Shown here in pieces: positions 1 to 64,000 of a stretch of 64,000 nucleotides of DNA. A program made the translations under genes and the position numbers. Position 1 is the first letter of the stretch. The number at the start of each line of letters is the position of its first letter. The notes under the pieces were generated by a model. That model did no database searches. It saw nothing but the letters and a program-made list of their open reading frames with translations, and was not told the DNA's origin. The DNA comes from Cryptosporangium arvum DSM 44712 (GTDB lineage: Bacteria > Actinomycetota > Actinomycetes > Mycobacteriales > Cryptosporangiaceae), in contig NZ_KK073874.1 in NCBI RefSeq assembly GCF_000585375.1, positions 5,177,251-5,241,250 on the forward strand, in the 5' to 3' direction.

Positions 1-1
1 C

Positions 2-526
2 GCGGCGCTCTGCTGGTGGTCGGCGATCGTCGCGGGCATCACGGTGCCGGGCCTCGTGCTGATGGCCGCGACCCCGCTCGTCGCGTTGTTCCCGCTGTTC
101 GCGCGGGTCTTCGGCTACTCCGGCGGAACGGTCGTCGTCATCACGTCGTTCATGGTGCTGCTGCCGGGATTCGTCTACACCCGCGCCGGCCTGACCGCCG
201 CGCTCGACGGCCACCGCGACATGGCGCGGTCGTTCGGCGGATCGAGGCGTGCGGTGTTCACCGAGGTCGCGGTGCCCAGCGCGCTCCCCCACCTCGCGAC
301 CGGCCTGCGCATCGCGGCCGGCTCCGCGGTCGTCGCGGCGGTCGTGGCGGAGTCGCTGATCGGCACCGCCGGTCTCGGCGTCGACTTCACGTACGCCTAC
401 TCGCTGCTGCGGATGCCCCGGGCGTTCGGCGCGGCCGTGCTCATCGTCCTGGTGTCGCTCGTCGTGTTCGCCGCGTTCGGCCGCCTCGAGCGGCTGGTCC
501 ACGGCCGTTTCAGCGCAGCACCCTAG
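2..526 (+). CDS. ABC transporter permease (C-terminal part)
   Basis: Membrane channel subunit of an ABC importer of the SsuC/TauC-like binding-protein-dependent class. The window opens inside the gene, so only the last 174 residues are present and the frame stays open to base 2. Several hydrophobic spans surround the conserved cytoplasmic EAA loop (DMARSFGGSRR, then VPSALPHLATGLR), the surface that docks on the ATPase. The last span ends close to the C-terminus, as usual for the family. The stop lies 17 bases inside the 3' end of the convergent VWA gene. ATPase and binding protein are not in view, so the substrate cannot be named. Confidence 0.85.
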   Translation, partial: AALCWWSAIVAGITVPGLVLMAATPLVALFPLFARVFGYSGGTVVVITSFMVLLPGFVYTRAGLTAALDGHRDMARSFGGSRRAVFTEVAVPSALPHLATGLRIAAGSAVVAAVVAESLIGTAGLGVDFTYAYSLLRMPRAFGAAVLIVLVSLVVFAAFGRLERLVHGRFSAAP

Positions 527-1586
527 GCCGTGACCACCACAGCGAGAGGCCCACGCCGGTGAACACCAGCACCACGGCCACCAGCACGAACCACACCGTG
601 ATCTCGACGTCCACGCGCTGCAGGCCGATCTCGCTCGGCAGATCCTCGAGGACGTCGGCGAGCTGGTCGGCGTCCTGGGCCTTGAAGTAGCGGCCGCCGG
701 TCAGGTCGGCGACCTGGGTCAGCGCGGCCTCGTCGATCTGCTGGATCCGCCGCCCGCCCCCGCGCGGGCCGCCGCCCCAGTTGCCACCGGTCAGGTCACC
801 GGAGACCTGCTCGGGCGTGCACACCATCGGTGCGGGCTCGGTCGAGCCGAAGCCGATCGTGAACACGCGCACCCTTCGGGCGGCGGCCTGCTCGGCCGCG
901 GTCACCGGGTCGACGCCCTGCGTGTTGGAGCCGTCGGTGAGCACGACGATCGAGTCGGGCTCGTAGTCGCCCAGCGGCGCCGGGGTCGCCCCTCCCGGCG
1001 GCGCGGCGCTGTCGCCGAGGTTGACGCCGCTGGCCGCGACGTCGGGGTTGATCTCGGCGATCGCGTCGATCGACGTGAGGATCGCCTGCCCGATCGCGGT
1101 GCCGCGGGCGGTGGTGAGCCCGTCGATGGCCGCGATCAGCGCGTCCTGATCGGTAGTGGGGGCCACCAGCAGACCGGCGATGCCGGAGAACGCGACGAGC
1201 CCGATCCGGGTGCCGTTGTCCTGCGAGCGGATGAACTCCCGCGCGGCGTCGCTGGCCACCGCCAGCCGGTTCGGCGCCACGTCGGTCGTGCACATCGACC
1301 CGGACACGTCGATCGCGAGCAGGATCGTGCTCTGGTCGGTGGGCACGGTCACCGACGCCTGCGGCCGGGTCAGCCCGGTGCCCAGCACCAGCAGCCCGGC
1401 CAGGAACAGGATCAGCGGGATCCGGCGCCGCCAGGCCGAGCGCCCCGGTAGCGCCGCCTTGATCAGCGCGACGCTGGAGACCTGGATCGCGGTGCGCTTG
1501 CGCCGCCGGTTGAACCACCACCGGGCGAGCAGCAGCAGCGGCACCGCCAGCAGCGCGAGCAGCGCCCACGGCCAGTGCAGCGACAT
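510..1586 (-). CDS. VWA domain membrane protein (BatA-like)
   Basis: Membrane-anchored von Willebrand factor A protein of 358 residues in a MoxR locus. Two hydrophobic spans lie near residues 7-25 and 56-73, a third near 325-350. The VWA domain between them has the metal-ion site DVSGS at 93-97, intact for divalent cation binding. Such proteins are thought to act with MoxR ATPases in assembling or activating envelope or metalloprotein complexes; the client is unknown. The ATG shares its A with the TGA of the upstream VWA gene, indicating translational coupling. It is the last gene of the five-gene minus-strand cluster and overlaps the convergent permease gene by 17 bases. Confidence 0.88.
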   Translation of the reverse strand: MSLHWPWALLALLAVPLLLLARWWFNRRRKRTAIQVSSVALIKAALPGRSAWRRRIPLILFLAGLLVLGTGLTRPQASVTVPTDQSTILLAIDVSGSMCTTDVAPNRLAVASDAAREFIRSQDNGTRIGLVAFSGIAGLLVAPTTDQDALIAAIDGLTTARGTAIGQAILTSIDAIAEINPDVAASGVNLGDSAAPPGGATPAPLGDYEPDSIVVLTDGSNTQGVDPVTAAEQAAARRVRVFTIGFGSTEPAPMVCTPEQVSGDLTGGNWGGGPRGGGRRIQQIDEAALTQVADLTGGRYFKAQDADQLADVLEDLPSEIGLQRVDVEITVWFVLVAVVLVFTGVGLSLWWSRPRVLR

Positions 1587-2551
1587 CAGACGATCCTTCC
1601 GTGCCAGCGGGTCATCAGCAGGGCGCCGAGCAGCAGCAACACCAGCGCGGCCCCGGCCACCGGCGCGGTCAGCTCGAGCGGCTCCTTCTTGCTGGTCAGC
1701 CGGAGATCGATCGCGCCGGCCGCGTCGGACACCTCGTCGGTGTCCGCGGCCCGGTGGTACGAGCCGCCGGTCGTCTTCGCGATCGACGTCAGCTGCTGCT
1801 CGTCCAGCGCGGTAGCCAGCTGGTAGCCGTCGACCGCGACCGTGGTGCCCTGGGTGGTGCCCACGCCCACGGTCTGGATGCGCACGCCCGCGGTGGCCGC
1901 GAGGTCGGCCGCCGCCTGCACGTCCGCGCCGCCGGTCTCCTCGCCGTCGCTGAACAGCACGATCGTCGCCGAGGGCCAGTAGCCGAGGTCGGGCGGCGGC
2001 GCGCCCTCGGCCGGCAACGCGACCGGTTTCCCGGTGATCGTGCCGAGCGAGGCCAGGATCGCCTGGCCGAGCGAGGTACCACCGGTGCCGCCGACGCGCT
2101 TGATCGCGGCGAGCGCCGTGGTGCGGTCGTCGGTCGGCTCCTGCGTGGTGAGCGCCTGGTCACCGAAGACGACGACGCCGATGTCGACCGAGCTCGGCTG
2201 GGCCTCCACGAACGCCACCCCGGCCTCCTGCGCGGCCGCGAGCCGGCTCGGTTGCAGGTCGTCGGCCTTCATGCTGTTCGACGCGTCGAACACGAGCATC
2301 ACGGTGCCCGCGACCCGGGGCACGACGACCGTCGCCTCCGGACGCGCCAGCCCCACCAGCAGCAGCGGGAGGGCGGCCAGCAGCAGGGCGTACGGCAGGT
2401 GGCGGCGGACCGCCGCGCGTTTCGAGGAACCGGTGAGGCCCGCGGCGGCCAGTGCGGCGGTACGCCGTCGCTGCAAGGTCACGTACCCCGCCACCGCCGC
2501 TCCGGTGACGAGCACGGCGGCGATCAGCACGATCGGATAGTGGAGGCTCAC
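1586..2551 (-). CDS. VWA domain membrane protein
   Basis: Second VWA protein of the MoxR cluster, 321 residues. It shares the plan of its downstream neighbour: membrane spans near residues 5-22 and 52-69, a VWA domain with the metal site DASNS at 89-93, and a C-terminal span near 293-312 followed by a short basic tail. The similar start (MSLHYP versus MSLHWP) and equal domain order suggest that the two arose by tandem duplication. Start and stop overlap both neighbours (4 bases with the DUF58 gene, 1 base with the next VWA gene), so the genes are surely one operon. Function beyond a MoxR-associated role is not known. Confidence 0.88.
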   Translation of the reverse strand: MSLHYPIVLIAAVLVTGAAVAGYVTLQRRRTAALAAAGLTGSSKRAAVRRHLPYALLLAALPLLLVGLARPEATVVVPRVAGTVMLVFDASNSMKADDLQPSRLAAAQEAGVAFVEAQPSSVDIGVVVFGDQALTTQEPTDDRTTALAAIKRVGGTGGTSLGQAILASLGTITGKPVALPAEGAPPPDLGYWPSATIVLFSDGEETGGADVQAAADLAATAGVRIQTVGVGTTQGTTVAVDGYQLATALDEQQLTSIAKTTGGSYHRAADTDEVSDAAGAIDLRLTSKKEPLELTAPVAGAALVLLLLGALLMTRWHGRIV

Positions 2552-3441
2552 CGGCGGCTCCGCCGGACGAGCCCCACCAGGGCCGGCACGAACTCCTCGT
2601 CGGTGCCGATCCGGTGCGCGGTGACCCCGGCGCGCGCCAGGCCGCTGTCCACCGCGTCGTCCCGGGCCCGGGCCTGCTCGCCCAGCCGGCGCTGCAGCAG
2701 CGGGTCGCTGGTGTCGACGAGCAGCTGCTCACCGGTCTCCGCGTCCTGCACCAGGATCAGTCCCACGTCGGGCAGCGCGGACTCGACCGGGTCGGCGATG
2801 CGGACGGCCACGACCTCGTGCCGGTGCACCAGGCGGGTGAGCGACCGGTCCCAGCCGGGTTCGGCGATGAAGTCCGACAGCACGAACACCAGCGCGCGCC
2901 GCCGGGACGTCGTCGACGCGGCCAGGCGCAGCATGGCGTCCAGGTCGGTGGTGGTGCCGGAGCCGGCCGAATCGACCCGGGACAGCTCACGCGCGAGCCG
3001 TAAGACCTGGTTACGCCCGGACCGCGGCGGAATGATCTGGTGCGACCCGTTGTCGTAGAGGATCGCGCCGACCCGGTTGCCGCCCTTGACCATCAGCTGG
3101 GCCAGGCTCAGCGCCAGCTCGGTGGCGAGCGAGGCCTTCCCGGCGTCGGAGCGCCCCACCCGCATCGACGCCGACGTGTCGACGACGAGCCATGCGGTGA
3201 GCTCGCGGTCCTCGGTGTACTGGCGCACGAACGGCTCGTCGAGGCGCGCGGTGACGTTCCAGTCGATGTGCCGGACGTCGTCCTCGGGCGTGTAGGACCG
3301 CAGGTCGGAGAAGTCGATGCCGGTACCGCGCCACACGGTGCGGTAGGCACCCTGCAGACGCCCGTCGAGGCGTCGGCCGACCTTCCACTCCAGGCGGCGG
3401 AGCAGGCGTTCCGGGGCGGTGCGATCCGGCTGCGGAGCCAC
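2548..3441 (-). CDS. DUF58 domain protein
   Basis: Soluble 297-residue DUF58 protein, the usual third partner of MoxR ATPases and VWA proteins. The family signature is clear: RSYTPEDDVRHIDW near residues 48-61, and a VWA-like core starting at DTSASM near residue 88 and running through the SDF segment near 190. It is expected to act at the cytoplasmic side as an adaptor between MoxR and the membrane VWA proteins; this is inferred from conserved neighbourhood, not from this sequence. Its stop overlaps the start of the next VWA gene by 4 bases, and 5 bases separate it from the MoxR gene. Confidence 0.9.
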   Translation of the reverse strand: MAPQPDRTAPERLLRRLEWKVGRRLDGRLQGAYRTVWRGTGIDFSDLRSYTPEDDVRHIDWNVTARLDEPFVRQYTEDRELTAWLVVDTSASMRVGRSDAGKASLATELALSLAQLMVKGGNRVGAILYDNGSHQIIPPRSGRNQVLRLARELSRVDSAGSGTTTDLDAMLRLAASTTSRRRALVFVLSDFIAEPGWDRSLTRLVHRHEVVAVRIADPVESALPDVGLILVQDAETGEQLLVDTSDPLLQRRLGEQARARDDAVDSGLARAGVTAHRIGTDEEFVPALVGLVRRSRR

Positions 3442-3446
3442 CGGGC

Positions 3447-4457
<1,011 letters not shown>

Positions 4458-4459
4458 CT

Positions 4460-5287
4460 CTAGAGTGGTGGCTGCCTGCCGTCGCCCTCGCCGGCCCCGA
4501 GCGCGGAACCGATCGGGACGGCGAACCCGACGCCGATGAACGTGCCGGCGTCGGTGGGGTTGGCCAGCGCGACGACGATGCCGATCACCTGGCCCTGGGA
4601 GTTGAGGAGCGGGCCGCCGGAGCTGCCCGGGTTGACCGCGGCGTCGAACTGGATCAGCCCGGCGAGCGGGGCGGCGCCGGAGCGGGCCACGGTGCGGTTC
4701 AGCCCGGACACGACGCCGGTGGTCGTGGTGTCGACGAGCCCGAGCGGGTTGCCGATGGCGACGACGTCGTCGCCGATCGCCGGGCCGCCGCCGAGCGTGG
4801 CCGGCACGACGACGTCCGGCAGCCGCTCCGGGACGAGCACGGCGATGTCGATCTCGGGGGCGGAGTCGGCGACGGTCGCCGGTGATCGGGTGCCGTCGGC
4901 GAACGTCACGGTGACCGCGGTGGCGCCCTCGACGACGTGGAACGCGGTGAGGATCGTGCCGTCGGCGTTCGCGACGACGCCGGTGCCGAGCGCGCTGCTC
5001 ATGCCCTTGGTGCGGTCGCCGCGGCCGTTGGCCTGGATGAGCACCACCGACGGGGCGAGGGTGCGGAACACCTCGGCCGTGGTGAGCGACGGGCTCTGCG
5101 ACGGCGACGGCGAGGGTCGGGCGGCCGCGGGGGCCTGGTCGCCGCCGCCGCGGAGCACGACGAACGCGGTGAGGGCCAGCGCCCAGGACACGACGGCGAC
5201 GATGAGTAATCGACGTGGCCACTTCCGCCGCTTTTGCGGCTCATCCGGCACAGGTGTCACGGCTTCATCGCCCATGTGCCGCACCAC
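4460..5287 (-). CDS. Trypsin-like serine protease, HtrA-type without PDZ
   Basis: Membrane-anchored serine protease of 275 residues. A basic N-terminus is followed by one membrane span (about 27-45) and a Pro/Ser linker (about 52-68). The protease domain carries the full triad: His117 in TAFHVVEG, Asp147 in EIDIAVL, Ser223 in NPGSSGGPL. Unlike DegP/HtrA it ends right after the protease fold, with no PDZ domain, so it probably lacks PDZ-mediated allosteric control. It should act outside the membrane in envelope quality control. The start is GTG at 5287 or ATG at 5275. Its stop lies two bases from the MoxR start, placing it first in the cluster. Confidence 0.87.
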   Translation of the reverse strand: MVRHMGDEAVTPVPDEPQKRRKWPRRLLIVAVVSWALALTAFVVLRGGGDQAPAAARPSPSPSQSPSLTTAEVFRTLAPSVVLIQANGRGDRTKGMSSALGTGVVANADGTILTAFHVVEGATAVTVTFADGTRSPATVADSAPEIDIAVLVPERLPDVVVPATLGGGPAIGDDVVAIGNPLGLVDTTTTGVVSGLNRTVARSGAAPLAGLIQFDAAVNPGSSGGPLLNSQGQVIGIVVALANPTDAGTFIGVGFAVPIGSALGAGEGDGRQPPL

Positions 5288-5370
5288 TTGATCCTAGGCC
5301 GGGCCTCGGCATGTGTGAGCCTTTCCCTGCGTAGGAATCAGCTGTGCGGACGGTTATCTCCCACCATATT

Positions 5371-5709
5371 TCACGGAGCGGCGAGCCGGGCCGATCGCTG
5401 CGTTCCCCACACGCCCAGCGGCCGGAGAGCCTCGTTCAGTGACCGACCGTGATCGGTCAGCGAGTACTCCACCCGCGGCGGCACCTCGCGGTAGACCTCC
5501 CGGTGGACCAGCCCGTCCTCTTCCATCTCACGCAGGTGCTGGACCAGCATCTTCTCGCTGACGCCCGGCAGCCCGCGCTTGAGCTCCCCGAACCGGCGGG
5601 TGCCGTTGTCGAGCTCCCAGAGGATCAGCGACTTCCACTTGCCCGAGACGACGTCCATCGCCGCGTCGATGCCGCAGATGTAGGGCCCCCGCCGGGCATT
5701 CGTAGCCAT
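5371..5709 (-). CDS. HxlR family transcriptional regulator
   Basis: Small winged-helix DNA-binding regulator, 112 residues, of normal HxlR length. Typical features are the N-terminal Cys in PYICGIDAAMDVVSGKWK (Cys12, the conserved redox-sensitive position in some relatives), the recognition region GVSEKMLVQHLREMEEDGL, and the wing PPRVEYSLTDHG. HxlR proteins respond to electrophiles, aldehydes or oxidants. It is divergent from two NAD-binding oxidoreductase genes, separated by only 84 bases that hold the palindrome TAGTGCACTA, so it most likely controls those genes and itself. The inducer is unknown. Confidence 0.92.
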   Translation of the reverse strand: MATNARRGPYICGIDAAMDVVSGKWKSLILWELDNGTRRFGELKRGLPGVSEKMLVQHLREMEEDGLVHREVYREVPPRVEYSLTDHGRSLNEALRPLGVWGTQRSARLAAP

Positions 5710-5735
5710 GACCTCGATCCTTACCTTCCAGTGAG

Positions 5736-5745
5736 TAGTGCACTA
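5736..5745. promoter_or_regulatory. Palindrome TAGTGCACTA in HxlR/oxidoreductase divergent region
   Basis: A perfect 10-base palindrome in an unusually AT-rich stretch of the 84-base gap between the divergent HxlR gene and the first oxidoreductase gene. A second, looser symmetric element (TTAC...GTGAGTA) overlaps it. Position and symmetry fit an operator for the dimeric HxlR protein; the assignment is inferred. Confidence 0.4.
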
Positions 5746-5793
5746 AATAGTAGGTACTTGTCGCCCGGGAGGTACCGGCAAAGGATCGAATCC

Positions 5794-6651
5794 ATGAGCA
5801 CGACATTCCTGGGACTGGGAGCGATGGGCCGCGCACTCGCGGCGACGACGACGGCCGCGGGCGAGCCGGTGACGGTCTGGAACCGCAGCGCCGGACGGGC
5901 CGGCCGGATGGCCGGTACGACGGTGGCCGGCAGCGTGCCGGAGGCTCTCGCCGGCGACGGCGCGATCGTGGTCTGCCTGTTCGACCACGCCTCCGTGCAC
6001 GAGGTGCTCGACCCGGTGGCCGGCGCGGTGCGCGGCCGCACCGTCGTCAACCTCACCACGACGACGCCCGCCGAATCGCGGGAGCTGGCCGGGTGGGCCG
6101 CGACGCACGGGGTCACCTATCTGGACGGTGCGATCATGGCCGTCCCCGAGATGATCGGCGGGCCGGGGGCACAGATCTTCTACAGCGGGTCGGCCGAGGC
6201 CTACGGGACCCACCGCGCGCTGCTGGAGCGGTGGGGGGCGAGCACGTTCTTCGGTACCGACGCCGGGCTGGCGTCGGTCTACGACCTGGCCATGCTGACC
6301 GGCATGTACGCGATGATCGGCGGGTTCCTGCAGGGGGCGGCGATGCTGGCCGCCGAGGGTGTGCAGGCGTCCGCGTTCGCGGCCCGCCAGGTCCCCTTCC
6401 TGGCCGCGATGACCGGGCAGCTGGCCGGCTACGCGGCGACCGTCGACGACCGGGACTACGAGGGCCCCGGCCAGCAGTCGCTGCGGTTCACCGACACCGC
6501 GCTGGCCGCGCTGCGCCGGGCCACCGCCGAGCAGGGCGTCGGTGGCGACGTGCTGGCGCCGGTGGCCGGGCACGTCCGGCGCCAGATCGACGCCGGGTTC
6601 GGCGACCACGGCACCGCCCGCCTCTTCGAGTCGCTGCGGAGCACCCGGTGA
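5794..6651 (+). CDS. NAD(P)-binding oxidoreductase, 6PGDH/imine-reductase-like
   Basis: Member of the 3-hydroxyisobutyrate/6-phosphogluconate dehydrogenase superfamily, 285 residues. The Rossmann start has the dinucleotide motif FLGLGAMGRA followed by TVWNRSAGRA, whose Asn-Arg favours NADPH. The second half is the all-helical dimerisation domain. The position usually holding the catalytic Lys of hydroxyacid dehydrogenases is not evident, which fits the imine reductase-like branch that reduces cyclic imines. The ATG at 5794 is chosen because the Rossmann strand begins there; the frame is open further upstream into the regulator gene without meaning. It overlaps the next gene by 4 bases (GTGA). 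Confidence 0.88.
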   Translation: MSTTFLGLGAMGRALAATTTAAGEPVTVWNRSAGRAGRMAGTTVAGSVPEALAGDGAIVVCLFDHASVHEVLDPVAGAVRGRTVVNLTTTTPAESRELAGWAATHGVTYLDGAIMAVPEMIGGPGAQIFYSGSAEAYGTHRALLERWGASTFFGTDAGLASVYDLAMLTGMYAMIGGFLQGAAMLAAEGVQASAFAARQVPFLAAMTGQLAGYAATVDDRDYEGPGQQSLRFTDTALAALRRATAEQGVGGDVLAPVAGHVRRQIDAGFGDHGTARLFESLRSTR

Positions 6652-7490
6652 ACGTCACCGTGCTGGGCCTGGGTCCGATGGGCCGGGCGATGGCCGGGGC
6701 GTTCTCCGCGGCCGGGCACGACGTGACGGTGTGGAACCGCACCGCCTCCCGGGCCGACGGCCTCGCGGTGTCGGTGGCGGCCACCCCGGCCGAGGCGGTC
6801 GCGGCGAGCGAGCTGATCGTCCTGAGCCTCACCGACTACCCGGCGATGGACTCGATCCTCTCCGGCGTCGGGGACTTCGCGGGCCGGACGCTCGTGAACC
6901 TCAGCTCGGACACCCCGGACGCCTCCCGCGAGGCCGCCGCACGGTACCCCCGGTTCCTCACCGGCGGGGTGATGGTGCCGGCCCCGGTCGTCGGCACGCC
7001 CGGCGCCTCGGTCCTCTACAGCGGCCCGGCCGAGGTGTTCCGGGCCTACGAGGACGTCCTGCGGGTGATCGGCGAACCGCGGTACCTGGGCGCGGATCCC
7101 GGCCTGGCGCAGCTGTTCTACCAGGCGTACCTGGACGTCTTCCTCACCGCGCTGTCCGGCCTGCTGCACGCGACGGCGCTGGTCACGGCCTCCGGCGTCC
7201 CGGCCGCGCGGTTCCTGCCCAGTGCCCTGGAGTTCCTCGCGCTCACCCCGGCGATGGTCGGCGACGGCGCGGAGATCGCCCGCCGGGTCGACACCGGGGA
7301 CCATCCCGGAGCGCTGAGCACCGCCCGGATGATGGGTGCCACCGCCGATCACGTCGTGCGCACCGCGGCCGCGTCCGGCGTCGACACCGGTCTGGCCGAG
7401 GCCGTGCGCTCGCAGTACGACCGGGCGATCGCGGCCGGGCACGGCAGCGACGGCTGGACCGCACTGTACGAAGTGATCCGCGCGAAATAG
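6648..7490 (+). CDS. NAD(P)-binding oxidoreductase, 6PGDH/imine-reductase-like (paralogue)
   Basis: Second oxidoreductase of the same family, 280 residues, starting at a GTG that overlaps the stop of the first copy. The dinucleotide motif is VLGLGPMGRAMAG with TVWNRTASRA, and the helical domain matches that of its neighbour (for example YSGPAEVFRAYE versus YSGSAEAYGTHR). The pair is a tandem duplication kept in one translationally coupled operon, so the two may form a heterodimer or have split substrates. Likely under control of the divergent HxlR regulator. Substrate not recognisable. Confidence 0.88.
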   Translation: MNVTVLGLGPMGRAMAGAFSAAGHDVTVWNRTASRADGLAVSVAATPAEAVAASELIVLSLTDYPAMDSILSGVGDFAGRTLVNLSSDTPDASREAAARYPRFLTGGVMVPAPVVGTPGASVLYSGPAEVFRAYEDVLRVIGEPRYLGADPGLAQLFYQAYLDVFLTALSGLLHATALVTASGVPAARFLPSALEFLALTPAMVGDGAEIARRVDTGDHPGALSTARMMGATADHVVRTAAASGVDTGLAEAVRSQYDRAIAAGHGSDGWTALYEVIRAK

Positions 7491-7551
7491 TTTCGGGACC
7501 GGACAACCCCCGCGAGGGCGCCGTTCGTCCATCCGGGCGAAGGAGGTGCCC

Positions 7552-8058
7552 ATGCATCGACGAACACTGGACGCAGAGTTCGCCGGCTTCGTTCGGGAGC
7601 ACCGCGTCGACCTGATGCGGACCGCCCGCCTGCTCAGCAGCGGCGATCCGCACCGGGCCGAGGATCTGGTGCAGACCGCCCTGGTCCGGGCCTACACGGC
7701 CTGGAGCCGGGTGCGTTCCAGCGACCATCCGGTCGCCTACGTCCGCCGAAGCATCGTCAACGCACACATCGACGAAAGCCGGCGGCCGTGGTGGCGGCGT
7801 GAACGGTCGGTGGCGCTGCCACCGGAAGTCACCGTCACCATCGCCGACGACGATCTCGGGGACGCGGTGCGAAGCGCGCTCGCCTCGTTACCCCCGAAGA
7901 TGCGTGCGGTCATCGTGCTCCGGCACTGGCTCGACCTGAGCGTCGAACAGACCGCCGAGTGGCTCGGATGCACCCAGGGGACCGTGAAATCGCAGAACGC
8001 GAAGGCGGTCGCCAAGCTGCGGCACCTCCTCACTCCAGAAGGGCAGACCACCCGATGA
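7552..8058 (+). CDS. SigE-family ECF RNA polymerase sigma factor
   Basis: Alternative sigma factor of the actinobacterial SigE family, 168 residues. Sigma region 2 covers residues about 10-80 (with AEDLVQTALVRAYTAW) and region 4 about 105-160, with the helix-turn-helix SVEQTAEWLGCTQGTVKSQ. The ATG at 7552 is preferred over a GTG at 7546 because a strong AGGAGGT sits at 7541-7547 and would be destroyed by the earlier start. A GGGACC hexamer about 50 bases upstream could be an ECF -35 element for autoregulation, but its spacing to the nearest CGTT is loose. The next gene overlaps by 4 bases and should encode its regulator. Confidence 0.92.
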   Translation: MHRRTLDAEFAGFVREHRVDLMRTARLLSSGDPHRAEDLVQTALVRAYTAWSRVRSSDHPVAYVRRSIVNAHIDESRRPWWRRERSVALPPEVTVTIADDDLGDAVRSALASLPPKMRAVIVLRHWLDLSVEQTAEWLGCTQGTVKSQNAKAVAKLRHLLTPEGQTTR

Positions 8059-8738
8059 ACGACATCAAGCGCCTGCTCGCCGAAGCTCTGAACGAGGAGT
8101 CCACTCCGATGACTGTTGACCCCAGCGAGGACGTCGCCCGCGGACACCGGCACCTGGTCCGCCGCCGCACCGCGCTCGTGGGCGGCCTCGCCGCGGCCGC
8201 GCTGCTGGTGGGGGGCGGGGCCGTGTTGCTCGGTTCCGGCGCCACCGGCGACGACGACCGGACCACCGACCTGGCCAGGACCGTCGTCCAGGAGACGACG
8301 ACGGCGCCCGCACCGGTCACCCAGCAGGTGACGCTCGTCGCGTATACCGGCAAGCAGCCCAAGGGCTACAAGGTCGCCCAGGTGCCCGACGGCTGGGAGA
8401 TCCAGGGCGGCACCCCGTCGTCGCTGGTGATCGCGCCGAAGGACGCGAAGGACAAGGACCCGAACTCGTTCCTCGACAAGATCGCGGTGCTCTCGACGTC
8501 GTCGGACACCCCGCCGGAGTCGCTGCGCGAGGGCACCCCGGTCCCGATCGGCAGCGTCACCGGGTACTACCGCGCCGACGCCGGCGGCGGCACGCAGATC
8601 CTGACGTACCAGGACACCGCCTCCGGTCGCTGGGTCGACGTGCAGATCCCGCCGAGCCTGCACTGGGGCGCCGACCGGATCGCCGAGTTCGCCGCCGGTG
8701 TGACGGTCGTGGGCGGCGCCGGCGACTCACACGGCTGA
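8055..8738 (+). CDS. Single-span membrane protein coupled to sigma factor (anti-sigma candidate)
   Basis: A 227-residue protein with a short cytoplasmic N-terminus (about 1-37), one membrane span (about 40-60) and a 165-residue extracytoplasmic domain rich in charged and Gly/Ser residues. Its ATG overlaps the sigma factor stop (ATGA), a hallmark of sigma/anti-sigma pairs. The N-terminus is too short for a zinc-finger anti-sigma domain and lacks the HxxxCxxC motif, so it would need to hold the sigma factor in another way or may be an effector. Similar membrane partners commonly follow SigE-family genes. The 3' end overlaps the convergent glycosyltransferase gene by 12 bases. Confidence 0.75.
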   Translation: MNDIKRLLAEALNEESTPMTVDPSEDVARGHRHLVRRRTALVGGLAAAALLVGGGAVLLGSGATGDDDRTTDLARTVVQETTTAPAPVTQQVTLVAYTGKQPKGYKVAQVPDGWEIQGGTPSSLVIAPKDAKDKDPNSFLDKIAVLSTSSDTPPESLREGTPVPIGSVTGYYRADAGGGTQILTYQDTASGRWVDVQIPPSLHWGADRIAEFAAGVTVVGGAGDSHG

Positions 8739-9968
8739 GCGCAGGTGCGCGACCGGCCAGCGGCGGTCGAAGAGGGTCGGGTCGCCGGCGTCCTCGGCCC
8801 GCAGCGTCTCGATCAGGCGCACGTAGCCCTCGAGGTCCAGGTCGCGCACCAGCGTCAGGAGTTCGGCGGCCTCGCCGGTCACCGGCTCGACCGGCGCCAC
8901 GAAGCGGTCGTAGAGGTCGACGACCTGCTTGACCATCGCGAGGTGGCGGGCGCCGGGGTCCACCGAGGGGAAGTTCGTCGCGGCGAAGTCCTCGGTGAAC
9001 ACGATCGGCTCGACCGCGAGTGACCCGGCCCCGTAGCGCTGCGCCAGGTGAATGAGCAGCTCGACGTCGAACGTCTCGTTGAACGACGTCATCTCGCTCA
9101 GCACCGGGCGCAGCGCGTCGGCGTCGAACGCCTTGAAGCCGGCCTGGGTGTCGAGCACGTGCGCCAGCGACGGGATCAGCAGCGCACGCACGTAGTGCCG
9201 GAAGAGGACGATCAGCTTGTCGGGCTTGTCGCCGGTGCTCTGCGGCTCGACCGACGGGCCGTCCGGCTTCACCAGCACGGCGCCCTCGAGGCCGTAGCGC
9301 TGGCCGAGGGTGGCGACCGCGCCGCCGGCGATCGGCGCGATCAGCGAACCGAGCTGCGCGAGGTTGGCCGAGAGGTCGGCGTCGGTGTAGGCGACGACGT
9401 GCCGGTGCTCCGGCCCGGCCGCGACGGCGTCGGCCAGCGCGGCCAGGATCGACCCGCCCTTGCGTGACTGGTCGGTGGAGGTCAGCCCCGCGAACTCCGG
9501 GCTGATCGGCGTGCCGAGCCGCTCCGCCAGCCGGATCACCCGGACGCTGCGGTGCCCGCTCGCCGGGTACCCCTCGGCCTCGACGATGCCGGCCATCACG
9601 TCGGCGCTGCTCGGATCGTCCGGGCACCCGTCGTCGCACGCGACGATGCTCCAGGTGACGCCGGGTAGCCCGGCGGTGAGCCAGTCGAGCTGGCGCACCT
9701 TGGCCCGCACGAAGTCCTCGCCGTGCGGGTGCTCCGAGCGCGGAACGATCCGCCCGGTCTCCCCGTACATCGCCCACACCACCGTGAGGTGCACGGGGCC
9801 GGTGACCGCGGCGAGCCGCTCCCGCGATAGGGCCACCGCCGCGGCCTCCGCGGCCACCGCGGGGCCGTGGTCACCGGCGCCGGTCAGCACGGCTTCGTTC
9901 TGCTCGGAATCGGTCAGATCGCGCACGAGCGCCGAAGTCTGCTCCACGCCGAGTGATCGTAGGGCCAC
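8727..9968 (-). CDS. Family 2-like glycosyltransferase
   Basis: Predicted cytoplasmic GT-A-fold glycosyltransferase of 413 residues. After an N-terminal extension of about 65 residues the nucleotide-sugar fold starts (HLTVVWAMYGE), with VACDDG and the metal-binding DAD in AYTDADLSANL near residue 200, then DTQAGFKAF, a motif shared with polyprenyl-phosphate glycosyltransferases of family 2. No C-terminal membrane spans are present. The donor and acceptor cannot be told. GTG at 9968 is preferred because a GGTGG purine run precedes it; the frame is open nine codons further. It overlaps the preceding convergent gene by 12 bases. Confidence 0.8.
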   Translation of the reverse strand: MALRSLGVEQTSALVRDLTDSEQNEAVLTGAGDHGPAVAAEAAAVALSRERLAAVTGPVHLTVVWAMYGETGRIVPRSEHPHGEDFVRAKVRQLDWLTAGLPGVTWSIVACDDGCPDDPSSADVMAGIVEAEGYPASGHRSVRVIRLAERLGTPISPEFAGLTSTDQSRKGGSILAALADAVAAGPEHRHVVAYTDADLSANLAQLGSLIAPIAGGAVATLGQRYGLEGAVLVKPDGPSVEPQSTGDKPDKLIVLFRHYVRALLIPSLAHVLDTQAGFKAFDADALRPVLSEMTSFNETFDVELLIHLAQRYGAGSLAVEPIVFTEDFAATNFPSVDPGARHLAMVKQVVDLYDRFVAPVEPVTGEAAELLTLVRDLDLEGYVRLIETLRAEDAGDPTLFDRRWPVAHLRSAV

Positions 9969-10108
9969 GCATCCACCGCCGTGGCCCCGCCCCACCTCAT
10001 CCCGCCGCCGCGCGGCGGTCGGCGACGCAGCGGTGGATCTCGGAGGTACGACGGGAATTCGGCCAGGCGTTCACCGGCGGAGCAGGCGTCACTCCTAAGG
10101 TGAGCCCC

Positions 10109-11278
10109 ATGCTGAGCTCGTCGAAGACCCGGGCCGCGCTCTCCAACTCGGCGCGGATCTCGATGCAGGTGCTCCTCCTCCTCCTGATGACCTGGGTGAC
10201 GCTGTGGATCCTGGGCAAGGCCTGGTCGATCCTCTGGCCGCTCGTGGTGGCGCTGCTGATCACCACGCTCACCTGGCCCCCGACCCGGTTCCTGCGCAAG
10301 CACGGCTGGCACCCGGCGCTGGCCGCGTCCACCGTCACGATCGGCTTCCTGCTGCTCGCGATCGGGACGATCGTCGGGATCGCGCTCCCGGTCGCGGCGC
10401 AGTCCGGCGACCTGGCCGACGGGATCGTCGACGGTGTCGGGCGGTTGCGTGACTGGGCCTCCGGACCGCCGCTGAACATCAGCGACGACCAGATCAGCAA
10501 GGCCCTGGACACGGTGACCTCGCGGGTGCAGGACAGCGCGGGCAGCATCGCGAGCGGCGCGCTGACCGGTGTCAGCGTGATCACGAACGGGCTGATCACG
10601 ATCGTGCTGGCGCTGTTCCTGATGTTCTTCTTCCTCAAGGACGGGCCGAAGTTCGTCCCGTGGATGCAGCGCCAGCTGCCGGGCCGGCTCGCGACCGACG
10701 TCCCGACGGTGGCCGCGCGGTCGTGGCTGACGCTCGGGTCGTTCGTCCGCTCCCAGGCCGCGGTCGGCCTGCTCGACGCGATCTGCATCGGCGTCGGACT
10801 GTGGATCGTGGGCGTGCCGCTGGTGTTGCCGCTCGCGGTGCTGACGTTCGTGGCGGCGTTCATCCCGATCGTCGGTGCGGTGTTCGCCGGGTTCGTCGCC
10901 GTGGTGATCGCGCTGGTGTTCAACGGGTTGACCGACGCGTTGATCGTGCTGGCGATCATCCTGCTCGTGCAGCAGCTGGAGGGGAACATCTTCCAGCCGA
11001 TGCTGCAGTCGCGCGGGCTCGGCCTGCACGCCGCGGTGGTGCTGCTGGCGGTGACGCTCGGCGGAAGCCTGTTCGGGATCGTCGGCAGCCTGCTGGCGGT
11101 GCCGGTGGCGGCGATCATCGCGGTGATCTGGAACTACATCCGCGAGCAGCTCGCGGATCCCGATCCGGACGCCGAGCCCAACGCCGAGCCCGAACCCACC
11201 GACCCCGCTCCCGCGCCGGAGTCCGCGGCCGAGCCGACCCCGGCCGCCGGTCCGATCACCGGCGCGACTCCGGCCTGA
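10109..11278 (+). CDS. AI-2E family transporter
   Basis: Polytopic membrane protein of 389 residues in the AI-2E/PerM family, whose members act as exporters or, in some cases, Na+/H+ antiporters. It has two N-terminal span pairs (about 17-55 and 72-95), a soluble middle part, then a cluster of spans from about 155 on, with the family signature PIVGAVFAGFVA and LEGNIFQPMLQS in the last third. The C-terminal 45 residues are an acidic Pro/Glu/Ala tail. The ATG at 10109 has an AAGGTGAG ribosome site; the frame is open upstream but not coding. The transported molecule is unknown. Confidence 0.88.
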   Translation: MLSSSKTRAALSNSARISMQVLLLLLMTWVTLWILGKAWSILWPLVVALLITTLTWPPTRFLRKHGWHPALAASTVTIGFLLLAIGTIVGIALPVAAQSGDLADGIVDGVGRLRDWASGPPLNISDDQISKALDTVTSRVQDSAGSIASGALTGVSVITNGLITIVLALFLMFFFLKDGPKFVPWMQRQLPGRLATDVPTVAARSWLTLGSFVRSQAAVGLLDAICIGVGLWIVGVPLVLPLAVLTFVAAFIPIVGAVFAGFVAVVIALVFNGLTDALIVLAIILLVQQLEGNIFQPMLQSRGLGLHAAVVLLAVTLGGSLFGIVGSLLAVPVAAIIAVIWNYIREQLADPDPDAEPNAEPEPTDPAPAPESAAEPTPAAGPITGATPA

Positions 11279-11410
11279 GCGCCGGGCCGCCGGCGCGCCG
11301 CGCGTTAGAGCGGCATTGCTCTGGGTAGTCCGATCACTGCGGAGCGCAACCGGGGCGTCCCGTCCGTCGATCGGCGACGCCCCGCGGGGCGTCCTGCGCA
11401 AGGAGCAGCC

Positions 11411-11647
11411 ATGACCCAGTCGCCACCGTCCAAGGCACCCGAAGTCTTAGTGCCCGTGCCCGGAGACACGCCGACCGCCGAGGCCACCGGCCCGTCGAAG
11501 AAACCCGGCCGCACCCGGGCCGCGGGCGTGGCCGGCGCCGCGGCGGTGGCCGTCGTGGCCGCGCTGGTGCGCCGCAAACGCCGCGCCGCCGCCACCCCGT
11601 CACCCTGGTACCGCCGCACGACCGGCCGCCGCACGAGCCGTCGCTAG
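11411..11647 (+). CDS. Small basic protein with one hydrophobic segment
   Basis: Hypothetical protein of 78 residues with a good AAGGAG ribosome site nine bases before the ATG. The first 40 residues are Pro/Thr/Glu-rich, then an Ala/Val segment (about 41-55) could be a membrane span, and the C-terminus is strongly basic (RRKRR, RRTSRR). This composition is common for small actinobacterial proteins that bind membrane or nucleic acid, but no family is recognised. A strong bidirectional terminator follows directly. Confidence 0.6.
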   Translation: MTQSPPSKAPEVLVPVPGDTPTAEATGPSKKPGRTRAAGVAGAAAVAVVAALVRRKRRAAATPSPWYRRTTGRRTSRR

Positions 11648-11651
11648 CCTT

Positions 11652-11684
11652 CGCCCGGCGCCGACCACCGGTCGGCGCCGGGCG
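11652..11684. terminator. Bidirectional hairpin terminator, perfect 15-bp stem
   Basis: CGCCCGGCGCCGACC at 11652-11666 is perfectly complementary to 11670-11684, with a three-base loop. It lies in the 44-base gap between two convergent genes, so it can end transcription from both sides. There is no U tract, as is common in actinobacteria. Confidence 0.8.
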
Positions 11685-11691
11685 GGGCCGA

Positions 11692-12330
11692 TCAGGACTC
11701 GGCGGTGTAGGCCTCGTACGTGCGCCGGGCCGCGGCGCGGGCCGCCTCGGGGTCGTCGCCGGCCGCGATCGCGGCCTCGGCCCAGGCCTCGCTGCTGCGC
11801 TCCAGGTACGCCCTGCCCCGCGGCGACGCCGCCCACGCCGCCGCGGCGGCCGGATCCGCCGGTGTCGACGTCGGGTCGGCCAGGTGGTTCACCAGGCCCC
11901 AGAGCCCCATCTCCCAGCCGAGCCCGGTCGCGCCGGGCCCGAACTGCTCCCAGAGCGCGTCGTCCACGTGCGCGACGTGCTCGAGCTCGAACCGGGTGTG
12001 CCCCTCCCCCGCGGGCGTGAGCCGCACGGTGATCCAGCTGACCATGCCACCGAACTCCCACGTCGCCGCGTAGGAGTGCGGTTTGTCGCACGCGGTGATC
12101 GTGCCGCCGGCGTTCCCTTCCAGCTGGTAGTGACCACCCTGCTTCAGCTCGCCGGAGATCGGCAGGAACCAGCGCGGGATCCGCTCGGCGGTGGCGACCG
12201 CCTCCCACAGATCGTCGATGTCGGTGGCGTAGACCTGGTCGATCGTCGCGACCTTGGCCGTCCGCCCGTCCACCTCGCGGTTCGACAACCCGCGGGTCAC
12301 GGCGTCGATCTGCTCGTTCTCGTCAGGCAT
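11692..12330 (-). CDS. SRPBCC (AHSA1-like) domain protein
   Basis: Cytoplasmic 212-residue protein with an activator-of-Hsp90/START-like fold (about 25-145), recognisable from IDQVYATDIDDLWEAV, RIPRWFLPISG, GGTITACD and the late GWEMGLWGL segment. The last 60 residues are an Ala-rich helical extension. These proteins bind hydrophobic ligands; in actinobacteria they are very often encoded next to an ArsR regulator, as here, six bases downstream of it. The pair presumably forms one ligand-responsive operon, with the ligand unknown. Confidence 0.88.
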   Translation of the reverse strand: MPDENEQIDAVTRGLSNREVDGRTAKVATIDQVYATDIDDLWEAVATAERIPRWFLPISGELKQGGHYQLEGNAGGTITACDKPHSYAATWEFGGMVSWITVRLTPAGEGHTRFELEHVAHVDDALWEQFGPGATGLGWEMGLWGLVNHLADPTSTPADPAAAAAWAASPRGRAYLERSSEAWAEAAIAAGDDPEAARAAARRTYEAYTAES

Positions 12331-12336
12331 CCGGGA

Positions 12337-12672
12337 TCACTCCGCTTGTCGTCGCTGTCGTTTACCGCGGGCCACCTCGGTGGCCAGCGCGTCGAGATGC
12401 GGTCGCCAGAACCTCCGGAACTGCCCCAGCCAGTCGTCGGCGGCACGCAGCGCGGTCGCGTCGACCGCGTAGAGCCGGCGCGCGCCGTCCGGGCGCACGG
12501 TCGCGAACCCGTTCTCCCGGAGCACTTTCAGGTGCTGGGACACGGCCGGCTGGGAAATTCCGAACTCGCCCCGGACGACGTCGGTGATCGCGCCGGAGGG
12601 CTGCTCACCGTCGGCGAGCAGCTCCAGGATCCGGCGCCGCACCGGGTCGCCGAGGACGTCGAACGCATGCAC
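12337..12672 (-). CDS. ArsR family transcriptional regulator
   Basis: Winged-helix repressor of 111 residues. The DNA-binding part spans about 5-75: DVLGDPVRRRILELL, ISQPAVSQHLKVLRENG as recognition helix region, and the wing GARRLYAVD. Cys residues for metal sensing are absent, so it belongs to the metal-independent SdpR-like group that accompanies SRPBCC proteins. It is co-transcribed with the downstream SRPBCC gene. A palindrome CTTATATAAG lies 24 bases upstream of the start. Confidence 0.92.
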   Translation of the reverse strand: MHAFDVLGDPVRRRILELLADGEQPSGAITDVVRGEFGISQPAVSQHLKVLRENGFATVRPDGARRLYAVDATALRAADDWLGQFRRFWRPHLDALATEVARGKRQRRQAE

Positions 12673-12695
12673 GGCGCCCAGAGTATCAGCATCGA

Positions 12696-12705
12696 CTTAT
12701 ATAAG
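12696..12705. promoter_or_regulatory. AT-rich palindrome CTTATATAAG upstream of arsR-type gene
   Basis: Perfect 10-base AT-rich palindrome, striking in this GC background. It overlaps the stop codon of the binding-protein gene and lies 24 bases before the ArsR start, a natural place for an ArsR operator overlapping its promoter. Part of it is coding (the last codons end in ATA TAA), so the symmetry could be partly chance. Confidence 0.35.
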
Positions 12706-13614
12706 CCATCGCTTCCACACCGCCGGATGGGCGTCGAGCCAGCGCTTCGCGGCCGCGTCCGGAGCCATCCGGCCGACCGTGAGGTCACGCGCGACCGCGT
12801 TCTGGTCGGCGTTGGTCCAGGTGAAGTTCTTGATCAGCGACGCCGCCGGCGATCCGGAGTCGACGAACGCCTTCCGGCCGATCTTGTCCAGGTCGTAGGG
12901 CTGGTAGTCGCACGCGACGGTCTTCGGGTCGGCGTCGCAGCCCGGTGTGTAGCGCGGCAGCCGCACCCGCACCAGGTCGACCTCGGAGAGCAACCACTGC
13001 GGCTCGTAGAAGTAGCCGATCAGCGGCGTGCGGCCGGCCTCGGCGGCGCGGAACGCGTCGATCAGCTTCGCCTCGCTACCGGCGTAGGTGACGGTGAGGT
13101 TCAGCTTCAGGTTCCGCACCAGTGCGGCGTCGTTGGTGACGAACGACGGGTCGCCGTCGAGGAACACACCATTGAGGAGCCCGGCGTACCGGTTCAGGTT
13201 CACCCAGTCGGTGATGCCGGGATGTTCCCGGGCCAGCCAGGCCGGCACGTACCAGCCGATGATCCCCTGGTTGCCGGTCAGCCCCAGTTCGACCGCGACC
13301 TTCCGGTCGTCGATGTACTTCTTCTTGAGGTCGTCGTGGCCCCAGTTCTCCAGGACGACGTCGACCGTGCCGGCGGCGATGCCCTCCCAGGACGCCACCT
13401 CGGTGAGCTTCCGCTCGATCACCGTGCACCCGAGTTCGTGCTCGAGCAGGTACCGCACGACCGCGACGTTCGCGGCGTAGCCCACCCAGGGATTCACCGC
13501 GATCGAGACCGTGCGGCACGGCGCCCGCGGCACCGCGCCCGGCGGGGGCGACACCGCCGCGGTCGCACCGCACCCCGCCACGGCCAGCACCAGGAACAGC
13601 ACCACCGCCCTCAC
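12697..13614 (-). CDS. Glycine-betaine-type substrate-binding lipoprotein
   Basis: Extracytoplasmic binding protein of the OpuAC/ProX class, 305 residues. The signal peptide ends in a lipobox LAVAGC with Cys15 as the lipid-anchored residue. The mature part starts with TVSIAVNPWVGYAAN and contains DVVLENWGHDD, IIGWYVPAWL and GYFYEPQWLLSE, aromatic-rich stretches like those that cage quaternary amines. The GTG at 13614 overlaps the stop of the CvnD gene (GTGA), giving translational coupling to the conservon. No permease or ATPase gene is adjacent, so it may be a sensor component or serve a transporter encoded elsewhere. Confidence 0.85.
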   Translation of the reverse strand: MRAVVLFLVLAVAGCGATAAVSPPPGAVPRAPCRTVSIAVNPWVGYAANVAVVRYLLEHELGCTVIERKLTEVASWEGIAAGTVDVVLENWGHDDLKKKYIDDRKVAVELGLTGNQGIIGWYVPAWLAREHPGITDWVNLNRYAGLLNGVFLDGDPSFVTNDAALVRNLKLNLTVTYAGSEAKLIDAFRAAEAGRTPLIGYFYEPQWLLSEVDLVRVRLPRYTPGCDADPKTVACDYQPYDLDKIGRKAFVDSGSPAASLIKNFTWTNADQNAVARDLTVGRMAPDAAAKRWLDAHPAVWKRWLI

Positions 13615-14198
13615 CACGACGCCCCCGCCAGCCGTCGCGCCAGCACTTCCTCGGTGAGCGCCACCAGGACGCCCTTCACCGACTCGCGTCGCCGCGCGTC
13701 GCACTCGACCAGCCGCACGTCGTCCTCCACTCCCAGCGCTTCGCGCACCTCCGCGAGCTCGAACCGGGTCAGCGGCTCGAACACATTGACCCCGACCACG
13801 AACGGCAGCCCGCGGTCCTCGACGAAGTCGATCGTCGCGAAGCAGTCCTCGATCCGCCGGGTGTCGACGAGCACGACCGCGCCCAGCGCCCCGTCGGCCA
13901 GGTCGTCCCAGAGGAACGAGAAGCGGTCCTGGCCCGGGGTGCCGAACAGGTACAGCAGCAGCGCCTCGTCGAGCGTGATGCGGCCGAAGTCCAGCGCGAC
14001 GGTCGTCGTGGTCTTCTCGCTGACGCCGGTCGTGTCGTCGACGCCGATCGAGCGGTCGGTCATCTCGGCCTCGGTGATCAGCGGCTCGATCTCACTGATC
14101 GCGCCGACGAACGTCGTCTTGCCGACGCCGAACCCGCCCCCGACGACGATCTTGACGGCGAGCGGTGGTGCGGGTGACCCGCTAGAGCGCTCGAACAC
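13611..14198 (-). CDS. cvnD: Conservon GTP-binding protein CvnD-like
   Basis: Small GTPase of 195 residues, fourth member of an actinobacterial conservon. The P-loop is GGGFGVGKTT near residues 19-28, the switch II region is FGTPGQDRF near 86-94, and the NKxD position reads GVNVFEP, so the base-recognition Lys/Asp are altered as in other CvnD proteins. It is the G-protein output partner of the CvnA/B/C complex at the membrane. Start GTG lies 17 bases inside the preceding DUF742 gene; the stop overlaps the start of the binding lipoprotein. Confidence 0.9.
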   Translation of the reverse strand: MFERSSGSPAPPLAVKIVVGGGFGVGKTTFVGAISEIEPLITEAEMTDRSIGVDDTTGVSEKTTTTVALDFGRITLDEALLLYLFGTPGQDRFSFLWDDLADGALGAVVLVDTRRIEDCFATIDFVEDRGLPFVVGVNVFEPLTRFELAEVREALGVEDDVRLVECDARRRESVKGVLVALTEEVLARRLAGASW

Positions 14199-14514
14199 GA
14201 TCTCTGATCCTCCTCATCAGGGCGGGAGTCACGTCGGTGAGCGGCTCGTCGACGAGCAGATGCCCGTCGGCCACCAGATCGGCGACGAGGATCCGCACGA
14301 CGGCGAGCGGCGCGCGGAGCGCCGCCGACAGGTCGGCCAGCGACTTCGGGGCCTGGCAGAGTTCGACGATCCGGCGCGACTCGAACCGCAGCGGCGCGGC
14401 CAGCGCCGCCGGCGTCGCGTGCAGCTGGGTCTCGATCCGCAGCCCCTCCTGGCGGGGCCGGGTGCGGCCGCCGGTGAGCACGAACGGGCGGACCAGATCG
14501 TCGTCCGCGTTCAT
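14182..14514 (-). CDS. cvnC: DUF742 protein, conservon CvnC-like
   Basis: DUF742 protein of 110 residues, third conservon component. Signature parts are VRPFVLTGGRTRP near residues 8-20 and a winged-helix-like region FESRRIVELCQAPKSLADL and VRILVADLVADGHL, which may bind DNA or protein partners. In known conservons CvnC links the roadblock protein to the GTPase. It overlaps both neighbours (4 bases with cvnB, 17 with cvnD). Confidence 0.92.
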   Translation of the reverse strand: MNADDDLVRPFVLTGGRTRPRQEGLRIETQLHATPAALAAPLRFESRRIVELCQAPKSLADLSAALRAPLAVVRILVADLVADGHLLVDEPLTDVTPALMRRIRDRVRAL

Positions 14515-14936
14515 CTCGGTAAGTTCTGGCGGGATTCCGCGATCAGCGCCGGGGTGAGCAGGGCGCCGAACCGGTCGGCGAGCAGCGAGATCTCGTAGCC
14601 GACGAGGCCCAGGTCGCTCTGGCCGCCGGCGACGACGCCGAGGCAGCTGCCGCCGGCGATGACCGAGACGAGCAGGAAGCCCCGCCGCATCTCGATCATG
14701 ATCAGCTTGAGTCCGTCGAAGTCGTAGCGGCGCGACGCGCTGCGGGCGATGCTCGCGAGGCTGGAGACGATGGCCGCCAGCTGGTCGGCCTCGGCGCGGG
14801 TGAGGCCGTCCGAGGCGGCGACGAGCAGCCCGTCCGAGGAGACGGCCACCGCGTCGCGGACACCGTCGGTCTGGTGGACGAAGTTGCCGAGCAGCCAGTT
14901 GAACCGGTGCCGGTCGGCGGAGGTGTCAACGCTCAC
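14511..14936 (-). CDS. cvnB: Roadblock/LC7 protein, conservon CvnB-like
   Basis: Roadblock/LC7 domain protein of 141 residues, a regulator of the CvnD GTPase. The fold starts with FNWLLGNFVHQTDGVRDAV and continues through VSSDGLLVAAS and GFLLVSVIAGGSCLGVV, the usual roadblock core. GTG at 14936 is chosen because AAGGAG lies six bases before it; twelve extra in-frame codons upstream have no ribosome site. It overlaps the end of the kinase gene by 11 bases. Confidence 0.92.
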   Translation of the reverse strand: MSVDTSADRHRFNWLLGNFVHQTDGVRDAVAVSSDGLLVAASDGLTRAEADQLAAIVSSLASIARSASRRYDFDGLKLIMIEMRRGFLLVSVIAGGSCLGVVAGGQSDLGLVGYEISLLADRFGALLTPALIAESRQNLPR

Positions 14937-17265
14937 TGTCGCTCCTTGAGGTTCCCCGGTGGACGCCGTCACGGAAGGCGGAGAGGCGGGCCCGCAGGGC
15001 GCCGGGCGACTCCTCGAGGAGCGCGGGCCGCTCCCCCACCGGTGCGGCCGGCGCGACCGGTGTGCGGGCCCGCGGGGTCCGCTTGCGCAGCCCGTTGCGG
15101 GTGCGCTCGCCGTCGCCGTCGACGGCGTACAGCGCCACGCCCCCGTCCCGCTGCCCCGGCACCGCCGCGACCTCGGCTCCGACCGGCGCGAAGTCCTCGC
15201 TCGCGCCGGGCACGGCGGCGGCCGGGAGGTGTGGTCCGTCGAGGGCCGCGGCGGCGTCGGAGTGGCCCCGGCCGCGGGCCCGGACGACCGCCTCGGCGGT
15301 CGCCGCGCGCGCGAGCCGTTCCGCCCGTGAGGGCGGGCCCCCGGCGAGCGCGGGGGCCGGCGGCGCCCCCTCGACCGGGAGCGCGTAGCGGTGCAGGACC
15401 ACCGGCACGGCCGGGGCCTCGGCCAGCACGCTCGCCGGCAACATCACCCGGGCCGTCACCCCGGTCACCGGCGACGCCGCCAGCTGCACGGAGAACCCCA
15501 GCTCCACCGCGAGCCGCCCCACCACGTAGTGCCCGAGGAACCGCGCCGGCGCGGTGATGAAGTCCCCGTCGCCACGCAGCCGCTCGTTCGCCCGCTCCAG
15601 CTCGGCCGCCCCGAGCCCGACCCCCTGGTCGAACACCGCGATCAGGTACCCGTCGGGCAACCGCCGCCCGTGGATCTCCACCTCGACGTCGGGCGGCGAG
15701 AACGACAAGCCGTTCTCGATCAGCTCGGCCAGCGCGTGGGCGACACCGCTCACCACCGCCCCGGACACCAGCACGTCGTCGACCCGGCGCAGCACCACCC
15801 GCCGGTACTCCTCCACCTCGCTCACCGCGGCCCGGATGACGTCGGTCACCGGCAGCGGGTCCGACCACTGGCGCGGGCTCGCCGCCCCCACCAGCACCAG
15901 CAGGCTCTCCGCGTTACGCCGCATCCGGGTCGCGAGGTGGTCGAGCTCGAACAGGTTCGCCAGCCCCGCCGGGTCCGACTCCTCCCGTTCGAGCCGGCTG
16001 ATGAACCCGAGCTGCCTGCGCAGCAGGTTCTGGTTGCGGCGCCCGAGGTTCGCCAGCGACTCCGCGCTGCTGCGGCGCAGCCGGGCCTGCTCGACCGCGA
16101 GCGCGTGCGCGGTGGCCTGCACCCGGTCGAACGCGGCCGCGACCCGGTGCACCTCGTCGGTGGCCTCGGCCGGTACACCGACCGACGGTGGTGTCGTGTC
16201 CTGTCCGGCCGCGGCCCGGCGGACCGCGGCCGGGAGCCGGGTCGTGGCCAGCCGGTCGGCCTCGCCGGCCAGCGCGGCCAGCGGGCGGGCGATCGACCGC
16301 GACGCACGCACCGCCAGGTACACCGACCCGAGCAGCGCCAGCAGCGCTGCACCGAGCAGGCCGGCCATCCGCGCCACGGTCGAGTCGCGCAGCGTGTCGG
16401 CCCGGGCCTGGATCACCGATCCGACGTGCTGACGCAGCTGACGCAGGTCGTCGAGCACCGTGGTCAGCGCCGACCACCAGGACTGCGGGTTCACCTGCAG
16501 GTAGCGGCCGTCGCCGGCGCCGAGCGCCAGGGCCTGGAAGTGCACGGCCTCGCGGGCGGCGCCGGTGTCGAACAGGTAGCGCAGCCCGTCGCGGGCGGCG
16601 GGGCCGGCGTGCCGGGCGAACGCGCCGGCGGCGGCGTCGGCGGTCGAGCGGGCCGTGACGAACTGCAGGAACTCGCCGCCGCGGAACCCGCCGGCCGAGA
16701 ACACCCCGTTGAGGATCGCGCGGGCCTGGGCGGTGGCCTCGGTGAGCTCGGTCAGCGCCTGCAGCGCGGCCACCTCGCGGCGCAGCGTCGCGTCGGACGC
16801 CCCCTCGAACCCGATGTCGACGGTGGTCAACGCGGCGATCCGCGCGGTGTAGAACGCGAACGCGGGGGCGCGGGGGGCGGATCCGGAGTCGGCACCCGCG
16901 CGGATCCCGGCCAGACCGTCGAGGGCGCGTAACGCGCGGGCGAGCGAACGGTCGCCGCCGCCGGTCAGGGCGGTGACCTCGGCGCGCCGGGCGTCGACGC
17001 GTCTTCGGACCGGGGTCAGTTCGGCGCGGAAGCCCGCGTTGCCGCCGAGGAAACCGGCCGTGACGCCGCGCTCGGTCTGCAGCTCCTGGACGAGGTCCTG
17101 GACGGCGAGGCCGAGCGTGACCGCCCGGGAGGTCGCCGCCGCCGACCGGACGTCTCCGACCTGGGCGACCGCGACGACGGCGAGCAGGGCGACGACCGCG
17201 GCGATCGGTAACGCGAGCGTGCGGACGATCCGCCGGCCGATGGATCCGCCGGAACGCTCCGACAC
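14926..17265 (-). CDS. cvnA: Nitrate-sensing-domain histidine kinase, conservon CvnA-like
   Basis: Membrane sensor kinase of 779 residues. Order: membrane span about 14-34, extracytoplasmic NIT-type helical domain about 45-295 (LVQELQTERGVTAGFLGG is typical), second span about 305-323, HAMP-like linker, a helical region with LANLGRRNQNLLRRQLGFI, then a GHKL ATPase domain about 480-610 (N box HALAELIENGLSFSPP, G box FDQGVGLG). The last 150 residues are a disordered Pro/Ala/Arg tail. A classical phosphorylatable H box is not evident, as in CvnA proteins. It heads the cvnABCD operon. Confidence 0.9.
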   Translation of the reverse strand: MSERSGGSIGRRIVRTLALPIAAVVALLAVVAVAQVGDVRSAAATSRAVTLGLAVQDLVQELQTERGVTAGFLGGNAGFRAELTPVRRRVDARRAEVTALTGGGDRSLARALRALDGLAGIRAGADSGSAPRAPAFAFYTARIAALTTVDIGFEGASDATLRREVAALQALTELTEATAQARAILNGVFSAGGFRGGEFLQFVTARSTADAAAGAFARHAGPAARDGLRYLFDTGAAREAVHFQALALGAGDGRYLQVNPQSWWSALTTVLDDLRQLRQHVGSVIQARADTLRDSTVARMAGLLGAALLALLGSVYLAVRASRSIARPLAALAGEADRLATTRLPAAVRRAAAGQDTTPPSVGVPAEATDEVHRVAAAFDRVQATAHALAVEQARLRRSSAESLANLGRRNQNLLRRQLGFISRLEREESDPAGLANLFELDHLATRMRRNAESLLVLVGAASPRQWSDPLPVTDVIRAAVSEVEEYRRVVLRRVDDVLVSGAVVSGVAHALAELIENGLSFSPPDVEVEIHGRRLPDGYLIAVFDQGVGLGAAELERANERLRGDGDFITAPARFLGHYVVGRLAVELGFSVQLAASPVTGVTARVMLPASVLAEAPAVPVVLHRYALPVEGAPPAPALAGGPPSRAERLARAATAEAVVRARGRGHSDAAAALDGPHLPAAAVPGASEDFAPVGAEVAAVPGQRDGGVALYAVDGDGERTRNGLRKRTPRARTPVAPAAPVGERPALLEESPGALRARLSAFRDGVHRGTSRSDSER

Positions 17266-17373
17266 ACGATCAGCTCCCTCATCGACACACCGTTGTGGCG
17301 CACCCGATGGTGATCAGCGGAACCGTGCGGATTCATACTGCTGCGAATTCGAAAACGACCCGACGCATGAGCG

Positions 17374-17403
17374 AGCCCCGGTCCGCGACTGCGGACCGGG
17401 GCT
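17374..17403. terminator. Hairpin terminator, perfect 13-bp stem
   Basis: AGCCCCGGTCCGC at 17374-17386 pairs perfectly with 17391-17403 around the loop GACT. It lies about 75 bases beyond the end of the alanine dehydrogenase gene on the minus strand and upstream of the kinase start, so it probably separates these two minus-strand units. The rest of the 214-base gap shows no convincing gene. Confidence 0.75.
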
Positions 17404-17479
17404 TCGCCGGGGAGCGGCTCCCGGATGCCGCGCCCCGATGGAGCGGCCACCGATTTCCCCCCGATGGCCGCGGACGCGC

Positions 17480-18595
17480 TCAGGCGAGGACCGACTCCGG
17501 GGAGACCGACGGCAGGGTGTGGGCGGCGGCGACCGGCGCGGACGTCAGCTGACCGGCGTGCGTGGTGAGGCCGCGGGCGAGGGCGGCGTCGGCGCGCAGC
17601 GCGTCGCGCCAGCCCTGGTCGGCCAGCGCCAGCGCGTAGGGCAGCGTCACGTTCGCCAGCGCGTGGGTGGAGGTCGCCGGCACCGCGCCGGGCATGTTCG
17701 CGACGCAGTAGAACACCGAGTCGTGCACCGCGTACGTCGGCTCGGCGTGCGTGGTCGGACGCGAGTCCTCGAAGCAGCCGCCCTGGTCGATCGCGATGTC
17801 GACGAACACCGAACCGGGCTTGGCCCGCGAGACCAGCTCGTTGGAGACCAGCTTGGGCGCCTTCGCCCCGGCCACCAGCACGGCGCCGATCACCAGGTCG
17901 GCGTCGAGCACGGCGCGCTCGATCTCGTACGAGTTCGACACGACGGTGGTCAGCCGCCCGGCGTAGAGCCGGTCGGCGGCACGCAGCTTCTCGATGTCCA
18001 GGTCGAGCAGCGTCACCGAGGCGCCCATGCCCACCGCGATCGCCGCGGCGTTCATCCCGGACACCCCGGCGCCCAGGATGACGACCTTCGCCGGCGCGAC
18101 GCCGGGCACGCCGCCCAGCAGCACGCCGCGGCCGCCACCGGCACGCATCAGGTGGTAGGCACCGGCCTGCGGGGCGAGCCGACCGGCGACCTCGCTCATC
18201 GGGGCCAGCAGCGGCAGCGCGCCCGAGTCCAGCTGCACGGTCTCGTACGCGATCGACGTGGCCCCGCGCTCGAGCAGCGCGTCGGTGCACGGGCGGGACG
18301 CGGCGAGGTGCAGGTAGGTGAAGAGCACCTGTCCCTCACGCATCCGCGCGTACTCGGACTCGATCGGCTCCTTGACCTTGAGCACGAGGTCGCCGGCGGC
18401 CCAGGCGTCGTCGGCGGTGTCGACGATCTTGGCTCCGGCGGCCAGGTAGTCCTCGTCGGGGAGCGCCGACCCGGCGCCCGCGCCGCGCTGGACGAACACC
18501 GTGTGACCGCGGCGCACGAGCTCCTGCGCGCCGGCCGGGGTGAGTGCGACCCGGTACTCGTGGTTCTTGACCTCGCTCGGGACTGCGACCCGCAT
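17480..18595 (-). CDS. ald: Alanine dehydrogenase
   Basis: NAD-dependent L-alanine dehydrogenase, 371 residues, full length. It converts L-alanine to pyruvate and ammonium, feeding carbon and nitrogen metabolism. The substrate residues sit in VALTPAG (Arg15 before it), LKVKEP (Lys74) and YLHLA (His95 region); the NAD fold begins at KVVILGAGVSGMNAA near residue 167, with LDLD for adenosine binding. Catalytic Asp lies in DIAIDQGGC. It is divergent from an Lrp/AsnC regulator 140 bases away, the standard arrangement for ald control by alanine-responsive AldR-type proteins. Confidence 0.96.
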   Translation of the reverse strand: MRVAVPSEVKNHEYRVALTPAGAQELVRRGHTVFVQRGAGAGSALPDEDYLAAGAKIVDTADDAWAAGDLVLKVKEPIESEYARMREGQVLFTYLHLAASRPCTDALLERGATSIAYETVQLDSGALPLLAPMSEVAGRLAPQAGAYHLMRAGGGRGVLLGGVPGVAPAKVVILGAGVSGMNAAAIAVGMGASVTLLDLDIEKLRAADRLYAGRLTTVVSNSYEIERAVLDADLVIGAVLVAGAKAPKLVSNELVSRAKPGSVFVDIAIDQGGCFEDSRPTTHAEPTYAVHDSVFYCVANMPGAVPATSTHALANVTLPYALALADQGWRDALRADAALARGLTTHAGQLTSAPVAAAHTLPSVSPESVLA

Positions 18596-18735
18596 GAGAA
18601 GACTCCTGGTTCGCCGGGGAAGTAGGAAAATGGTGTCAACTACTTCGGCGACGGCGGGTAAGCACGAAAGATTATTCGGCGCAGGCCCGGATTCTGTCCG
18701 ATCATTCGGAGGGAGCCCGACCGAGAGGCCAGCAC

Positions 18736-19206
18736 ATGAACAACCTTCGACCCGAGTTCGACGACGTCGACCGGCAGATCCTGCGTGCGCTCGCCGACGA
18801 CGCCCGCCTTCCCAACAGCACGCTCGCCGCCCAGGTGGGCGTCGCGCCGTCCACCTGCCTGATGCGGGTCCGCCGGCTCCAGGAGGCCGGCGCGATCCTC
18901 GGCTTCCACGCCGATCTGTCGCCCGCGGCGCTGGGCCGCCCGCTGCAGGCGATCATCTCCGTGCGCCTGGCCGCGCACGCCCGTACCCGGATCCGGCAGT
19001 TCGGCGCGGGTATCGCCGCCCTGCCCGGCGTCCTCAACGTGTTCTTCCTGGCCGGGGCGAACGACTTCCAGGTGCACCTGGCGGCCGAGTCCGCCGACGA
19101 CCTGCGTGACTTCGTGGTCGAGAACCTGAGCGCCTCCCGCGACGTCGCGATGACCGAGACGAACCTGATCTTCGAACACCTCCGCGGCCGCTCGCCGATC
19201 GTGTAA
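18736..19206 (+). CDS. Lrp/AsnC family regulator (AldR-like)
   Basis: Feast/famine regulator of 156 residues. Helix-turn-helix about 10-60 (ALADDARLPNSTLAAQVGV, PSTCLMRVRRLQEAG) and a RAM ligand-binding domain about 75-150 (GVLNVFFLAGANDFQVHL). Divergent from ald, it most likely senses alanine or related amino acids and controls ald. The stop TAA lies inside the left edge of a perfect 26-base palindrome that precedes the P450 gene. Confidence 0.92.
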   Translation: MNNLRPEFDDVDRQILRALADDARLPNSTLAAQVGVAPSTCLMRVRRLQEAGAILGFHADLSPAALGRPLQAIISVRLAAHARTRIRQFGAGIAALPGVLNVFFLAGANDFQVHLAAESADDLRDFVVENLSASRDVAMTETNLIFEHLRGRSPIV

Positions 19207-19231
19207 CTTCTCCGACAAGTGTCGGAGAAGT
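19206..19231. promoter_or_regulatory. Perfect 26-bp palindrome before P450 gene
   Basis: ACTTCTCCGACA at 19206-19217 is exactly mirrored by TGTCGGAGAAGT at 19220-19231 around AG. It fills most of the 37-base gap between the Lrp stop and the P450 ATG, ending just before the AGGAG ribosome site. No U tract follows, so an operator is more likely than a terminator; the TetR protein encoded after the P450 is the obvious candidate binder. Confidence 0.6.
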
Positions 19232-19243
19232 CAGGAGACTGCG

Positions 19244-20431
19244 ATGTCGTCCGTGCACTTCAGCCCATACGACGAGCACACGGTGGCCGACCCCTACCCC
19301 GTCTACCAGCGGTTACGGAACGAGGCGCCGCTCTACCGCAACGAGGAACTCGGGTTCTACGCGGTCAGCCGGTTCGCCGACGTGGCCGCCGTCCTGCAGG
19401 ACCACGAGACCTACAGCAGCGCCAAGGGTGACATCCTCGAGCTGATCCAGGCCGACCTCGAGGTGCCCTCCGGCGTGCTGATCTTCGAGGACCCGCCGGT
19501 GCACCCGCTGCACCGGCGGCTGCTCTCGCGCGTGTTCACGCCGAAGCACGTCATGGCGCTGGAGCCGCGGATCCGGGAGTTCTGCGCGCGCTCGCTCGAC
19601 CCCCTCGTCGGCCGGGCCGAGTTCGACGTCATCGCCGAGCTCGGTGCCCAGGTGCCGATGCGGGCGATCGGCATGCTGCTCGGCATCCCCGAGTCCGCAC
19701 AGGAGGCTGTCCGCGACGCGGTCGACGACTCGCTGCGCACCGAGGCCGGCGCACCGATGAGCGCCGATCAGACGCTTCTCGACGGCGAGGCGTTCGCCTC
19801 CTACGTGGACTGGCGCGCGGCGAACCTCTCCGACGACATCATCAGCCAGCTGCTCCGGGCCGAGTTCACCGACGAGTCCGGCACGGTGCGCACGCTCACC
19901 CGCCAGGAGGTCGTGCTGTACGTGACCGTGCTGGCCGGCGCGGGCAACGAGACCACCGGCCGGCTGATCGGCTGGACGGCGAAGCTGCTGGCCGAGCACC
20001 CCGATCAACGCGCGGAGCTGGTCGCCGACCCCGCGCTGATCCCCGGCGCGATCGAGGAGGTGCTGCGGATGGAGGCGCCGGGGCACTTCATGTGCCGTTA
20101 CGTCACGCGTGCGCACGCCGTGCGCGGCGTCGAGATCCCGGCCGGCAGCGTCATGATGGCGATCCTCGCGTCGGCCAACCGCGACGAGGAGCGCTTCGAG
20201 AACCCGGACGCGTTCGACGTCCACCGCCGCGGCGTCCCGCACCTGGCGTTCGGCGGCGGCATCCACTTCTGCCTCGGCCACACGCTGGCCCGCCTGGAAG
20301 GCCGGGTGGCGCTGGAGGAACTGCTGAAGCGCTTCCCCCACTGGGACGTCGACCTCGCGTCCGCGACACTGTCGTCGACCTCCACCGTCCGCGGCTGGGA
20401 GACGCTCCCGATGCGTGTGCGCTCCGGCTGA
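19244..20431 (+). CDS. Cytochrome P450
   Basis: Soluble class I bacterial P450 of 395 residues. The haem loop is FGGGIHFCLGHTLA with the ligand Cys343; the I helix reads AGAGNETT near residue 230, so the usual acid-alcohol pair is Glu-Thr; the K helix has EEVLR. It needs external ferredoxin and reductase, which are not encoded nearby. Ribosome site AGGAG lies eight bases before the ATG. It is followed 27 bases later by a TetR gene and preceded by a 26-base palindrome, suggesting a P450/TetR regulatory unit. Substrate unknown. Confidence 0.94.
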   Translation: MSSVHFSPYDEHTVADPYPVYQRLRNEAPLYRNEELGFYAVSRFADVAAVLQDHETYSSAKGDILELIQADLEVPSGVLIFEDPPVHPLHRRLLSRVFTPKHVMALEPRIREFCARSLDPLVGRAEFDVIAELGAQVPMRAIGMLLGIPESAQEAVRDAVDDSLRTEAGAPMSADQTLLDGEAFASYVDWRAANLSDDIISQLLRAEFTDESGTVRTLTRQEVVLYVTVLAGAGNETTGRLIGWTAKLLAEHPDQRAELVADPALIPGAIEEVLRMEAPGHFMCRYVTRAHAVRGVEIPAGSVMMAILASANRDEERFENPDAFDVHRRGVPHLAFGGGIHFCLGHTLARLEGRVALEELLKRFPHWDVDLASATLSSTSTVRGWETLPMRVRSG

Positions 20432-20458
20432 CGGCGAGCGATCTCCTACGATCGCGGT

Positions 20459-21049
20459 ATGGGGGCGCCGGCCAAGGATCCGCGGGCGCGCCGTTCACGG
20501 CGCGCCTTGGAGCACGCGCTGCTCGAGCTCGTCCGGACCGAGGACCTCGCGCAGATCTCGGTCTCCGACATCACCAAGCACGCACGGGTCAGCCGGTCGA
20601 CCTTCTACGAGCACTACGTCGACGTGCACGACCTCGCGGCCTCCGCCTGCACCGATCTGTTCGACGAACTGGTGGCCGGGCTGCCGCTGGCCGACCCGGG
20701 CCTGGTCGACGAGGCCGAACCGGCCGACAACCCGCTGGTGCCGGTCTACACCCACTTCGGGACGCACGCCGAGCTGTACCGGTCGCTGCTGGGGCCGGAC
20801 GGCAGCGCCCGGGTGCTGAGCCACCTGCTCGACCGGCTGCGCGTCGCGACCACGGTCAACCTGCGGTTCGCGGCGCGGTCGTCGGCCCGCGTCACCGAGT
20901 CGCCGCCCGGCGATCCGCTGCACGCGCTGATCGCCGGTGCGATCGTCGGCACGGCGGTCGGCTGGCTGCGCGGCGACGCCCCGGGCACCCCGGAGGAGCT
21001 GGCCGCGCGGGTCTGGCCGCGTCTGCTCGCCGCCGCGCTGGCCGGCTGA
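20459..21049 (+). CDS. TetR family regulator
   Basis: Ligand-responsive repressor of 196 residues. N-terminal helix-turn-helix about 12-58 with ISVSDITKHARVSRSTFYEHY; the remaining helices form the ligand pocket. The N-terminal basic stretch (RARRSRRALE) is typical. It is on the same strand as the P450 and 27 bases after it, so likely co-transcribed, with the 26-base palindrome upstream of the P450 as possible autoregulatory operator. Confidence 0.92.
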   Translation: MGAPAKDPRARRSRRALEHALLELVRTEDLAQISVSDITKHARVSRSTFYEHYVDVHDLAASACTDLFDELVAGLPLADPGLVDEAEPADNPLVPVYTHFGTHAELYRSLLGPDGSARVLSHLLDRLRVATTVNLRFAARSSARVTESPPGDPLHALIAGAIVGTAVGWLRGDAPGTPEELAARVWPRLLAAALAG

Positions 21050-21128
21050 CCGATTTCCCCCGTGCTCCCCCTCGAGCTGCCGTAAGTTAACCCGGGTTCA
21101 CGCCGGTCGACGACGACGAGGGAACATC

Positions 21129-22622
21129 ATGTCCACGGACACGTCCGTCAGCGCTCCCGCCCGCCGCTCCAGACCCCGGCCGCCGCTCGGGATACGCCAC
21201 CTGACCCTGCTGCTGGTCATGACCCACGCGCCGCTGCTGCTGGTCTGGAGCACGGTCTCCGGCAGCTACCAGATCGGCGGCGTCGTCGCGACCCCGCTGG
21301 TGTTCCTCATCGCCGGACTGCTGATGCTGATCGTCGCGCTCGGGTACGGCGGTATGGCCCGCCGGATCCACCACCGCGGCGGCGTCTACGCGTTCATCGC
21401 CCACGGGCTGGGCCGCACGCCGGCACTCGTCGCGTCGGCGGTGCTGATCGCCTCGTACGTGTCGGTCACCGCGGTCGTGCTCATCTACTCCGGACAGAGC
21501 TTCTCCCAGCTCGGCACGCTGCTGTTCGGCTGGGAGCCGCCACTGGTGGCCGGCGCGATCGCCGGGGCCGTGCTGGCCGCCGGGCTCGCCGCGCTGCCGC
21601 TGCGGATCATGCTGCGGGTGCTCTCGGGGCTGGCCGTCGTGCAGCTCGCGGCGATCGGCTGGCTCGACGTCGCCGCGCTGCGCGAACCGGCGGGCGGGGC
21701 GGTGACGACCGCGAGCCTGGATCCGGGCTGGCTGCTGACCGGCTCGTTCGGGCTCGCGCTCTGCCTGTCGATGACGTCGTACATCGGCTCGGAGACCGGC
21801 GGCACGTACTCGCGTGACGTCGTCCGGCCCGAACGCACGGTGCCGATCGCCACGCTCCTGGGGTACACGCTCACCACCCTCGTGCTGGTCTTCAGCGGCT
21901 GGGCGCTGAGCACGGCCACCGGTGCCGAGCAGGCGGTCCTCCTGGCCCGACTCAGCGCGGCCGACACGAAGGGGCTGAGCGACACCGGGTCGTTCGTGCT
22001 CGCGGTCGTCGGCGGGCTGGTCGCGCCCGAGCACCTGGAGCGGACCGCCGAGCTGCTGCTCACCGCGCTGTTCCTGGGCATCGTGTCCTCGATGGCGGCG
22101 CTGCACTCCGGTCTCTCCCGGCAGCTCTCCGCGCTCGGCGCCGAGGGCGTGTTGCCGCGGAGCTTCGCGGCCCGGGGCACCAGCACGCCGACGCTCCCGG
22201 CGAAGGTCACCGGCCTCACGCTGAGCACCGTGGCGGCGATGGTCGCGATTCTCACCGACGACCGGGGCGTCGGCCTCGCGCTCGCGGTGACCGGCGGGCT
22301 CGGCGTGCTCGCGGTGCTGTGCGTGGCGTCGCTGGCCGCCGCGGCCTGGTTCCTGCGCCGCGACGACGTCGAGTCGGGGTTCTTCGGCTGGGAGGGGCAG
22401 GTGACCGCGGCGAGCGTCGGCGCGATCGTCACCGCCTGCGTGTTCGTGTTCGGCTGCTTCCGGCTCCCGGAGGCGCTCGGCGCGTTCGGCGACGTCGTTC
22501 CCGGCTGGTTCCCGCTCGCCTATCTGAGCGCGGCGCTGGGGACCGGGCTCGTCTGGGTGGTGGTCGTGCGTACCGCCCGGCCGAACGGGTGGCTCGACCT
22601 CGGCCGGCAGGACATCCGTTAG
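21129..22622 (+). CDS. APC superfamily amino acid permease
   Basis: Polytopic transporter of 497 residues with about 12 membrane spans. The first span region (HLTLLLVMTHAPLLLVW) and YGGMARRIHHRGGVYAFIAHGLGR match the amino acid-polyamine-organocation fold; SYIGSETGGTYSRDVVRPERTVP is the conserved cytoplasmic loop after the sixth span. The usual glycine-rich unwound motif of span 1 is weak, so substrate is unclear. ATG at 21129 is chosen over upstream in-frame codons that run into the TetR gene. The stop TAG overlaps the convergent TAA. Confidence 0.88.
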   Translation: MSTDTSVSAPARRSRPRPPLGIRHLTLLLVMTHAPLLLVWSTVSGSYQIGGVVATPLVFLIAGLLMLIVALGYGGMARRIHHRGGVYAFIAHGLGRTPALVASAVLIASYVSVTAVVLIYSGQSFSQLGTLLFGWEPPLVAGAIAGAVLAAGLAALPLRIMLRVLSGLAVVQLAAIGWLDVAALREPAGGAVTTASLDPGWLLTGSFGLALCLSMTSYIGSETGGTYSRDVVRPERTVPIATLLGYTLTTLVLVFSGWALSTATGAEQAVLLARLSAADTKGLSDTGSFVLAVVGGLVAPEHLERTAELLLTALFLGIVSSMAALHSGLSRQLSALGAEGVLPRSFAARGTSTPTLPAKVTGLTLSTVAAMVAILTDDRGVGLALAVTGGLGVLAVLCVASLAAAAWFLRRDDVESGFFGWEGQVTAASVGAIVTACVFVFGCFRLPEALGAFGDVVPGWFPLAYLSAALGTGLVWVVVVRTARPNGWLDLGRQDIR

Positions 22623-22954
22623 TTGGTGACCGTGCGCACGCCGGTGGCCGCGTGCCGCGGGCGGTGCACGCGGTGGGCCTTGTGACGCAACCACAGGCCG
22701 CCGACGATCGCCCAGGCGATCGTCGCCGGGCCGATCAGCGCGAAGCCGGCGATGCCCAGCAGCTGATAGGTCCAGCCCACCGAGCCGTTCAGCAGGACCG
22801 TGAGCGCATGCCCCTCGAGCAGCAGCACCGCCGTACCGATCGCCGCGGCCGTCGTCCAATGCGGAACGACGGTCTCGTCGCGGAGCGAGCGACCGAACTG
22901 GAACACCGCGTAGCCGACCAGCAGCACCATCAGAATTACGAGATTCGTGCTCAC
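22619..22954 (-). CDS. Small membrane protein, function unknown
   Basis: Hypothetical 111-residue protein with three membrane spans (about 3-20, 34-57, 65-88) and a basic cytoplasmic tail (HKAHRVHRPRH). GTG start with a GGGGAG ribosome site. The family is not recognised. It is divergent from another small membrane-protein gene 131 bases away, whose leader has a near identical GGGGAGA site. Confidence 0.7.
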   Translation of the reverse strand: MSTNLVILMVLLVGYAVFQFGRSLRDETVVPHWTTAAAIGTAVLLLEGHALTVLLNGSVGWTYQLLGIAGFALIGPATIAWAIVGGLWLRHKAHRVHRPRHAATGVRTVTN

Positions 22955-23085
22955 GTCGTTCTCCCCGCGTCGGCTCGCCGTGCCTTTCCGGCCCTCGGTC
23001 CTCAGGTATCCGCAAGCGGCGGCCGGTAAAACCCCTGCTACGGTCCGAGCCCGGCGCTCGGGCGCCGAAACACGGGGAGAGCAGC

Positions 23086-23622
23086 ATGAACGCCGAGTAT
23101 TTGCGGGACGCGGCCATGACCGCGGCCATCTTCGGATTCTTCGCGATGGGCTGGTTCGGCTGGGCCCAGGAAGCGCCGCCGAAAGGCTGGAAGCCGTACC
23201 TGGTCGCGGGCTCGATCGTCGGTGGCCTGGCCTCGGCCGGCGGGCTGGCCACCGCGCTCACCCACTGGGACGACGGCACCGCGCTCGGCGCCGACGGCGG
23301 CCGCACGTTCGGCATCGTCGTCGGGATCGAGTTCGGCGCGGCGGCGATCGGCGCCGTCGCCCTGGCCCTGACCGGCCGGTCCCGGTGGATCCCGGTGTGG
23401 GTCGCGTTCGTGGTGGGCGTCCACCTGTTCCCCGTGGCCGGTGTGTTCGACTACGCGGTCATCGGTGTGGTCGGGGTGCTGATCACGGCGGCGTCGCTCG
23501 CGGCGGTGCCGATCGCCCGGTCCCGCGACCTGGCGCCGAGCGCGGTCACCGGAGCCCCGACCGGGGTCGCACTGGCGTCCGGAGCGGTGTATTCGCTGCT
23601 CAGTGCGTTACTCGCGTACTGA
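23086..23622 (+). CDS. Four-to-five-span membrane protein, function unknown
   Basis: Hypothetical 178-residue integral membrane protein. Hydrophobic spans lie near 10-28, 38-58, 75-97, 103-118 and 123-143, with a tryptophan-rich MGWFGWAQEAPPKGWKPY between the first two. The ATG is preceded by GGGGAGA at good distance. Similar proteins are common and uncharacterised in actinobacteria; nothing in the context points to a role. Confidence 0.75.
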   Translation: MNAEYLRDAAMTAAIFGFFAMGWFGWAQEAPPKGWKPYLVAGSIVGGLASAGGLATALTHWDDGTALGADGGRTFGIVVGIEFGAAAIGAVALALTGRSRWIPVWVAFVVGVHLFPVAGVFDYAVIGVVGVLITAASLAAVPIARSRDLAPSAVTGAPTGVALASGAVYSLLSALLAY

Positions 23623-23714
23623 GACCCAGGTCTCAGGCATCTCGGAATAGTCGCGGGGGGCCTGCCGTTGTGATGCATGCAAACGCATGAACCTTTACTG
23701 AGAGTGAGACGGCC

Positions 23715-24881
23715 ATGCAGTTCGGGGTGTTCTCGGTCAGCGACATCACTCGCGACCCGGTCTCGGGCGAGACGCCGAGCGAGGCCGAGCGGATCGACGC
23801 GGTCGTGCAGATCGCCAAGAAGACCGAAGAGGTGGGGCTCGACGTGTTCGCGATCGGCGAGCACCACAACCCGCCGTTCTTCTCGTCCGCGCCGTCGACG
23901 TTGCTCGCGCACATCGCGGCGCTCACCGAGAAGCTGATCGTCACGACGTCGACGACGCTGATCACGACCAACGACCCGGTGCGCATCGCGGAGGAGTACG
24001 CGATGCTGCAGCACCTGTCCAAGGGCCGGATGGACCTGATGCTCGGCCGCGGCAACACCGCGCCGGTGTACCCCTGGTTCGGCCAGGACATCCGCCAGAG
24101 CCTGCCGCTGGGCCTGGAGAACTACAACCTGCTCCACCGGCTGTGGCGCGAGGACGTCGTCGACTGGGAGGGCAAGTTCCGCACGCCGCTCTCGGGCTTC
24201 ACGTCCACGCCGCGGCCCCTCGACGACGTGCCGCCGTTCGTCTGGCACGGCTCGATCCGCAGCCCGGAGATCGCCGAGCAGGCGGCCTACTACGGCGACG
24301 GCTTCTTCGCCAACCACATCTTCTGGCCGAAGGAGCACTACATGCGGCTGATCAAGTTCTACCGCCAGCGCTACGCGCACTACGGCCACGGCACCGAGGA
24401 GCAGGCCATCGTCGGCCTCGGGGGTCAGGCGTACATCGCGAAGCGGTCGCAGCAGGCGGTCAAGGAGTTCCGCCCGTACTTCAACGAGGCCCCGGTCTAC
24501 GGCAACGGGCCGCGGATGGAGGACTTCGCGGAGCAGACGCCGCTGACCGTCGGCAGCCCCCAGGAGGTCATCGACAAGACGCTGACCTTCCGCGAGCACT
24601 TCGGTGACTACCAGCGTCAGCTGTTCCTCGTCGACCACGCCGGCCTGCCGCTCAAGACCGTGCTCGACCAGCTCGAGCTGCTCGGCGGCGAGGTCGTGCC
24701 GGTGCTGCGCAAGGAGCTGGCCGCGCGGCGCGCGCCGGGCGTCGCCGAGGCCCCCACGCACGCGGGCCTGGTCAAGGCCAAGTACGGCGACGGACCGGCC
24801 CGCCAGCCGCGCCCGAACGCGAACCGCGGCGACAACGTCACCGGTGGCTCGCCCTACCAGGACTCGGCGCTCGCGAGCTGA
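23715..24881 (+). CDS. Luciferase-like FMN-dependent monooxygenase, CE1758 type
   Basis: LLM-class flavoenzyme of 388 residues. The TIM-barrel start FGVFSVSDI, FAIGEHHNPPF, the stretch LSKGRMDLMLGRGNT and HGSIRSPEIAEQAAYYGDGFF are family signatures. It matches the putative monooxygenases known as the CE1758 family, which are usually paired with a CE1759-type FMN reductase; that partner follows two genes downstream. The last 50 residues (after RKELAARRAPG) are a disordered extension. The reductase should supply reduced FMN for an unknown oxygenation. Its TGA shares an A with the MarR start. Confidence 0.9.
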   Translation: MQFGVFSVSDITRDPVSGETPSEAERIDAVVQIAKKTEEVGLDVFAIGEHHNPPFFSSAPSTLLAHIAALTEKLIVTTSTTLITTNDPVRIAEEYAMLQHLSKGRMDLMLGRGNTAPVYPWFGQDIRQSLPLGLENYNLLHRLWREDVVDWEGKFRTPLSGFTSTPRPLDDVPPFVWHGSIRSPEIAEQAAYYGDGFFANHIFWPKEHYMRLIKFYRQRYAHYGHGTEEQAIVGLGGQAYIAKRSQQAVKEFRPYFNEAPVYGNGPRMEDFAEQTPLTVGSPQEVIDKTLTFREHFGDYQRQLFLVDHAGLPLKTVLDQLELLGGEVVPVLRKELAARRAPGVAEAPTHAGLVKAKYGDGPARQPRPNANRGDNVTGGSPYQDSALAS

Positions 24882-25291
24882 TGACCGCGAACGGAGCGTG
24901 GGAAGCCCTCCTCGGCGCACACGCGCGGCTGATGAAACAGTTCGCGGCCGAGGACGTCTGGGAGGGCCTCGCGATGCGTGAGTACGACGTGCTCTACACG
25001 CTCTCGAAGTGCCCGGAGCCGCAGCGCATCGGCGAGCTGTCGCACCACGTGCTGCTCAGCCAGCCGGCGCTGTCCCGGCTGGTCGACCGGCTGGTCGGGA
25101 AGGGGCTCGTGGAGCGGTGCCCGGACCCGGCCGACGGCCGCGGCGTCCGCCTCGCGCTCACCGCGGCCGGCCGGGAGCTCCAGTACCGGATCGGCCGGCG
25201 GCACGCGCGCGGCGTCGCCCGCGCGCTGCGTGACCGGCTCACCGAAGACGAACTGCACCACCTCGAAGCGATCGGCAGGAAACTCGCATGA
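24881..25291 (+). CDS. MarR family regulator
   Basis: Winged-helix regulator of 136 residues, with RIGELSHHVLLSQPALSRLVDRLVGKGLVERC as DNA-reading region (about 48-78) and the wing DPADGRGVRLALT. It sits between the monooxygenase and its reductase with overlapping start and stop codons on both sides (1 and 4 bases), so all three are one translationally coupled operon. It probably controls this operon in response to the oxidised substrate. Confidence 0.93.
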   Translation: MTANGAWEALLGAHARLMKQFAAEDVWEGLAMREYDVLYTLSKCPEPQRIGELSHHVLLSQPALSRLVDRLVGKGLVERCPDPADGRGVRLALTAAGRELQYRIGRRHARGVARALRDRLTEDELHHLEAIGRKLA

Positions 25292-25953
25292 CCACGTTCT
25301 CGCTCGTCGTCGTGACGGCCGGTACCAGCGACCCGTCGTCGACCCGGCTGCTCGCCGACCGCACCGCGTCGCGGGCCACCACGATCGCGGCCGGCCGAGG
25401 CTCCTCGGTGACGGTCACGGTCGTCGACCTGCGCCAGCTCGCGACCGAGATCACGACCGCGATGATCTCCGGGCTGACCGGCCCGAAACTGCGGGCGGCG
25501 ATCGCCGCGCTGGCCGAGGCCGACGGCGTCGTGGCCAGCACCCCGGTCTACAAGGCCGGCGCGAGCGGCCTGTTCACCTCGTTCTTCCAGGTGCTCGACA
25601 ACGACCTGCTGATCGCGAAGCCGGTCGTGCTGGCCGCGACCGCGGGCACGGCCCGGCACGCGCTCGTCGTCGACGACCAGCTGCGCTCGCTCTTCGCCTA
25701 CCTGCGCACGGTGCCGGTGCCCACGGCCCTGTTCGCCTCGACCGAGGACTGGAACGACCCGGCGCTGAACAAGCGGATCGACCGCGCGGCGCTCGAGCTC
25801 GTCGTGCTGATGGAGAGCGGCTTCGCCGCCGCGATCCGCGACGAGTCCTGGCACAACTACCAGCACGAGTTCGGCAGCGCCGGCGGCGCGGAGCTCACCA
25901 TCGACCTGGACTCGGACCTGATGAAGCTCGCGACCGGCGGCTCGGCGCACTGA
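25288..25953 (+). CDS. NAD(P)H:FMN reductase, CE1759 type
   Basis: Flavodoxin-fold reductase of 221 residues that should provide FMNH2 to the CE1758-type monooxygenase. The flavin loop appears as VTAGTSDPSSTRLLADR, followed by STPVYKAGASGLFTSFFQVLD, where the family binds the isoalloxazine ring and dimerises. ATG overlaps the MarR stop by 4 bases. The gene ends 4 bases before the convergent diguanylate cyclase gene. Confidence 0.9.
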   Translation: MTTFSLVVVTAGTSDPSSTRLLADRTASRATTIAAGRGSSVTVTVVDLRQLATEITTAMISGLTGPKLRAAIAALAEADGVVASTPVYKAGASGLFTSFFQVLDNDLLIAKPVVLAATAGTARHALVVDDQLRSLFAYLRTVPVPTALFASTEDWNDPALNKRIDRAALELVVLMESGFAAAIRDESWHNYQHEFGSAGGAELTIDLDSDLMKLATGGSAH

Positions 25954-25957
25954 GCCC

Positions 25958-27499
25958 TCACACCGTCATCGGCTCGGCCGGCGACGCGACCGCGACCCGG
26001 TTGCGTCCGCCGTCCTTGGCCCGGTAGAGCGCGCGGTCGGCCTCCCGGTACAGCGCCTGGCCGTGGTCGCCCGCACGCAGCGCCGCGACACCGAGCGACC
26101 CGCTCACCTCGAGCGGGCCGGTCTCGGGGAGGTCGATCGGCGCACCGGCCAGCGCGGACCGCAGCCGTTCGGCCAGCTCGGCGGCGCCGGTGATCGTCGT
26201 GTCCGGCAGCAGCCAGGCGAACTCCTCGCCGCCGTGGCGGGCGATGACGTCCCCGGACCGGGCCACGGTACGCAGCCGCTCGGCGGTCTGCACGAGCGCC
26301 GCGTCCCCGGCGTCGTGGCCGAACGTGTCGTTGATCCGTTTGAAGTGGTCGAGGTCGAGCACGACGAGGCTGAGCGGCGCACCGGCCCGGCGCGACCGGG
26401 CCACCTCGCGGTTCAGGGCGTCCTGCAGGTAGCGCCGGTTGTGCAACCCGGTGAGCGGATCCGTGACCGCCAGCCGGGCCTGCTCGGCGAGCGCGTCACG
26501 CAGCTCCCGGGCCAGCCGGGTGCGGTCGTTGGTGACCACGAGCTGGCGGTGCAGCAACCCGGCGACGATCACCGCCGCGACCACGACCGGCAGGAACGGG
26601 ATGCCCGCCCCGACGATCTGGATCGCGACCACGGCCCAGGCCGCGGCGGCCGCGACGAGCAGCGGCACGATCGTCACGTCCCGGCCGAGCACCACCGGGC
26701 GCGGATCCTCCTCCGCCCGCCGGGCCGCGGCCAGCCCGGCCAGCGCGAGCGTCACCGCCGACAGCTCGTACCCGGCGTTGACCCAGCTCGCGTCGCCGTA
26801 GGAGCCGTCGATCGTCTGATAGGAGTAGACGACGTCGTCGACGACCGTGACGAGGTAGGCCCAGCCCACCAGCCGGAGCGACGCGGGCAGCCGCTCGTAG
26901 CCGGAGAGGCCGAGCGACACCAGGCAGACCAGGATCACGACGTCGGTCAGCGGGTAGGCGATCGTGATGAACCCGGTCAGGCCGGCCGGGGCGTCGGCGA
27001 GCTGGGGCAGCACCAGCGTCTGCCAGCCCAGCGTCGCCAGGCCGAGCGTCACCAGCAGCACGTCGAGCGACGCGCGGCGCGCCTGCTCGGAGCGGCGCTG
27101 CCGACGGCCGAACACCACCGCGAATCCCACCGGGACGAGCAAGCCGTTCACCAGGTAGAACACGTCGGCGAGAGCGGCCGGGTCGTCGTCCGGCGCGGTG
27201 TAGGCGGAGTAGGTCCAGATCACCTCCCCGGTCAGCCAGAACGCCGCCGAGGTCGCGAACACCGTCCAGGCCCGGCCGGTGCGGTTGCCCCTTCTGCGCC
27301 GCCACGCCGCCAGGACCCCGGTCACCGTGGCCGCGGCGATCGGCACCAGGTAGAGCACGTTCGCGGTGAATTTCGCGAGCTCCGGCCGCTGCTGACCGGC
27401 CGCGGTGAAACCGGCGTAGACGACGAGCCAGCCGACGCCGATCCCCAGCGCGCGCCGGAAGACCCGGTCGGAGCGGAGGTCCGTCGGTTCGCCGCTCAC
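25958..27499 (-). CDS. Membrane diguanylate cyclase (GGDEF)
   Basis: Makes cyclic di-GMP from two GTP. 513 residues: about ten membrane spans (about 15-325) forming a MASE-like sensor, then a GGDEF domain (about 345-505). The active site is intact (GGEEF at 423-427) and the product-inhibition site RSGD (414-417) lies exactly five residues before it, so the enzyme should be feedback inhibited. The start GTG overlaps the end of an EAL-domain gene by 4 bases; synthesis and breakdown enzymes are therefore made together. Confidence 0.94.
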   Translation of the reverse strand: MSGEPTDLRSDRVFRRALGIGVGWLVVYAGFTAAGQQRPELAKFTANVLYLVPIAAATVTGVLAAWRRRRGNRTGRAWTVFATSAAFWLTGEVIWTYSAYTAPDDDPAALADVFYLVNGLLVPVGFAVVFGRRQRRSEQARRASLDVLLVTLGLATLGWQTLVLPQLADAPAGLTGFITIAYPLTDVVILVCLVSLGLSGYERLPASLRLVGWAYLVTVVDDVVYSYQTIDGSYGDASWVNAGYELSAVTLALAGLAAARRAEEDPRPVVLGRDVTIVPLLVAAAAAWAVVAIQIVGAGIPFLPVVVAAVIVAGLLHRQLVVTNDRTRLARELRDALAEQARLAVTDPLTGLHNRRYLQDALNREVARSRRAGAPLSLVVLDLDHFKRINDTFGHDAGDAALVQTAERLRTVARSGDVIARHGGEEFAWLLPDTTITGAAELAERLRSALAGAPIDLPETGPLEVSGSLGVAALRAGDHGQALYREADRALYRAKDGGRNRVAVASPAEPMTV

Positions 27500-29226
27500 C
27501 GGTCACCGACCAGGACCGGGTACCCGGCGCCGCGGTCCAGCGCGGCCGCGATCCGCTCCGGCTCACCGGCGCGCCCGTAGAGCCAGCCCTGGAACTCGTC
27601 GCAGCCGAAGCGGCGCAGCAGCTCCGCCTGGTGCCGGTCCTCGACGCCCTCGGCCACCGTCCGCAGACCCAACGTCCGCGCCAGCGCGATGATCGCGGCG
27701 ACGATCGGGGCCTCCTGCTCCTCGGCGCCGAGCTCGGCCACGAACGACCGGTCGATCTTGAGGACGTCGGCGGGCAGGCGATGCAGGCGGCTGAGCGACG
27801 AGTAGCCGGTGCCGAAGTCGTCGATCGCGATCCGGATCCCGAGGGTGCGCAACCGGCGCAGGACGTCGAGGGCGGCCGCCGCGTCGGCGTCCAGCGTGCT
27901 CTCGGTGACCTCCAGGACCAGGCGCCCGGCGGCCAGCCCGGACTCGGCCAGCGCCGCGACGACGTCGTCGTAGTAGCCGGGCTGGTCGAGTTCCCGGCCC
28001 GACACGTTCACGGTGATCTTCGACGGCACGCCGGTCGGCCAGGACGCGGCCGTGCGGCAGGCCGTGCGCAGCACCCAGCGATCGAGCGTCCGGATGAACC
28101 CGCAGCGCTCGGCGTCGGGGATGAAGTCGTCCGGGGCCACCGGGCCGCACGCCGGGGACGACCAGCGGACGAGCGCCTCCGCGCCGGTGACGTGACCGCC
28201 GGCCGCGGCGACGATCGGCTGGTAGGCCACGCTGAACTCGCCCGCGGCCAGCGCGGCCTCGAACGTCGCGGCCAGCCCCGAGGTGTCGTCGTGGTGCACG
28301 GTCGCGGCGCCGCCGGCCCGGCGGGCCTCGGACAGCGCACCCTCGGCCCGGTCCACGAGCGCGGCGAGATCGTCGCCGCGCTCCCGGTGGGCGGTACCGG
28401 CCGGGCATCCTCCGGAGACGGCCCGGAGCCGCTCCAGCAGGTCGGTGACCACCGGGGCGCCGCCGCGCACGAGCACGGCGAACGACGTGTCGCCGTAGCG
28501 CGCGAGCACGGTCGGCGGGGCGGCCACGGCGCGCCAGGACTCGGCTAGCGCGCGCAACGCCCCCTCGTCGGCCGCGGCGCCCAGCGTCCCGACGTCGAGC
28601 AGCGCCAGCGTCAGCGGACCGCCGTCCGGGTCGGCGGCGAGCGCGGAGCGCAGCACGCGGTTGAGCCCGCGCCGGTTCGGCAGCCCGGTGCGCAGATCGG
28701 TCTCCGCCTCGGCCGCGGTCTGCACCAGCCAGCCGGTGACCGCGGCGACGACCGCGTTGACGCAGACCAGCGTCCCGACGATCGCCACCGGCAGCGCGTG
28801 CCAGGCCACCCCGGCCACGACGAGCAGCACCAGCACCGCCGCGTCGACGACCAGACACGACCGGTTGTCGTAGAACGCGTGCACGAACATCGAGACGAGC
28901 GGCAGCAGCAGCGCGGCGGCGACGGCCTCCGCGTGGCCCCGCTGCATCGACATCTGCACCGCGAGCAGGCCGAGCGTCAGGAACACCAGGACGTAGAACA
29001 CGCGTACCGAGAGCCGGGCGCCGAACAGCGCGGTCGCGACGCCGGCCAGCAGCGCCACCGTCGAGACGATGAGCGCGGCGGTCCGATCGCTCCAGGCCGG
29101 GACGAGCCACGCGGTCAGGAAACCGACCAGCCCACCGGTCAGGTAACAGACCGAGGCCAGCCGGGCCATCGCCGGTCCGGACGCGATCACCGATGGACGC
29201 GGTCCGGCCCACCACACGCGTCTCAC
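27496..29226 (-). CDS. Membrane protein with degenerate GGDEF and intact EAL domain
   Basis: Likely cyclic di-GMP phosphodiesterase of 576 residues. About six membrane spans fill residues 20-170; a GGDEF-like domain follows with RYGDTSF in place of the active motif, so it cannot make c-di-GMP but may bind GTP. The EAL domain (about 320-565) keeps the key motifs: GAEALVRW, NVSGREL, VTESTLD, DDFGTGYSSL, KIDRSF and AEGVED. It is translationally coupled to the cyclase downstream. The start may be GTG at 29226 or ATG at 29169, the latter right before the first membrane span. Confidence 0.92.
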   Translation of the reverse strand: MRRVWWAGPRPSVIASGPAMARLASVCYLTGGLVGFLTAWLVPAWSDRTAALIVSTVALLAGVATALFGARLSVRVFYVLVFLTLGLLAVQMSMQRGHAEAVAAALLLPLVSMFVHAFYDNRSCLVVDAAVLVLLVVAGVAWHALPVAIVGTLVCVNAVVAAVTGWLVQTAAEAETDLRTGLPNRRGLNRVLRSALAADPDGGPLTLALLDVGTLGAAADEGALRALAESWRAVAAPPTVLARYGDTSFAVLVRGGAPVVTDLLERLRAVSGGCPAGTAHRERGDDLAALVDRAEGALSEARRAGGAATVHHDDTSGLAATFEAALAAGEFSVAYQPIVAAAGGHVTGAEALVRWSSPACGPVAPDDFIPDAERCGFIRTLDRWVLRTACRTAASWPTGVPSKITVNVSGRELDQPGYYDDVVAALAESGLAAGRLVLEVTESTLDADAAAALDVLRRLRTLGIRIAIDDFGTGYSSLSRLHRLPADVLKIDRSFVAELGAEEQEAPIVAAIIALARTLGLRTVAEGVEDRHQAELLRRFGCDEFQGWLYGRAGEPERIAAALDRGAGYPVLVGDR

Positions 29227-29346
29227 TACCGTGTCATCGGTCGGTGCGGGGCGGAGTCGAGTGGTCCGGCCTCACGCGTTCGGGCCGCCGGGGACGACCA
29301 CTACGGCGAGTGACCCGGGATGCGACCGGGCGATACCGTGCCGGGT

Positions 29347-29997
29347 ATGACTTTGCCGCTCCCGGGTCCCGCTGACCGGTCGAACCACGATCCGTGGTAC
29401 CCGACCGACCCGGCGTCGGCTCCTCCCTCGTCGGGACAGCAGTACGGGATCCAGCCGCCGCCCTCGGGGGTGCCGTACTCGGGGACGCCGTACACCGGTG
29501 GCGCACCGTACGCGGGGGCACCGTACGCGGATCCGACCCACCCCGAGCCGTACTCGGCGCAGCCCTACTCGGCCCAGCCCTACTCGGCCCAGCCGGCGTA
29601 CGGGATGCAGCCGTACGGGCAGCAGCCCGCCTACCCGGTTCCCCACCCGCCCACCTACACCGGGGCGGCCTTCGGCATCGACCCGAGGTCCGGCCGGCCG
29701 TTCTCCGACAAGAGCAAGCTGGCCGCGGGGCTCCTGCAGCTCCTGCCCGGCTTCTTCCTCGGCCTCGGCGGCATCGGCCGCCTCTACGCCGGGCACTCGG
29801 TGATGGGCACGGTCCAGCTCGTCACCACCGTGCTCGGCTGGGGGTCGTTCTGGCTCGCGATCTGCGGCTCGTTCCTGGTGCTGCCGCTGCTGTTCTTCGT
29901 CGTCTACGCGGCCGGGTGGCTCTGGTTCGTGATCGACGGCATCATGCTGCTCGCCGGCTCCCCCACCGACGGCGACGGCCGCCCGCTACGCGCCTGA
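29347..29997 (+). CDS. TM2 domain protein with Pro/Tyr-rich repeats
   Basis: Membrane protein of 216 residues. The first 110 residues are disordered and rich in Pro, Tyr, Gly and Gln, with tandem PYSAQ copies and PYAGAPY-like units. A TM2 domain follows (about 120-205): KSKLAAGLLQLLPGFFLGLGGIGRLYAGH, two or three spans and the conserved acidic DG near the end (VIDGIMLL). TM2 proteins of actinobacteria are widespread with unknown role. ATG at 29347 starts the native tail. The stop lies 12 bases inside the convergent SRPBCC gene. Confidence 0.85.
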   Translation: MTLPLPGPADRSNHDPWYPTDPASAPPSSGQQYGIQPPPSGVPYSGTPYTGGAPYAGAPYADPTHPEPYSAQPYSAQPYSAQPAYGMQPYGQQPAYPVPHPPTYTGAAFGIDPRSGRPFSDKSKLAAGLLQLLPGFFLGLGGIGRLYAGHSVMGTVQLVTTVLGWGSFWLAICGSFLVLPLLFFVVYAAGWLWFVIDGIMLLAGSPTDGDGRPLRA

Positions 29998-30462
29998 CCG
30001 GTCCTCGGCGAGCCTGCGCAGGTTCTCCAGCGACTTCTCCAGCGCGCTGAGCGGAACGATCGGCCAGGTCAGCGCGGCCAGCAGCTTGGGGTGGGCTCCG
30101 CTCCAGTCGCAGTACGACGTCACCTCGGTCGCGCCGCCGTCCAGAGCGGCGAGCCGGTAGCCGTAGGTGTGCCCGATCGGCGACCGGTCGACCGCGCCGG
30201 GCTGCCAGGCCACCTCGACGCCGGGCGTGAACCGGACGACGGTGTTCTTCACCGTGTACTTCCCCATCGGGAGGTCGCCGAGCGGCTCGCGGTCCATGTT
30301 CATGACGAACGTGTCGCCGACCGCGCCGATCGGCCGCGCGTCCGGCGCGGCCAGCAGCATCCCGGAGCCGTCGATGGCCACGTGTCCGTGCGGGTCGCTG
30401 ATCAACGCGAAGATCCGATCCGCCGGGGCGGCGATCCGGCGCGTGGTCTCGATACGAGTCAT
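29986..30462 (-). CDS. SRPBCC family protein
   Basis: START-like ligand-binding protein of 158 residues covering only the fold itself: IETTRRIAAPADRIFALISDP at the start, GDTFVMNMD, TPGVEVAWQPG, YGYRLAAL and the final helix. Proteins of this type bind lipophilic compounds or act as polyketide cyclases, but no catalytic residues can be assigned. ATG at 30462 is chosen because the fold begins there. A perfect hairpin 32 bases upstream separates it from the DUF998 gene. Confidence 0.87.
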   Translation of the reverse strand: MTRIETTRRIAAPADRIFALISDPHGHVAIDGSGMLLAAPDARPIGAVGDTFVMNMDREPLGDLPMGKYTVKNTVVRFTPGVEVAWQPGAVDRSPIGHTYGYRLAALDGGATEVTSYCDWSGAHPKLLAALTWPIVPLSALEKSLENLRRLAEDRSGA

Positions 30463-30493
30463 CGGGCCATCGTCGCCCCGGCACCGTCGCCGG

Positions 30494-30519
30494 ACGGGCC
30501 GTTCGCGTGAACGGCCCGT
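30494..30519. terminator. Hairpin, perfect 11-bp stem
   Basis: ACGGGCCGTTC at 30494-30504 pairs with 30509-30519 around GCGT. It lies between the end of the DUF998 gene and the start of the SRPBCC gene, both on the minus strand, and probably ends the DUF998 transcript. Confidence 0.6.
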
Positions 30520-30530
30520 TCTGGATGGAG

Positions 30531-31124
30531 TCAGCGCAGCCGCGCGGCCGCCAGCGAGACCCACAGCAGCGCGGTGATCGCCCCGACGGCCAGCGCGAGC
30601 GAACCTCCGGGCGCGCCGCTCATCGCCCACCCGTCGCCGACCAGCAGCGCGGTACCGGCGATCAGCGACGCCGCGGTGTCCCGGCCCGAGCGGTAGTGAC
30701 GCGCGAGCACGTAGCAGGCCGCGATCAGCGCGGTGAACGTCGTCGTACCGGCCAGCATGTGGCCGTAGCTCGACCCGGACAGCGGCGCCCCGACCGGATC
30801 CATCACGAAGATCCCGGCCCCGATCATCCCGGCCCCGGCCAGCGCGACCAGCCGCGCCACCCAGACGCCGGGCAGCGCCGCCCGGAACCCGGCCGCCCCG
30901 ATCAGCAGCAGCACGCCGGCGACGACGAAGTTCAGGATCTGCACCCAGCCCAGCGCGCCGTTGCTCAGGACGCTCAGCGGTTCCCGGGTGATGTCGTAGC
31001 CCTCGCGGGTGAACGCCTGCCCCAGCGACACGACGGTCCAGAGCGGGCCGGCGACGGCCGCGGCGGCGAGGCGGGCGCGGGGCGTGGTGCGGGGCTTGGT
31101 GCGGGCGGCGGTGATCGTGGTCAT
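30531..31124 (-). CDS. DUF998 membrane protein
   Basis: Integral membrane protein of 197 residues with six spans. Family features are GPLWTVVSLGQAFTREGYDITREPLSVLSNG at the N-terminus and FVMDPVGAP in the middle. DUF998 members are uncharacterised. ATG at 31124 follows a purine-rich GAGAGG. It is divergent from the DGPF/ECF42 pair with an 11-base inverted repeat between them; genes next to ECF42 modules are often their targets, but that is only a guess here. Confidence 0.85.
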   Translation of the reverse strand: MTTITAARTKPRTTPRARLAAAAVAGPLWTVVSLGQAFTREGYDITREPLSVLSNGALGWVQILNFVVAGVLLLIGAAGFRAALPGVWVARLVALAGAGMIGAGIFVMDPVGAPLSGSSYGHMLAGTTTFTALIAACYVLARHYRSGRDTAASLIAGTALLVGDGWAMSGAPGGSLALAVGAITALLWVSLAAARLR

Positions 31125-31171
31125 GACGGCCTCTCTCGATGTCGGTTCCGCTGAGACGTCGTCCGGCCCAC

Positions 31172-31201
31172 GTGACAGGGAACGAGGCGATTCCCTGTCA
31201 C
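31172..31201. promoter_or_regulatory. Inverted repeat GTGACAGGGAA-N8-TTCCCTGTCAC
   Basis: Perfect 11-base arms (31172-31182 and 31191-31201) with an eight-base spacer in the 127-base divergent region between the DUF998 gene and the DGPF/ECF42 operon. Size and spacing fit an operator for a dimeric regulator acting on one or both promoters. No such regulator is encoded next to it. Confidence 0.45.
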
Positions 31202-31251
31202 TTAGGCTGAGCGACGAGTGGGCAGAACCCGATCGACTCCGAGGAGATGCC

Positions 31252-31575
31252 ATGCGTTACCTGATGCTCACCAAGAACGACGGCCGCGAGCCCGACGCCC
31301 AGCTGTTCGCCGACATGGCGGCGTTCGTCGAGGAGCTCACCGCCTCCGGTGTCCTGCTCGCCACCGGCGGCCTCGACCCGGCCGGGCGGCGGATCGCGTC
31401 GTCCGGCGGCGAGGTCACGGTCACCGACGGCCCGTTCACCGAGGCGAAGGAGGCGGTGGGTGGCTTCGCGCTGATCGAGGTGCGGTCGGAGGAGGAGGCC
31501 CTCGAGCTCGCCCACCGGTTCCGCCGCGTCATCGGTGACGGTACGAGCCTGATGCACCAGGTCTTCGGTCCGTGA
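31252..31575 (+). CDS. DGPF/YCII-domain protein
   Basis: YCII-related protein of 107 residues with the hallmark DGPF motif (VTDGPFTEAKEAVGGF, about 61-76). DGPF proteins are the conserved partners of ECF42 sigma factors; their biochemical role is unknown, although related folds are small enzymes or ligand binders. GAGGAG lies just before the ATG at 31252. Its TGA overlaps the GTG of the sigma factor (GTGA), so the two are coupled. Confidence 0.93.
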   Translation: MRYLMLTKNDGREPDAQLFADMAAFVEELTASGVLLATGGLDPAGRRIASSGGEVTVTDGPFTEAKEAVGGFALIEVRSEEEALELAHRFRRVIGDGTSLMHQVFGP

Positions 31576-33482
31576 CCGACCTTCGCGGGACTCTCGACGC
31601 CGCGTGGCGCCGGGAGTCCGCGAAGATCATCGCCACGCTGACCCGGATGGTCGGCGACGTGGGCCTGGCCGAGGAACTCGCCCAGGACGCGCTGGTCGCC
31701 GCGCTCGAACAGTGGGGCGCGGCCGGCCCGCCGGAGAACCCCGGCGCCTGGCTCACCACGGTCGCCAAGCGCCGCGCGGTCGACCACCTCCGCCGCGCGC
31801 AGCGGGCCGAGCGGGCCTCCGGGGACGCCGCCCGCGAGGACGCCGCCCGGGAACCCGGCCGGCCCGACGACGTTCTCCGGCTGGTGTTCCTCACCTGCCA
31901 CCCGGCGCTACCCACCGAGGCCAGGGCGGCGCTCACCCTGCGCCTGGTCTGCGGCCTCTCCGCCGCCGAGATCGCCCGCGCTTTCCTCACCGACGAGCCC
32001 GCCACCGCCCGGCGGCTCGCCGCCGCGAAACGCACGCTGGCCGAGCGCCGGGTGCCCTTCGAACTCCCGGCGAACCCGCGGGAACGCCTCGCCGACGTCC
32101 TCGGCGTCGTGTATCTGGTCTTCAACGAGGGCTACTCCGCCACCTCCGGCGACGACCTGATCCGCCCCGGCCTGTGCCTCGAGGCGCTGCGGCTGGGGCG
32201 GCTGCTGGCCGGGCTCGCTCCCGGCGAGCCCGAGGTGCACGGCCTGGTCGCGCTGATGGAGTTGCAACAGTCGCGGTCGGCCGCCCGCACCGGCCCGGAC
32301 GGCGAGCCGGTGCCGCTGCACGAACAGAACCGCGGCCGCTGGGACCCGCTGCTGATCCGGCGCGGCTTCACCGCGATGCTGCGGGCCCGGGAGCTGGGCG
32401 GGCCACCAGGGCCGTACGTGCTGCAGGCCGCGATCGCGGTCTGCCACGCGCAGGCCCCCTCGGCCGACGAGACCGACTGGGACCGGATCGCGTCGCTCTA
32501 CGACGCGCTGGCCGGCGTCCTGCCCACGCCGATCGTGCGGCTGAACCGGGCCGTCGCGGTCGGCCGGGCACGCGGCCCGGCGGCCGGGCTGGCGGCCGTC
32601 GAACCGCTGCTCGCCGAGCCGCTGCTGAAGGACTACCACCTGCTGCCGGCCGTCCGCGCCGACCTGCTCGAACAGCTCGGGCGACCGGCCGAGGCCGGTG
32701 CGGAGTTCGGGCGGGCCGCCGCGCTCACCCGTAACGCGGCCGAGGCGGCCTTCCTGCGCCGCCGGGCCGCCGCCGTCGCGGCGCCGCCCGCCGGGGGCCT
32801 CGGGGCCGCCGCGGACCGGTTTCTCGCGCGGGGCTCGCTCACCGCGGCCACCCGCCGTTCCTACCGCCAGACCCTGCACCGGCTGCGGCTCGCGCTCGGC
32901 GATCACTTCCCGGTCGACGCCCTGCGCGCGGACACCGTGGCCCCGGTGTTCGCCCTGGCCTGGAGCACCGCGGCGGCGGCGACCTGGAACCGGCACCGGG
33001 CGGCCGTGCGTTCGTTCGGCGAGTGGGCCGGGCTCGGGGACCTCGGCGCCGACCTGGAGCGGCGCATCCCGGCACCGACCGTGCCGGACCGGCTGGACCT
33101 CGACGCGCTGTGGGCACGCACCGACGTGCCGCTGCGCGAGCGCACGCTCTGGCGGCTGCTCGCCGAGTCCGGCGCCCCGGTGACCACGGTCCTGGCCCTC
33201 GACGTCGGCGACCTTGACCTGGCCGAACGCCGGGCGCGGGCCGGTACCACCTGGGTGACCTGGCGTTCGGCGACCGCCGACCTGCTCCCCCGCCTGCTGG
33301 CCGGGCGCACCCGCGGCCCGGTGTTCCTCGCCGACCGCCGCCCGGTGCCGTCCCGGCCGGTCGCGGCGACCGACCTGTGCCCCGAGACCGGCCGCCGCCG
33401 CCTCTCCTACGAGCGCGCCGAGTACCTGTTCAAGCAGACGACCGGCACGACGCTGCGCCGCCTCAGAAGTGCGCCTTCCTGA
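31572..33482 (+). CDS. ECF42 sigma factor fused to a degenerate tyrosine-recombinase-like domain
   Basis: Alternative sigma factor of 636 residues, against about 400 for the group. Residues 1-400 are a normal ECF42 protein: sigma region 2 (GLAEELAQDALVAALEQW), region 4 (GLSAAEIARAFLTDEPATARRL) and the long helical TPR-like extension (VLGVVYLVFNEGYS, HEQNRGRWDP, YHLLPAVRADLLEQLGR). From residue 403 (base 32778) comes an extra part: an integrase-like core-binding region (LTAATRRSYRQTLHRLRLAL) and the start of a catalytic fold (LLAESGAPVTTVLALDVGDL, then GPVFLADRR, LSYERAEYLFKQTTG). The first catalytic Arg is replaced, and the protein ends at TLRRLRSAPS, before the His/Tyr positions. It cannot be an active recombinase. 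The 3' end overlaps the convergent gene by 20 bases. Confidence 0.9.
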   Translation: MTDLRGTLDAAWRRESAKIIATLTRMVGDVGLAEELAQDALVAALEQWGAAGPPENPGAWLTTVAKRRAVDHLRRAQRAERASGDAAREDAAREPGRPDDVLRLVFLTCHPALPTEARAALTLRLVCGLSAAEIARAFLTDEPATARRLAAAKRTLAERRVPFELPANPRERLADVLGVVYLVFNEGYSATSGDDLIRPGLCLEALRLGRLLAGLAPGEPEVHGLVALMELQQSRSAARTGPDGEPVPLHEQNRGRWDPLLIRRGFTAMLRARELGGPPGPYVLQAAIAVCHAQAPSADETDWDRIASLYDALAGVLPTPIVRLNRAVAVGRARGPAAGLAAVEPLLAEPLLKDYHLLPAVRADLLEQLGRPAEAGAEFGRAAALTRNAAEAAFLRRRAAAVAAPPAGGLGAAADRFLARGSLTAATRRSYRQTLHRLRLALGDHFPVDALRADTVAPVFALAWSTAAAATWNRHRAAVRSFGEWAGLGDLGADLERRIPAPTVPDRLDLDALWARTDVPLRERTLWRLLAESGAPVTTVLALDVGDLDLAERRARAGTTWVTWRSATADLLPRLLAGRTRGPVFLADRRPVPSRPVAATDLCPETGRRRLSYERAEYLFKQTTGTTLRRLRSAPS

Positions 33483-34755
33483 TCGTCGCGTGCACCCCGA
33501 CCGTGCGGTCGACGACCTGCGACACCGAGAAGTCCACCGCCGCGGACAGGTACGCGTACCCGACCGCGCGGTCCATCCCCAGGTCACGCTGGAGGAAATC
33601 GAGCGCGTTGACGACCGCCCGGCGCATCGCGACGTCCAGGTCCGAGCCCTGGCCGCCCGACGACCCGTCCGGGTCCGACAGGCCAATGACCACCCACGCG
33701 TCGGCCGTCTCCGCGAACGGGTACCCGAACGCCACCGACGGCGCGCCCCGGCGGCCCTTCTTCACCACGGTCAGGCGGTACGTGGCACGCAGCGAGCCCT
33801 CGAGCGCGGTGAGCGCGACCTCGCCGTTGCCCATCGCCAGGTGCGGGTCCCCGACGTAGAACAGCGCGCCGTCGGCGAACACCGGCAGGTAGAACGTCGA
33901 TCCGGCACCGAGCAGGTTGATGTCGATGTTGCCGCCGCCCAGCGTCGGCGGGATCGAATTCAGGCGCGGGTCGGTGAGCCCGCCGGCGTCGGCGAACGCG
34001 ACGCCCATCATGCCCATGAACGGGCGCAGCGGGAACGTCACGTCCTCGTGGCCCGGGCGCGGCAGCGCGCCGACCAGGTGGTCGCCACCGCCGCGGACCG
34101 GCGTGAACACCGAGACGTTGCCGTAGCGCACCGGGTCCTTGGTCGCGCGTCCGTCGGTGGCGACCGGCGGCATGATCTCGGCCTCGGTGAGACCGGCCGG
34201 GACCGCACCACCGGCCGCTCGCGGCAGCGCGCCCTTGCCGTGCCGGCTGGAGACGACGCCGTAGGGCACGCGGGGCAGCGCGGTCAGGATCTCGACCTTG
34301 AGGACGTCCCCGGGCTCCGCACCGCCGACGTGGATCGGGCCGGTGACCACGTGCGGTCCGTCGACGTCGAAGTCGCGAGGGGTGCGGTCGTAGCCGCGCG
34401 CGACCGCGATCGCGTCGGTGAGCACCTGACCGGCCGGGACGCCGTGCCCGCCGAACCAGGCCACCGGGTCACGGCCCTGGTCCTCGAGGATGCCTTCGTG
34501 CGAGACCGTGTCGATCGTGACGGTCTCGCCGGACGCGATCCGCAGCACCGGTTCGGAGGTGACCGACGGGACGTAGCCCCAGCGCACCTGGTCCGGGAGG
34601 GACGGCAGGTAGTGCTGCCCGGCGATCGGGCCCCGGTGCGGCTGGAGGATCCCGGGCGTCCGCGTGGCCCGGGCGGCCGACGCGGACCCGAGGACCACCC
34701 CGCCCGCGGAGACGGCGGCGGCCGCCCGGAGGAAAGACCGGCGTTCGATGTCCAT
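33463..34755 (-). CDS. Exported acetamidase/formamidase family protein
   Basis: Secreted amidase-like protein of 430 residues. A twin-arginine signal (ERRSFLRAAAAV then Ala-rich stretch ending near residue 29) predicts export of a folded, probably metal-bound protein. The mature part follows FmdA/AmdA enzymes, with DTVSHEGILEDQG, GPIHVGGAEPGDVLKVEIL and FYVGDPHLAMGNGEVALTALE as recognisable stretches; these hydrolyse short-chain amides to ammonia and acid. A secreted version may act on extracellular amides. The frame is open for another 2.3 kb upstream, but the Tat start at 34755 is clear and the extension only mirrors other genes. Confidence 0.88.
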   Translation of the reverse strand: MDIERRSFLRAAAAVSAGGVVLGSASAARATRTPGILQPHRGPIAGQHYLPSLPDQVRWGYVPSVTSEPVLRIASGETVTIDTVSHEGILEDQGRDPVAWFGGHGVPAGQVLTDAIAVARGYDRTPRDFDVDGPHVVTGPIHVGGAEPGDVLKVEILTALPRVPYGVVSSRHGKGALPRAAGGAVPAGLTEAEIMPPVATDGRATKDPVRYGNVSVFTPVRGGGDHLVGALPRPGHEDVTFPLRPFMGMMGVAFADAGGLTDPRLNSIPPTLGGGNIDINLLGAGSTFYLPVFADGALFYVGDPHLAMGNGEVALTALEGSLRATYRLTVVKKGRRGAPSVAFGYPFAETADAWVVIGLSDPDGSSGGQGSDLDVAMRRAVVNALDFLQRDLGMDRAVGYAYLSAAVDFSVSQVVDRTVGVHATIRKAHF

Positions 34756-34815
34756 AGGGGACTTTCTAGTGGCCGCTCGTCGCGGCTGGATGTCCGGTTC
34801 GTTACGGTGTTGTGG

Positions 34816-35748
34816 GTGAGCACAATCGGTACGGGGTTGGGGATCGGGCTGGCCGCGGTGGGGCGTCCGGCGTACATCAACGGTGCGCGGGACGCCGACC
34901 TCGGTCGCGACCGCTCGGTGGAGGCGTTGCGGCGCCGCACCGCCGAGGTACTCGACGCCGCGTACGCCGGCGGGATCCGCTACGTCGACACCGCCCGCTC
35001 GTACGGCCTGGCCGAGGCGTTCCTCGCCGCCTGGCTCGAGTCGCGCCCGGACGTCACCGACGTGCTCGTCGCGTCGAAGTGGGGCTACACCTACGTCGGT
35101 GAGTGGCGGCTGGAGCGCGACGTCCACGAGGTGAAGGACCACTCGTCGGCGGCGTTCGCGCGGCAGCTCGGCGAGACACGGGCCCTGCTCGGCGACCGGC
35201 TGGACGTCTACCAGATCCACTCGCTGGTGCCGTCGAGCCCGGCGCTGGACTCCCCCGAACTGCTCGGCGCGCTGGCCCGGCTGCGCGACTCCGGGGTGCG
35301 CGTCGGGTTCTCCACGTCCGGACCGGCGCAGGCCGACGTCGTCCGGCGCGCGCTCGGCGTCACCGTGGGCGGGGCTCCGCTGTTCAGCGTGGTCCAGTCG
35401 ACCTGGAACCTGCTGGAGCCCTCGGTGGGCCCCGCGCTGGCCGAGGCCGCCGACGCCGGGCTGGACGTCGTCGTCAAGGAGAGCCTGGCCAACGGACGCC
35501 TGTCGGCGGCCGAGGCGACCGGCCCGGTGACCGCGGCCGCCGACGACCTGGGGGTCGGGGCCGACGAGCTGGCGATGGCGGTCGCGCTCGCGCAGCCCTG
35601 GGTGTCGCGGGTGCTGACCGGCGCGGTCACGCCGGAGCAGATCACCCGCAACCTGCGGGCGGCGCGGCTCCCGGTGCCGGCCGATCTCGCGTTCCCGGAG
35701 GAGCCGTCCGCGTACTGGGAGACCCGGTCCCGCCGGCCCTGGGCTTAG
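34816..35748 (+). CDS. Aldo/keto reductase
   Basis: NADPH-dependent oxidoreductase with a TIM barrel, 310 residues. The catalytic tetrad is readable: Asp and Tyr in YVDTARSYGLAE, Lys in ASKWGY, His in YQIHSL. GFSTSGP and the C-terminal AVTPEQITRNL resemble the sugar or aldehyde reductase-like branch. Start GTG at 34816, or 34807 nine bases earlier; neither has a clear ribosome site. Divergent from the secreted amidase gene by 60 bases. Its TAG overlaps the stop of the convergent DUF1996 gene. Confidence 0.88.
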   Translation: MSTIGTGLGIGLAAVGRPAYINGARDADLGRDRSVEALRRRTAEVLDAAYAGGIRYVDTARSYGLAEAFLAAWLESRPDVTDVLVASKWGYTYVGEWRLERDVHEVKDHSSAAFARQLGETRALLGDRLDVYQIHSLVPSSPALDSPELLGALARLRDSGVRVGFSTSGPAQADVVRRALGVTVGGAPLFSVVQSTWNLLEPSVGPALAEAADAGLDVVVKESLANGRLSAAEATGPVTAAADDLGVGADELAMAVALAQPWVSRVLTGAVTPEQITRNLRAARLPVPADLAFPEEPSAYWETRSRRPWA

Positions 35749-36749
35749 GCCGGGAGACAGGCCCCGGTGTTCAGGCACCGCAGGAGGAGCGCGGTGGAGG
35801 CCTCGGTGCGGAGATTGACGAAGTCGGCGTGGTCGGTGATCGGGGCGTGGCCCTGGTCGCCGAATGTGTCGATCGCGAACGACGGGCCGGCCGGTACGTC
35901 GTAGACGAGCGTCATCGTCAGTTTCGGGAGCGGTCGGGTGGCGGCCGGGCAGCGCCCGGCCCGGTCGGGGAACCGCATGTGGGCGCGGTGGCCGGCGCTG
36001 TCGGTGTTGCGGCCGTCCCAGCAGCTCGGGAACTCGAGGATGCGGGTGAGGCCGCGGCCGAGCGGGCAGAGCGGGTACGCGACGGTCGTGATCCGGTCCT
36101 CGAACCCGGCGCAGGTGTAGGTCGCGCGGGCGTTCGCAGCGCCGTTGGTCGCGGCTTTCGCGTCGCCGGTGAGCACGCGGAGCAACCGCGGCGGCGCGAC
36201 GACCGGCGCGTGCGCGTTGCCCTCGAACCGGATCGTCACCCGGGGCCGCAGCACCCGGCCGACGTTGCCGTCCGCCGGGTCCTCCCCGGGGAAACGCCGC
36301 TGGCCGGCGACGTCGGTGCGGTCGCGGAGCACGGGCCAGAAGTAGGCCGAGGTGTCGCCGCGGTCCCGGCAGGTGGTGCCGGCCGCGGCCAGCGACTCGT
36401 CGGTGGAGGCCGCGGAGGAGTCGGTGTTGCCCACGTAGTCGTGCAGGTGGTGGGCGCCGTTGCGGATGCCGGGCGAGACGATGAAGTTGTCGGAGTTGTA
36501 GTGCCCTTCCTCGTTGTCGCCGCAGTGCGCGACGTAGGTGCCGCGGGGTTTCGCGCGGGGCTGCCCCGGGACGACGTCCTCGATCGGCACGTAGTTCGGC
36601 GCCGGACGGGGCGGGTGGGACGCCGGGGCACTCGGGGTGACGCCGGGGCGAGCGAGGCTCAGACCGATCGCGCCGCCGACGAGCATCGCGAGCACCACGA
36701 TCCCGGCGACGAGGCCGACAAGCCGTCCCTCGGACACGGGGTCCAGCAT
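35745..36749 (-). CDS. DUF1996 domain secreted or membrane-anchored protein
   Basis: Protein of 334 residues with one N-terminal span (about 10-32), a Pro-rich linker and an extracytoplasmic DUF1996 domain. The family signature HHLHDYVGN appears near residue 100, and further Cys residues (AHCGDN, TTCRDRG, YTCAGF, FPSCWDG) could form disulfides. DUF1996 is found in secreted actinobacterial and fungal proteins of unknown activity, often beside carbohydrate-binding domains, which are missing here. Confidence 0.87.
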
Positions 36750-36853
36750 GGCTCGATTCGGCGCGCGCCGCCGGGCATCCGGTAGGGTCGGAGACGGTGT
36801 GCCGGGAAGTCTGGTCGGCGATGTCTGGGTCGACCGATTTTCCAGGAGGCGTC

Positions 36854-38146
36854 ATGCGTGTTCTCGGCCGCAGTGCGAGCTGGCCGGAGGCGCGGCGGAT
36901 CGCCGACGTGCTCCGCCGCGAGACGATCGGCGGCGCGCTGCTTCTTGTGGCCGCAGTCGCCGCGCTGACCTGGTCGAACTCGCCGTGGGCCGGGGCGTAC
37001 GAGGCCGTGCGTGACTTCCGGGTCGGGCCCGGCACGCTGCATCTGGACCTCACCGTCGGCGCGTGGGCGTCGGACGGGCTGCTGGCGATCTTCTTCTTCG
37101 TGGCCGGGCTGGAGCTCAAGCGCGAGTTCGTCGCCGGTGACCTGCGTGACCCGCGGCGCGCGGTGGTGCCGGTCGCGGCCGCGGTGGGGGGCGTGGTGGT
37201 GCCGGCCGCGCTCTACACGCTGGTGGGGGTGGTCGGCGGCGGGCCGCTGCGCGGGTGGGCGATCCCCACCGCGACCGACATCGCGTTCGCCCTGGCGGTG
37301 CTGGCCGTGGTGGGCCGGTACCTGCCGTCCGCGCTGCGCACGTTCCTGCTCACGCTCGCCGTGGTCGACGACCTGCTGGCGATCGTCGTGATCGCGGTGT
37401 TCTACACCTCGGCGCTGGCGGTGTTGCCGCTGGTCGGGGCGCTCGTCACGCTGGCGGTGTTCGCCGTGCTGTTGCGCCGCGGGGTGCGGGCGTGGTGGCT
37501 GTTGCTGCCGTTGGCCGGTCTCACCTGGTTCCTGGTCCACGCCTCCGGTGTGCACGCGACCGTGGCCGGGGTGCTCCTCGGCTTCGCCGTTCCGGTGATC
37601 GCCACCGGCGCCGGCCGCGCCTCCGGTGCCTCCGGTGCCGGGCACGGGCCGGCCGAGCGGTTCGAGCACCGGTTCCGGCCGCTGTCGGCCGGGGTGGCGG
37701 TGCCGGTCTTCGCGTTCTTCTCGGCCGGGGTGGCCCTCGGTGGCTGGTCCGGAGCCACGAGCGCGCTACGCGACCCGGTCGCGGTGGGCATCGTCGTCGG
37801 CCTGGTCGTGGGCAAGACGATCGGCATCCTCGGCGCGACCTGGCTGGTCACCCGTCTGACCCGCGCGCGCCTCGACGACGGCCTGGCCTGGATCGACGTG
37901 CTCGGCCTGGCGATCCTCGGCGGCATGGGCTTCACGGTCTCGCTCCTCGTCGCCGAGCTGGCCTTCGACGGCAGCGCGCACGGCGAGCACGCGACCGTCG
38001 CGGTGCTGGCCGGTTCGCTCGTCGCCGCGGTGCTGGCCGGGGTCGTCCTGCGCTTCCGCAACCGCGCCTACCGGCTCCTGGCCGCCGCCGAGGCCGAGGA
38101 CGCCGACCACGACGGCGTCCCGGACGTCTACCAGCGCGACCGGTAG
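36854..38146 (+). CDS. nhaA: Na+/H+ antiporter NhaA
   Basis: Sodium/proton antiporter for pH and salt homeostasis, 430 residues with about 12 spans. Key features are [13 protein letters not shown], the [16 protein letters not shown] helix and the adjacent aspartates in [13 protein letters not shown] that bind Na+ and H+. ATG at 36854 is fixed by AGGAGG at 36844-36849. The C-terminus carries an unusual acidic stretch, [15 protein letters not shown], resembling a DxDxDG calcium loop, not normal for NhaA. A 31-base tandem repeat lies just after the gene. Confidence 0.94.
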
Positions 38147-38170
38147 CCGCTCCCCGGGCCGAGCGGGTCG

Positions 38171-38263
38171 CCGCCGCGCTCGGCACGCGGCCGTCCGTCG
38201 TCCGCCGCGCTGGGCATGCAGCCGTCCGTCGTCCGCCGCGCTGGGCATGCAGCCGTCCGTCGG
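38171..38263. repeat. 31-bp tandem repeat, three copies
   Basis: Three head-to-tail 31-base units at 38171-38201, 38202-38232 and 38233-38263, beginning CCGCCGCGCT and ending CCGTCCGTCG. Copies 2 and 3 differ only at the last base; copy 1 differs by a few bases in the middle. Each of copies 2 and 3 holds the palindrome GCATGC. A partial fourth unit (CCGCCGCGC) follows. The array occupies half of the 180-base gap between nhaA and a DinB gene. Confidence 0.85.
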
Positions 38264-38312
38264 CCGCCGCGCGGTCGTCCGCCTTCGACGTCACCGCCGC
38301 GATCGCCGCTGT

Positions 38313-38338
38313 GGCCCCGGTAGCGGCTACCGGGGGCC
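38313..38338. terminator. Hairpin at convergent ends of nhaA and dinB-like gene
   Basis: GGCCCCGGTAG at 38313-38323 pairs with CTACCGGGG(G)CC at 38327-38338, a stem of 11 pairs with one bulged G and loop CGG. It overlaps the stop codon of the DinB gene and can end transcription from either side. Confidence 0.55.
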
Positions 38339-38770
38339 GAGGCCGGTCCGGCCGTCGAGCAGTTCGCGGGCCGCGTCGAGGTGGCCGGCGTGCCGCGCGG
38401 TCTCCTCGATCAGGTGGAGCAGGATGCGCCGCAGGTCCGTGGTCTGCGACGCCAGCAGCTCGTCCTGGTGCCGCCCCACCGGCGGGGCGTCGAGCGAAGC
38501 GGCCGCGATGATCTCGTCGGAGATCCGGCACTGCTCGCGGTAGAACGCGAACCCCGACGCGCCGGTCGCGCCCCGCCGCGAGGCCGCGAACACGTCCTGG
38601 AGCCAGTGCTGCTCCGCGTCCCCCAGGTGCTCGATCAACCCGAGCGGCGTCCACCCCGACGGCAACACGGCCGTCCGCAGCGCTGAGTCGTCGAGCCCGG
38701 CCAGGATCGCCACGACGCTCTCCCGCTGGTAGGCGAGGAACTCACACAACACTGCTTTCTCGACCGTCAC
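38327..38770 (-). CDS. DinB family protein
   Basis: Four-helix metal-binding protein of 147 residues, DinB/DUF664 type, acting in the cytoplasm. Candidate metal ligands are His in LGLIEHLGDAEQHWL (about 46) and in ETARHAGHLD (about 127 and 130). Members are thiol-dependent metalloenzymes (for example mycothiol- or bacillithiol-dependent transferases), so a thiol-linked detoxification role is possible. GTG at 38770 is the only start that begins at the first helix; its ribosome site is weak. Confidence 0.85.
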   Translation of the reverse strand: MTVEKAVLCEFLAYQRESVVAILAGLDDSALRTAVLPSGWTPLGLIEHLGDAEQHWLQDVFAASRRGATGASGFAFYREQCRISDEIIAAASLDAPPVGRHQDELLASQTTDLRRILLHLIEETARHAGHLDAARELLDGRTGLGPR

Positions 38771-38894
38771 CCGGGCACCGTACGGCACGGCTTCACGCGC
38801 GGACCCGGGCCCGGCACGCCGACGGCGAGCCGCCCGAACACGCTCACGTCGGCGAAGCGGGCCGCGAGGGGGCGCTTCGGGCGGGGCACGCGGT

Positions 38895-39731
38895 TCAGGC
38901 GCGGGCCGCGTTGGCGGTGATCGCGGAGACGATGCGGGGCCAGGCACCCGGGGGCAGGTCGTGGCCCATCCCGTCGATGAGTTCGAACCGGGCGCCGGGC
39001 ACCGCGTCGGCGGTGGCGCGCCCTCCCGACGGATGGCACATCGGGTCGGCCGACCCGTGAACCACCACGGTGGGCACCCGGACCCGCCCCAGCGCCGCGG
39101 TGCGATCCCCCGCACCACGCACCGCCCGGTGCTGACGGCGCCGCCCGTCCCGCCCGTCCGGATCCCGCCGGAACGCTTCCCGCGTGACCCGCCGGATCTC
39201 GTCCAGGTCCTGCGCGAAACCGGTCGAACCGACGTCGGCGAACACCCGGACCCGCCGCTCGATCGCCTCCTCCTCGGTGCGGGGACGACGCGCGACGAGA
39301 TGACGCAGCACCCGCGGCGACGTGCGTCCCACCCCGCGCCGGCCCGTCGTCGACATGATCGACGCCAGCGACCGCACCCGCTCGGGGCACCGGATCGCCA
39401 TCGACTGCGCGATCATCCCACCCATCGACGCACCCACCACGTGCGCCGATCCGGCCCCGAGCGCGTCGAGCAGCCCCACGGCGTCGTCGGCCAGGTCGTC
39501 GAGCGTGTACCGGGTGCCCGGCACGTGCGTGGACCGACCGGAGTCCCGGTTGTCGAACCGGACCACGCGGTACCCGGCGGCCGCGAGCTGACGGCAGAAC
39601 TCGTCGGGCCAGTGCACCAGCTGGAACCCGAGCCCCATGATCAACAGCATCACCGGGTCACGGTCGTCCCCGATCACGTCGTGACACAGCTCGACATCCC
39701 CTACCGCGACGAGCCGTTCCTGGTCCTCCAC
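38895..39731 (-). CDS. Alpha/beta hydrolase
   Basis: Serine hydrolase of about 278 residues. Oxyanion strand LLIMGLGFQLVHWP, FDNRDSGRS, nucleophile elbow GASMGG, acid in VHGSADPMCHPSGG and His in GMGHDLPPG are all present. The pattern MGLG...FDNRDSGRST fits the common actinobacterial hydrolases annotated as esterases or aclacinomycin methylesterase-like; the substrate is unknown. The start is uncertain: GTG at 39731 gives the normal length, while GTG at 39788 adds 19 residues without family match. Confidence 0.87.
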   Translation of the reverse strand: MEDQERLVAVGDVELCHDVIGDDRDPVMLLIMGLGFQLVHWPDEFCRQLAAAGYRVVRFDNRDSGRSTHVPGTRYTLDDLADDAVGLLDALGAGSAHVVGASMGGMIAQSMAIRCPERVRSLASIMSTTGRRGVGRTSPRVLRHLVARRPRTEEEAIERRVRVFADVGSTGFAQDLDEIRRVTREAFRRDPDGRDGRRRQHRAVRGAGDRTAALGRVRVPTVVVHGSADPMCHPSGGRATADAVPGARFELIDGMGHDLPPGAWPRIVSAITANAARA

Positions 39732-39894
39732 AGCGCGCGACGCTACGTCCCGCGCCCCGTACGCCGCCACCGCATTTCCGCCCGGCACCGGCCGGCACCG
39801 CGCCGAGGTCTCGACGACGTCGCGGGCCCACGCCCGGCGGGAAGCCCCCGGAACCCGTCGAGACGCTGAGTACTCGTCGGAACTGTCCCGGCGA

Positions 39895-40812
39895 TCAGCG
39901 CATGGGAGCGCCCGACGGGGGCGTGCCCCCGGGATCCCGGCCGCCCGGAGCTTGCCCGCCGCTCGGCTCGGTGCGGGTGTCCACCGGGACCGTCAAACGC
40001 ACGGCGAACCCGCTCGTCACGTCACCGGACACCGTACCCAGCTGGCTCGTGCCCCCGTCGTCCCCGAAGACGTTGTCGCTCTCCAGCGTGACCTGCTTCA
40101 ACGTCGCGACCGACGACTCGTACCCGCTCGTCGCGTACACCGCGTCGCACGTGGCCTTCGGCAGCGCCACCTGCGACGTCGCGATCGCGTTGCCGGCGTC
40201 GGTGATCGACGCCCGGTCCGGGTAGACCTCGAAGTGGACGTGCGGCCAGCGCCCGGTGTAGCAGGCCGGGAAGACGCTCGTGAACCTCACGACGCCCGAC
40301 GCGTCGGCGATCTGCACCCCGCGCAGGTAGTTCTCCCCCGTCACCCCGTCGGAGTACAGCGAGTAGCGGCCCTCGCGGTCACAGTGCCAGACGTACACGG
40401 CGACGTTCGCGAACGGCTTGTTCCCGTTCGCCACGTCGACGACCGTCAGCTCGAGCGTCATCGGTACGCCCTCGGCGGTGCCCGACGCGGTGCCGAAGCT
40501 CGACCGGACGTCGGTGCGGACGATGCCGCTCTGGTCCAGCACGTTCGGCCCGTTCGACCCGTCGCCCGGGTAGGGCCCGGCCGTCTCGTCCGGTATCTCC
40601 CCGCTCGACGTGCCCGTCGAGGCCGAGGCGGAGGCGGACGTCGAGTCGGTCGTGCTGCACGCGGCCAGCCCCAGCGCGGCCCCGCCGAGCCCCAGCAGCC
40701 GCAGCATCCGCCGCCGGTCCAGCGTCCCCAGATCGAAGCCCAGCCCTTGATCGACGACTTCCTCGCCGGGTCTGGGCAGCACCCGGCCCTGATACGTCGG
40801 TCTGCGGGACAT
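39895..40812 (-). CDS. Exported intradiol dioxygenase-like protein
   Basis: Secreted protein of 305 residues related to intradiol ring-cleavage dioxygenases. The N-terminus has a twin-arginine-like RRRMLRLLGLGG with LAAC, a lipobox, so a Tat-exported lipoprotein is likely. The Fe(III) ligands Tyr, Tyr, His, His can be placed in REGRYSLYSD, ACYTGRW and PHVHFEV. Cytosolic relatives open catechols; secreted versions may attack lignin-type aromatics outside the cell. The C-terminal 25 residues are a Pro/Gly tail. Confidence 0.88.
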   Translation of the reverse strand: MSRRPTYQGRVLPRPGEEVVDQGLGFDLGTLDRRRMLRLLGLGGAALGLAACSTTDSTSASASASTGTSSGEIPDETAGPYPGDGSNGPNVLDQSGIVRTDVRSSFGTASGTAEGVPMTLELTVVDVANGNKPFANVAVYVWHCDREGRYSLYSDGVTGENYLRGVQIADASGVVRFTSVFPACYTGRWPHVHFEVYPDRASITDAGNAIATSQVALPKATCDAVYATSGYESSVATLKQVTLESDNVFGDDGGTSQLGTVSGDVTSGFAVRLTVPVDTRTEPSGGQAPGGRDPGGTPPSGAPMR

Positions 40813-40908
40813 CGAACCTCCTGGGAGCGGCGATCAACGACGAACCCCAGCGTGGCGGCCCGGAATGGCCGCCACCCGTGCGTCCGCTGAGCGTCGCCTG
40901 TGAAGCCG

Positions 40909-42261
40909 CTACCGGCGCCGGAGCTCGTCCAACAGGAAGGCTTCCGCGCGGGCGCCGGTTCCGAACATCGCGATCGACAGGCTCTCGTCGATGCCGTGCC
41001 ACCGGCTCGCCGGGTCGCCGACGCCGGTGACCAGCACCGCCGCCCCCGGGAACGTGCGCGCGAACTCGGCGATGAACGGGATCGAACCGCCGATGCCGAT
41101 CTCCACGACCGCGTTGCCGTAGGCCTCGGCGAACGCCGCGCGGGCAGCGTCGTACGCGCTGCCGACGGTGTCCAGGCGGAACGGCTCGGCGATACCGGAG
41201 TGCGGCGTGATCTCGACGTGCGCGCCCCACGGCACGTGCGCGCGCAGGTGCTCGGTGAGGAGCTCCCGCGCGGCCGACGCGTCCTCACCCGGGGCCAGGC
41301 GCGCGCTCACCACCGCGCGGGCCCGCGGCAGCAGCACGTTCGAGGCGGCGGCGACCGTCGGGGCGTCGACACCGAGCACGGAGATCGCCGGGGCCTGGGT
41401 GGCGCGCTCCTGCACCGAGCCGGAGCCGAGCAGCGCGACGCCCTCGAGCAGGCCGGCCTCGGCGAGGAACTCGTCGTCGGCTCCGTCCAGGTTCGCCGCG
41501 TCGGTGTCGGCGTTGCGGCGCAGACCGGCGACCGCGACCTCGCCCTTCTCGTCGTGCAGGCTCGCGAGCGTGTGCACGAGCGCGGTCAGCGCGTCGCCGA
41601 TCGGCCCGCCGTAGACGCCGGAGTGCACCGGGCGTTCGAGCATCGACACCTCGACGACCAGGTCGACCAGCCCGCGCAGGCTCGTGGTGAGCGCGGGCAC
41701 GTCGACGGCCGGGTTCGCCGCGTCGGCGATCACGATGACGTCGGCCGCGAGCAGTTCGTGGTGTTCGCGCAGCAGCGCGGGCAGGGTCGGCGAGCCGGAC
41801 TCCTCCTCGCCCTCGATGAACAACGTGACGCCGACCGGCGGGCGGCCGTCGTAGGCGCGCAGCACCGCGAGGTGCGTCAGCACCCCGGCCTTGTCGTCGG
41901 CGGCGCCCCGGCCGTAGAGGCGCCCGTCGCGCTCGGTGGGCTCGAACGGCGGGCTGGTCCACAGCTCGTCGCCGCCGGTGGGCTGCACGTCGTGGTGCGC
42001 GTAGAGCAGGACCGTCGGCTGGCCCTCCGGAGCCGGCCAGCGCGCGACGACGGCCGGTGCGCCACCGTCGGCGCGCAGGATCCGCACCGACTCCGGGCCG
42101 AGCGCGCCCGCGAGCTCGGCGACCAGGGCCGCGCTGGCCTCGGTGTCCTCGGCGTGCGCCGGGTCGGCCCAGATGCTGGGGATACGGACCAGCCGCTCCA
42201 GATCGGCGCGAGCGCCCGGTACCACCGCGTCGACAGCGGCCGCGATCTCGTCCCTGTTCAT
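40909..42261 (-). CDS. M20 family dipeptidase
   Basis: Zinc metallopeptidase of 450 residues. Metal and catalytic residues are intact: His in LLYAHHDVQP, bridging Asp in GRGAADDKAG, Glu-Glu in FIEGEEESGS, Asp in VIADAANP, and a late His in the catalytic lid. The dimerisation insert is full length. It fits the PepV/CNDP-like group that cleaves dipeptides. ATG at 42261 is preferred over GTG at 42270. It is followed on the same strand by no coupled gene. Confidence 0.93.
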   Translation of the reverse strand: MNRDEIAAAVDAVVPGARADLERLVRIPSIWADPAHAEDTEASAALVAELAGALGPESVRILRADGGAPAVVARWPAPEGQPTVLLYAHHDVQPTGGDELWTSPPFEPTERDGRLYGRGAADDKAGVLTHLAVLRAYDGRPPVGVTLFIEGEEESGSPTLPALLREHHELLAADVIVIADAANPAVDVPALTTSLRGLVDLVVEVSMLERPVHSGVYGGPIGDALTALVHTLASLHDEKGEVAVAGLRRNADTDAANLDGADDEFLAEAGLLEGVALLGSGSVQERATQAPAISVLGVDAPTVAAASNVLLPRARAVVSARLAPGEDASAARELLTEHLRAHVPWGAHVEITPHSGIAEPFRLDTVGSAYDAARAAFAEAYGNAVVEIGIGGSIPFIAEFARTFPGAAVLVTGVGDPASRWHGIDESLSIAMFGTGARAEAFLLDELRRR

Positions 42262-42275
42262 GGGTTCCACCGTAC

Positions 42276-42731
42276 TCAGGATCCGTCCTCGGCAAGGCCG
42301 GGCGGGAAGACCACGCCCTTGTGCAGGATGAAGCAGCTGTACGGCTCGCTCTCGAGGGTGTGGACGACCGCGTAGACCTTCCGCGCCCGCTCGTAGAACT
42401 CGTGCCGGGGGACGACGCCGTACTCGAGTCGCGCCGGGTGGTCCGCTGCGGCGAGCGCGAGGACGCGGTCCTGGAGCGGGGTGGTCAGCGCCGGGTCGTC
42501 CTTGACCTCCATGCGCTCGAGCGGGTGCGCGACGAACGCGTCGAGCGGGAACACCGACAGGATCGCGCCGAGCGCCCGGAGCGTGCCGCTCTCACCGAGG
42601 CGGACCACCGGCCGGCCCGCGCTGAACGCCGGGTAGTTGCGGTCGGCGAGCAGGAGCTGGTCGCCGTGGCCCATCTCGTCGAGAATCTTGAGCAGGTCGC
42701 CGTTGAGCAGCGGATCAATACCTTTGAGCAC
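42276..42731 (-). CDS. fucU: RbsD/FucU family sugar mutarotase
   Basis: Small cytoplasmic enzyme of 151 residues that interconverts sugar anomers. The N-terminus LKGIDPLLNGDLLKIL and EMGHGDQLLLADRNYPA carry the catalytic His22 and match FucU/RbsD closely; the C-terminal VYAVVHTLESEPYSCFILHKG closes the pocket. The FucU-like end favours L-fucose over ribose, but no sugar kinase or transporter is close. GTG at 42731 starts right at the family's conserved N-terminus. The gene ends 14 bases before the M20 start. Confidence 0.9.
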   Translation of the reverse strand: MLKGIDPLLNGDLLKILDEMGHGDQLLLADRNYPAFSAGRPVVRLGESGTLRALGAILSVFPLDAFVAHPLERMEVKDDPALTTPLQDRVLALAAADHPARLEYGVVPRHEFYERARKVYAVVHTLESEPYSCFILHKGVVFPPGLAEDGS

Positions 42732-42789
42732 GCTGCCAGCATGGCGTGCCGTTCGGGAATTGTCGTAGGCGCCCCCTAGTTTCGCCGGT

Positions 42790-43623
42790 ATGAGCGATCG
42801 CCAGTTGACGATGATGGCCGTGCACGCCCACCCCGACGACGAGGCGACCGGAACCGGCGGGGTGCTGGCCCGGTACGCCGCCGAGGGAATCACCACGATC
42901 GTCGTGACGTGCACCGACGGCAGCTGCGGCGATGGTCCGGGCGGCGTCAAGCCCGGCGAGCCCGGCCACGACCCCGCGGCCGTGGCCGCCACCCGCGCCG
43001 CCGAGCTGGCGATCAGCTGCAAGGTCCTCGGCGTCGCCCACTCCGAGCAGCTCGGCTACCACGATTCGGGCATGGTGGGCTGGCCCACGAACGACGCGCC
43101 GGGTTCGTTCTGGTCCACGCCCGTCCCCGAGGCCGCCGAACGGCTCGCCGCGCTGATCCGGCGGTACCAGCCGGATGTGCTGCTCACCTACGACGAGAAC
43201 GGCGGGTACGGCCACCCCGACCACATCCAGGTGCACCGGGTGTCGATGGCCGCGGTGGACCTGGTCGAGAGCGTGTCCAAGGTGTACATGAGCACGGTCC
43301 CGCGTTCCTGGATGGAGAACATGGGCTCATGGGCGAAGGAGGCCGGGCTCGACTGGGACGAGCCGGAGGACGCCCCGCCCGCCGACACTCCCCCGATGGG
43401 AGTGCCGGACGAGCAGATCACCGCCTGGGTGGACACCACCGGCTTCAGCGACCAGAAGTACGACGCCCTGGCCGCGCACAGCAGCCAGAGCGACGGTGAG
43501 TTCTTCCTCAAGATGGGCAAGGAGAAGTTCGCCAAGCTCATGCGGATGGAGACGTTCGTCCGGGTGCGTGACACGACCGGATCTCCGCTCCGGGAGGACG
43601 ATCTCTTCACCGGCCTGCGCTGA
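42790..43623 (+). CDS. PIG-L deacetylase, mycothiol amidase-like
   Basis: Zinc-dependent LmbE/PIG-L hydrolase of 277 residues. The metal motif AHPDDE is at about 13-18 and the third ligand His in GYGHPDHIQVHRV near 141. The opening MAVHAHPDDEATGTGG and the overall length resemble mycothiol S-conjugate amidase (Mca), which cleaves mycothiol adducts of toxins; the middle part is less similar, so a general deacetylase is also possible. Divergent from fucU with 58 bases between. Confidence 0.88.
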   Translation: MSDRQLTMMAVHAHPDDEATGTGGVLARYAAEGITTIVVTCTDGSCGDGPGGVKPGEPGHDPAAVAATRAAELAISCKVLGVAHSEQLGYHDSGMVGWPTNDAPGSFWSTPVPEAAERLAALIRRYQPDVLLTYDENGGYGHPDHIQVHRVSMAAVDLVESVSKVYMSTVPRSWMENMGSWAKEAGLDWDEPEDAPPADTPPMGVPDEQITAWVDTTGFSDQKYDALAAHSSQSDGEFFLKMGKEKFAKLMRMETFVRVRDTTGSPLREDDLFTGLR

Positions 43624-43626
43624 GCG

Positions 43627-45486
43627 TCACCGCTTCCGCGAGAAGGCCGCCTTCACCCGCTGCCAGAGCGATTCCCGCTCGGTGGTCGACGCTTCGGAGC
43701 CGACCTCCGAGGCCCGCGCACCGGAGGCAGCCTCCGCCACCGGCGCGTCGCCACCTGAGGGGGCGGGGGTCTCAGCGGCCGAGCTCTCCGCTGCGGGGCT
43801 CTCCGCCGTGGGGGTCTCCGCCGCAGGGCTCTCCTTAGCGGGGGTCTCTGCCGCGGCGCCCTCCTTGGCAGGGGTCTCCGCAGCCGCGGTTTCCGCAGCT
43901 GGGGTCTCCGCAGCTGGGGTCTCCGCAGCTGGGGTCTCCGCAGCGGTCTTGGCCGACGAGGCCGCTGTCGAGGCATCGGTCGCCGAGGTCTTCGCGGCTG
44001 GGGCCTCCGACGCCGGAGCCGCCGCTGCGGGCGCTTCACCGGTGAGGGCTTCGGCCGTGGGCTCATCGGTGACGGGCACAGCCACGGCCGGTGTCGCGGT
44101 GGTGGCGGTCTCCTCCGCTGCGGGAGCCTCCACCGCGGACACCTCGGTGGTGGTGGGCACCTCAGTAGTGGCGGTGTTGGCCGAGAGTTCGTCCGTTGCG
44201 GGTGAGGCCTCGGTGGCGGTCTCGCCTGCCGTCGCGATGTCAGCGGTGGGCTGCGGCTCGAGCGACGCCGAGTCGACCGCGGACACCTCGGGAACGGCCG
44301 TGTCGACCGGCGCCGCAGTTCGCTTTGATGCCGCAGTTCGCTTTGATGCCGCAGCTCGCTTCGATGCCGCGACTTTCTTCGGCGCCGCGGTCACCGGATC
44401 GGCGGTGGAGGTCGCCGGGGCGGAGTCCGCCGGACTCGTGTCCGCGCCCGTGGGAGCCGCCGACGCCGCCGCCGAAACCGCCCCCGGAGCCGCGGCCTCT
44501 GCGGCCGCAGGAACCGATGCACCGGCCGCGGGCGCGAGAGCCGCGCCCGCAGGCGCGCCGACCCCGGAGGCCGGAGCCTCCACCGCGGGAGCCTCCACCG
44601 CGGGAGCCTCCACCGCGGGAGACTGCACCGCGGGAGACTGCACCGCGGGAGACTGCACCGCCGGAGCCTCCACCGTGGAAGAGGACCCGGCCTTGCCGGA
44701 CACCGACTCCTCGATCACCGAGGCCTCACCAGCGGCAGCGGACCCCTCGGCCTGAACGGCGGCTACCTCCGCCGGCGAAGCAACCGCCTCGACCGCTGAG
44801 CCCGAGCCCGAGGCCCCGGCTTCGGAAGCGGGCACCTTCGCCGTGGCCGCGGGCGGTGGGGTGACGCCGATCAGGGTGGCTACCTCTCGGTAGGCGCGGT
44901 CCCGGTCGGCGAGCCGCTCGGCGACGACCGTCGCGTCGCGGTGCCAGATCGCCTGGCGGCTGGGGCCGTGGGTGCTCAGCACCGTCAGCCCGCGTTCGGC
45001 CACGAGTTTGCCTGCCCGGTCGCCGAGCCGTTCCCAGCCCCGCTGCGCGACCTTGCCCTGGAGCAGCACGACACGCAGCTCCGGCAGCAGCGCGATCAGC
45101 CTCGCGAGCACGTCCGCGCCGGCGCCGAGCTGGACGCCGTTCGGTTCGCCCTTCGCGTCGCGGTGCCAGGGGTAGGCGTTCCACACCGTGACGGCCCGGG
45201 GCTCGATACCGAGCGCCTCGAACTCCACGGCCTGGCGTTCGGCCGCCTGGTCGTCGTTCTCCGTGCACACGAAACCGGAGCTCCGATCGGCCCGGCCGGG
45301 TTCGCTCAGCACGACTAACGCGCGAGCCTCGACCCCGCCGTGCCACGGCGCCACGTACGGCATCGAGCCGCGCCCGTCCGCGTCGCGTAGCTCGTCGACA
45401 AATTCGTTGATCGCGCGCACGTGGGACGCGTACTTGTCGCGCTCCTGCTCCGCACGGAAACCCGCGTCAGCCATCCGCTTAGCCAC
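43627..45486 (-). CDS. Uracil-DNA-glycosylase-like protein with 400-residue low-complexity tail
   Basis: Protein of 619 residues. The first 210 form a uracil-DNA glycosylase superfamily fold: LVVLSEPGRADRSSGF near 58, VWNAYPWH near 102, VVLLQGKVA near 140, LSTHGPSRQAIWH near 170. The active-site residues differ from standard uracil glycosylases, so substrate is open. The remaining 400 residues are almost only Ala, Pro, Glu, Thr, Ser and Val, with 5-residue repeats (VQSPA, VEAPA, ETPAA) and one Lys-rich island (PKKVAASKRAA, KRTAASKRTA). It ends in the basic WQRVKAAFSRKR. DNA repeats of 15 and 18 bases underlie the tail (44312-44365, 44581-44655). Confidence 0.85.
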   Translation of the reverse strand: MAKRMADAGFRAEQERDKYASHVRAINEFVDELRDADGRGSMPYVAPWHGGVEARALVVLSEPGRADRSSGFVCTENDDQAAERQAVEFEALGIEPRAVTVWNAYPWHRDAKGEPNGVQLGAGADVLARLIALLPELRVVLLQGKVAQRGWERLGDRAGKLVAERGLTVLSTHGPSRQAIWHRDATVVAERLADRDRAYREVATLIGVTPPPAATAKVPASEAGASGSGSAVEAVASPAEVAAVQAEGSAAAGEASVIEESVSGKAGSSSTVEAPAVQSPAVQSPAVQSPAVEAPAVEAPAVEAPASGVGAPAGAALAPAAGASVPAAAEAAAPGAVSAAASAAPTGADTSPADSAPATSTADPVTAAPKKVAASKRAAASKRTAASKRTAAPVDTAVPEVSAVDSASLEPQPTADIATAGETATEASPATDELSANTATTEVPTTTEVSAVEAPAAEETATTATPAVAVPVTDEPTAEALTGEAPAAAAPASEAPAAKTSATDASTAASSAKTAAETPAAETPAAETPAAETAAAETPAKEGAAAETPAKESPAAETPTAESPAAESSAAETPAPSGGDAPVAEAASGARASEVGSEASTTERESLWQRVKAAFSRKR

Positions 45487-45519
45487 GCCCGCATCACCCT
45501 TCTCGACCCAAGAGGTGGG

Positions 45520-45876
45520 TCAGTGTAGGCGAACGCTCCGGAGCACCAGCGCTTGCCAAACCGCAAAGGCACCGACCTCGACCGCAACGGCCAACACCAA
45601 CAGCGACAGCGCGTCCACCGGTCGGCTGAAGGCCAAAACACTCAGGGCCGCCACCGCGACCACATTGACGGTCATCACGCCCGCCACCGCTCCGCGCACG
45701 GGACGCCGGGCCGCGAGCACCGCCAGCGAACCGGCCCACGCCAGGGTCACCGCCGCGACCCCGAGGAGCACCGGCGCCGGCACGCCGAACGCCTCGCCGA
45801 CCGGCCCCGCGAACACCGCGAGGATCACCGCGGCGAGCGCGCAGTACAGCGCGTCGGCGCGCAGACATCTGCCCAT
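45520..45876 (-). CDS. Small four-span membrane protein
   Basis: Hypothetical integral membrane protein of 118 residues with spans near 10-30, 33-52, 59-80 and 85-105. GGAGG lies nine bases before the ATG at 45876. It precedes the glycosylase-like gene by 33 bases on the same strand and could be co-transcribed. The same frame stays open upstream through the 9-bp minisatellite as a Gly-X-Thr series, but the ribosome site favours the short form. Confidence 0.72.
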
Positions 45877-46617
45877 TCGAATCATCCTCCGCGTCCCGGC
45901 CGCCATGCCGTGCCGGTGAGCACAGTAGAGGCGCGGGCCGCTCGTGTCGCCCTCGGCTGCCCCGCCGTCGCGCGCCTCGACCGCCTGCTCGCCGTCAGCG
46001 GCGCCAGCGCCGTCCGTGCGGCCCATGCGGCCCGTGCGTCCTGTGCGGCCTGTGCGGCCTGTGCGCCCTGTGCAGCCTGTGCGCCCTGTGCAGCCTGTGC
46101 GCCCTGTGCAGCCTGTGCGCCCTGTGCAGCCTGTGCGCCCTGTGCAGCCCGTGCGGCCCGTGCGCCCCGTGCACCCCGTGCACCCCGTACGGCCCGTGCG
46201 CCCCGCGCGCCCCGCGCGCCCCGCGCGCCCCGTGCGGCCCGTGCGGCCCGTGCACCCCGTGCGGCCCGTGCACCCCGTGCGGCCCGTGCGGCCCGTGCAC
46301 CCCGTGCGGCCCGTGCGGCCCGTGCGGCCCGTGCACCCCGTGCGGCCCGTGCGGCCCGTGCGGCCCGTGCACCCCGTGCGGCCCGGCGGCGACCTCGCCG
46401 TGCTCGGCACCGGCGCGGACGCGCCGGGGCCGCCGGCCGGCGGCGGCGTCTTCCCCGTCCTCACCACGTTCACCACGGGATGAACAACCCGGTACGGATG
46501 TAGGCCGCCGCGCTCGCCACTGGAGCGACGGCCGTGTCCGCGGTGGCCGAAACTCGCGGCCGCCGCGCTGATCCGACGCCGCGGCGCCGGATTGGGACGC
46601 GGCACTACGGTGGGTCC
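45877..46617. other. 741-base gap without a supported gene
   Basis: Divergent gap between the four-span protein and the second P450. Half of it is the 41-unit minisatellite; the flanks (45877-46015 and 46385-46617) are GC-rich and show no ribosome site followed by a protein-like frame. The promoters of both flanking genes should lie here. Confidence 0.6.
46016..46384. repeat. 9-bp minisatellite, 41 units
   Basis: Forty-one consecutive 9-base units in perfect register, consensus GTGCGGCCC with frequent variants GTGCGCCCT, GTGCAGCCT and GTGCACCCC. Substitutions cluster at fixed positions, and blocks of like units are neighbours, as expected from slippage or unequal exchange. Because 9 is a multiple of 3, several frames stay open: minus strand Gly-Arg/Cys-Thr or His-Gly-Pro, plus strand Pro-Val-Arg/Gln/His. 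None has a good start, so I treat it as non-coding. Confidence 0.92.
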
Positions 46618-47835
46618 GTGGCCGAGATCGTGCAGAGCCCCGACGTCCACCAGTTGCTCGACGAGCTGACCCGCCTGGAGGGCCGGGCGAACCCGTACCC
46701 GCGGTACGCGCGGATCAGAGCGGCGTCGCCGATCGTGCGTGCCCCCGACGGCGTGCTCGTGCTCACCGGGTACGCCGAGTGCACGACGATGCTCCGCGAC
46801 CCGCGCCTGGGCCACCTGCCCCCGGACATGCTCGCGTTCATCGGCTACCCGGACTGGCACGATCACCCGGCGCTGCGGACGCTGTTCACCAGCATGCTCA
46901 CGATCAACCCGCCGGACCACACCCGCCTGCGGCGGCTGGTGAGCTCCACGTTCACCGCGCGGCGCGTGCAGGCGCTGCGTCCGGCGATCGAGAAAATGGT
47001 CGACGCGCTGCTCGACGACCTGAGCGGCACCGTCGATTTTGTCGACGCCTTCGCTTTTCCCCTCCCGGTGAACGTCATCGGGGAGCTGCTGGGCATCCCG
47101 GCCGGTGACCGCGCGCAGTTCCAGGCGCTCACTCGCGACTGGACGCAGGTCATGGAGGTCATCACGCCGGAGGTGCTGAGCCGCGCCGACCCGGCCGCCG
47201 CCACGATCCGCGAGTACCTGGGCGGCCTGATCGACGAGCGGCGCGCGAAGCCGGCCGACGACCTGCTCAGCGCGCTGGCCCTGGCCGAGGCGGAGGGTGA
47301 CCGGCTCACGCACGACGAGGCCGTCACGACCGCGGCGCTGTTGTTCGTCGCCGGGTTCGAGACGACGACGGGCCTGCTCGCGAACGGCCTGGCGGCGCTG
47401 CTCGAGCACCCGGAGCAGTTCCAGCTGCTCGCCGAGCGGCCCGATCTGGCCCGTCCGGCCGTCGAGGAGCTGCTGCGTTACGACAGTCCGGTGCAGATCG
47501 GCGCCCGCATGGTGGCCGAGCCGATCGAGCTGGCCGGGGTCACCGTCGCCCCGGGTGAGCGGATCATCGCCTACCTCGGGGCCGGCAACCGCGACCCGCG
47601 GCGGTTCAGCGACCCGGACGCCTTGCGGCTGGACCGGGAGGACAACGCGCCGCTGTCGTTCGGCGGTGGCATCCACTACTGTCTGGGCGCGCCGCTGGCC
47701 CGGCTCGAAGCGCAGGTCGCGTTCCCGGCGTTGGCCCGGCGCTTCCCGGCGCTCGCGCCGGCCGGGGAAGCGCAGCGCCGCGACAGCCTGACCCTCAAAG
47801 GATTCACGCGGTTCCCGGTGCGAATTCCGGTGTGA
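46618..47835 (+). CDS. Cytochrome P450
   Basis: Second P450 of the window, 405 residues. Haem loop [17 protein letters not shown] with Cys355; I helix [11 protein letters not shown] near 245; K helix [11 protein letters not shown]. It resembles the CYP107/CYP105-like actinobacterial enzymes that hydroxylate macrolides or other secondary metabolites; the true substrate is unknown and no redox partner is adjacent. GTG at 46618 gives the normal length; an earlier GTG at 46534 would add 28 Arg-rich residues unlike P450s. Confidence 0.94.
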
Positions 47836-47866
47836 GTACCCCCGTACAGCGGGTAGCTGGATACCC

Positions 47867-48139
47867 ATGGAGATCCTGCTGATTTTCGTCTTCGTCGCGG
47901 CCGTGGCGGCGCTGCTCCACCGGTGGCACATCGCGACGAGCGGTCAGCGTCTGGCCGACCCTCCGGGTCCTGACCCGACACCGGTGCCCGGTCGCCTGCC
48001 GCTGCGGGCGAGTGCCCAGATGCGCCGGGCGATGCGTGCCCGCGGCACCTACGTGGCGCCGCAGCACACCCCGCCCCAGCACACCCCGCCCCAGCACACC
48101 CCGCCGCCGGTCGCGCCGCAGTCGGACGCTCCGTTCTAG
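47867..48139 (+). CDS. Short single-span protein with QHTPP repeats
   Basis: Hypothetical protein of 90 residues. One N-terminal span (about 2-17) is followed by a polar cytoplasmic or extracytoplasmic part with three tandem QHTPP units near the end, encoded by a 15-base direct repeat (CAGCACACCCCGCCC). Located 31 bases after the P450 on the same strand. Its stop TAG overlaps the convergent TAG in the palindrome CTAG. No family recognised. Confidence 0.65.
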
Positions 48140-49143
48140 ACCGACGCCGGCTTCCAGCCGATCGCCGGGGCGATGTGCTCGGCGATCGTGGCCAGTATCC
48201 GCGCGTTGTACTCGACGCCGAGCTGGTTGGGCACGGTGAACAGCACGGTGTCGGCGTCCTGGACGGCGCGGTCGCGGGCCAGCTCGGCGGCGATCACGTC
48301 CGGCTCGCCGACGTAGGAGCGGCCGAAGCGCGACCGGACGCCGTCCAGGATCCCGATCTGGTCTTCGTCACCCCTCGATCCGAAGTAGACCCGGTCGATG
48401 TCCTCGGTGATCGGCAGGACGCTCCGGGACACCGACACGCGCGGCTCGCGGGTTCCGGTGAACGCGGCGCGGAACATCTGGATCTGCTCGGCCTGCAGTT
48501 CGTCGAACGGCACGCCGGTGTCCTCGGTGAGCAACGTCGAGCTCTGCAGGTTGACGCCGAGCGACGCCGCCCACTCCGCGGTGGCGCGCGTGCCTGCGCC
48601 CCACCAGACGCGGTCGGCGAGTCCGGCGGACTGCGGTTGGATCGGTAGGCCGGCACGCACGCCGGAGCGCGCCGGGTCGGTGGTGGCCACCGCGGCGCCC
48701 TGGATCGCCGCGAGGAAGATCTCGGTCTTGGACCGGGCCAGCTCGGCGGGGTCGTCGGCGCGGTAGCCGAACGACTCCGCGCCGCGCAGCGCGACCTCGG
48801 GTGACCCCCGGCTCAGCCCGAGCTGGAGCCGCCCGCCGCTGATCAGGTCGGTCGCGGCGGCCTCCTCGGCCATGTAGAGCGGGTTCTCGTAGCGCATGTC
48901 GATGACGCCGGTGCCCATCTCGATCCGCGAGGTGCGTGCGGCGATGGCCGAAAGCAGCGGGAACGGCGAGGCGAGCTGCCGTTCGAAGTGGTGGACCCGG
49001 ACGAAGGCGCCGTCGACCCCGAGGTCCTCTGCGGCCTGGGCCAGGTCGATCGTCTGCAGCAGCGCGTCGGCCGCGGAGCGCGTCCGCGACCCCTCGACGT
49101 CGCGCCAATGGCCGAAGCTCAGGAACCCGATCTTCTTCTTCAT
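48136..49143 (-). CDS. LLM-class flavin-dependent oxidoreductase
   Basis: Luciferase-like flavoenzyme of 335 residues. Family features: KIGFLSFGHW at the start, GVDGAFVRVHHFERQ, TGVIDMRYENPLYMAEEAA, LISGGRLQLGLSRGSPE and the late VLFTVPNQLGVEYN. It should use FMNH2 or F420H2; the cofactor cannot be decided by eye. It differs clearly from the CE1758-type enzyme at 23715. Divergent from a hydrolase gene, with a 14-base palindrome between them. Confidence 0.9.
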   Translation of the reverse strand: MKKKIGFLSFGHWRDVEGSRTRSAADALLQTIDLAQAAEDLGVDGAFVRVHHFERQLASPFPLLSAIAARTSRIEMGTGVIDMRYENPLYMAEEAAATDLISGGRLQLGLSRGSPEVALRGAESFGYRADDPAELARSKTEIFLAAIQGAAVATTDPARSGVRAGLPIQPQSAGLADRVWWGAGTRATAEWAASLGVNLQSSTLLTEDTGVPFDELQAEQIQMFRAAFTGTREPRVSVSRSVLPITEDIDRVYFGSRGDEDQIGILDGVRSRFGRSYVGEPDVIAAELARDRAVQDADTVLFTVPNQLGVEYNARILATIAEHIAPAIGWKPASV

Positions 49144-49158
49144 GATGAAACAACAATA

Positions 49159-49172
49159 GTTGATCGATCAAC
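49159..49172. promoter_or_regulatory. Palindrome GTTGATCGATCAAC
   Basis: Perfect 14-base palindrome in the 79-base divergent region, 16 bases before the flavoenzyme start and 51 before the hydrolase start. The surroundings are AT-rich for this genome, suggesting a promoter region. It looks like an operator for a dimeric repressor, not encoded adjacent. Confidence 0.5.
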
Positions 49173-49222
49173 AATTCCGTACCCGTGGTCGATGGCATTC
49201 CGAACCGCTAGCGTCCGGACGC

Positions 49223-50488
49223 ATGAAGCGACAACTGGCCGGTGCGGCCGGCTTGGCGCACGGCGTCGCGGCCGTGCTCAACACCGCCAATGCCCTGCGG
49301 CCGCCCCGCACCCCCGGCCGGCTGTCGGTCCCGTCGTTCGCGGCCGGTGCGCTGACCACCGAACTTCCGGCAGCCGCCGCGGCCGCGACCGTGTTACCCC
49401 AGCTCGCGGTGGCCGCGGCCGGAGGCACCCGCACCCGCACCGGCCGCCTGGGCCTCGCGCTGTCGCTCGGCGCGGCGGCCGGTCTCGTCGCGGTCGCGGC
49501 CGCGTCCCGCCCGGCCGCCGACGTCCTCGACCGGGCGCTCGACGAGGTCTACGGCCCCGACTACCGCTCGCGGGTGCGCCACCCGGCCTGGCCGGAGCCG
49601 GGCGCCCCGTTCGGCCGCCGGCCCGGGGTCGTGCGCATGTTCCAGGTCCGCAGGCGTTACGCGCACGACGTCGACCTGGCCTACGGCCCGGCCGGCCCGC
49701 GTAACCAGCTCGACGTCTGGCGGCGGACCGATCTCCCGCCGGATGGCCGCGCCCCGGTGCTGATCCAGGTCCACGGCGGCGCGTGGACCGTCGGCAACAA
49801 GCGCGAGCAGGCCCTGCCGCTGCTGAGCCACCTCGCCGAGCGGGGCTGGGTGTGCGTCTCGGTGAACTACCGGCTCGGTCCACGCGCGACCTGGCCGGAC
49901 ATGATCGTCGACGTCAAGCGGGCGGTCGCCTGGGTCAAGGAGCACATCGCCGGGTACGGCGGCGACCCGGAGTTCGTCGCGATCACCGGCGGCTCGGCCG
50001 GCGGTCACCTCACCGCGCTGCACGCGCTCACCGCGCCGGACCGCCGCTGGCAGCCCGGCTTCGAGGACATCGACACCACGGTCGCGGCAGCGGTGCCGCT
50101 CTACGGCGTCTACGACTGGACCGACCCGGCCGACGCCGGGCTGGTCCGGCTGGTGGAGGAGCGCGTCGTCAAGCGGACGCTCGCGGAGGCCCCCGAGGAG
50201 TTCCGGAACGCCTCGCCCCGCCACGCGATCACCCCCGACGCGCCGCCGTTCTTCGTCCTGCACGGCGACCACGACTCGCTGGTGTCGGTGCGCGGCGCCC
50301 GCCGGTTCGTCGGCGAGCTGCGCGCGGCGTCGACATCGCCGGTCGCGTACGCGGAGATCCCCGGTGCGCAGCACGCGTTCGAGATCTTCGGGACGCGACG
50401 GGCGCACGCGGCGGCCGAGGCGATCGAACGGTTCCTCGGAATCGTGTACGCCGGATCCGAGGAGCGGGTGCCAGACTCCACGGCATGA
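49223..50488 (+). CDS. Alpha/beta hydrolase with N-terminal membrane segments (HSL-like)
   Basis: Esterase or lipase of 421 residues. Residues about 30-105 hold two or three hydrophobic stretches, then the hydrolase domain begins: oxyanion HGGAW, nucleophile elbow GGSAGGH, acid in LHGDHDSLVSV, His in GAQHAFE. The HGG and GGSAGG motifs place it in the hormone-sensitive-lipase/BD-FAE-like group. The membrane part suggests anchoring at the inner face. Its stop overlaps the start of the DGPF gene (ATGA), linking it to the ECF42 operon. Confidence 0.88.
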   Translation: MKRQLAGAAGLAHGVAAVLNTANALRPPRTPGRLSVPSFAAGALTTELPAAAAAATVLPQLAVAAAGGTRTRTGRLGLALSLGAAAGLVAVAAASRPAADVLDRALDEVYGPDYRSRVRHPAWPEPGAPFGRRPGVVRMFQVRRRYAHDVDLAYGPAGPRNQLDVWRRTDLPPDGRAPVLIQVHGGAWTVGNKREQALPLLSHLAERGWVCVSVNYRLGPRATWPDMIVDVKRAVAWVKEHIAGYGGDPEFVAITGGSAGGHLTALHALTAPDRRWQPGFEDIDTTVAAAVPLYGVYDWTDPADAGLVRLVEERVVKRTLAEAPEEFRNASPRHAITPDAPPFFVLHGDHDSLVSVRGARRFVGELRAASTSPVAYAEIPGAQHAFEIFGTRRAHAAAEAIERFLGIVYAGSEERVPDSTA

Positions 50489-50820
50489 AGTACGTGCTGA
50501 TGATCTGCGACGACGAGACCTACCAGCCGGCCCCGGAGGAACTCGGCCGGGACCCGCGGATGCGTGCCTGGGAACACGACCTCACCGAGCGCGGAGCCCT
50601 GCTGGCGGGCGCGCGGCTGCGTCCCAGCGTCGACGCGACGACCGTCCGGGTACGCGACGGCGAGACGCTGGTCTCCGACGGCCCGTTCGCCGAGACCAAG
50701 GACTTCGTCGGCGGGTTCGCGGTCGTGGAGGCCGACGACCTGGACGCGGCGATCGCGATCGCGGCCGGCCACCCGTACGCGCAGTGGGGCACGGTCGAGG
50801 TCCGCCCCGTCTGGGAGTGA
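50485..50820 (+). CDS. DGPF/YCII-domain protein
   Basis: YCII-related protein of 111 residues with the DGPF motif (VSDGPFAETKDFVGGF, about 63-78), partner type of ECF42 sigma factors. It overlaps the hydrolase upstream and the sigma factor downstream by 4 bases each, so all three are coupled. Closer to typical DGPF proteins than the copy at 31252, which has DGPFTEAKE. Confidence 0.94.
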   Translation: MKYVLMICDDETYQPAPEELGRDPRMRAWEHDLTERGALLAGARLRPSVDATTVRVRDGETLVSDGPFAETKDFVGGFAVVEADDLDAAIAIAAGHPYAQWGTVEVRPVWE

Positions 50821-52004
50821 ACGTCCGGGACGCGCTCGACGCCGCCTACCGCGACGAGTGGGGCCAGGTCGTCGGCACGCTGATCGGGCTGACCCACGAC
50901 TGGGACCTGGCCGAGGACTGCGCGCAGGACGCGTTCGCCGCCGCGGTCGCCACCTGGCCGCGCGACGGGGTACCGGCCCGCCCGGGCGCCTGGCTGACGA
51001 CGGCCGCACGCAACCGCGCCCTCGACCGGCTGCGCCGCGACGCGGTCGGCACCGCGAAACTGCGCCAGCTCGCGCTCGTCGACGCCGGCCCCGAGCCGCA
51101 CGAGATCACCGACGAGCGGCTCCGGCTGATCTTCACCTGCTGCCACCCGGCGCTGCCGTTCGAGGCCCGGGTCGCGCTCACCCTGCGGACGCTCTGCGGC
51201 CTGAGCACGGCCGAGATCGCCCGGGCCCTGCTCACGACCGAGCCGACGATGGCCCAGCGGCTGGTGCGGGCCAAACGCAAGATCGCCGAGGCCGGTATCC
51301 CGTACCGCGTCCCGCCGGCCGAGCTGCTGCCGTCGCGGCTCGGGGCCGTCCTCGCCGTGCTCTACCTGATCTTCAACGCCGGTTACGACGGGCACCAGGA
51401 CCTGACCGGCGAGGCGATCCACCTGGCCCGGGTGCTGGCGCGGCTGCTGCCCGACGAGCCCGAACCGCGAGGGCTGCTCGCGCTGATGCTGTTCGGGGAG
51501 GCCCGGCGGGCCACCCGCGCCGAGGACGGCGTCCTGGTGCCGCTGGAGGAGCAGGACCGCGGCCGCTGGGACACCGCGCTGATCGCCGAAGCCGAGCAGC
51601 TCCTGGTGCACACGCTGGCCGCGAGGCGGGCCGGCCCGTACCAGGTGCAGGCCGCGATCGCCGCCTGCCACGCCACCGCGCCGGACGCGGCGAGCACCGA
51701 CTGGCCCCAGATCGCCGCGCTCTACACGCAGCTCGACCGGCTGACGCCGTCACCGGTCGTGGAACTGAACCGGGCCGTGGCGGTCGCGATGTCGGAGGGG
51801 ATCGCGGCCGGGCTGGCCCTGGTCGACGCGCTGGCGGCGTCCGGGCGGCTGGACGGCTACCACCTGCTGCCGGCGACGCGCGCGGACCTGCTGCGTCGCG
51901 ACGGGCGGTCCTCGGAGGCCCGGGAGGCCTACGAGCAGGCGCTTTCCCTCGCCCCGACCGAGGCCGAACGGCGCTACCTGACGCGCCGGAAAGAAAATCT
52001 CTGA
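50817..52004 (+). CDS. ECF42 sigma factor with TPR-like C-terminus
   Basis: Alternative sigma factor of 395 residues, standard length for ECF42. Sigma region 2 (DLAEDCAQDAFAAAVATWP), region 4 (GLSTAEIARALLTTEPTMAQRL) and the helical C-terminal extension (VLYLIFNAGYDG, EEQDRGRWDTALI, YHLLPATRADLLRRDGRSSEAREAYEQAL). The group has no anti-sigma; the C-terminus itself regulates. It ends at RRYLTRRKENL, which aligns with residue 400 of the fused protein at 31572 and marks where that fusion begins. Start GTG overlaps the DGPF stop. Confidence 0.95.
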   Translation: MNVRDALDAAYRDEWGQVVGTLIGLTHDWDLAEDCAQDAFAAAVATWPRDGVPARPGAWLTTAARNRALDRLRRDAVGTAKLRQLALVDAGPEPHEITDERLRLIFTCCHPALPFEARVALTLRTLCGLSTAEIARALLTTEPTMAQRLVRAKRKIAEAGIPYRVPPAELLPSRLGAVLAVLYLIFNAGYDGHQDLTGEAIHLARVLARLLPDEPEPRGLLALMLFGEARRATRAEDGVLVPLEEQDRGRWDTALIAEAEQLLVHTLAARRAGPYQVQAAIAACHATAPDAASTDWPQIAALYTQLDRLTPSPVVELNRAVAVAMSEGIAAGLALVDALAASGRLDGYHLLPATRADLLRRDGRSSEAREAYEQALSLAPTEAERRYLTRRKENL

Positions 52005-52007
52005 CCC

Positions 52008-52036
52008 TGTCGATCTCCGGAACGCTCGTTCGTCGG
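52008..52036 (+). promoter_or_regulatory. Possible ECF42-type promoter before MFS gene
   Basis: TGTCGA at 52008-52013, 17 bases, then CGTC at 52031-52034, in the 38-base gap between the sigma factor and the MFS pump. TGTCGA at -35 with a CG(A/T)C-type -10 is, as I remember it, the motif reported for ECF42 factors in Streptomyces. If used, it would make the pump a direct target. Confidence 0.35.
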
Positions 52037-52042
52037 TGGGGC

Positions 52043-53359
52043 ATGAGAACAGAGATCGAAACGCGGGCACGCCCCGGGCTCGTGCTGGGGCTCGCGTGCG
52101 CGGCCCAGGCCATGGTGGGGTTGGACACCGCGATCGTGAACGTGGCGGTGCCGTCGATCCAGCGCGAGCTCGGCGTCGACGCGGGTGTCGTGCAGTGGGT
52201 GGTCGTCGCGTACGGGCTGCTGCTCGGTGGGTTCCTGCTGGTCGGCGGGCGGATGACCGACCAGGTCGGGCGTCGGCGGGTGTTCCTGGCCGGTGTCGTG
52301 GTGTTCACGGTGGCGTCGTTCGTGGCCGGGGCCGCGCCGCACGTGGGGCTGCTGATCGCGGCCAGGGGTGTGCAGGGCTTCGGGGCGGCGCTGATCGCTC
52401 CGGCCGCGTTGTCGCTGCTGGCGGTCACGTTCCCGGACGGGCGGGAGCGGGTGCGCGCGCTCGGGATCTTCGGCGCGATCGGCGGGGTGGCCGGGTCGTT
52501 CGGCGTCGTCGTCGGCGGGCTGCTCGCCGCCGGGCCGGGGTGGCGCTGGTCGTTCTTCCTGAACGTGCCGGTCGGCGTCGTGTTCGTGGTGATCGCGCTG
52601 ACGTTCCTCGTCCCCGATCCGCCCCGCGACCGCGACACCCGCCTCGACCTGCGTGGCGCCACCGTGGTCACCGGCGGGCTGCTGCTGCTCGTCTACTCGC
52701 TGCACCACGGATCGGTCCTCACCTGGGTGGCCGCGCTCGGCCTGCTGGGGTTGTTCGCGTGGATCGAAGCCCGGTCGGCACACCCGCTGGTGCCGCTGTC
52801 GGCGTGGCGCAACCGGGCGCTCGCCCCGGCGTTCCTGACCTTCTGCGCGCTGCTCGGGTTCATCTTCCTCGGTTCGCTGCTGATGCAGCAGGAACTCGGC
52901 TACTCCCCCGCGACGACCGGCGTGGCCTGGCTGGCCACCACCGCGACGATCTTCGTCGCCGCGATGGGCGGCGCCCGGCTGGCCGCGCGGGTGCCGGTGC
53001 GTGCGCTGCTGGTCACCGGGCTGACGCTCACCGTCGTCGCCGCGCTGTGGCTGACCAGGGCCACGCCCGACAGCGCCTACGTCACCGGCCTGCTCCCGGC
53101 GTTCCTGCTCGCCGGCGTCGGGTTCGGGCTCTGCGGCCCGGCGATCCAGATCAGTGCCCTCACCGGCGTGTCCCGGTCGGAGGCCGGGCTGGTCTCCGGT
53201 CTGGTGGAGACCATGCGTGAGGTCGGCGGTGCGGCCGGCGTCGCGCTCGTCGCCACCGTCCTCGTGTCCGGCTCCGGCTTCCCGTGGGCGTTCGGCCTGG
53301 TCGCCGCGGTCGCTGCCCTCGGAGTACTCACCACCGTCCTCGGAAGGACCTCCTCGTGA
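52043..53359 (+). CDS. MFS drug exporter (DHA2-like)
   Basis: Proton-driven efflux pump of 438 residues with 12-14 spans. Signature loops are VNVAVPSIQRELG, GGRMTDQVGRRRVFL (motif A) and GFGAALIAPAALSLL (motif C of exporters). It follows the ECF42 gene by 38 bases and overlaps the DUF899 gene by 4 bases (GTGA). The group typically exports drugs; the context suggests sigma-dependent induction. Confidence 0.92.
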   Translation: MRTEIETRARPGLVLGLACAAQAMVGLDTAIVNVAVPSIQRELGVDAGVVQWVVVAYGLLLGGFLLVGGRMTDQVGRRRVFLAGVVVFTVASFVAGAAPHVGLLIAARGVQGFGAALIAPAALSLLAVTFPDGRERVRALGIFGAIGGVAGSFGVVVGGLLAAGPGWRWSFFLNVPVGVVFVVIALTFLVPDPPRDRDTRLDLRGATVVTGGLLLLVYSLHHGSVLTWVAALGLLGLFAWIEARSAHPLVPLSAWRNRALAPAFLTFCALLGFIFLGSLLMQQELGYSPATTGVAWLATTATIFVAAMGGARLAARVPVRALLVTGLTLTVVAALWLTRATPDSAYVTGLLPAFLLAGVGFGLCGPAIQISALTGVSRSEAGLVSGLVETMREVGGAAGVALVATVLVSGSGFPWAFGLVAAVAALGVLTTVLGRTSS

Positions 53360-54075
53360 CCACCAACCTGCCCCCCGTCGTCGACCGGGTCGCGTTCGAG
53401 GCCGAAGTCGCCGCCCTGCGCGTCCGCGAGAAAGCACACACCCAGGAGTCCGACGCCCTCGCGGCGCAGCGGCGGCGCCTGCCGATGGTCGAGGTGCCGG
53501 CCGGCACGCCGCTCACCGGCCCGAACGGTCCGACGACGCTGCTCGAGGCGTTCGAGGGACGTCGGCAACTGATCCTGTACTACTTCATGTGGCACGCCGG
53601 GCACCCGGCGGCCGAGCAGTGCGAGGGCTGCACCTGGTGTTCCTCGCAGGTGCGTGAGTTGTCCTATCTGCACTCACGTGACATCACGTACGCGATCGTG
53701 GCCCAGGGTCCCTACCCCGAGAGCGCGCGGTACCACGAGTTCATGGGCTGGGAGATGCCCTGGTACGCGGCCGAGGGCGAGCCGCTGGAGACCCTGCTCA
53801 CCGGGCGGCACGTCGGCATGATGCACCTGGTCAGCTACGTGCGCGACGCCGACCGCGTCTTCGAGACCTGGTGGACGACGCGGCGCGGCGTCGAGCTCGT
53901 CGACAACTCCTACCGGCTGATGGACCTCACGGTCTGGGGACGCCAGGAGCCGCACGAGGACTCCCCGGACGGGTGGCCGCGGAACTGGCCGGTGGACGGG
54001 CACCTGCTGAAGGTCGACGGCCGCCCGATCCCGCAGTGGGCCCGCCTCGCCGCCGGCCACCCGGACTCCCTCTAG
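53356..54075 (+). CDS. DUF899 thioredoxin-like protein
   Basis: Cytoplasmic protein of 239 residues in the DUF899 family, a thioredoxin-like fold. Recognisable stretches are LLEAFEGRRQLILYYFMWH, CEGCTWCSSQVRELSYL and PHEDSPDGWPRNWPVDGH. The three Cys near residue 90 replace the normal CxxC spacing; function is unknown, possibly redox. It is coupled to the MFS gene and ends the hydrolase/DGPF/ECF42/MFS run; its TAG overlaps the convergent TAG. Confidence 0.88.
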   Translation: MTTNLPPVVDRVAFEAEVAALRVREKAHTQESDALAAQRRRLPMVEVPAGTPLTGPNGPTTLLEAFEGRRQLILYYFMWHAGHPAAEQCEGCTWCSSQVRELSYLHSRDITYAIVAQGPYPESARYHEFMGWEMPWYAAEGEPLETLLTGRHVGMMHLVSYVRDADRVFETWWTTRRGVELVDNSYRLMDLTVWGRQEPHEDSPDGWPRNWPVDGHLLKVDGRPIPQWARLAAGHPDSL

Positions 54076-54533
54076 TCCAGGCAGAACTCGTTGCCCTCGG
54101 GGTCGGTCATCATGATGTGGCCGAACTCGAGGGGCGCCTGCGGCTCGTGCCGCCGGACCCGGGTGGCGCCGAGCGTCACCAGCCGCTCGGCCTCGGTCTC
54201 GAGCGCGGCCATCCGGGCGTCGCCCTGCTCGCCGGGGGCCGCACGCACGTCCAGGTGGACGCGGTTCTTCGCGACCTTGTCCTCCGGCACCTGCTGGAAG
54301 AACACCCGCGGGCCCACCCCACCGGGGTCCTCGATCGCCGATCGGCTGTTCCGGAACTCCTCCGGGACGCCGATCCGCGCGAGGAAGTCGTCCCAGGCCG
54401 CGAGCGGGTCGGCGTCCGGAGCGAGGTCGACGCCGGGCGGGCCGGGGATGACGTAGCCCAGCGCGTCGGCCCAGAACCGCGACTGCGCGCGGGGGTCGTG
54501 GGCGTCGAACGTGACCTGGACGGTCCGGCTCAT
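54072..54533 (-). CDS. VOC family (glyoxalase-like) protein
   Basis: Small metalloenzyme-fold protein of 153 residues of the vicinal oxygen chelate superfamily. VQVTFDAHDPRAQSRFWADALGY starts the first beta-alpha module; RVHLDVRA and MMTDPEGNEFCLD (metal Glu) form the second. The two modules act as one site in a dimer. The role may be resistance or isomerisation. The start overlaps the DinB gene by 4 bases. Confidence 0.9.
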   Translation of the reverse strand: MSRTVQVTFDAHDPRAQSRFWADALGYVIPGPPGVDLAPDADPLAAWDDFLARIGVPEEFRNSRSAIEDPGGVGPRVFFQQVPEDKVAKNRVHLDVRAAPGEQGDARMAALETEAERLVTLGATRVRRHEPQAPLEFGHIMMTDPEGNEFCLD

Positions 54534-55081
54534 CGGGGGGCTCCGTTCGTGTGCAGGTAGAGGTCGCGCAGCAGGGTGACCTCGGCGAGATGGTGGATCA
54601 GTTCGCGGTGGATGTGCAGGACCAGGTCGGCCATCGGGGCGTCGGGGTAGGGCTCCGTGGCACCGACCGGCACCGTGAGGTCGTCGTCGGACAGACCGCG
54701 CACCCCGGCCGTCCACACGTCCAGCTGGGTGTGGAGCTGGTCGAGCGCGTCCTGCGCGGTGCCGGCGTACTCCCAGCTCTCGTAGCCCGCCGGGGCCGCG
54801 CCGAAGTGCGACGCGTTGCGCGCGGCGAGCACGCCGACGATGACGTGGCCGAGCCGCCAGGCGATCGTGGTGAACGGCGGCGGCGTGGGTTGCGGGAACG
54901 TGAAGTCGATCGTGAAGTCCCCCGTGCCCGGTTCGGCCGCGCTGGTTCGTTCACGCACGGTCCAGGCCCCGGGCACCGGGGCCCAGAGGTATTCGTCGTC
55001 GGTGAGGCCGGCCAGGCGCTCCCGGACCTGGTTGGTCCAGTGCCATTCCCACTGTTCACGAAGTGCGCGGTTCCAGTCCAT
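54530..55081 (-). CDS. DinB family protein
   Basis: Four-helix metal-binding protein of 183 residues. His in WRLGHVIVG (about 78) and in HIHRELIHHLAEVTLLRDLYL (about 155-165) are the usual ligands. Likely a mycothiol-dependent enzyme or a relative. Coupled to the VOC gene downstream and divergent from a WYL regulator 61 bases away, which may control both. Confidence 0.88.
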   Translation of the reverse strand: MDWNRALREQWEWHWTNQVRERLAGLTDDEYLWAPVPGAWTVRERTSAAEPGTGDFTIDFTFPQPTPPPFTTIAWRLGHVIVGVLAARNASHFGAAPAGYESWEYAGTAQDALDQLHTQLDVWTAGVRGLSDDDLTVPVGATEPYPDAPMADLVLHIHRELIHHLAEVTLLRDLYLHTNGAPR

Positions 55082-55142
55082 GAGGTCACTGTGGCAGGGC
55101 AGGCGGACAGGATGGGTCCGCTATTCGTGGTGAACTGGGTTC

Positions 55143-56090
55143 ATGGACACGGCCGAGCGGGTGCTCGCGTTGCTGGGGCTGCTGCAGCAGCGCGCGGTCT
55201 GGACCGGGCCCGCCCTGGCCGAACGGCTCGGGGTGACGGCGCGGACCGTGCGCCGGGACGTCGAGCGGTTGCGCACGCTCGGCTACCCGGTGCAGGCGAG
55301 CCAGGGGGTGGGCGGCGGTTACCAGCTCGGGCCGGGGCAGGACCTGCCGCCGCTGCTGCTCGACGACGAGGAGGCGATCGCCACCGCGGTGTCGTTGCTG
55401 GCCGGGGCCGGTGGCGGGGTGGCGAGCGCCGGCGAAGCGGCGCTGCGTGCCCTGACCAAGCTCGACCGGGTGCTGCCGACGCGGCTGCGCTCCGAGGTGC
55501 GGGCGCTCTCCGAGTCGGTGGAGTCGTTCGGGCGGGGCGGGCGGACGCCGGTCGACCCGGACGTGCTGATGGTGCTGGCGCGCGCGTGCCGGGACCACGT
55601 CGAGGTGGAGTTCGGCTACGCGTCGCGCCCGCGTCGGGTCGAGCCCTACCGTCTGGTCTCCTCCGACCGGCGCTGGTACCTGCTGGCGTTCGACCGGGAC
55701 CGCGACGACTGGCGCACGTTCCGCGTCGACCGGATGAGTGAGGTGGCTCCGCGGACCTGGCACTTCCGGCCGCGCGAGGACGCACCGGACGCGGCGGCGT
55801 ACGTGCACGAGGGCGTCGCGAGCCGGGTCTACCCGCAGCGGGCGCGGTTCCTGGTGCACGCGCCGGCGGAGCGGGTGCGCGACGAGATCCCGGTGTCGGC
55901 GGCGGTCGTGTACCCGGCCGGGGACGGGCGGTGCGAGGTGCGCGCCGGGGCCGACAACCTCGACGGTGTGCTCCTGCACATGGCCCTGCTCGACCACGAC
56001 TTCGAGGTGCTCGACCCGCCCGAGCTGGCCACCCGCTGCCACGAGCTGGCCGCCCGCCTCCGCGCCGCCGGTTCACGCAGCGGCGACTGA
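55143..56090 (+). CDS. WYL-domain transcriptional regulator
   Basis: YafY/DeoR-like regulator of 315 residues. Winged helix at about 2-55 (LAERLGVTARTVRRDVERL), then a WYL domain at about 140-210 with YRLVSSDRRWYLLAFD and FRVDRM, the part that binds nucleic acid or nucleotide ligands, and a C-terminal WCX-like region. Divergent from the DinB/VOC operon, it is the likely regulator of these genes. It overlaps the convergent MFS gene by 18 bases. Confidence 0.93.
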   Translation: MDTAERVLALLGLLQQRAVWTGPALAERLGVTARTVRRDVERLRTLGYPVQASQGVGGGYQLGPGQDLPPLLLDDEEAIATAVSLLAGAGGGVASAGEAALRALTKLDRVLPTRLRSEVRALSESVESFGRGGRTPVDPDVLMVLARACRDHVEVEFGYASRPRRVEPYRLVSSDRRWYLLAFDRDRDDWRTFRVDRMSEVAPRTWHFRPREDAPDAAAYVHEGVASRVYPQRARFLVHAPAERVRDEIPVSAAVVYPAGDGRCEVRAGADNLDGVLLHMALLDHDFEVLDPPELATRCHELAARLRAAGSRSGD

Positions 56091-57278
56091 CACGACGCGG
56101 GACGCGTAGCCGACCACGAGGGCGACGACCGGGAACGCGATCGCGCCGCCGCCCGCGACTACCAGGTGGACCGGGGCGAACTCGGCGGCGGCACCGGCGA
56201 GGGTCATGCCCAGCCCCTGAGCGGTCATCGACCCGGCGGTCAGCAACGTCATCGCCCGGCCGCGGAGGTGCTCGGGCACGACGTCGAGGAACCACGCGTC
56301 GACGCCGAACGTGTACACGATCCCGCTGCCGACGCCGATCTGGCACAGCAGCGCCACCGCGACGCCGGGGTGGGTCAGGTAGCCGAGCGGCGGGAGCGTC
56401 GCCGCGAGCACGATCGGAAGGCACAGGCGCACCCTCGCGCGGTGATCGAGCAGCGTCCCGGCGAGCAGCGACCCGCCGATCGCGCCGATCGGCATCCCGC
56501 ACAGCAGCAGCCCCAGCGCCGCCGGGCTCGCCCCCAGCCGGGCCACGTACGCCGTCAGCAGCCCCTCCGAGACGACGACGAACATCGGCGGCACCCAGGC
56601 CAGCGCGAACACCGCCCGGATCCGCCGGTCGGCGAACAACACCCGCGCGCCGCCCCAGGACGCGGTCAGCAGCGCCCCGCCACCCACCGACCGGGCCGGG
56701 CGCGCCGGGGTCCCCACCGCGAGCAGCAGCGCGGAGACCAGGAACGTCAGCACGGTGACGCCGAGCACCGCCCCGGGGGAGATCGCCGCCAGGAGAACGC
56801 CACCGGCCGCGAACCCGGTCAGCTGGGCGGTCTGGTTCGTGACCCGGAGCAGTGAGTTGCCCAGCGAGAACAGCTCCCCGCTCGCGAGCACGTCGCCGAG
56901 CGTGGCCGCCCGCGTGCCCGCGAACACCGGGGCGATCGCCGCGAGGACGCACCGCAGCGCCAGCAACGCGGCCACCGGCATCCACGGCAGCAGCAACCCG
57001 GCGGCGAGCCCGGCGCACACCAGGTCGCACGCGACGAGCACGCGGCGCGCCGGGAAGCGGTCGGCCACCGCCGAGAGCACCGTGCCGCCGAGCACGTACG
57101 GCAGCAGCCCGAGCGCGAACGTCAACGCGCTGAGCAGCGGCGAGGACGTCCGCCGGTAGACCAGCACGGCGAGCGCGAGCTCGCACACCACGGTGCCCAA
57201 CGTGGAGAGCGCATGGGCCGCGAACACGAACCGGAACTCCGGCACCGCGAGCACCGCCCGGTACCCCGTCGTCGACAT
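56073..57278 (-). CDS. MFS transporter
   Basis: Exporter of 401 residues with 12 spans. VPEFRFVFAAHALSTLGTVVCELALAV begins the first span pair, LSAVADRFPARRVLVACD is the motif A loop. It is of the enterobactin-exporter/multidrug type (EntS-like). The ATG at 57278 is divergent, by 66 bases, from an ArsR-type gene that probably represses it. The frame continues upstream antisense to that gene without meaning. Confidence 0.9.
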   Translation of the reverse strand: MSTTGYRAVLAVPEFRFVFAAHALSTLGTVVCELALAVLVYRRTSSPLLSALTFALGLLPYVLGGTVLSAVADRFPARRVLVACDLVCAGLAAGLLLPWMPVAALLALRCVLAAIAPVFAGTRAATLGDVLASGELFSLGNSLLRVTNQTAQLTGFAAGGVLLAAISPGAVLGVTVLTFLVSALLLAVGTPARPARSVGGGALLTASWGGARVLFADRRIRAVFALAWVPPMFVVVSEGLLTAYVARLGASPAALGLLLCGMPIGAIGGSLLAGTLLDHRARVRLCLPIVLAATLPPLGYLTHPGVAVALLCQIGVGSGIVYTFGVDAWFLDVVPEHLRGRAMTLLTAGSMTAQGLGMTLAGAAAEFAPVHLVVAGGGAIAFPVVALVVGYASRVVSVAAA

Positions 57279-57344
57279 GGCGGCAGCGTCGCGCGGCCCG
57301 GCGTCGGCGGAATAGTCTTTCGGCTGCCGACGAATGGGGGACGG

Positions 57345-58313
57345 ATGCCCCTGCGACTCCGCTTCGCCGAGGCGGACCTGCTGCGGTGCCGGTTCGCGGT
57401 GTCGCCGCTGTGCGAGACGCACGAGGCGGTGCGCACGCTGCTCCGGCCGGCGCGGCACGGCTACCACCAGGCCTGGCTGGGCCGCACGCCACCGGACCTG
57501 GGGCCGTTGCCGCTGCTCATGCCGGGCGCGGGGTACACACCGGACTTCCTCGGCCCTCCCCCGGCCGCGCCGCTCGGGCACACGGCCCGGTTCGACGACG
57601 AACTCGCGCGGCTGCGCGCCACCGAGCCGGCCGCGGCACGGGCGGAGATGCGCCGCTCGTTCGCGAGCACCGGTGCCGACGTCACGCACCCGGCCCGCCG
57701 GCGCCTGCTCGACGACCCGGCCGCGGCGGTCCGGACGCTCGCCGACGCCACCGAGCGGGCCTGGCACGCGCTCGTCGCGCCGGAGTGGGACCGGCTGCTG
57801 ACGGTGCTGGAGGCCGACGTCGACGAGCGCTCGCACCGGATGGCCGCGGGCGGGCTCGGCGCGCTCTTCGGCGGCCTGCACCGGGACCTGAGCTGGGACG
57901 GCGGGACGCTGACACTGCACAGCGGCAGCGCGACGTTCGAGCAGGACCTGGACGGCCGCGGGCTGCTGCTGATGCCGAGCGTGTTCGCCTGGCCCGAGGT
58001 GATCAGCGGGTTCGCCCCGCCGTGGCAACCGACCGTGATCTACCCGGCGCTGGGGATGGCGCGGGCCTGGGAGACCCGCCGCCCGGCCGAGCCCGTGTCC
58101 CGGCTGATCGGTCCGAATCGGGCCGCGCTGCTGCGCGGCCTGGACGTACCGGCGTCCACGACCGCGCTGGCCCGGCGGCACCGGCTGGCCGCGTCCACGG
58201 TGTCCGCGCACCTGGCGGTGTTGCGCGACGCCGGGCTGGTGACCGCCCGGCGGCAGGGCCTCGAGGTGCTCTACCGCCGGACGGCGCTCGGTACGGCGCT
58301 GCTAGGGCAGTAG
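57345..58313 (+). CDS. ArsR-type regulator with DUF5937-like N-terminus
   Basis: Regulator of 322 residues. The first 240 residues are a domain common in actinobacterial ArsR-like proteins (LRFAEADLLRCRFAVSPL, HPARRRLLDDP, GRGLLLMPSVFAWP); the helix-turn-helix is C-terminal (ALARRHRLAASTVSAHLAVLRDAGLV, wing RRQGLEVLYRRT). This inverted order is typical for the subgroup. Divergent from the MFS gene, it most likely controls the pump. Overlaps the convergent oxidase gene by 12 bases. Confidence 0.9.
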   Translation: MPLRLRFAEADLLRCRFAVSPLCETHEAVRTLLRPARHGYHQAWLGRTPPDLGPLPLLMPGAGYTPDFLGPPPAAPLGHTARFDDELARLRATEPAAARAEMRRSFASTGADVTHPARRRLLDDPAAAVRTLADATERAWHALVAPEWDRLLTVLEADVDERSHRMAAGGLGALFGGLHRDLSWDGGTLTLHSGSATFEQDLDGRGLLLMPSVFAWPEVISGFAPPWQPTVIYPALGMARAWETRRPAEPVSRLIGPNRAALLRGLDVPASTTALARRHRLAASTVSAHLAVLRDAGLVTARRQGLEVLYRRTALGTALLGQ

Positions 58314-59996
58314 GACGTCGAGGAACGTGTTGCTGAAGACGCGGTGCGGGTCGGCGGCGTTCAGCGTCGCCCGGGCGGTGTCCCAGTTGTCGCCGGAGGG
58401 CTGACCGGCCCGGAGGCTCTGCGGGATGCGCCCGGTGAGCGCGGCCGAGTCGGTCCAGGCCCCGGACGGGGTGACCGCCCAGGCCTTCGACCATTCCGGA
58501 CGGACGGTCGCGTAACTGCCGCTGTAGTTCGCGACGATCCACGCCTCCATCTCGGCGTAGAACGCGTCGCACTCCGGGGTGCCGGGGATCGTGCCCATGT
58601 CGAGCCAGACCACGGTGTCCCATTCCGGGTGGTCGGGGCGGGGCCGGGCCGCCGAGAGCTGGGGGCTCACGCCGCCGCCCGCCACCTCCGCCGGGGCGTC
58701 GACGCCGGTCACCCGGATCTCGACCGGGCCGTTCATCGGGAACTTGCCCTGGGCCTGGTAGGCGGTGATGCGCTCCTGGTACTTGACGTAGAACTCGTGC
58801 ACGACCCGCTGGACGTTGGCCCGGGAGGTGAGCACCGCGTACCCGGCCTCGACGATGCGCAGCGTGGTCGGCTGGACGTAGAGCAGCGAGTTCTTCGACC
58901 AGCCCCAGATGTCCCAGGTGCCGGTGACGATCAGCCCCGAGCCGACGATCGAGATCTGGAGGTTCTGGAACGCCGGGGTGCCGCTGACGTCGCCGCGGAC
59001 GATCCGGGACAGGAAGTTGCTCTGCTCCGGGGTGAGGAAGTTGGCGAACGTGTAGGCGTAGGGCGCGTTGACGGTCTTCGAGAGCACCGGTTTCGTCGGT
59101 GCGATCGTCCAGACCTTGAGCCACGGGCGGTCGGTGAACGGGAACCAGATCGCTTCCACGCGGCCGCTGGAGTTGACGTAGCTGGAGAGCGTGCGCCCGC
59201 CGGTGCCGGGCGCGCCGAACAGCGTGGCGGTCGGGATGTCGTAGAAGCTCTGGCAGCGCAGCCGGGTGTTGGTGCCCACCTGCAACGTGGCGCTGACGAC
59301 GAACGCGCGGCCGAGGTGCACCAGGAACGCGGCGATGTCGGGCTGGGTGCGGGTGTAGGTCTTCAGCGCGTAGGCGCTGCCGTTCCAGGCGACGACGGTG
59401 AGCGAGAGGACGAGGTTGCTGAGCGTGCCGTAGCTGGTGCCCGGAATCCGGGTCTCCCCGGTGGCCGGGACGGCCGAGCCGTGGGCGCCGATCGCCAGCA
59501 CCCCGCCGACCGTGAGGTTACCGGGGGCGGTGAGGGCGGCCAGCCCTTTGCCGGCGTTCTCGAGCGCGACCGTGAGCTGGTCGATCGTCGCGCCGGCCTG
59601 CACGGTGACGCTGCTGCTGCCGACCTGGATGCTCCGGAGGTTCTTGGTCAGGTCGACGAGCACGACCTTGCTGACGTCGGCGCCGGCCGGCAGGAGCGTG
59701 GGCGACCAGCCGTGGCTCATGCCTTTCGGGCGGACGCGGTAGTCGTTGGCGTGGGCCCAGTTGGCGACCGTGACGACGTCGGCCGGGGTGGCCGGGGCGC
59801 AGGTCCAGACGTCGGCGAGGCTGATCTCGCCGGACCAGTTCACGTAGGCCTGCTGGTAGAGCTCGATGCCGCTGGGGAAGGCGGGTGGCGGGGCGATCGT
59901 GGCGGCGGACGCCGGAACGGCGAACGCCTCCCCGGCGAGACCGGCGGCGGCGAGTGCGGCCGCGCCTTTCAGGATGGTTCGACGGTTGACGGACAT
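58302..59996 (-). CDS. Type II cholesterol oxidase-like FAD enzyme, exported
   Basis: Secreted flavoenzyme of 564 residues similar to Brevibacterium type II (VAO-fold) cholesterol oxidase. Tat signal NRRTILKGAAALAAAG, then the FAD domain with RPKGMSHGWSP, where His95 is the expected covalent flavin attachment site, and GGVLAIGAHGS. The substrate domain contains VEIRVTG, the Glu/Arg pair of the active site in the known enzyme. It oxidises 3-beta-hydroxysterols to 4-en-3-ones with release of H2O2. The mRNA leader has two symmetric elements (60006-60046), one overlapping the GAGAGGAG ribosome site. Confidence 0.92.
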   Translation of the reverse strand: MSVNRRTILKGAAALAAAGLAGEAFAVPASAATIAPPPAFPSGIELYQQAYVNWSGEISLADVWTCAPATPADVVTVANWAHANDYRVRPKGMSHGWSPTLLPAGADVSKVVLVDLTKNLRSIQVGSSSVTVQAGATIDQLTVALENAGKGLAALTAPGNLTVGGVLAIGAHGSAVPATGETRIPGTSYGTLSNLVLSLTVVAWNGSAYALKTYTRTQPDIAAFLVHLGRAFVVSATLQVGTNTRLRCQSFYDIPTATLFGAPGTGGRTLSSYVNSSGRVEAIWFPFTDRPWLKVWTIAPTKPVLSKTVNAPYAYTFANFLTPEQSNFLSRIVRGDVSGTPAFQNLQISIVGSGLIVTGTWDIWGWSKNSLLYVQPTTLRIVEAGYAVLTSRANVQRVVHEFYVKYQERITAYQAQGKFPMNGPVEIRVTGVDAPAEVAGGGVSPQLSAARPRPDHPEWDTVVWLDMGTIPGTPECDAFYAEMEAWIVANYSGSYATVRPEWSKAWAVTPSGAWTDSAALTGRIPQSLRAGQPSGDNWDTARATLNAADPHRVFSNTFLDVLLP

Positions 59997-60005
59997 GAAC
60001 CACTC

Positions 60006-60021
60006 CTCTCATCGGTGAGAG
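60006..60021 (-). promoter_or_regulatory. Hairpin overlapping ribosome site of the cholesterol oxidase gene
   Basis: CTCTCA-TCGG-TGAGAG, six-base arms. In the mRNA the second arm runs into GAGAGGAG, the ribosome site located seven bases before the ATG. The stem could hide part of this site, giving translational control. Confidence 0.4.
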
Positions 60022-60030
60022 TGGGCGTAA

Positions 60031-60046
60031 CCAAGCGATTGCTTGG
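60031..60046. promoter_or_regulatory. Inverted repeat CCAAGCGATTGCTTGG
   Basis: Six-base perfect arms around GATT, located 35 bases upstream of the cholesterol oxidase ATG, in a short AT-richer stretch. Such CAAGCnnTTGCTTG-like sites are frequent TetR operators. No TetR gene is adjacent. Confidence 0.45.
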
Positions 60047-60107
60047 GGTACGCGAACGTACTCCTCTCCGATGGCACGTTTCCAGCGGTCCGATGTGGCC
60101 TTAAGGC

Positions 60108-61280
60108 TTAGATCAGGGTGTTCGCCGGATCGGGACCTTCGCCGGTGACGAGGAACGTGCCGAGCGCCAGCTCCTTGAGCCGCGCCGGGTCGTGCAGGGT
60201 GTGGGTGCGGGCGTTGCGCCAGTGGCGGTCGAGGTCGTGTTTGCGGTCAGCCGCGCTGGAGCCGGAGAAGTCGAAGAGGCGGGTCGCGACGTCGAGCGCG
60301 ACCCGACCGGCGAACGCCTTGGCCGCCGCCACCTCCAGCCGGGCGTGGGTGACGAGGCCCGGGTCGTCGTCGGCCGCGTCCACCGCCCGCGCCGCGGACA
60401 CCAGCAGCGCCTCCGCGGCGCGGACGTCGATCTCCAGCTCACCCGCGAGCCGGACCAGGTGCGGGTCGTCGACCGCACGCTCGTAGCCGGAGCCGTGCGC
60501 GGGCCGGGCCTTGTCGCGCAGGAACGCCACGCCGTCGGTGAGCGCGCCCCGGGCGATCCCGACCTCGATCGCGGCGTGGATGATCTGGCCGAACGCGGAG
60601 AACGTCGTGCCCGCCACCACGCGGAACGGCCGGCGCAGCACGTGCTCGGCCGGGACGACGACGTCGGTGAGCCTGGTCGTGCCGCTGAACGTCGCCCGCT
60701 GGCCGAACGCGTTCCAGTCCTGCTCGACGACCACGCCCGGGGTGTCCCGGCGCACGTAGGCGACCGAGACCTCGTCGAGTTCGTCCAGGCCGAACACCGG
60801 GATCCACTGGGCGGTGAGCGCGCCGGTCGAGTAGTACTTCGTACCGTTCACGACGACGTCCTCGCCGCGCGGGAGGATCCGCGTCCCGTACGCGCGCGAG
60901 GTCTTCGTGCCGCGCTCGGACAGCGCGTTGCCGAGGCGGGCGCCGGCCAGGAACTCGGCCGCGAAGAACTCCCGCTGGGCCGGGGTGCCCGCACGCAGGA
61001 CCAGGTCGACGAACGCGACGTGGTTCTGCGGGATCTGGCCGACCGCGGGGTCGGCCGCCGAGAGCACACGGAAGACCTCGGCGACGGTCGCGGTGCTGAC
61101 GCCCGCCCCGCCGAGCTCGGCCGGCACCCGCATGCCGAGCAGCCCGGTCGCGGCGAGCTGCTCGAGCTCGCGGTACGGGAGCGCGGCGGTGGAGTCACGC
61201 TCCTCCGCACCGGCCCGGAGCGTGGGGGCGAACGCGGAGGCCGCGGCCAGCACGGCCGCGTCGTCGGTGAGAACGGTCAC
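60108..61280 (-). CDS. Acyl-CoA dehydrogenase-like flavoprotein, SfnB type
   Basis: Flavoprotein of 390 residues, acyl-CoA dehydrogenase fold as used by FMNH2-dependent sulfur or nitrogen monooxygenases (SfnB, DszC group). Stretches: LLGMRVPAELGGAGVST, PQNHVAFVDLVL, NGTKYYSTGALTAQW, GQRATFSGTTRLTDVVVP and DFSGSSAADRKHDLDRHWRN. The catalytic Glu of true dehydrogenases is not obvious, supporting oxygenase use. It may serve organosulfur use. Divergent from the kinase gene by only 22 bases. Confidence 0.88.
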   Translation of the reverse strand: MTVLTDDAAVLAAASAFAPTLRAGAEERDSTAALPYRELEQLAATGLLGMRVPAELGGAGVSTATVAEVFRVLSAADPAVGQIPQNHVAFVDLVLRAGTPAQREFFAAEFLAGARLGNALSERGTKTSRAYGTRILPRGEDVVVNGTKYYSTGALTAQWIPVFGLDELDEVSVAYVRRDTPGVVVEQDWNAFGQRATFSGTTRLTDVVVPAEHVLRRPFRVVAGTTFSAFGQIIHAAIEVGIARGALTDGVAFLRDKARPAHGSGYERAVDDPHLVRLAGELEIDVRAAEALLVSAARAVDAADDDPGLVTHARLEVAAAKAFAGRVALDVATRLFDFSGSSAADRKHDLDRHWRNARTHTLHDPARLKELALGTFLVTGEGPDPANTLI

Positions 61281-61302
61281 GGGCGACTACCCTATGCGTC
61301 CC

Positions 61303-61854
61303 ATGAGCGTGCTCGTCGTACTGCGGGGGAACTCGGGGTCGGGCAAGAGCACGGTCGCCCGGGAGCTGCGCCGCCGGCACGGGCGCGGCTGTGCGCTCGT
61401 CGACCAGGACTACCTGCGTCGCACCGTGCTCCGCGAGCACGACGTGGCCGGAGGGCTGGCGCCGACGCTGGTGGCCGCGACCGCCCGGCTGGCGCTCACG
61501 CACGGGTACTCAGTGGTGCTGGAGGGGATCCTGACCGCGGAGCGCTACCGGGAGGAGTTGGTGGCGCTCGCCGCCGGACACTCCGGGCGCTCGACGTTCT
61601 TCTGGTTCGACGTCAGCCTGCCGGAGACGCTCCGGCGGCACGCGACGCGGCCGCTGGCCGCGACGGTGGGCCCGGACGCGCTGACCAGCTGGTACCTGGA
61701 GTCGGATCGGCTCGGCGCGCCCGACGAGCACGTGATCGCCGAAGCCTCGACGCTCGACGAGACGGTCGCGTTCGTCGCCGAACGGAGCGGGCTTCCGCAG
61801 GACGGGCGCACCGAGGACTACCTGCCGTTCGCCCGGACCAGGCCGGACTCGTAG
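61303..61854 (+). CDS. P-loop kinase (zeta/AAA_33-like)
   Basis: Small ATP-binding protein of 183 residues. P-loop GNSGSGKST at 9-17, then VDQDYLRR, SVVLEGIL and FFWFDVSLPETLRRH. The fold is like zeta toxin and small-molecule kinases; no antitoxin gene is near, so a resistance or nucleotide/sugar kinase is more likely than a toxin. ATG at 61303 or 61294. Overlaps the convergent response regulator gene by 37 bases. Confidence 0.87.
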   Translation: MSVLVVLRGNSGSGKSTVARELRRRHGRGCALVDQDYLRRTVLREHDVAGGLAPTLVAATARLALTHGYSVVLEGILTAERYREELVALAAGHSGRSTFFWFDVSLPETLRRHATRPLAATVGPDALTSWYLESDRLGAPDEHVIAEASTLDETVAFVAERSGLPQDGRTEDYLPFARTRPDS

Positions 61855-62477
61855 GCGAGCACGACCAGCTGGGCCCGGTCGCGGACGGCGAGTTTCGTGA
61901 TGATGCGGGTGACGTGGGTCTTCGCGGTGAGCGGGCTCATCGCGAGCGCGGCGCCGATCTCGGCGTTGTTGAGGCCGGCCGCGACGAGCGTGAGGACCTC
62001 GCGCTCCCGGTCGGTGAGCGCCGCGAGCCGCTCCGGGCTCGGCTCGGCCGGCTCCACCCGGCGGGCGAACTCGGCGATGACCCGCCGGGTGACGCTCGGG
62101 CTCAGCAGCGCCTCTCCCCCGGCGACCACCCGGACCGCCCGGCAGAGTTCGTCGTGGCTCACGGTCTTGGCGAGGAAGCCGCTCGCCCCGGAGCGCAGCG
62201 CCTCGAAGACGTAGGCGTCGATCTCGAACGTCGTCAGGATCACCGTGCGGACGTCCGGCTGGGCGGCCGCGAGGCGACGGGTGACCTCGAGCCCGTCGAG
62301 GTGCGGCATCCGGATGTCGAGCAGCGCCACGTCGGGGGCGACCCGGGCGGCCTCGCGCAGCGCCTCCGGGCCGTCGGCGGCCTCCGCGACGACCTCGATG
62401 TCGCCGTCGAGCTCCAGCAGGCTCCGCAGCCCCACCCGCACGAGCTGCTGGTCGTCCGCGAGCAACACCCGGATCAC
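61818..62477 (-). CDS. NarL/LuxR family response regulator
   Basis: Two-component regulator of 219 residues. Receiver domain about 1-120 with acidic pocket ADD, phosphorylated Asp54 in ALLDIRMP and Lys in SGFLAKTVS; LuxR-type helix-turn-helix about 150-210 (LTDREREVLTLVAAGLNNAEIG, KTHVTRIITKL). Its start overlaps the kinase gene by 4 bases, so the two form a pair. The presence of the multicopper oxidase gene in the same run suggests copper or envelope stress as input. Confidence 0.94.
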   Translation of the reverse strand: MIRVLLADDQQLVRVGLRSLLELDGDIEVVAEAADGPEALREAARVAPDVALLDIRMPHLDGLEVTRRLAAAQPDVRTVILTTFEIDAYVFEALRSGASGFLAKTVSHDELCRAVRVVAGGEALLSPSVTRRVIAEFARRVEPAEPSPERLAALTDREREVLTLVAAGLNNAEIGAALAMSPLTAKTHVTRIITKLAVRDRAQLVVLAYESGLVRANGR

Positions 62478-63466
62478 GCGCCCTCCCCCTCGGCCGGGAG
62501 CCAGGCTTTCACCTCGAAGCCGCGGCGCGGGGCCGGGCCGGCGTGCAGCGAACCGCCGAGGCTCGAGACCCGCTCGCGCATGCCGGTCAGCCCGTGCCCC
62601 CAGGCGCTCACGGGCCCGCCGCGCCCGTCGTCGGTGACGGTGACCGCCACCCCCGCCGGCGACCGGTCGACCGCCACCGCGGCGGTGGAGGCGGACGCGT
62701 GGCGCAGCACGTTCGTCAGCGCCTCCTGCACGATCCGGTAGACGGTCAGCCCCACCGCGGGCGGGTAGGGCCCGGCCGGCCCGGAGCGGGCCAGCGACAC
62801 CCGCACGCCGCTGTCCGCGGCCCGGCTCACGAGCTCGTCCAGCTGGGTCTCGTCCGGCAGTGCCAGCACCGGGGCCTCGCCGTCACGCAGCAGCGTCACG
62901 CTGGCCTGCAGCTCGCCGATCGCGTCGACGTTGATCGTGCGGGTGCCCTCCAGCAGCTTCTTCGCCGCCGCCGGGTCCCGATCGACGAGCTCCTTCGCCA
63001 GCGTGATCTGCAGCCCGACCACCGCCACCGTGTGCGCGGTGACGTCGTGCAGCTCGCGGGCGATCCGTAACCGCTCGGTGAGCACCCGCTCGGACGCCTC
63101 CCGCTCCTGCTGCCCGCGCTCGGCCGCGAGCCGCGCGGAGAACTCGGCCGCGAGCCGGTCCCTGGTGCGTACCGCGGTGCCCGCGACCAGCGCCAGCGCG
63201 TACACCGCGACCTCGCGCACGACCATGTCGAGCAGCTCCAGCGGTGGCACGCCCGCGCGCAGCACCCAGCCCGCTCCGATCAGGATCGCGGCGGCCCCCA
63301 CCCCGGCGCCGACGAGCACCCGACCGGCCCGCGCGACCGTGTACAGCGGCACCAGCAACGGCCACAGCGGCCCCATCCCGGGAAAGCCGGTGCTGTTGTA
63401 CGTGAGCACGGCGACCAGCGACGCCACCAGCACGGTCACCGGCCACCGCCGCCGCACCAGCAGCAA
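62474..63466 (-). CDS. NarL-family sensor histidine kinase, main frame
   Basis: Sensor kinase, 330 residues in this frame. Three or four membrane spans (about 9-30, 33-48, 50-70, 83-100), a coiled linker, the dimerisation/phosphorylation motif RIARELHDVTAHTVAVV with the phospho-acceptor His, N box QEALTNVLRHA, and G boxes DDGRGG and GHGLTGMRERV. The frame has only a TTG start at 63466 inside the first loop and a stop two codons further up. The missing N-terminal span lies in another frame at 63471-63593, so the gene seems frameshifted at the C4 run 63467-63470. Confidence 0.88.
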   Translation of the reverse strand: MLLVRRRWPVTVLVASLVAVLTYNSTGFPGMGPLWPLLVPLYTVARAGRVLVGAGVGAAAILIGAGWVLRAGVPPLELLDMVVREVAVYALALVAGTAVRTRDRLAAEFSARLAAERGQQEREASERVLTERLRIARELHDVTAHTVAVVGLQITLAKELVDRDPAAAKKLLEGTRTINVDAIGELQASVTLLRDGEAPVLALPDETQLDELVSRAADSGVRVSLARSGPAGPYPPAVGLTVYRIVQEALTNVLRHASASTAAVAVDRSPAGVAVTVTDDGRGGPVSAWGHGLTGMRERVSSLGGSLHAGPAPRRGFEVKAWLPAEGEGA

Positions 63467-63470
63467 CCCC

Positions 63471-63593
63471 GCCGAGCGTCACGCCGAGCGTGGCCGCGGC
63501 CACCACCGCGCCCGGGCGCGCCTCCTCCGGGCTCACCACCACCGCGATCGTCACGGCCACGGCGGTCACGACGCTCAGCACGACGTTGATCAC
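63471..63593 (-). pseudogene. N-terminal span of the histidine kinase in a shifted frame
   Basis: GTG at 63593, four bases after the oxidase stop, begins about 41 residues with a hydrophobic span (VVLSVVTAVAVTIAVVV) and an acidic loop. Removing one base of the C4 run at 63467-63470 joins it directly to the kinase frame as TLGGLLLVRRRWPV, a normal junction for this family. Either a sequencing error or a real inactivation or slippage site. Confidence 0.65.
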
Positions 63594-63597
63594 GCGC

Positions 63598-64000
63598 TCA
63601 CTCCCCGTGCCGATGGGCCCGCGCGACGGCTCCGGGCCCGACCACGACGTACTGCCCCATCATCCCCGCATCCTCGTGCGCGAGCAGGTGGCAGTGGTAC
63701 ATGTACGGCGATCGGGCGTCGACGTGCGTGCCGTAGCGGACGGCGAGCGTCACCGCGCTGTTCGCCGGCACGAACACGGTGTCCTTCTCCCCGCGCTCGG
63801 CCTCCGGTGGTGGCGCGCCGTCCCGGTCGAGCAGGTGGAACGAGGCGCCGTGGACGTGGACGTTGTGCACGTTCTGCCCGGGGTTACGGATCTCCCACCG
63901 TTCGACCGACCCGGCCGCGACCCGCCGGTCGATCCGCCCGTGGTCCAGCACCGCGCCGTTGAGATGGAACTCGCCGAGGTCCAGCCGGAACGGCTCGGGC
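63598..64000 (-). CDS. Multicopper oxidase, C-terminal part
   Basis: Last 133 residues of a copper enzyme, cut by the right window edge. The final cupredoxin domain shows HNVHVHGASFHLL and the type 1/type 3 copper signature MYHCHLLAHEDAGMM, with Cys, His and Met ligands. Such oxidases oxidise Cu(I), phenols or nitrite at the cell surface. The stop is four bases before the kinase N-terminal frame, so oxidase, kinase and response regulator form one operon. Confidence 0.9.
   Translation of the reverse strand, partial: PEPFRLDLGEFHLNGAVLDHGRIDRRVAAGSVERWEIRNPGQNVHNVHVHGASFHLLDRDGAPPPEAERGEKDTVFVPANSAVTLAVRYGTHVDARSPYMYHCHLLAHEDAGMMGQYVVVGPGAVARAHRHGE

Follow-up and report, generated by a model that had tools for sequence, protein, structure and literature searches.

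Why would a sigma factor end in a tyrosine recombinase, and what would such a protein read at its promoter? ECF-class sigma factors are taken to read the -35 element with region 4, and the gene that raises the question lies in a 64,000-nucleotide stretch of the Cryptosporangium arvum DSM 44712 genome (the window; Table 1). A sequence-only reading had described it as an ECF42 sigma factor with a tyrosine-recombinase-like extra part, and this is confirmed by the open reading frame, which starts with GTG, and by Pfam, an AlphaFold2 model and Foldseek. The Pfam matches are Sigma70_r2 (residues 16-78), Sigma70_r4_2 (106-156), DUF6596 (PF20239; 172-272, 119 bits) and Phage_int_SAM_1 (422-486). Hence two ECF42 criteria are met by the protein itself, sigma70 regions 2 and 4 without region 3 and a DUF6596/TPR-like C-terminal extension (TPR-like helices in the model), and the adjoining YCII/DGPF gene is present in the window and, by motif, in 71 of the 80 named loci described below. 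The ECF42 target promoter, which Liu and co-workers are said to have reported in 2018, comprises TGTCGA at -35 and CGA/TC at -10; this criterion is not met in the window, where the -10 is present and the TGTCGA absent. Judging from its sequence, the window protein belongs to ECF42 despite the missing -35 element. Known ECF42 factors, such as Sven_0747 of Streptomyces venezuelae, share with the fusion the sigma2-sigma4-DUF6596/TPR layout, the upstream YCII (DGPF) gene and the type of -10, whereas the fusion differs in its dead recombinase of about 230 additional residues, in a recombinase-like inverted repeat that stands in place of the classical -35, and in a relaxed sigma4 helix. The four plasmid records of fusions that give a product name give only 'RNA polymerase sigma factor'. 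We found no report of a sigma-recombinase fusion in the literature searched, although a mention in the main ECF classification paper or the 2018 ECF42 paper is not excluded.

Table 1. Features of the fusion locus, in window positions
Feature	Position	Strand	Evidence
Divergent DUF998 membrane-protein gene, 197 aa	30531..31124	-	PF06197, E 2.2e-26; bidirectional promoter common with YCII-sigma operon
Mirrored -10-like CGACG of divergent gene	31157..31161	-	Spacing to arm, sequence
Left arm GTGACAGGGAA of inverted repeat	31172..31182	+	Pattern scan of genome and loci
8-bp spacer of inverted repeat	31183..31190		Repeat geometry across loci
Right arm TTCCCTGTCAC of inverted repeat	31191..31201	+	5' end falls on -35 position of YCII-sigma promoter
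-10-like CGACG of YCII-sigma operon	31212..31216	+	Spacing to arm, sequence
YCII (DGPF) protein gene, 107 aa	31252..31575	+	PF03795, E 7.9e-16; overlaps start of fusion gene
Fusion gene, ECF42 sigma factor with catalytically dead tyrosine-recombinase module, 636 aa	31572..33482	+	ORF list, Pfam, structure model
Sigma part, regions 2 and 4, residues 1-170	31572..32081	+	Pfam; alignment to solved ECF sigma factors SigL, SigH, SigK
Sigma4 recognition-helix region, residues 139-156	31986..32039	+	Residues 144 and 151 variable in fusions, conserved in non-fused ECF42
ECF42 C-terminal extension, DUF6596 and TPR-like helices, residues 171-400	32082..32771	+	Pfam; model helices; TPR matches
Core-binding (SAM-like) domain of recombinase module, residues 407-500	32790..33071	+	Pfam PF02899; A1/A3 conservation; model
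Truncated catalytic domain, residues 510-636	33099..33482	+	R-I and beta-hairpin lysine missing; stops where HxxR would be, short of H/W and Tyr

The extra part does take an integrase-like fold, as structure prediction and profile search, the checks proposed with that reading, both indicate. The AlphaFold2 model of residues 401-636 has a pLDDT of 94.7, and its best Foldseek matches in the PDB are XerA, Tn1549 Int, lambda Int and Cre; the full-length model matched nothing at E<=0.001 (best 1.1e-3, Tn1549 Int). Phage_int_SAM_1 scores 21.8 bits with the whole protein (cut-off 22.3) and 23.2 bits with the C-terminal part scanned alone, while the catalytic half has no Pfam match. A tyrosine recombinase fold, meaning a core-binding domain plus a catalytic-domain fold, is thus met with only the first half of the catalytic domain. 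The fold is common to the fusion and to the Cre/lox and Xer/dif systems, but Cre and Xer are active recombinases and the fused module is without the DNA-cutting residues. Activity requires the catalytic R, K, HxxR, H/W and Y, and among 93 aligned fused rows 2 retain R-I, 2 retain K, 6 retain the H of HxxR, and none has H/W or Tyr. An HxLRH box is absent from the last 130 aa of every one of the 80 named loci, though L114 still reads HQLR right before its stop. Nor was H[QERSD]LR[HRL] found in any frame within 600 nt downstream of these loci and the window, and an adjoining gene as source of the missing box is rejected by motif over that distance.

On the whole, the fusion occurs in 16 of the 397 genomes of the order sample: the window genome, 14 more with long fusions, and one with the module on a sigma remnant. 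Among the 80 named loci (the best 80 of 232 found), 77 carry it in a single reading frame, the exceptions being L053 and L100, split over two frames, and L060, without an intact front end; the C-terminal ends nearly coincide across loci. The two samples overlap by at least three proteins. The fusions form one clade spanning many actinobacterial families. The C-terminal-domain tree initially required two changes of fusion label, but a tree holding the fusions together scores better in likelihood (AU p 0.853); the early branches are only weakly supported (32, 63 and 52). With a median dN/dS in 26 pairs of 0.31 for the core-binding part and 0.26 for the catalytic remnant, the recombinase module is under purifying selection; it has many invariant residues across fusions, and the rate of evolution is higher in its core-binding part than in the sigma part. 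The same conserved fusion therefore recurs and is not a frameshifted neighbouring gene. Loss of the catalytic residues might also suggest that the module is no more than the decaying, functionless remains of an integrase gene joined to a sigma gene, an explanation that we can practically dismiss, as it is already refuted by the dN/dS of about 0.3 and the invariant residues, and sits badly with one clade in many families and a confident fold. A frameshift or pseudogene is likewise ruled out by the one-frame homologues, the purifying selection and the missing catalytic box downstream.

As for where the module comes from, a stand-alone actinobacterial 'site-specific integrase' family (e.g. WP_238587940.1 of the Rhodococcus plasmid pFAJ2600) has a domain homologous to it, with about 38-51% identity where most of the domain aligns and no sigma factor fused. 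Unlike the fusions, all 13 aligned rows of this family retain R, K and HxxR, 11 retain H and 12 retain Y; the pFAJ2600 integrase reads HQLRHS and ARYAN. Plasmids carry both intact integrases and fusions. A phage collection searched at E 1e-5 has no match, and a phage origin was set aside.

Upstream of the YCII-sigma operon we identified a lox-like inverted repeat with consensus TGTGACAGGGAA-N8-TTCCCTGTCACA. It occurs at one place in the 9.2-Mb window genome and in 11 of the 397 genomes, once in each, all 11 of them carriers of the fusion, of which the sample has 16 (Fisher p 5e-18, relatedness uncorrected), an association that is exclusive within this sample. A chance palindrome is rejected by a reversed-pattern control, which gives 0 in the window genome and in all 397. 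The repeat has the form of a recombinase-type site (two inverted 11-13-bp arms, a 6-8-bp spacer, gene-adjacent), and lox and dif show a similar geometry, 11-13-bp arms around a short spacer. Counted over 81 fusion loci, it is paired in 67, with a spacer of 8 nt in 53 of them; the distance from arm end to CGACG is nearly constant (10-11 nt in 66 of 67), and a -10 stands on both sides in 60, the repeat usually serving the divergent DUF998 gene as well. Among loci selected for having the repeat, 7 retain the left arm although they have no left -10. The paired repeat is missing from 14 of the 81. Five loci (L061, L071, L077, L090, L116) have a downstream half-site and no repeat at normal spacing, and three of these (L061, L077, L090) are sisters of loci keeping the left arm without the left -10; four (L075, L098, L109, L113) have only a divergent half-site, with none found on the YCII-sigma side, and neither was found in the stretch scanned at L060 and L064. 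Since half-sites stand without the repeat in some fusion loci, pairing is not always needed. Both arms are changed together at the tenth position in 6 loci (p 0.006) and at the third in 1 (p 0.045); covariation elsewhere is not significant and no p is corrected for relatedness, so we place no weight on it. In 32 hand-picked genomes, 16 with and 16 without the fusion, the pattern TTCCCTGTC-N10-14-CGACG matches 19 times at the fusion locus (12 fusion genomes) and 3 times at other places in fusion genomes, while genomes without the fusion have 8 matches, spread over 7 of them; a larger regulon was rejected. The word GACAGGGA or TCCCTGTC is also contained in 2 of 33 non-fused upstream stretches.

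Repeats of similar geometry are found beside some of the stand-alone relatives. Among the 14 that keep HxxR, 8 have an upstream repeat with at least 11 of 12 paired arm positions and a spacer of 7 nt, against 8 nt in fusions, and 6 have none at that threshold; in L021 each arm matches the fusion arm at 10 of 12, while two of the eight (L028, L146) do no better than the top one of 60 shuffles, which they equal.

The sigma part has changed as well. R151 is present in 33 of 33 non-fused rows and 7 of 92 fused rows; it is invariant in both non-fused sets, the 11 proteins of a first pattern and the 33 rows of a looser one, in which two rows are one gene. Among 382 columns, residues 144 and 151 show the greatest relaxation (151 leads by entropy; counts of parsimony steps put 144 ahead with 41 v 2, followed by 151 with 37 v 0), and the -35-reading helix of the fused proteins has lost its constraint. 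This bears on a doubtful explanation, to which we give little credence, that a sigma4 whose specificity has changed simply reads the repeat as two promoters placed back to back, with the module as a protein-interaction scaffold. It would suit the -10 on both sides of most repeats and the single half-sites that have their own -10, but the helix varies instead of having settled on a new specificity (residue 151 can be A, E, G or D, among others), the conserved half-site extends from the -35 position into the spacer, the arms are 8 nt apart in 53 of 67 loci, and similar repeats stand beside some relatives without any fused sigma factor.

The classical promoter pattern TGTCGA-N15-19-CG[AT][CT] is found in 2 of 59 repeat-bearing upstream regions and in 8 of 33 non-fused stretches (N17 in 7 of these 8 by manual count), and a narrow promoter pattern matches none of the 9 non-fused rows of the window genome; among non-fused stretches the TGTCGA element is therefore supported but not universal. 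Among the fusion loci, three (L104, L114, L117), which branch early, on the weak supports given above, retain TGTCGA-N17-CGA together with T144 and R151, and in them the -35 is preceded by half-sites at a distance of 28-30 nt. One locus (L020/G266) has both repeat and R151, and the loss of R151 thus does not strictly follow the gain of the repeat. An unlikely but slightly more credible alternative than an altered sigma4 is that the module is an autorepressor, which without signal blocks both divergent promoters and with signal releases them, the protein then acting as an ordinary sigma factor. In both promoters the repeat does overlap the region of the -35 and the spacer, and in L014/L037 the module sits on a remnant without sigma2 beside the same type of repeat. 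There is also a precedent in MrpR (YopR), master repressor of Bacillus phage SPbeta, which has a tyrosine-recombinase fold, lost catalysis and regulates transcription as a repressor (PMC10516654). MrpR is a stand-alone phage protein keeping Y304 and K169, with no sigma fusion, whereas the fused module lacks the tyrosine and the entire C-terminal end. Autorepression leaves unexplained why conserved recognition-helix residues were lost and why the canonical element is missing from 57 of the 59 repeat-bearing regions, though this element is infrequent in non-fused stretches too; moreover, the half-sites of the three early loci occupy an activator-like place.

We consider it likely instead, in the absence of binding or transcription data, that a dead recombinase captured together with its type of core site took over -35 recognition. 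An ECF42 ancestor would have captured a plasmid-type site-specific tyrosine recombinase, which would then have lost its catalytic residues and become a C-terminal DNA-reading module. The module is inferred to bind half-sites of 12-13 bp (TTCCCTGTCACAT). Two of these usually form a lox/dif-like inverted repeat, with 8 bp between them, which is flanked by the diverging promoters of the YCII-sigma operon and of a DUF998 (or DUF1801) gene. Because the half-site occupies the -35 position, the holoenzyme would recognise its promoter through the recombinase module there and through sigma2 at the CGACG -10, with sigma4 presumably remaining on core RNA polymerase and reading no -35 element. The inducing signal, we infer, may still enter through the TPR-like part; ECF42 factors are proposed to be controlled through their TPR-rich extension (PMC8999054). 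The earlier proposal that an integrase remnant was recruited as a DNA-targeting module gains support from the fold and the conserved fusions, neither outcome that would have refuted it (no integrase-like fold, or merely a frameshifted neighbour) having been met, and the specific DNA site that it tied to promoter choice appears to exist as the recombinase-core-like repeat in the operon's own promoter, again without binding data. That proposal did not include the placing of the site at -35, the relaxation of the sigma4 helix or the likeness to the repeats of some stand-alone relatives.

With somewhat less assurance, we favour the wider view that sigma4 has been replaced in -35 recognition and that a recombination core-type site became a bidirectional promoter, promoter recognition being split between sigma2 and a recombinase fold that would probably act as a dimer on the lox-like palindrome. 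The intermediates would survive, from a classical -35 with half-sites 28-30 nt upstream and an intact sigma4 to half-sites on the -35 with sigma4 relaxed. The evidence points to a natural swap of -35 reading to an unrelated DNA-binding fold, with apparent intermediates in living species. If true, it shows how an enzyme of a mobile element, along with the kind of site it uses, can turn into a regulator and its promoter, and offers a highly specific promoter system (one repeat in each of the 11 genomes that have it) of possible use in synthetic biology, as well as a claim that can be tested on ECF42, a group still poorly understood.

The features of the locus are collected in the table below. 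In the fusion, the first half of a catalytic domain follows C-terminal of the tyrosine-recombinase core-binding domain, whose Pfam score is 21.8 bits in the whole protein and 23.2 bits for that part alone, against a cut-off of 22.3 bits. The sequence-only reading had taken this extension for an integrase remnant, and all 22 PDB matches of its C-terminal structure model (pLDDT 94.7, pTM 0.74) at E ≤ 0.001 are tyrosine recombinases, including Xer proteins, Tn1549 Int, Brujita Int, lambda Int, integron integrase and Cre. About 12 ECF42 loci are counted in the own genome by DUF6596, which we take to be the mark of ECF42, and the fusion occurs in one of them; another such gene lies in the window at 51336-51611 (+). 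The 3' end of the fusion gene shares 20 nt (33463-33482) with that of a convergent acetamidase/formamidase-like gene (PF03069).

Features of the fusion locus and of the fusion protein
Feature	Position	Strand	Remark
DUF998 gene	30531-31124	-	divergent
Inverted repeat, window copy	31170-31203		differs from consensus only in the outer two letters per side
YCII (DGPF) gene	31252-31575		immediately 5' of the fusion gene
Fusion ORF	31572-33482	+	636 residues
ECF sigma part	residues 1-170		regions 2 and 4
DUF6596 match	residues 172-272		then TPR-like helices
Tyrosine-recombinase core-binding domain	starts at residue 407		PF02899

In the order sample, where up to 7 top first-look candidates were scored per genome, 16 of the 397 genomes have nearly the whole module domain, at an identity of at least 56%, joined to sigma sequence; in one of them (G235) the module is attached only to a sigma remnant without region 2 and with little of the TPR-like part left. 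A separate genome scan gave 232 relatives. Among the best 80 of them, 77 carry the fusion in a single frame, two have it split across two frames, and in one the front end is broken. In L053 and L100 the fusion is broken into two overlapping frames, for which a draft-assembly error and a real split are both possible. The hosts include Streptomyces, Kitasatospora, Amycolatopsis, Saccharopolyspora, Nonomuraea, Streptosporangium, Microtetraspora, Actinoplanes and others. The two sets are not independent, with at least three proteins common to both. In a wider phylum sample, where 6 candidates were scored in each genome, the fusion appears in 2 of 396 genomes only (the own genome and G737), so its distribution is patchy. 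In the tree of the sigma part, all 92 fused rows group in a single clade apart from the 33 non-fused ECF42 rows, which come from 32 genes (support 83); the recombinase-domain data do not reject a single fused clade, which also gave the better of the trees found.

The recombinase module is catalytically dead yet maintained. Thirteen stand-alone relatives with an HxxR box all keep R-I, K, H and R, with the next H in 11 and Y in 12. R-I survives in 2 of 93 fused rows and the H of HxxR in 6; 87 rows show a gap at the lysine column, and no row retains H/W or Tyr. The stop falls 16-39 residues past LSYxRA in 77 of the 78 fusions of the best-80 set carrying that motif, where the relatives read TLHQLRHS; HQLR is still readable directly ahead of the stop in the L114 fusion, and the L060 frame continues past the usual stop, still without an HQLR-type box. 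Median dN/dS values over 26 pairs are 0.25 (sigma), 0.17 (TPR-like part), 0.31 (core-binding domain) and 0.26 (catalytic remnant). All four same-genus genomes also have a free-standing relative (L002 and L033 at G000:C1:6646877-6647602, plus L004, L005 and L006), likewise without the lysine hairpin and everything beyond the HxxR region. No repeat of 11/12 or better was found upstream of it, and it is possibly a second dead-recombinase regulator.

Upstream of the YCII-sigma operon, a recurrent word GACAGGGAA/TTCCCTGTC appears in a comparison of 70 regions (69 loci of the best-80 set and the window), its 8-mers occurring in up to 59 of the 70 while shuffles reach 8. The inverted-repeat consensus is ATGTGACAGGGAA-N8-TTCCCTGTCACAT. 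With 5-11 nt between the arms, this pattern occurs at a single place in the own genome of 9.2 Mb (reversed control none) and in 11 of 397 genomes, once each, all being fusion genomes; it is absent from all 381 other genomes of the order sample (Fisher p 5e-18, relatedness uncorrected). Of the remaining five fusion genomes, four (G069, G110, G137, G337) have a single half-site and one (G342) a one-mismatch repeat, and the repeat is absent from the two same-genus genomes with a stand-alone relative only. Across 81 fusion loci (the best 80 of 232 and the window), 67 have the repeat at ≥17/22 matches, with a spacer of 8 nt in 53, 9 in 10, 10 in 3 and 12 in 1. The repeat also stands immediately upstream of the module-on-sigma-remnant gene (L014/L037, G235:C29; ORF of 375 aa), a natural candidate for a repressor-only version.

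The repeat belongs to a promoter. In 66 of the 67 repeat loci, CGACG or a one-letter variant follows the end of the right arm at 10-11 nt, and in 60 a mirrored CGACG-type -10 stands on the outer side of the left arm. By motif, 47 loci have a divergent DUF998 gene and 8 a divergent DUF1801 gene; all 55 have the mirrored -10, and five further loci show it without a recognised divergent gene. Among non-fused ECF42 upstream stretches, 8 of 33 show TGTCGA-N15-19-CG[AT][CT], seven with 17 nt; by the same measure the inner half-site end (RTTCC) occupies the -35 position of the fusion promoters, and TGTCGA is absent there. Seven repeat loci with neither divergent gene nor mirrored -10 keep 12-13 of 13 left-arm letters. 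This supports the use of the palindrome itself, but is not proof, because the seven amount to about three related groups (L100 is missing from the tree), were chosen for having the repeat, and have close relatives (L061, L077, L090) without a paired left arm.

In the fusions the sigma4 -35 helix is relaxed. Residue 151 is R in 33/33 non-fused rows and residue 144 is T in 90%; R is still present at residue 151 in 7 of the 92 fused rows, the rest having A, E, G or other residues, and residue 144 in the fused rows is scattered over R, V, T, A and others. These two residues have the largest entropy excess among 382 columns in a fused set generally less variable than the non-fused one (median difference -0.60). 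They are again the top two in tree changes, with 41 (fused) versus 2 (non-fused) at residue 144 and 37 versus 0 at residue 151, the column means being 10.0 and 8.0. In the alignment with solved ECF factors, both fall in the C-terminal helix-turn-helix of region 4, which contacts the -35. R151 occurs in none of 65 repeat-bearing loci with a usable protein (best-80 set and window), and all seven R151 fused proteins belong to early branches, outside an 81-row clade (support 86). In three of these (L104, L114, L117) the promoter is of the classical TGTCGA-N17-CGA type, with one or two TTCCCTGTCACAT half-sites upstream, the nearest at a distance of 28-30 nt; this type looks like an intermediate, the upstream anchor coming first and the -35 takeover later. 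L020/G266, with repeat and R151 together, is an exception.

As to the origin of the site, the stand-alone relatives that keep HxxR number 14 (13 loci plus plasmid pFAJ2600), and 8 of them have an inverted repeat upstream of their own gene with at least 11/12 arm positions paired and a 7-nt spacer; six of these exceed the best of 60 shuffles and two equal it. The other six lack an upstream repeat of that pairing. L021, which shares second place with L022 in path distance to the fusions, reads TGTGACACAGAA-N7-TTCTCTGTCATA, each side matching the fusion arm at 10/12, and its own arm pairing (10/12) is no better than shuffles; L146, the nearest, has the inner GGGAA/TTCCC in common with the fusion arm. 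Judging from these repeats, arm matches and inner letters, the fusion-promoter repeat is most likely the recombinase family's core site, or an imitation of it; that the relatives' repeats are recombination sites is inferred. By eye, the stand-alone integrases L021, L146, L025 and L147 show an apparent third half-site near the start codon besides the inverted repeat.

The fusion is a member of ECF42 in sequence and gene neighbourhood and differs in promoter type. MrpR is a dead tyrosine recombinase serving as a regulator (PMC10516654); the fusion may work alike, although MrpR is a free-standing repressor, unlike the sigma-fused module. The literature searched, which did not cover key subscription papers, yielded no description of a sigma factor carrying a recombinase module. 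In the most likely mechanism, where DNA binding, transcription and dimerisation of the fusion are inferences, the recombinase module would hold the sigma factor at a half-site over the -35 position and sigma2 would open the -10, and the paired site would allow two molecules to serve two divergent promoters. The signal would probably enter via the TPR-like part, through which control of ECF42 has been proposed (PMC8999054). Since the own genome shows no half-site with a -10 outside the two repeat halves, the regulon of the fusion seems to be local.
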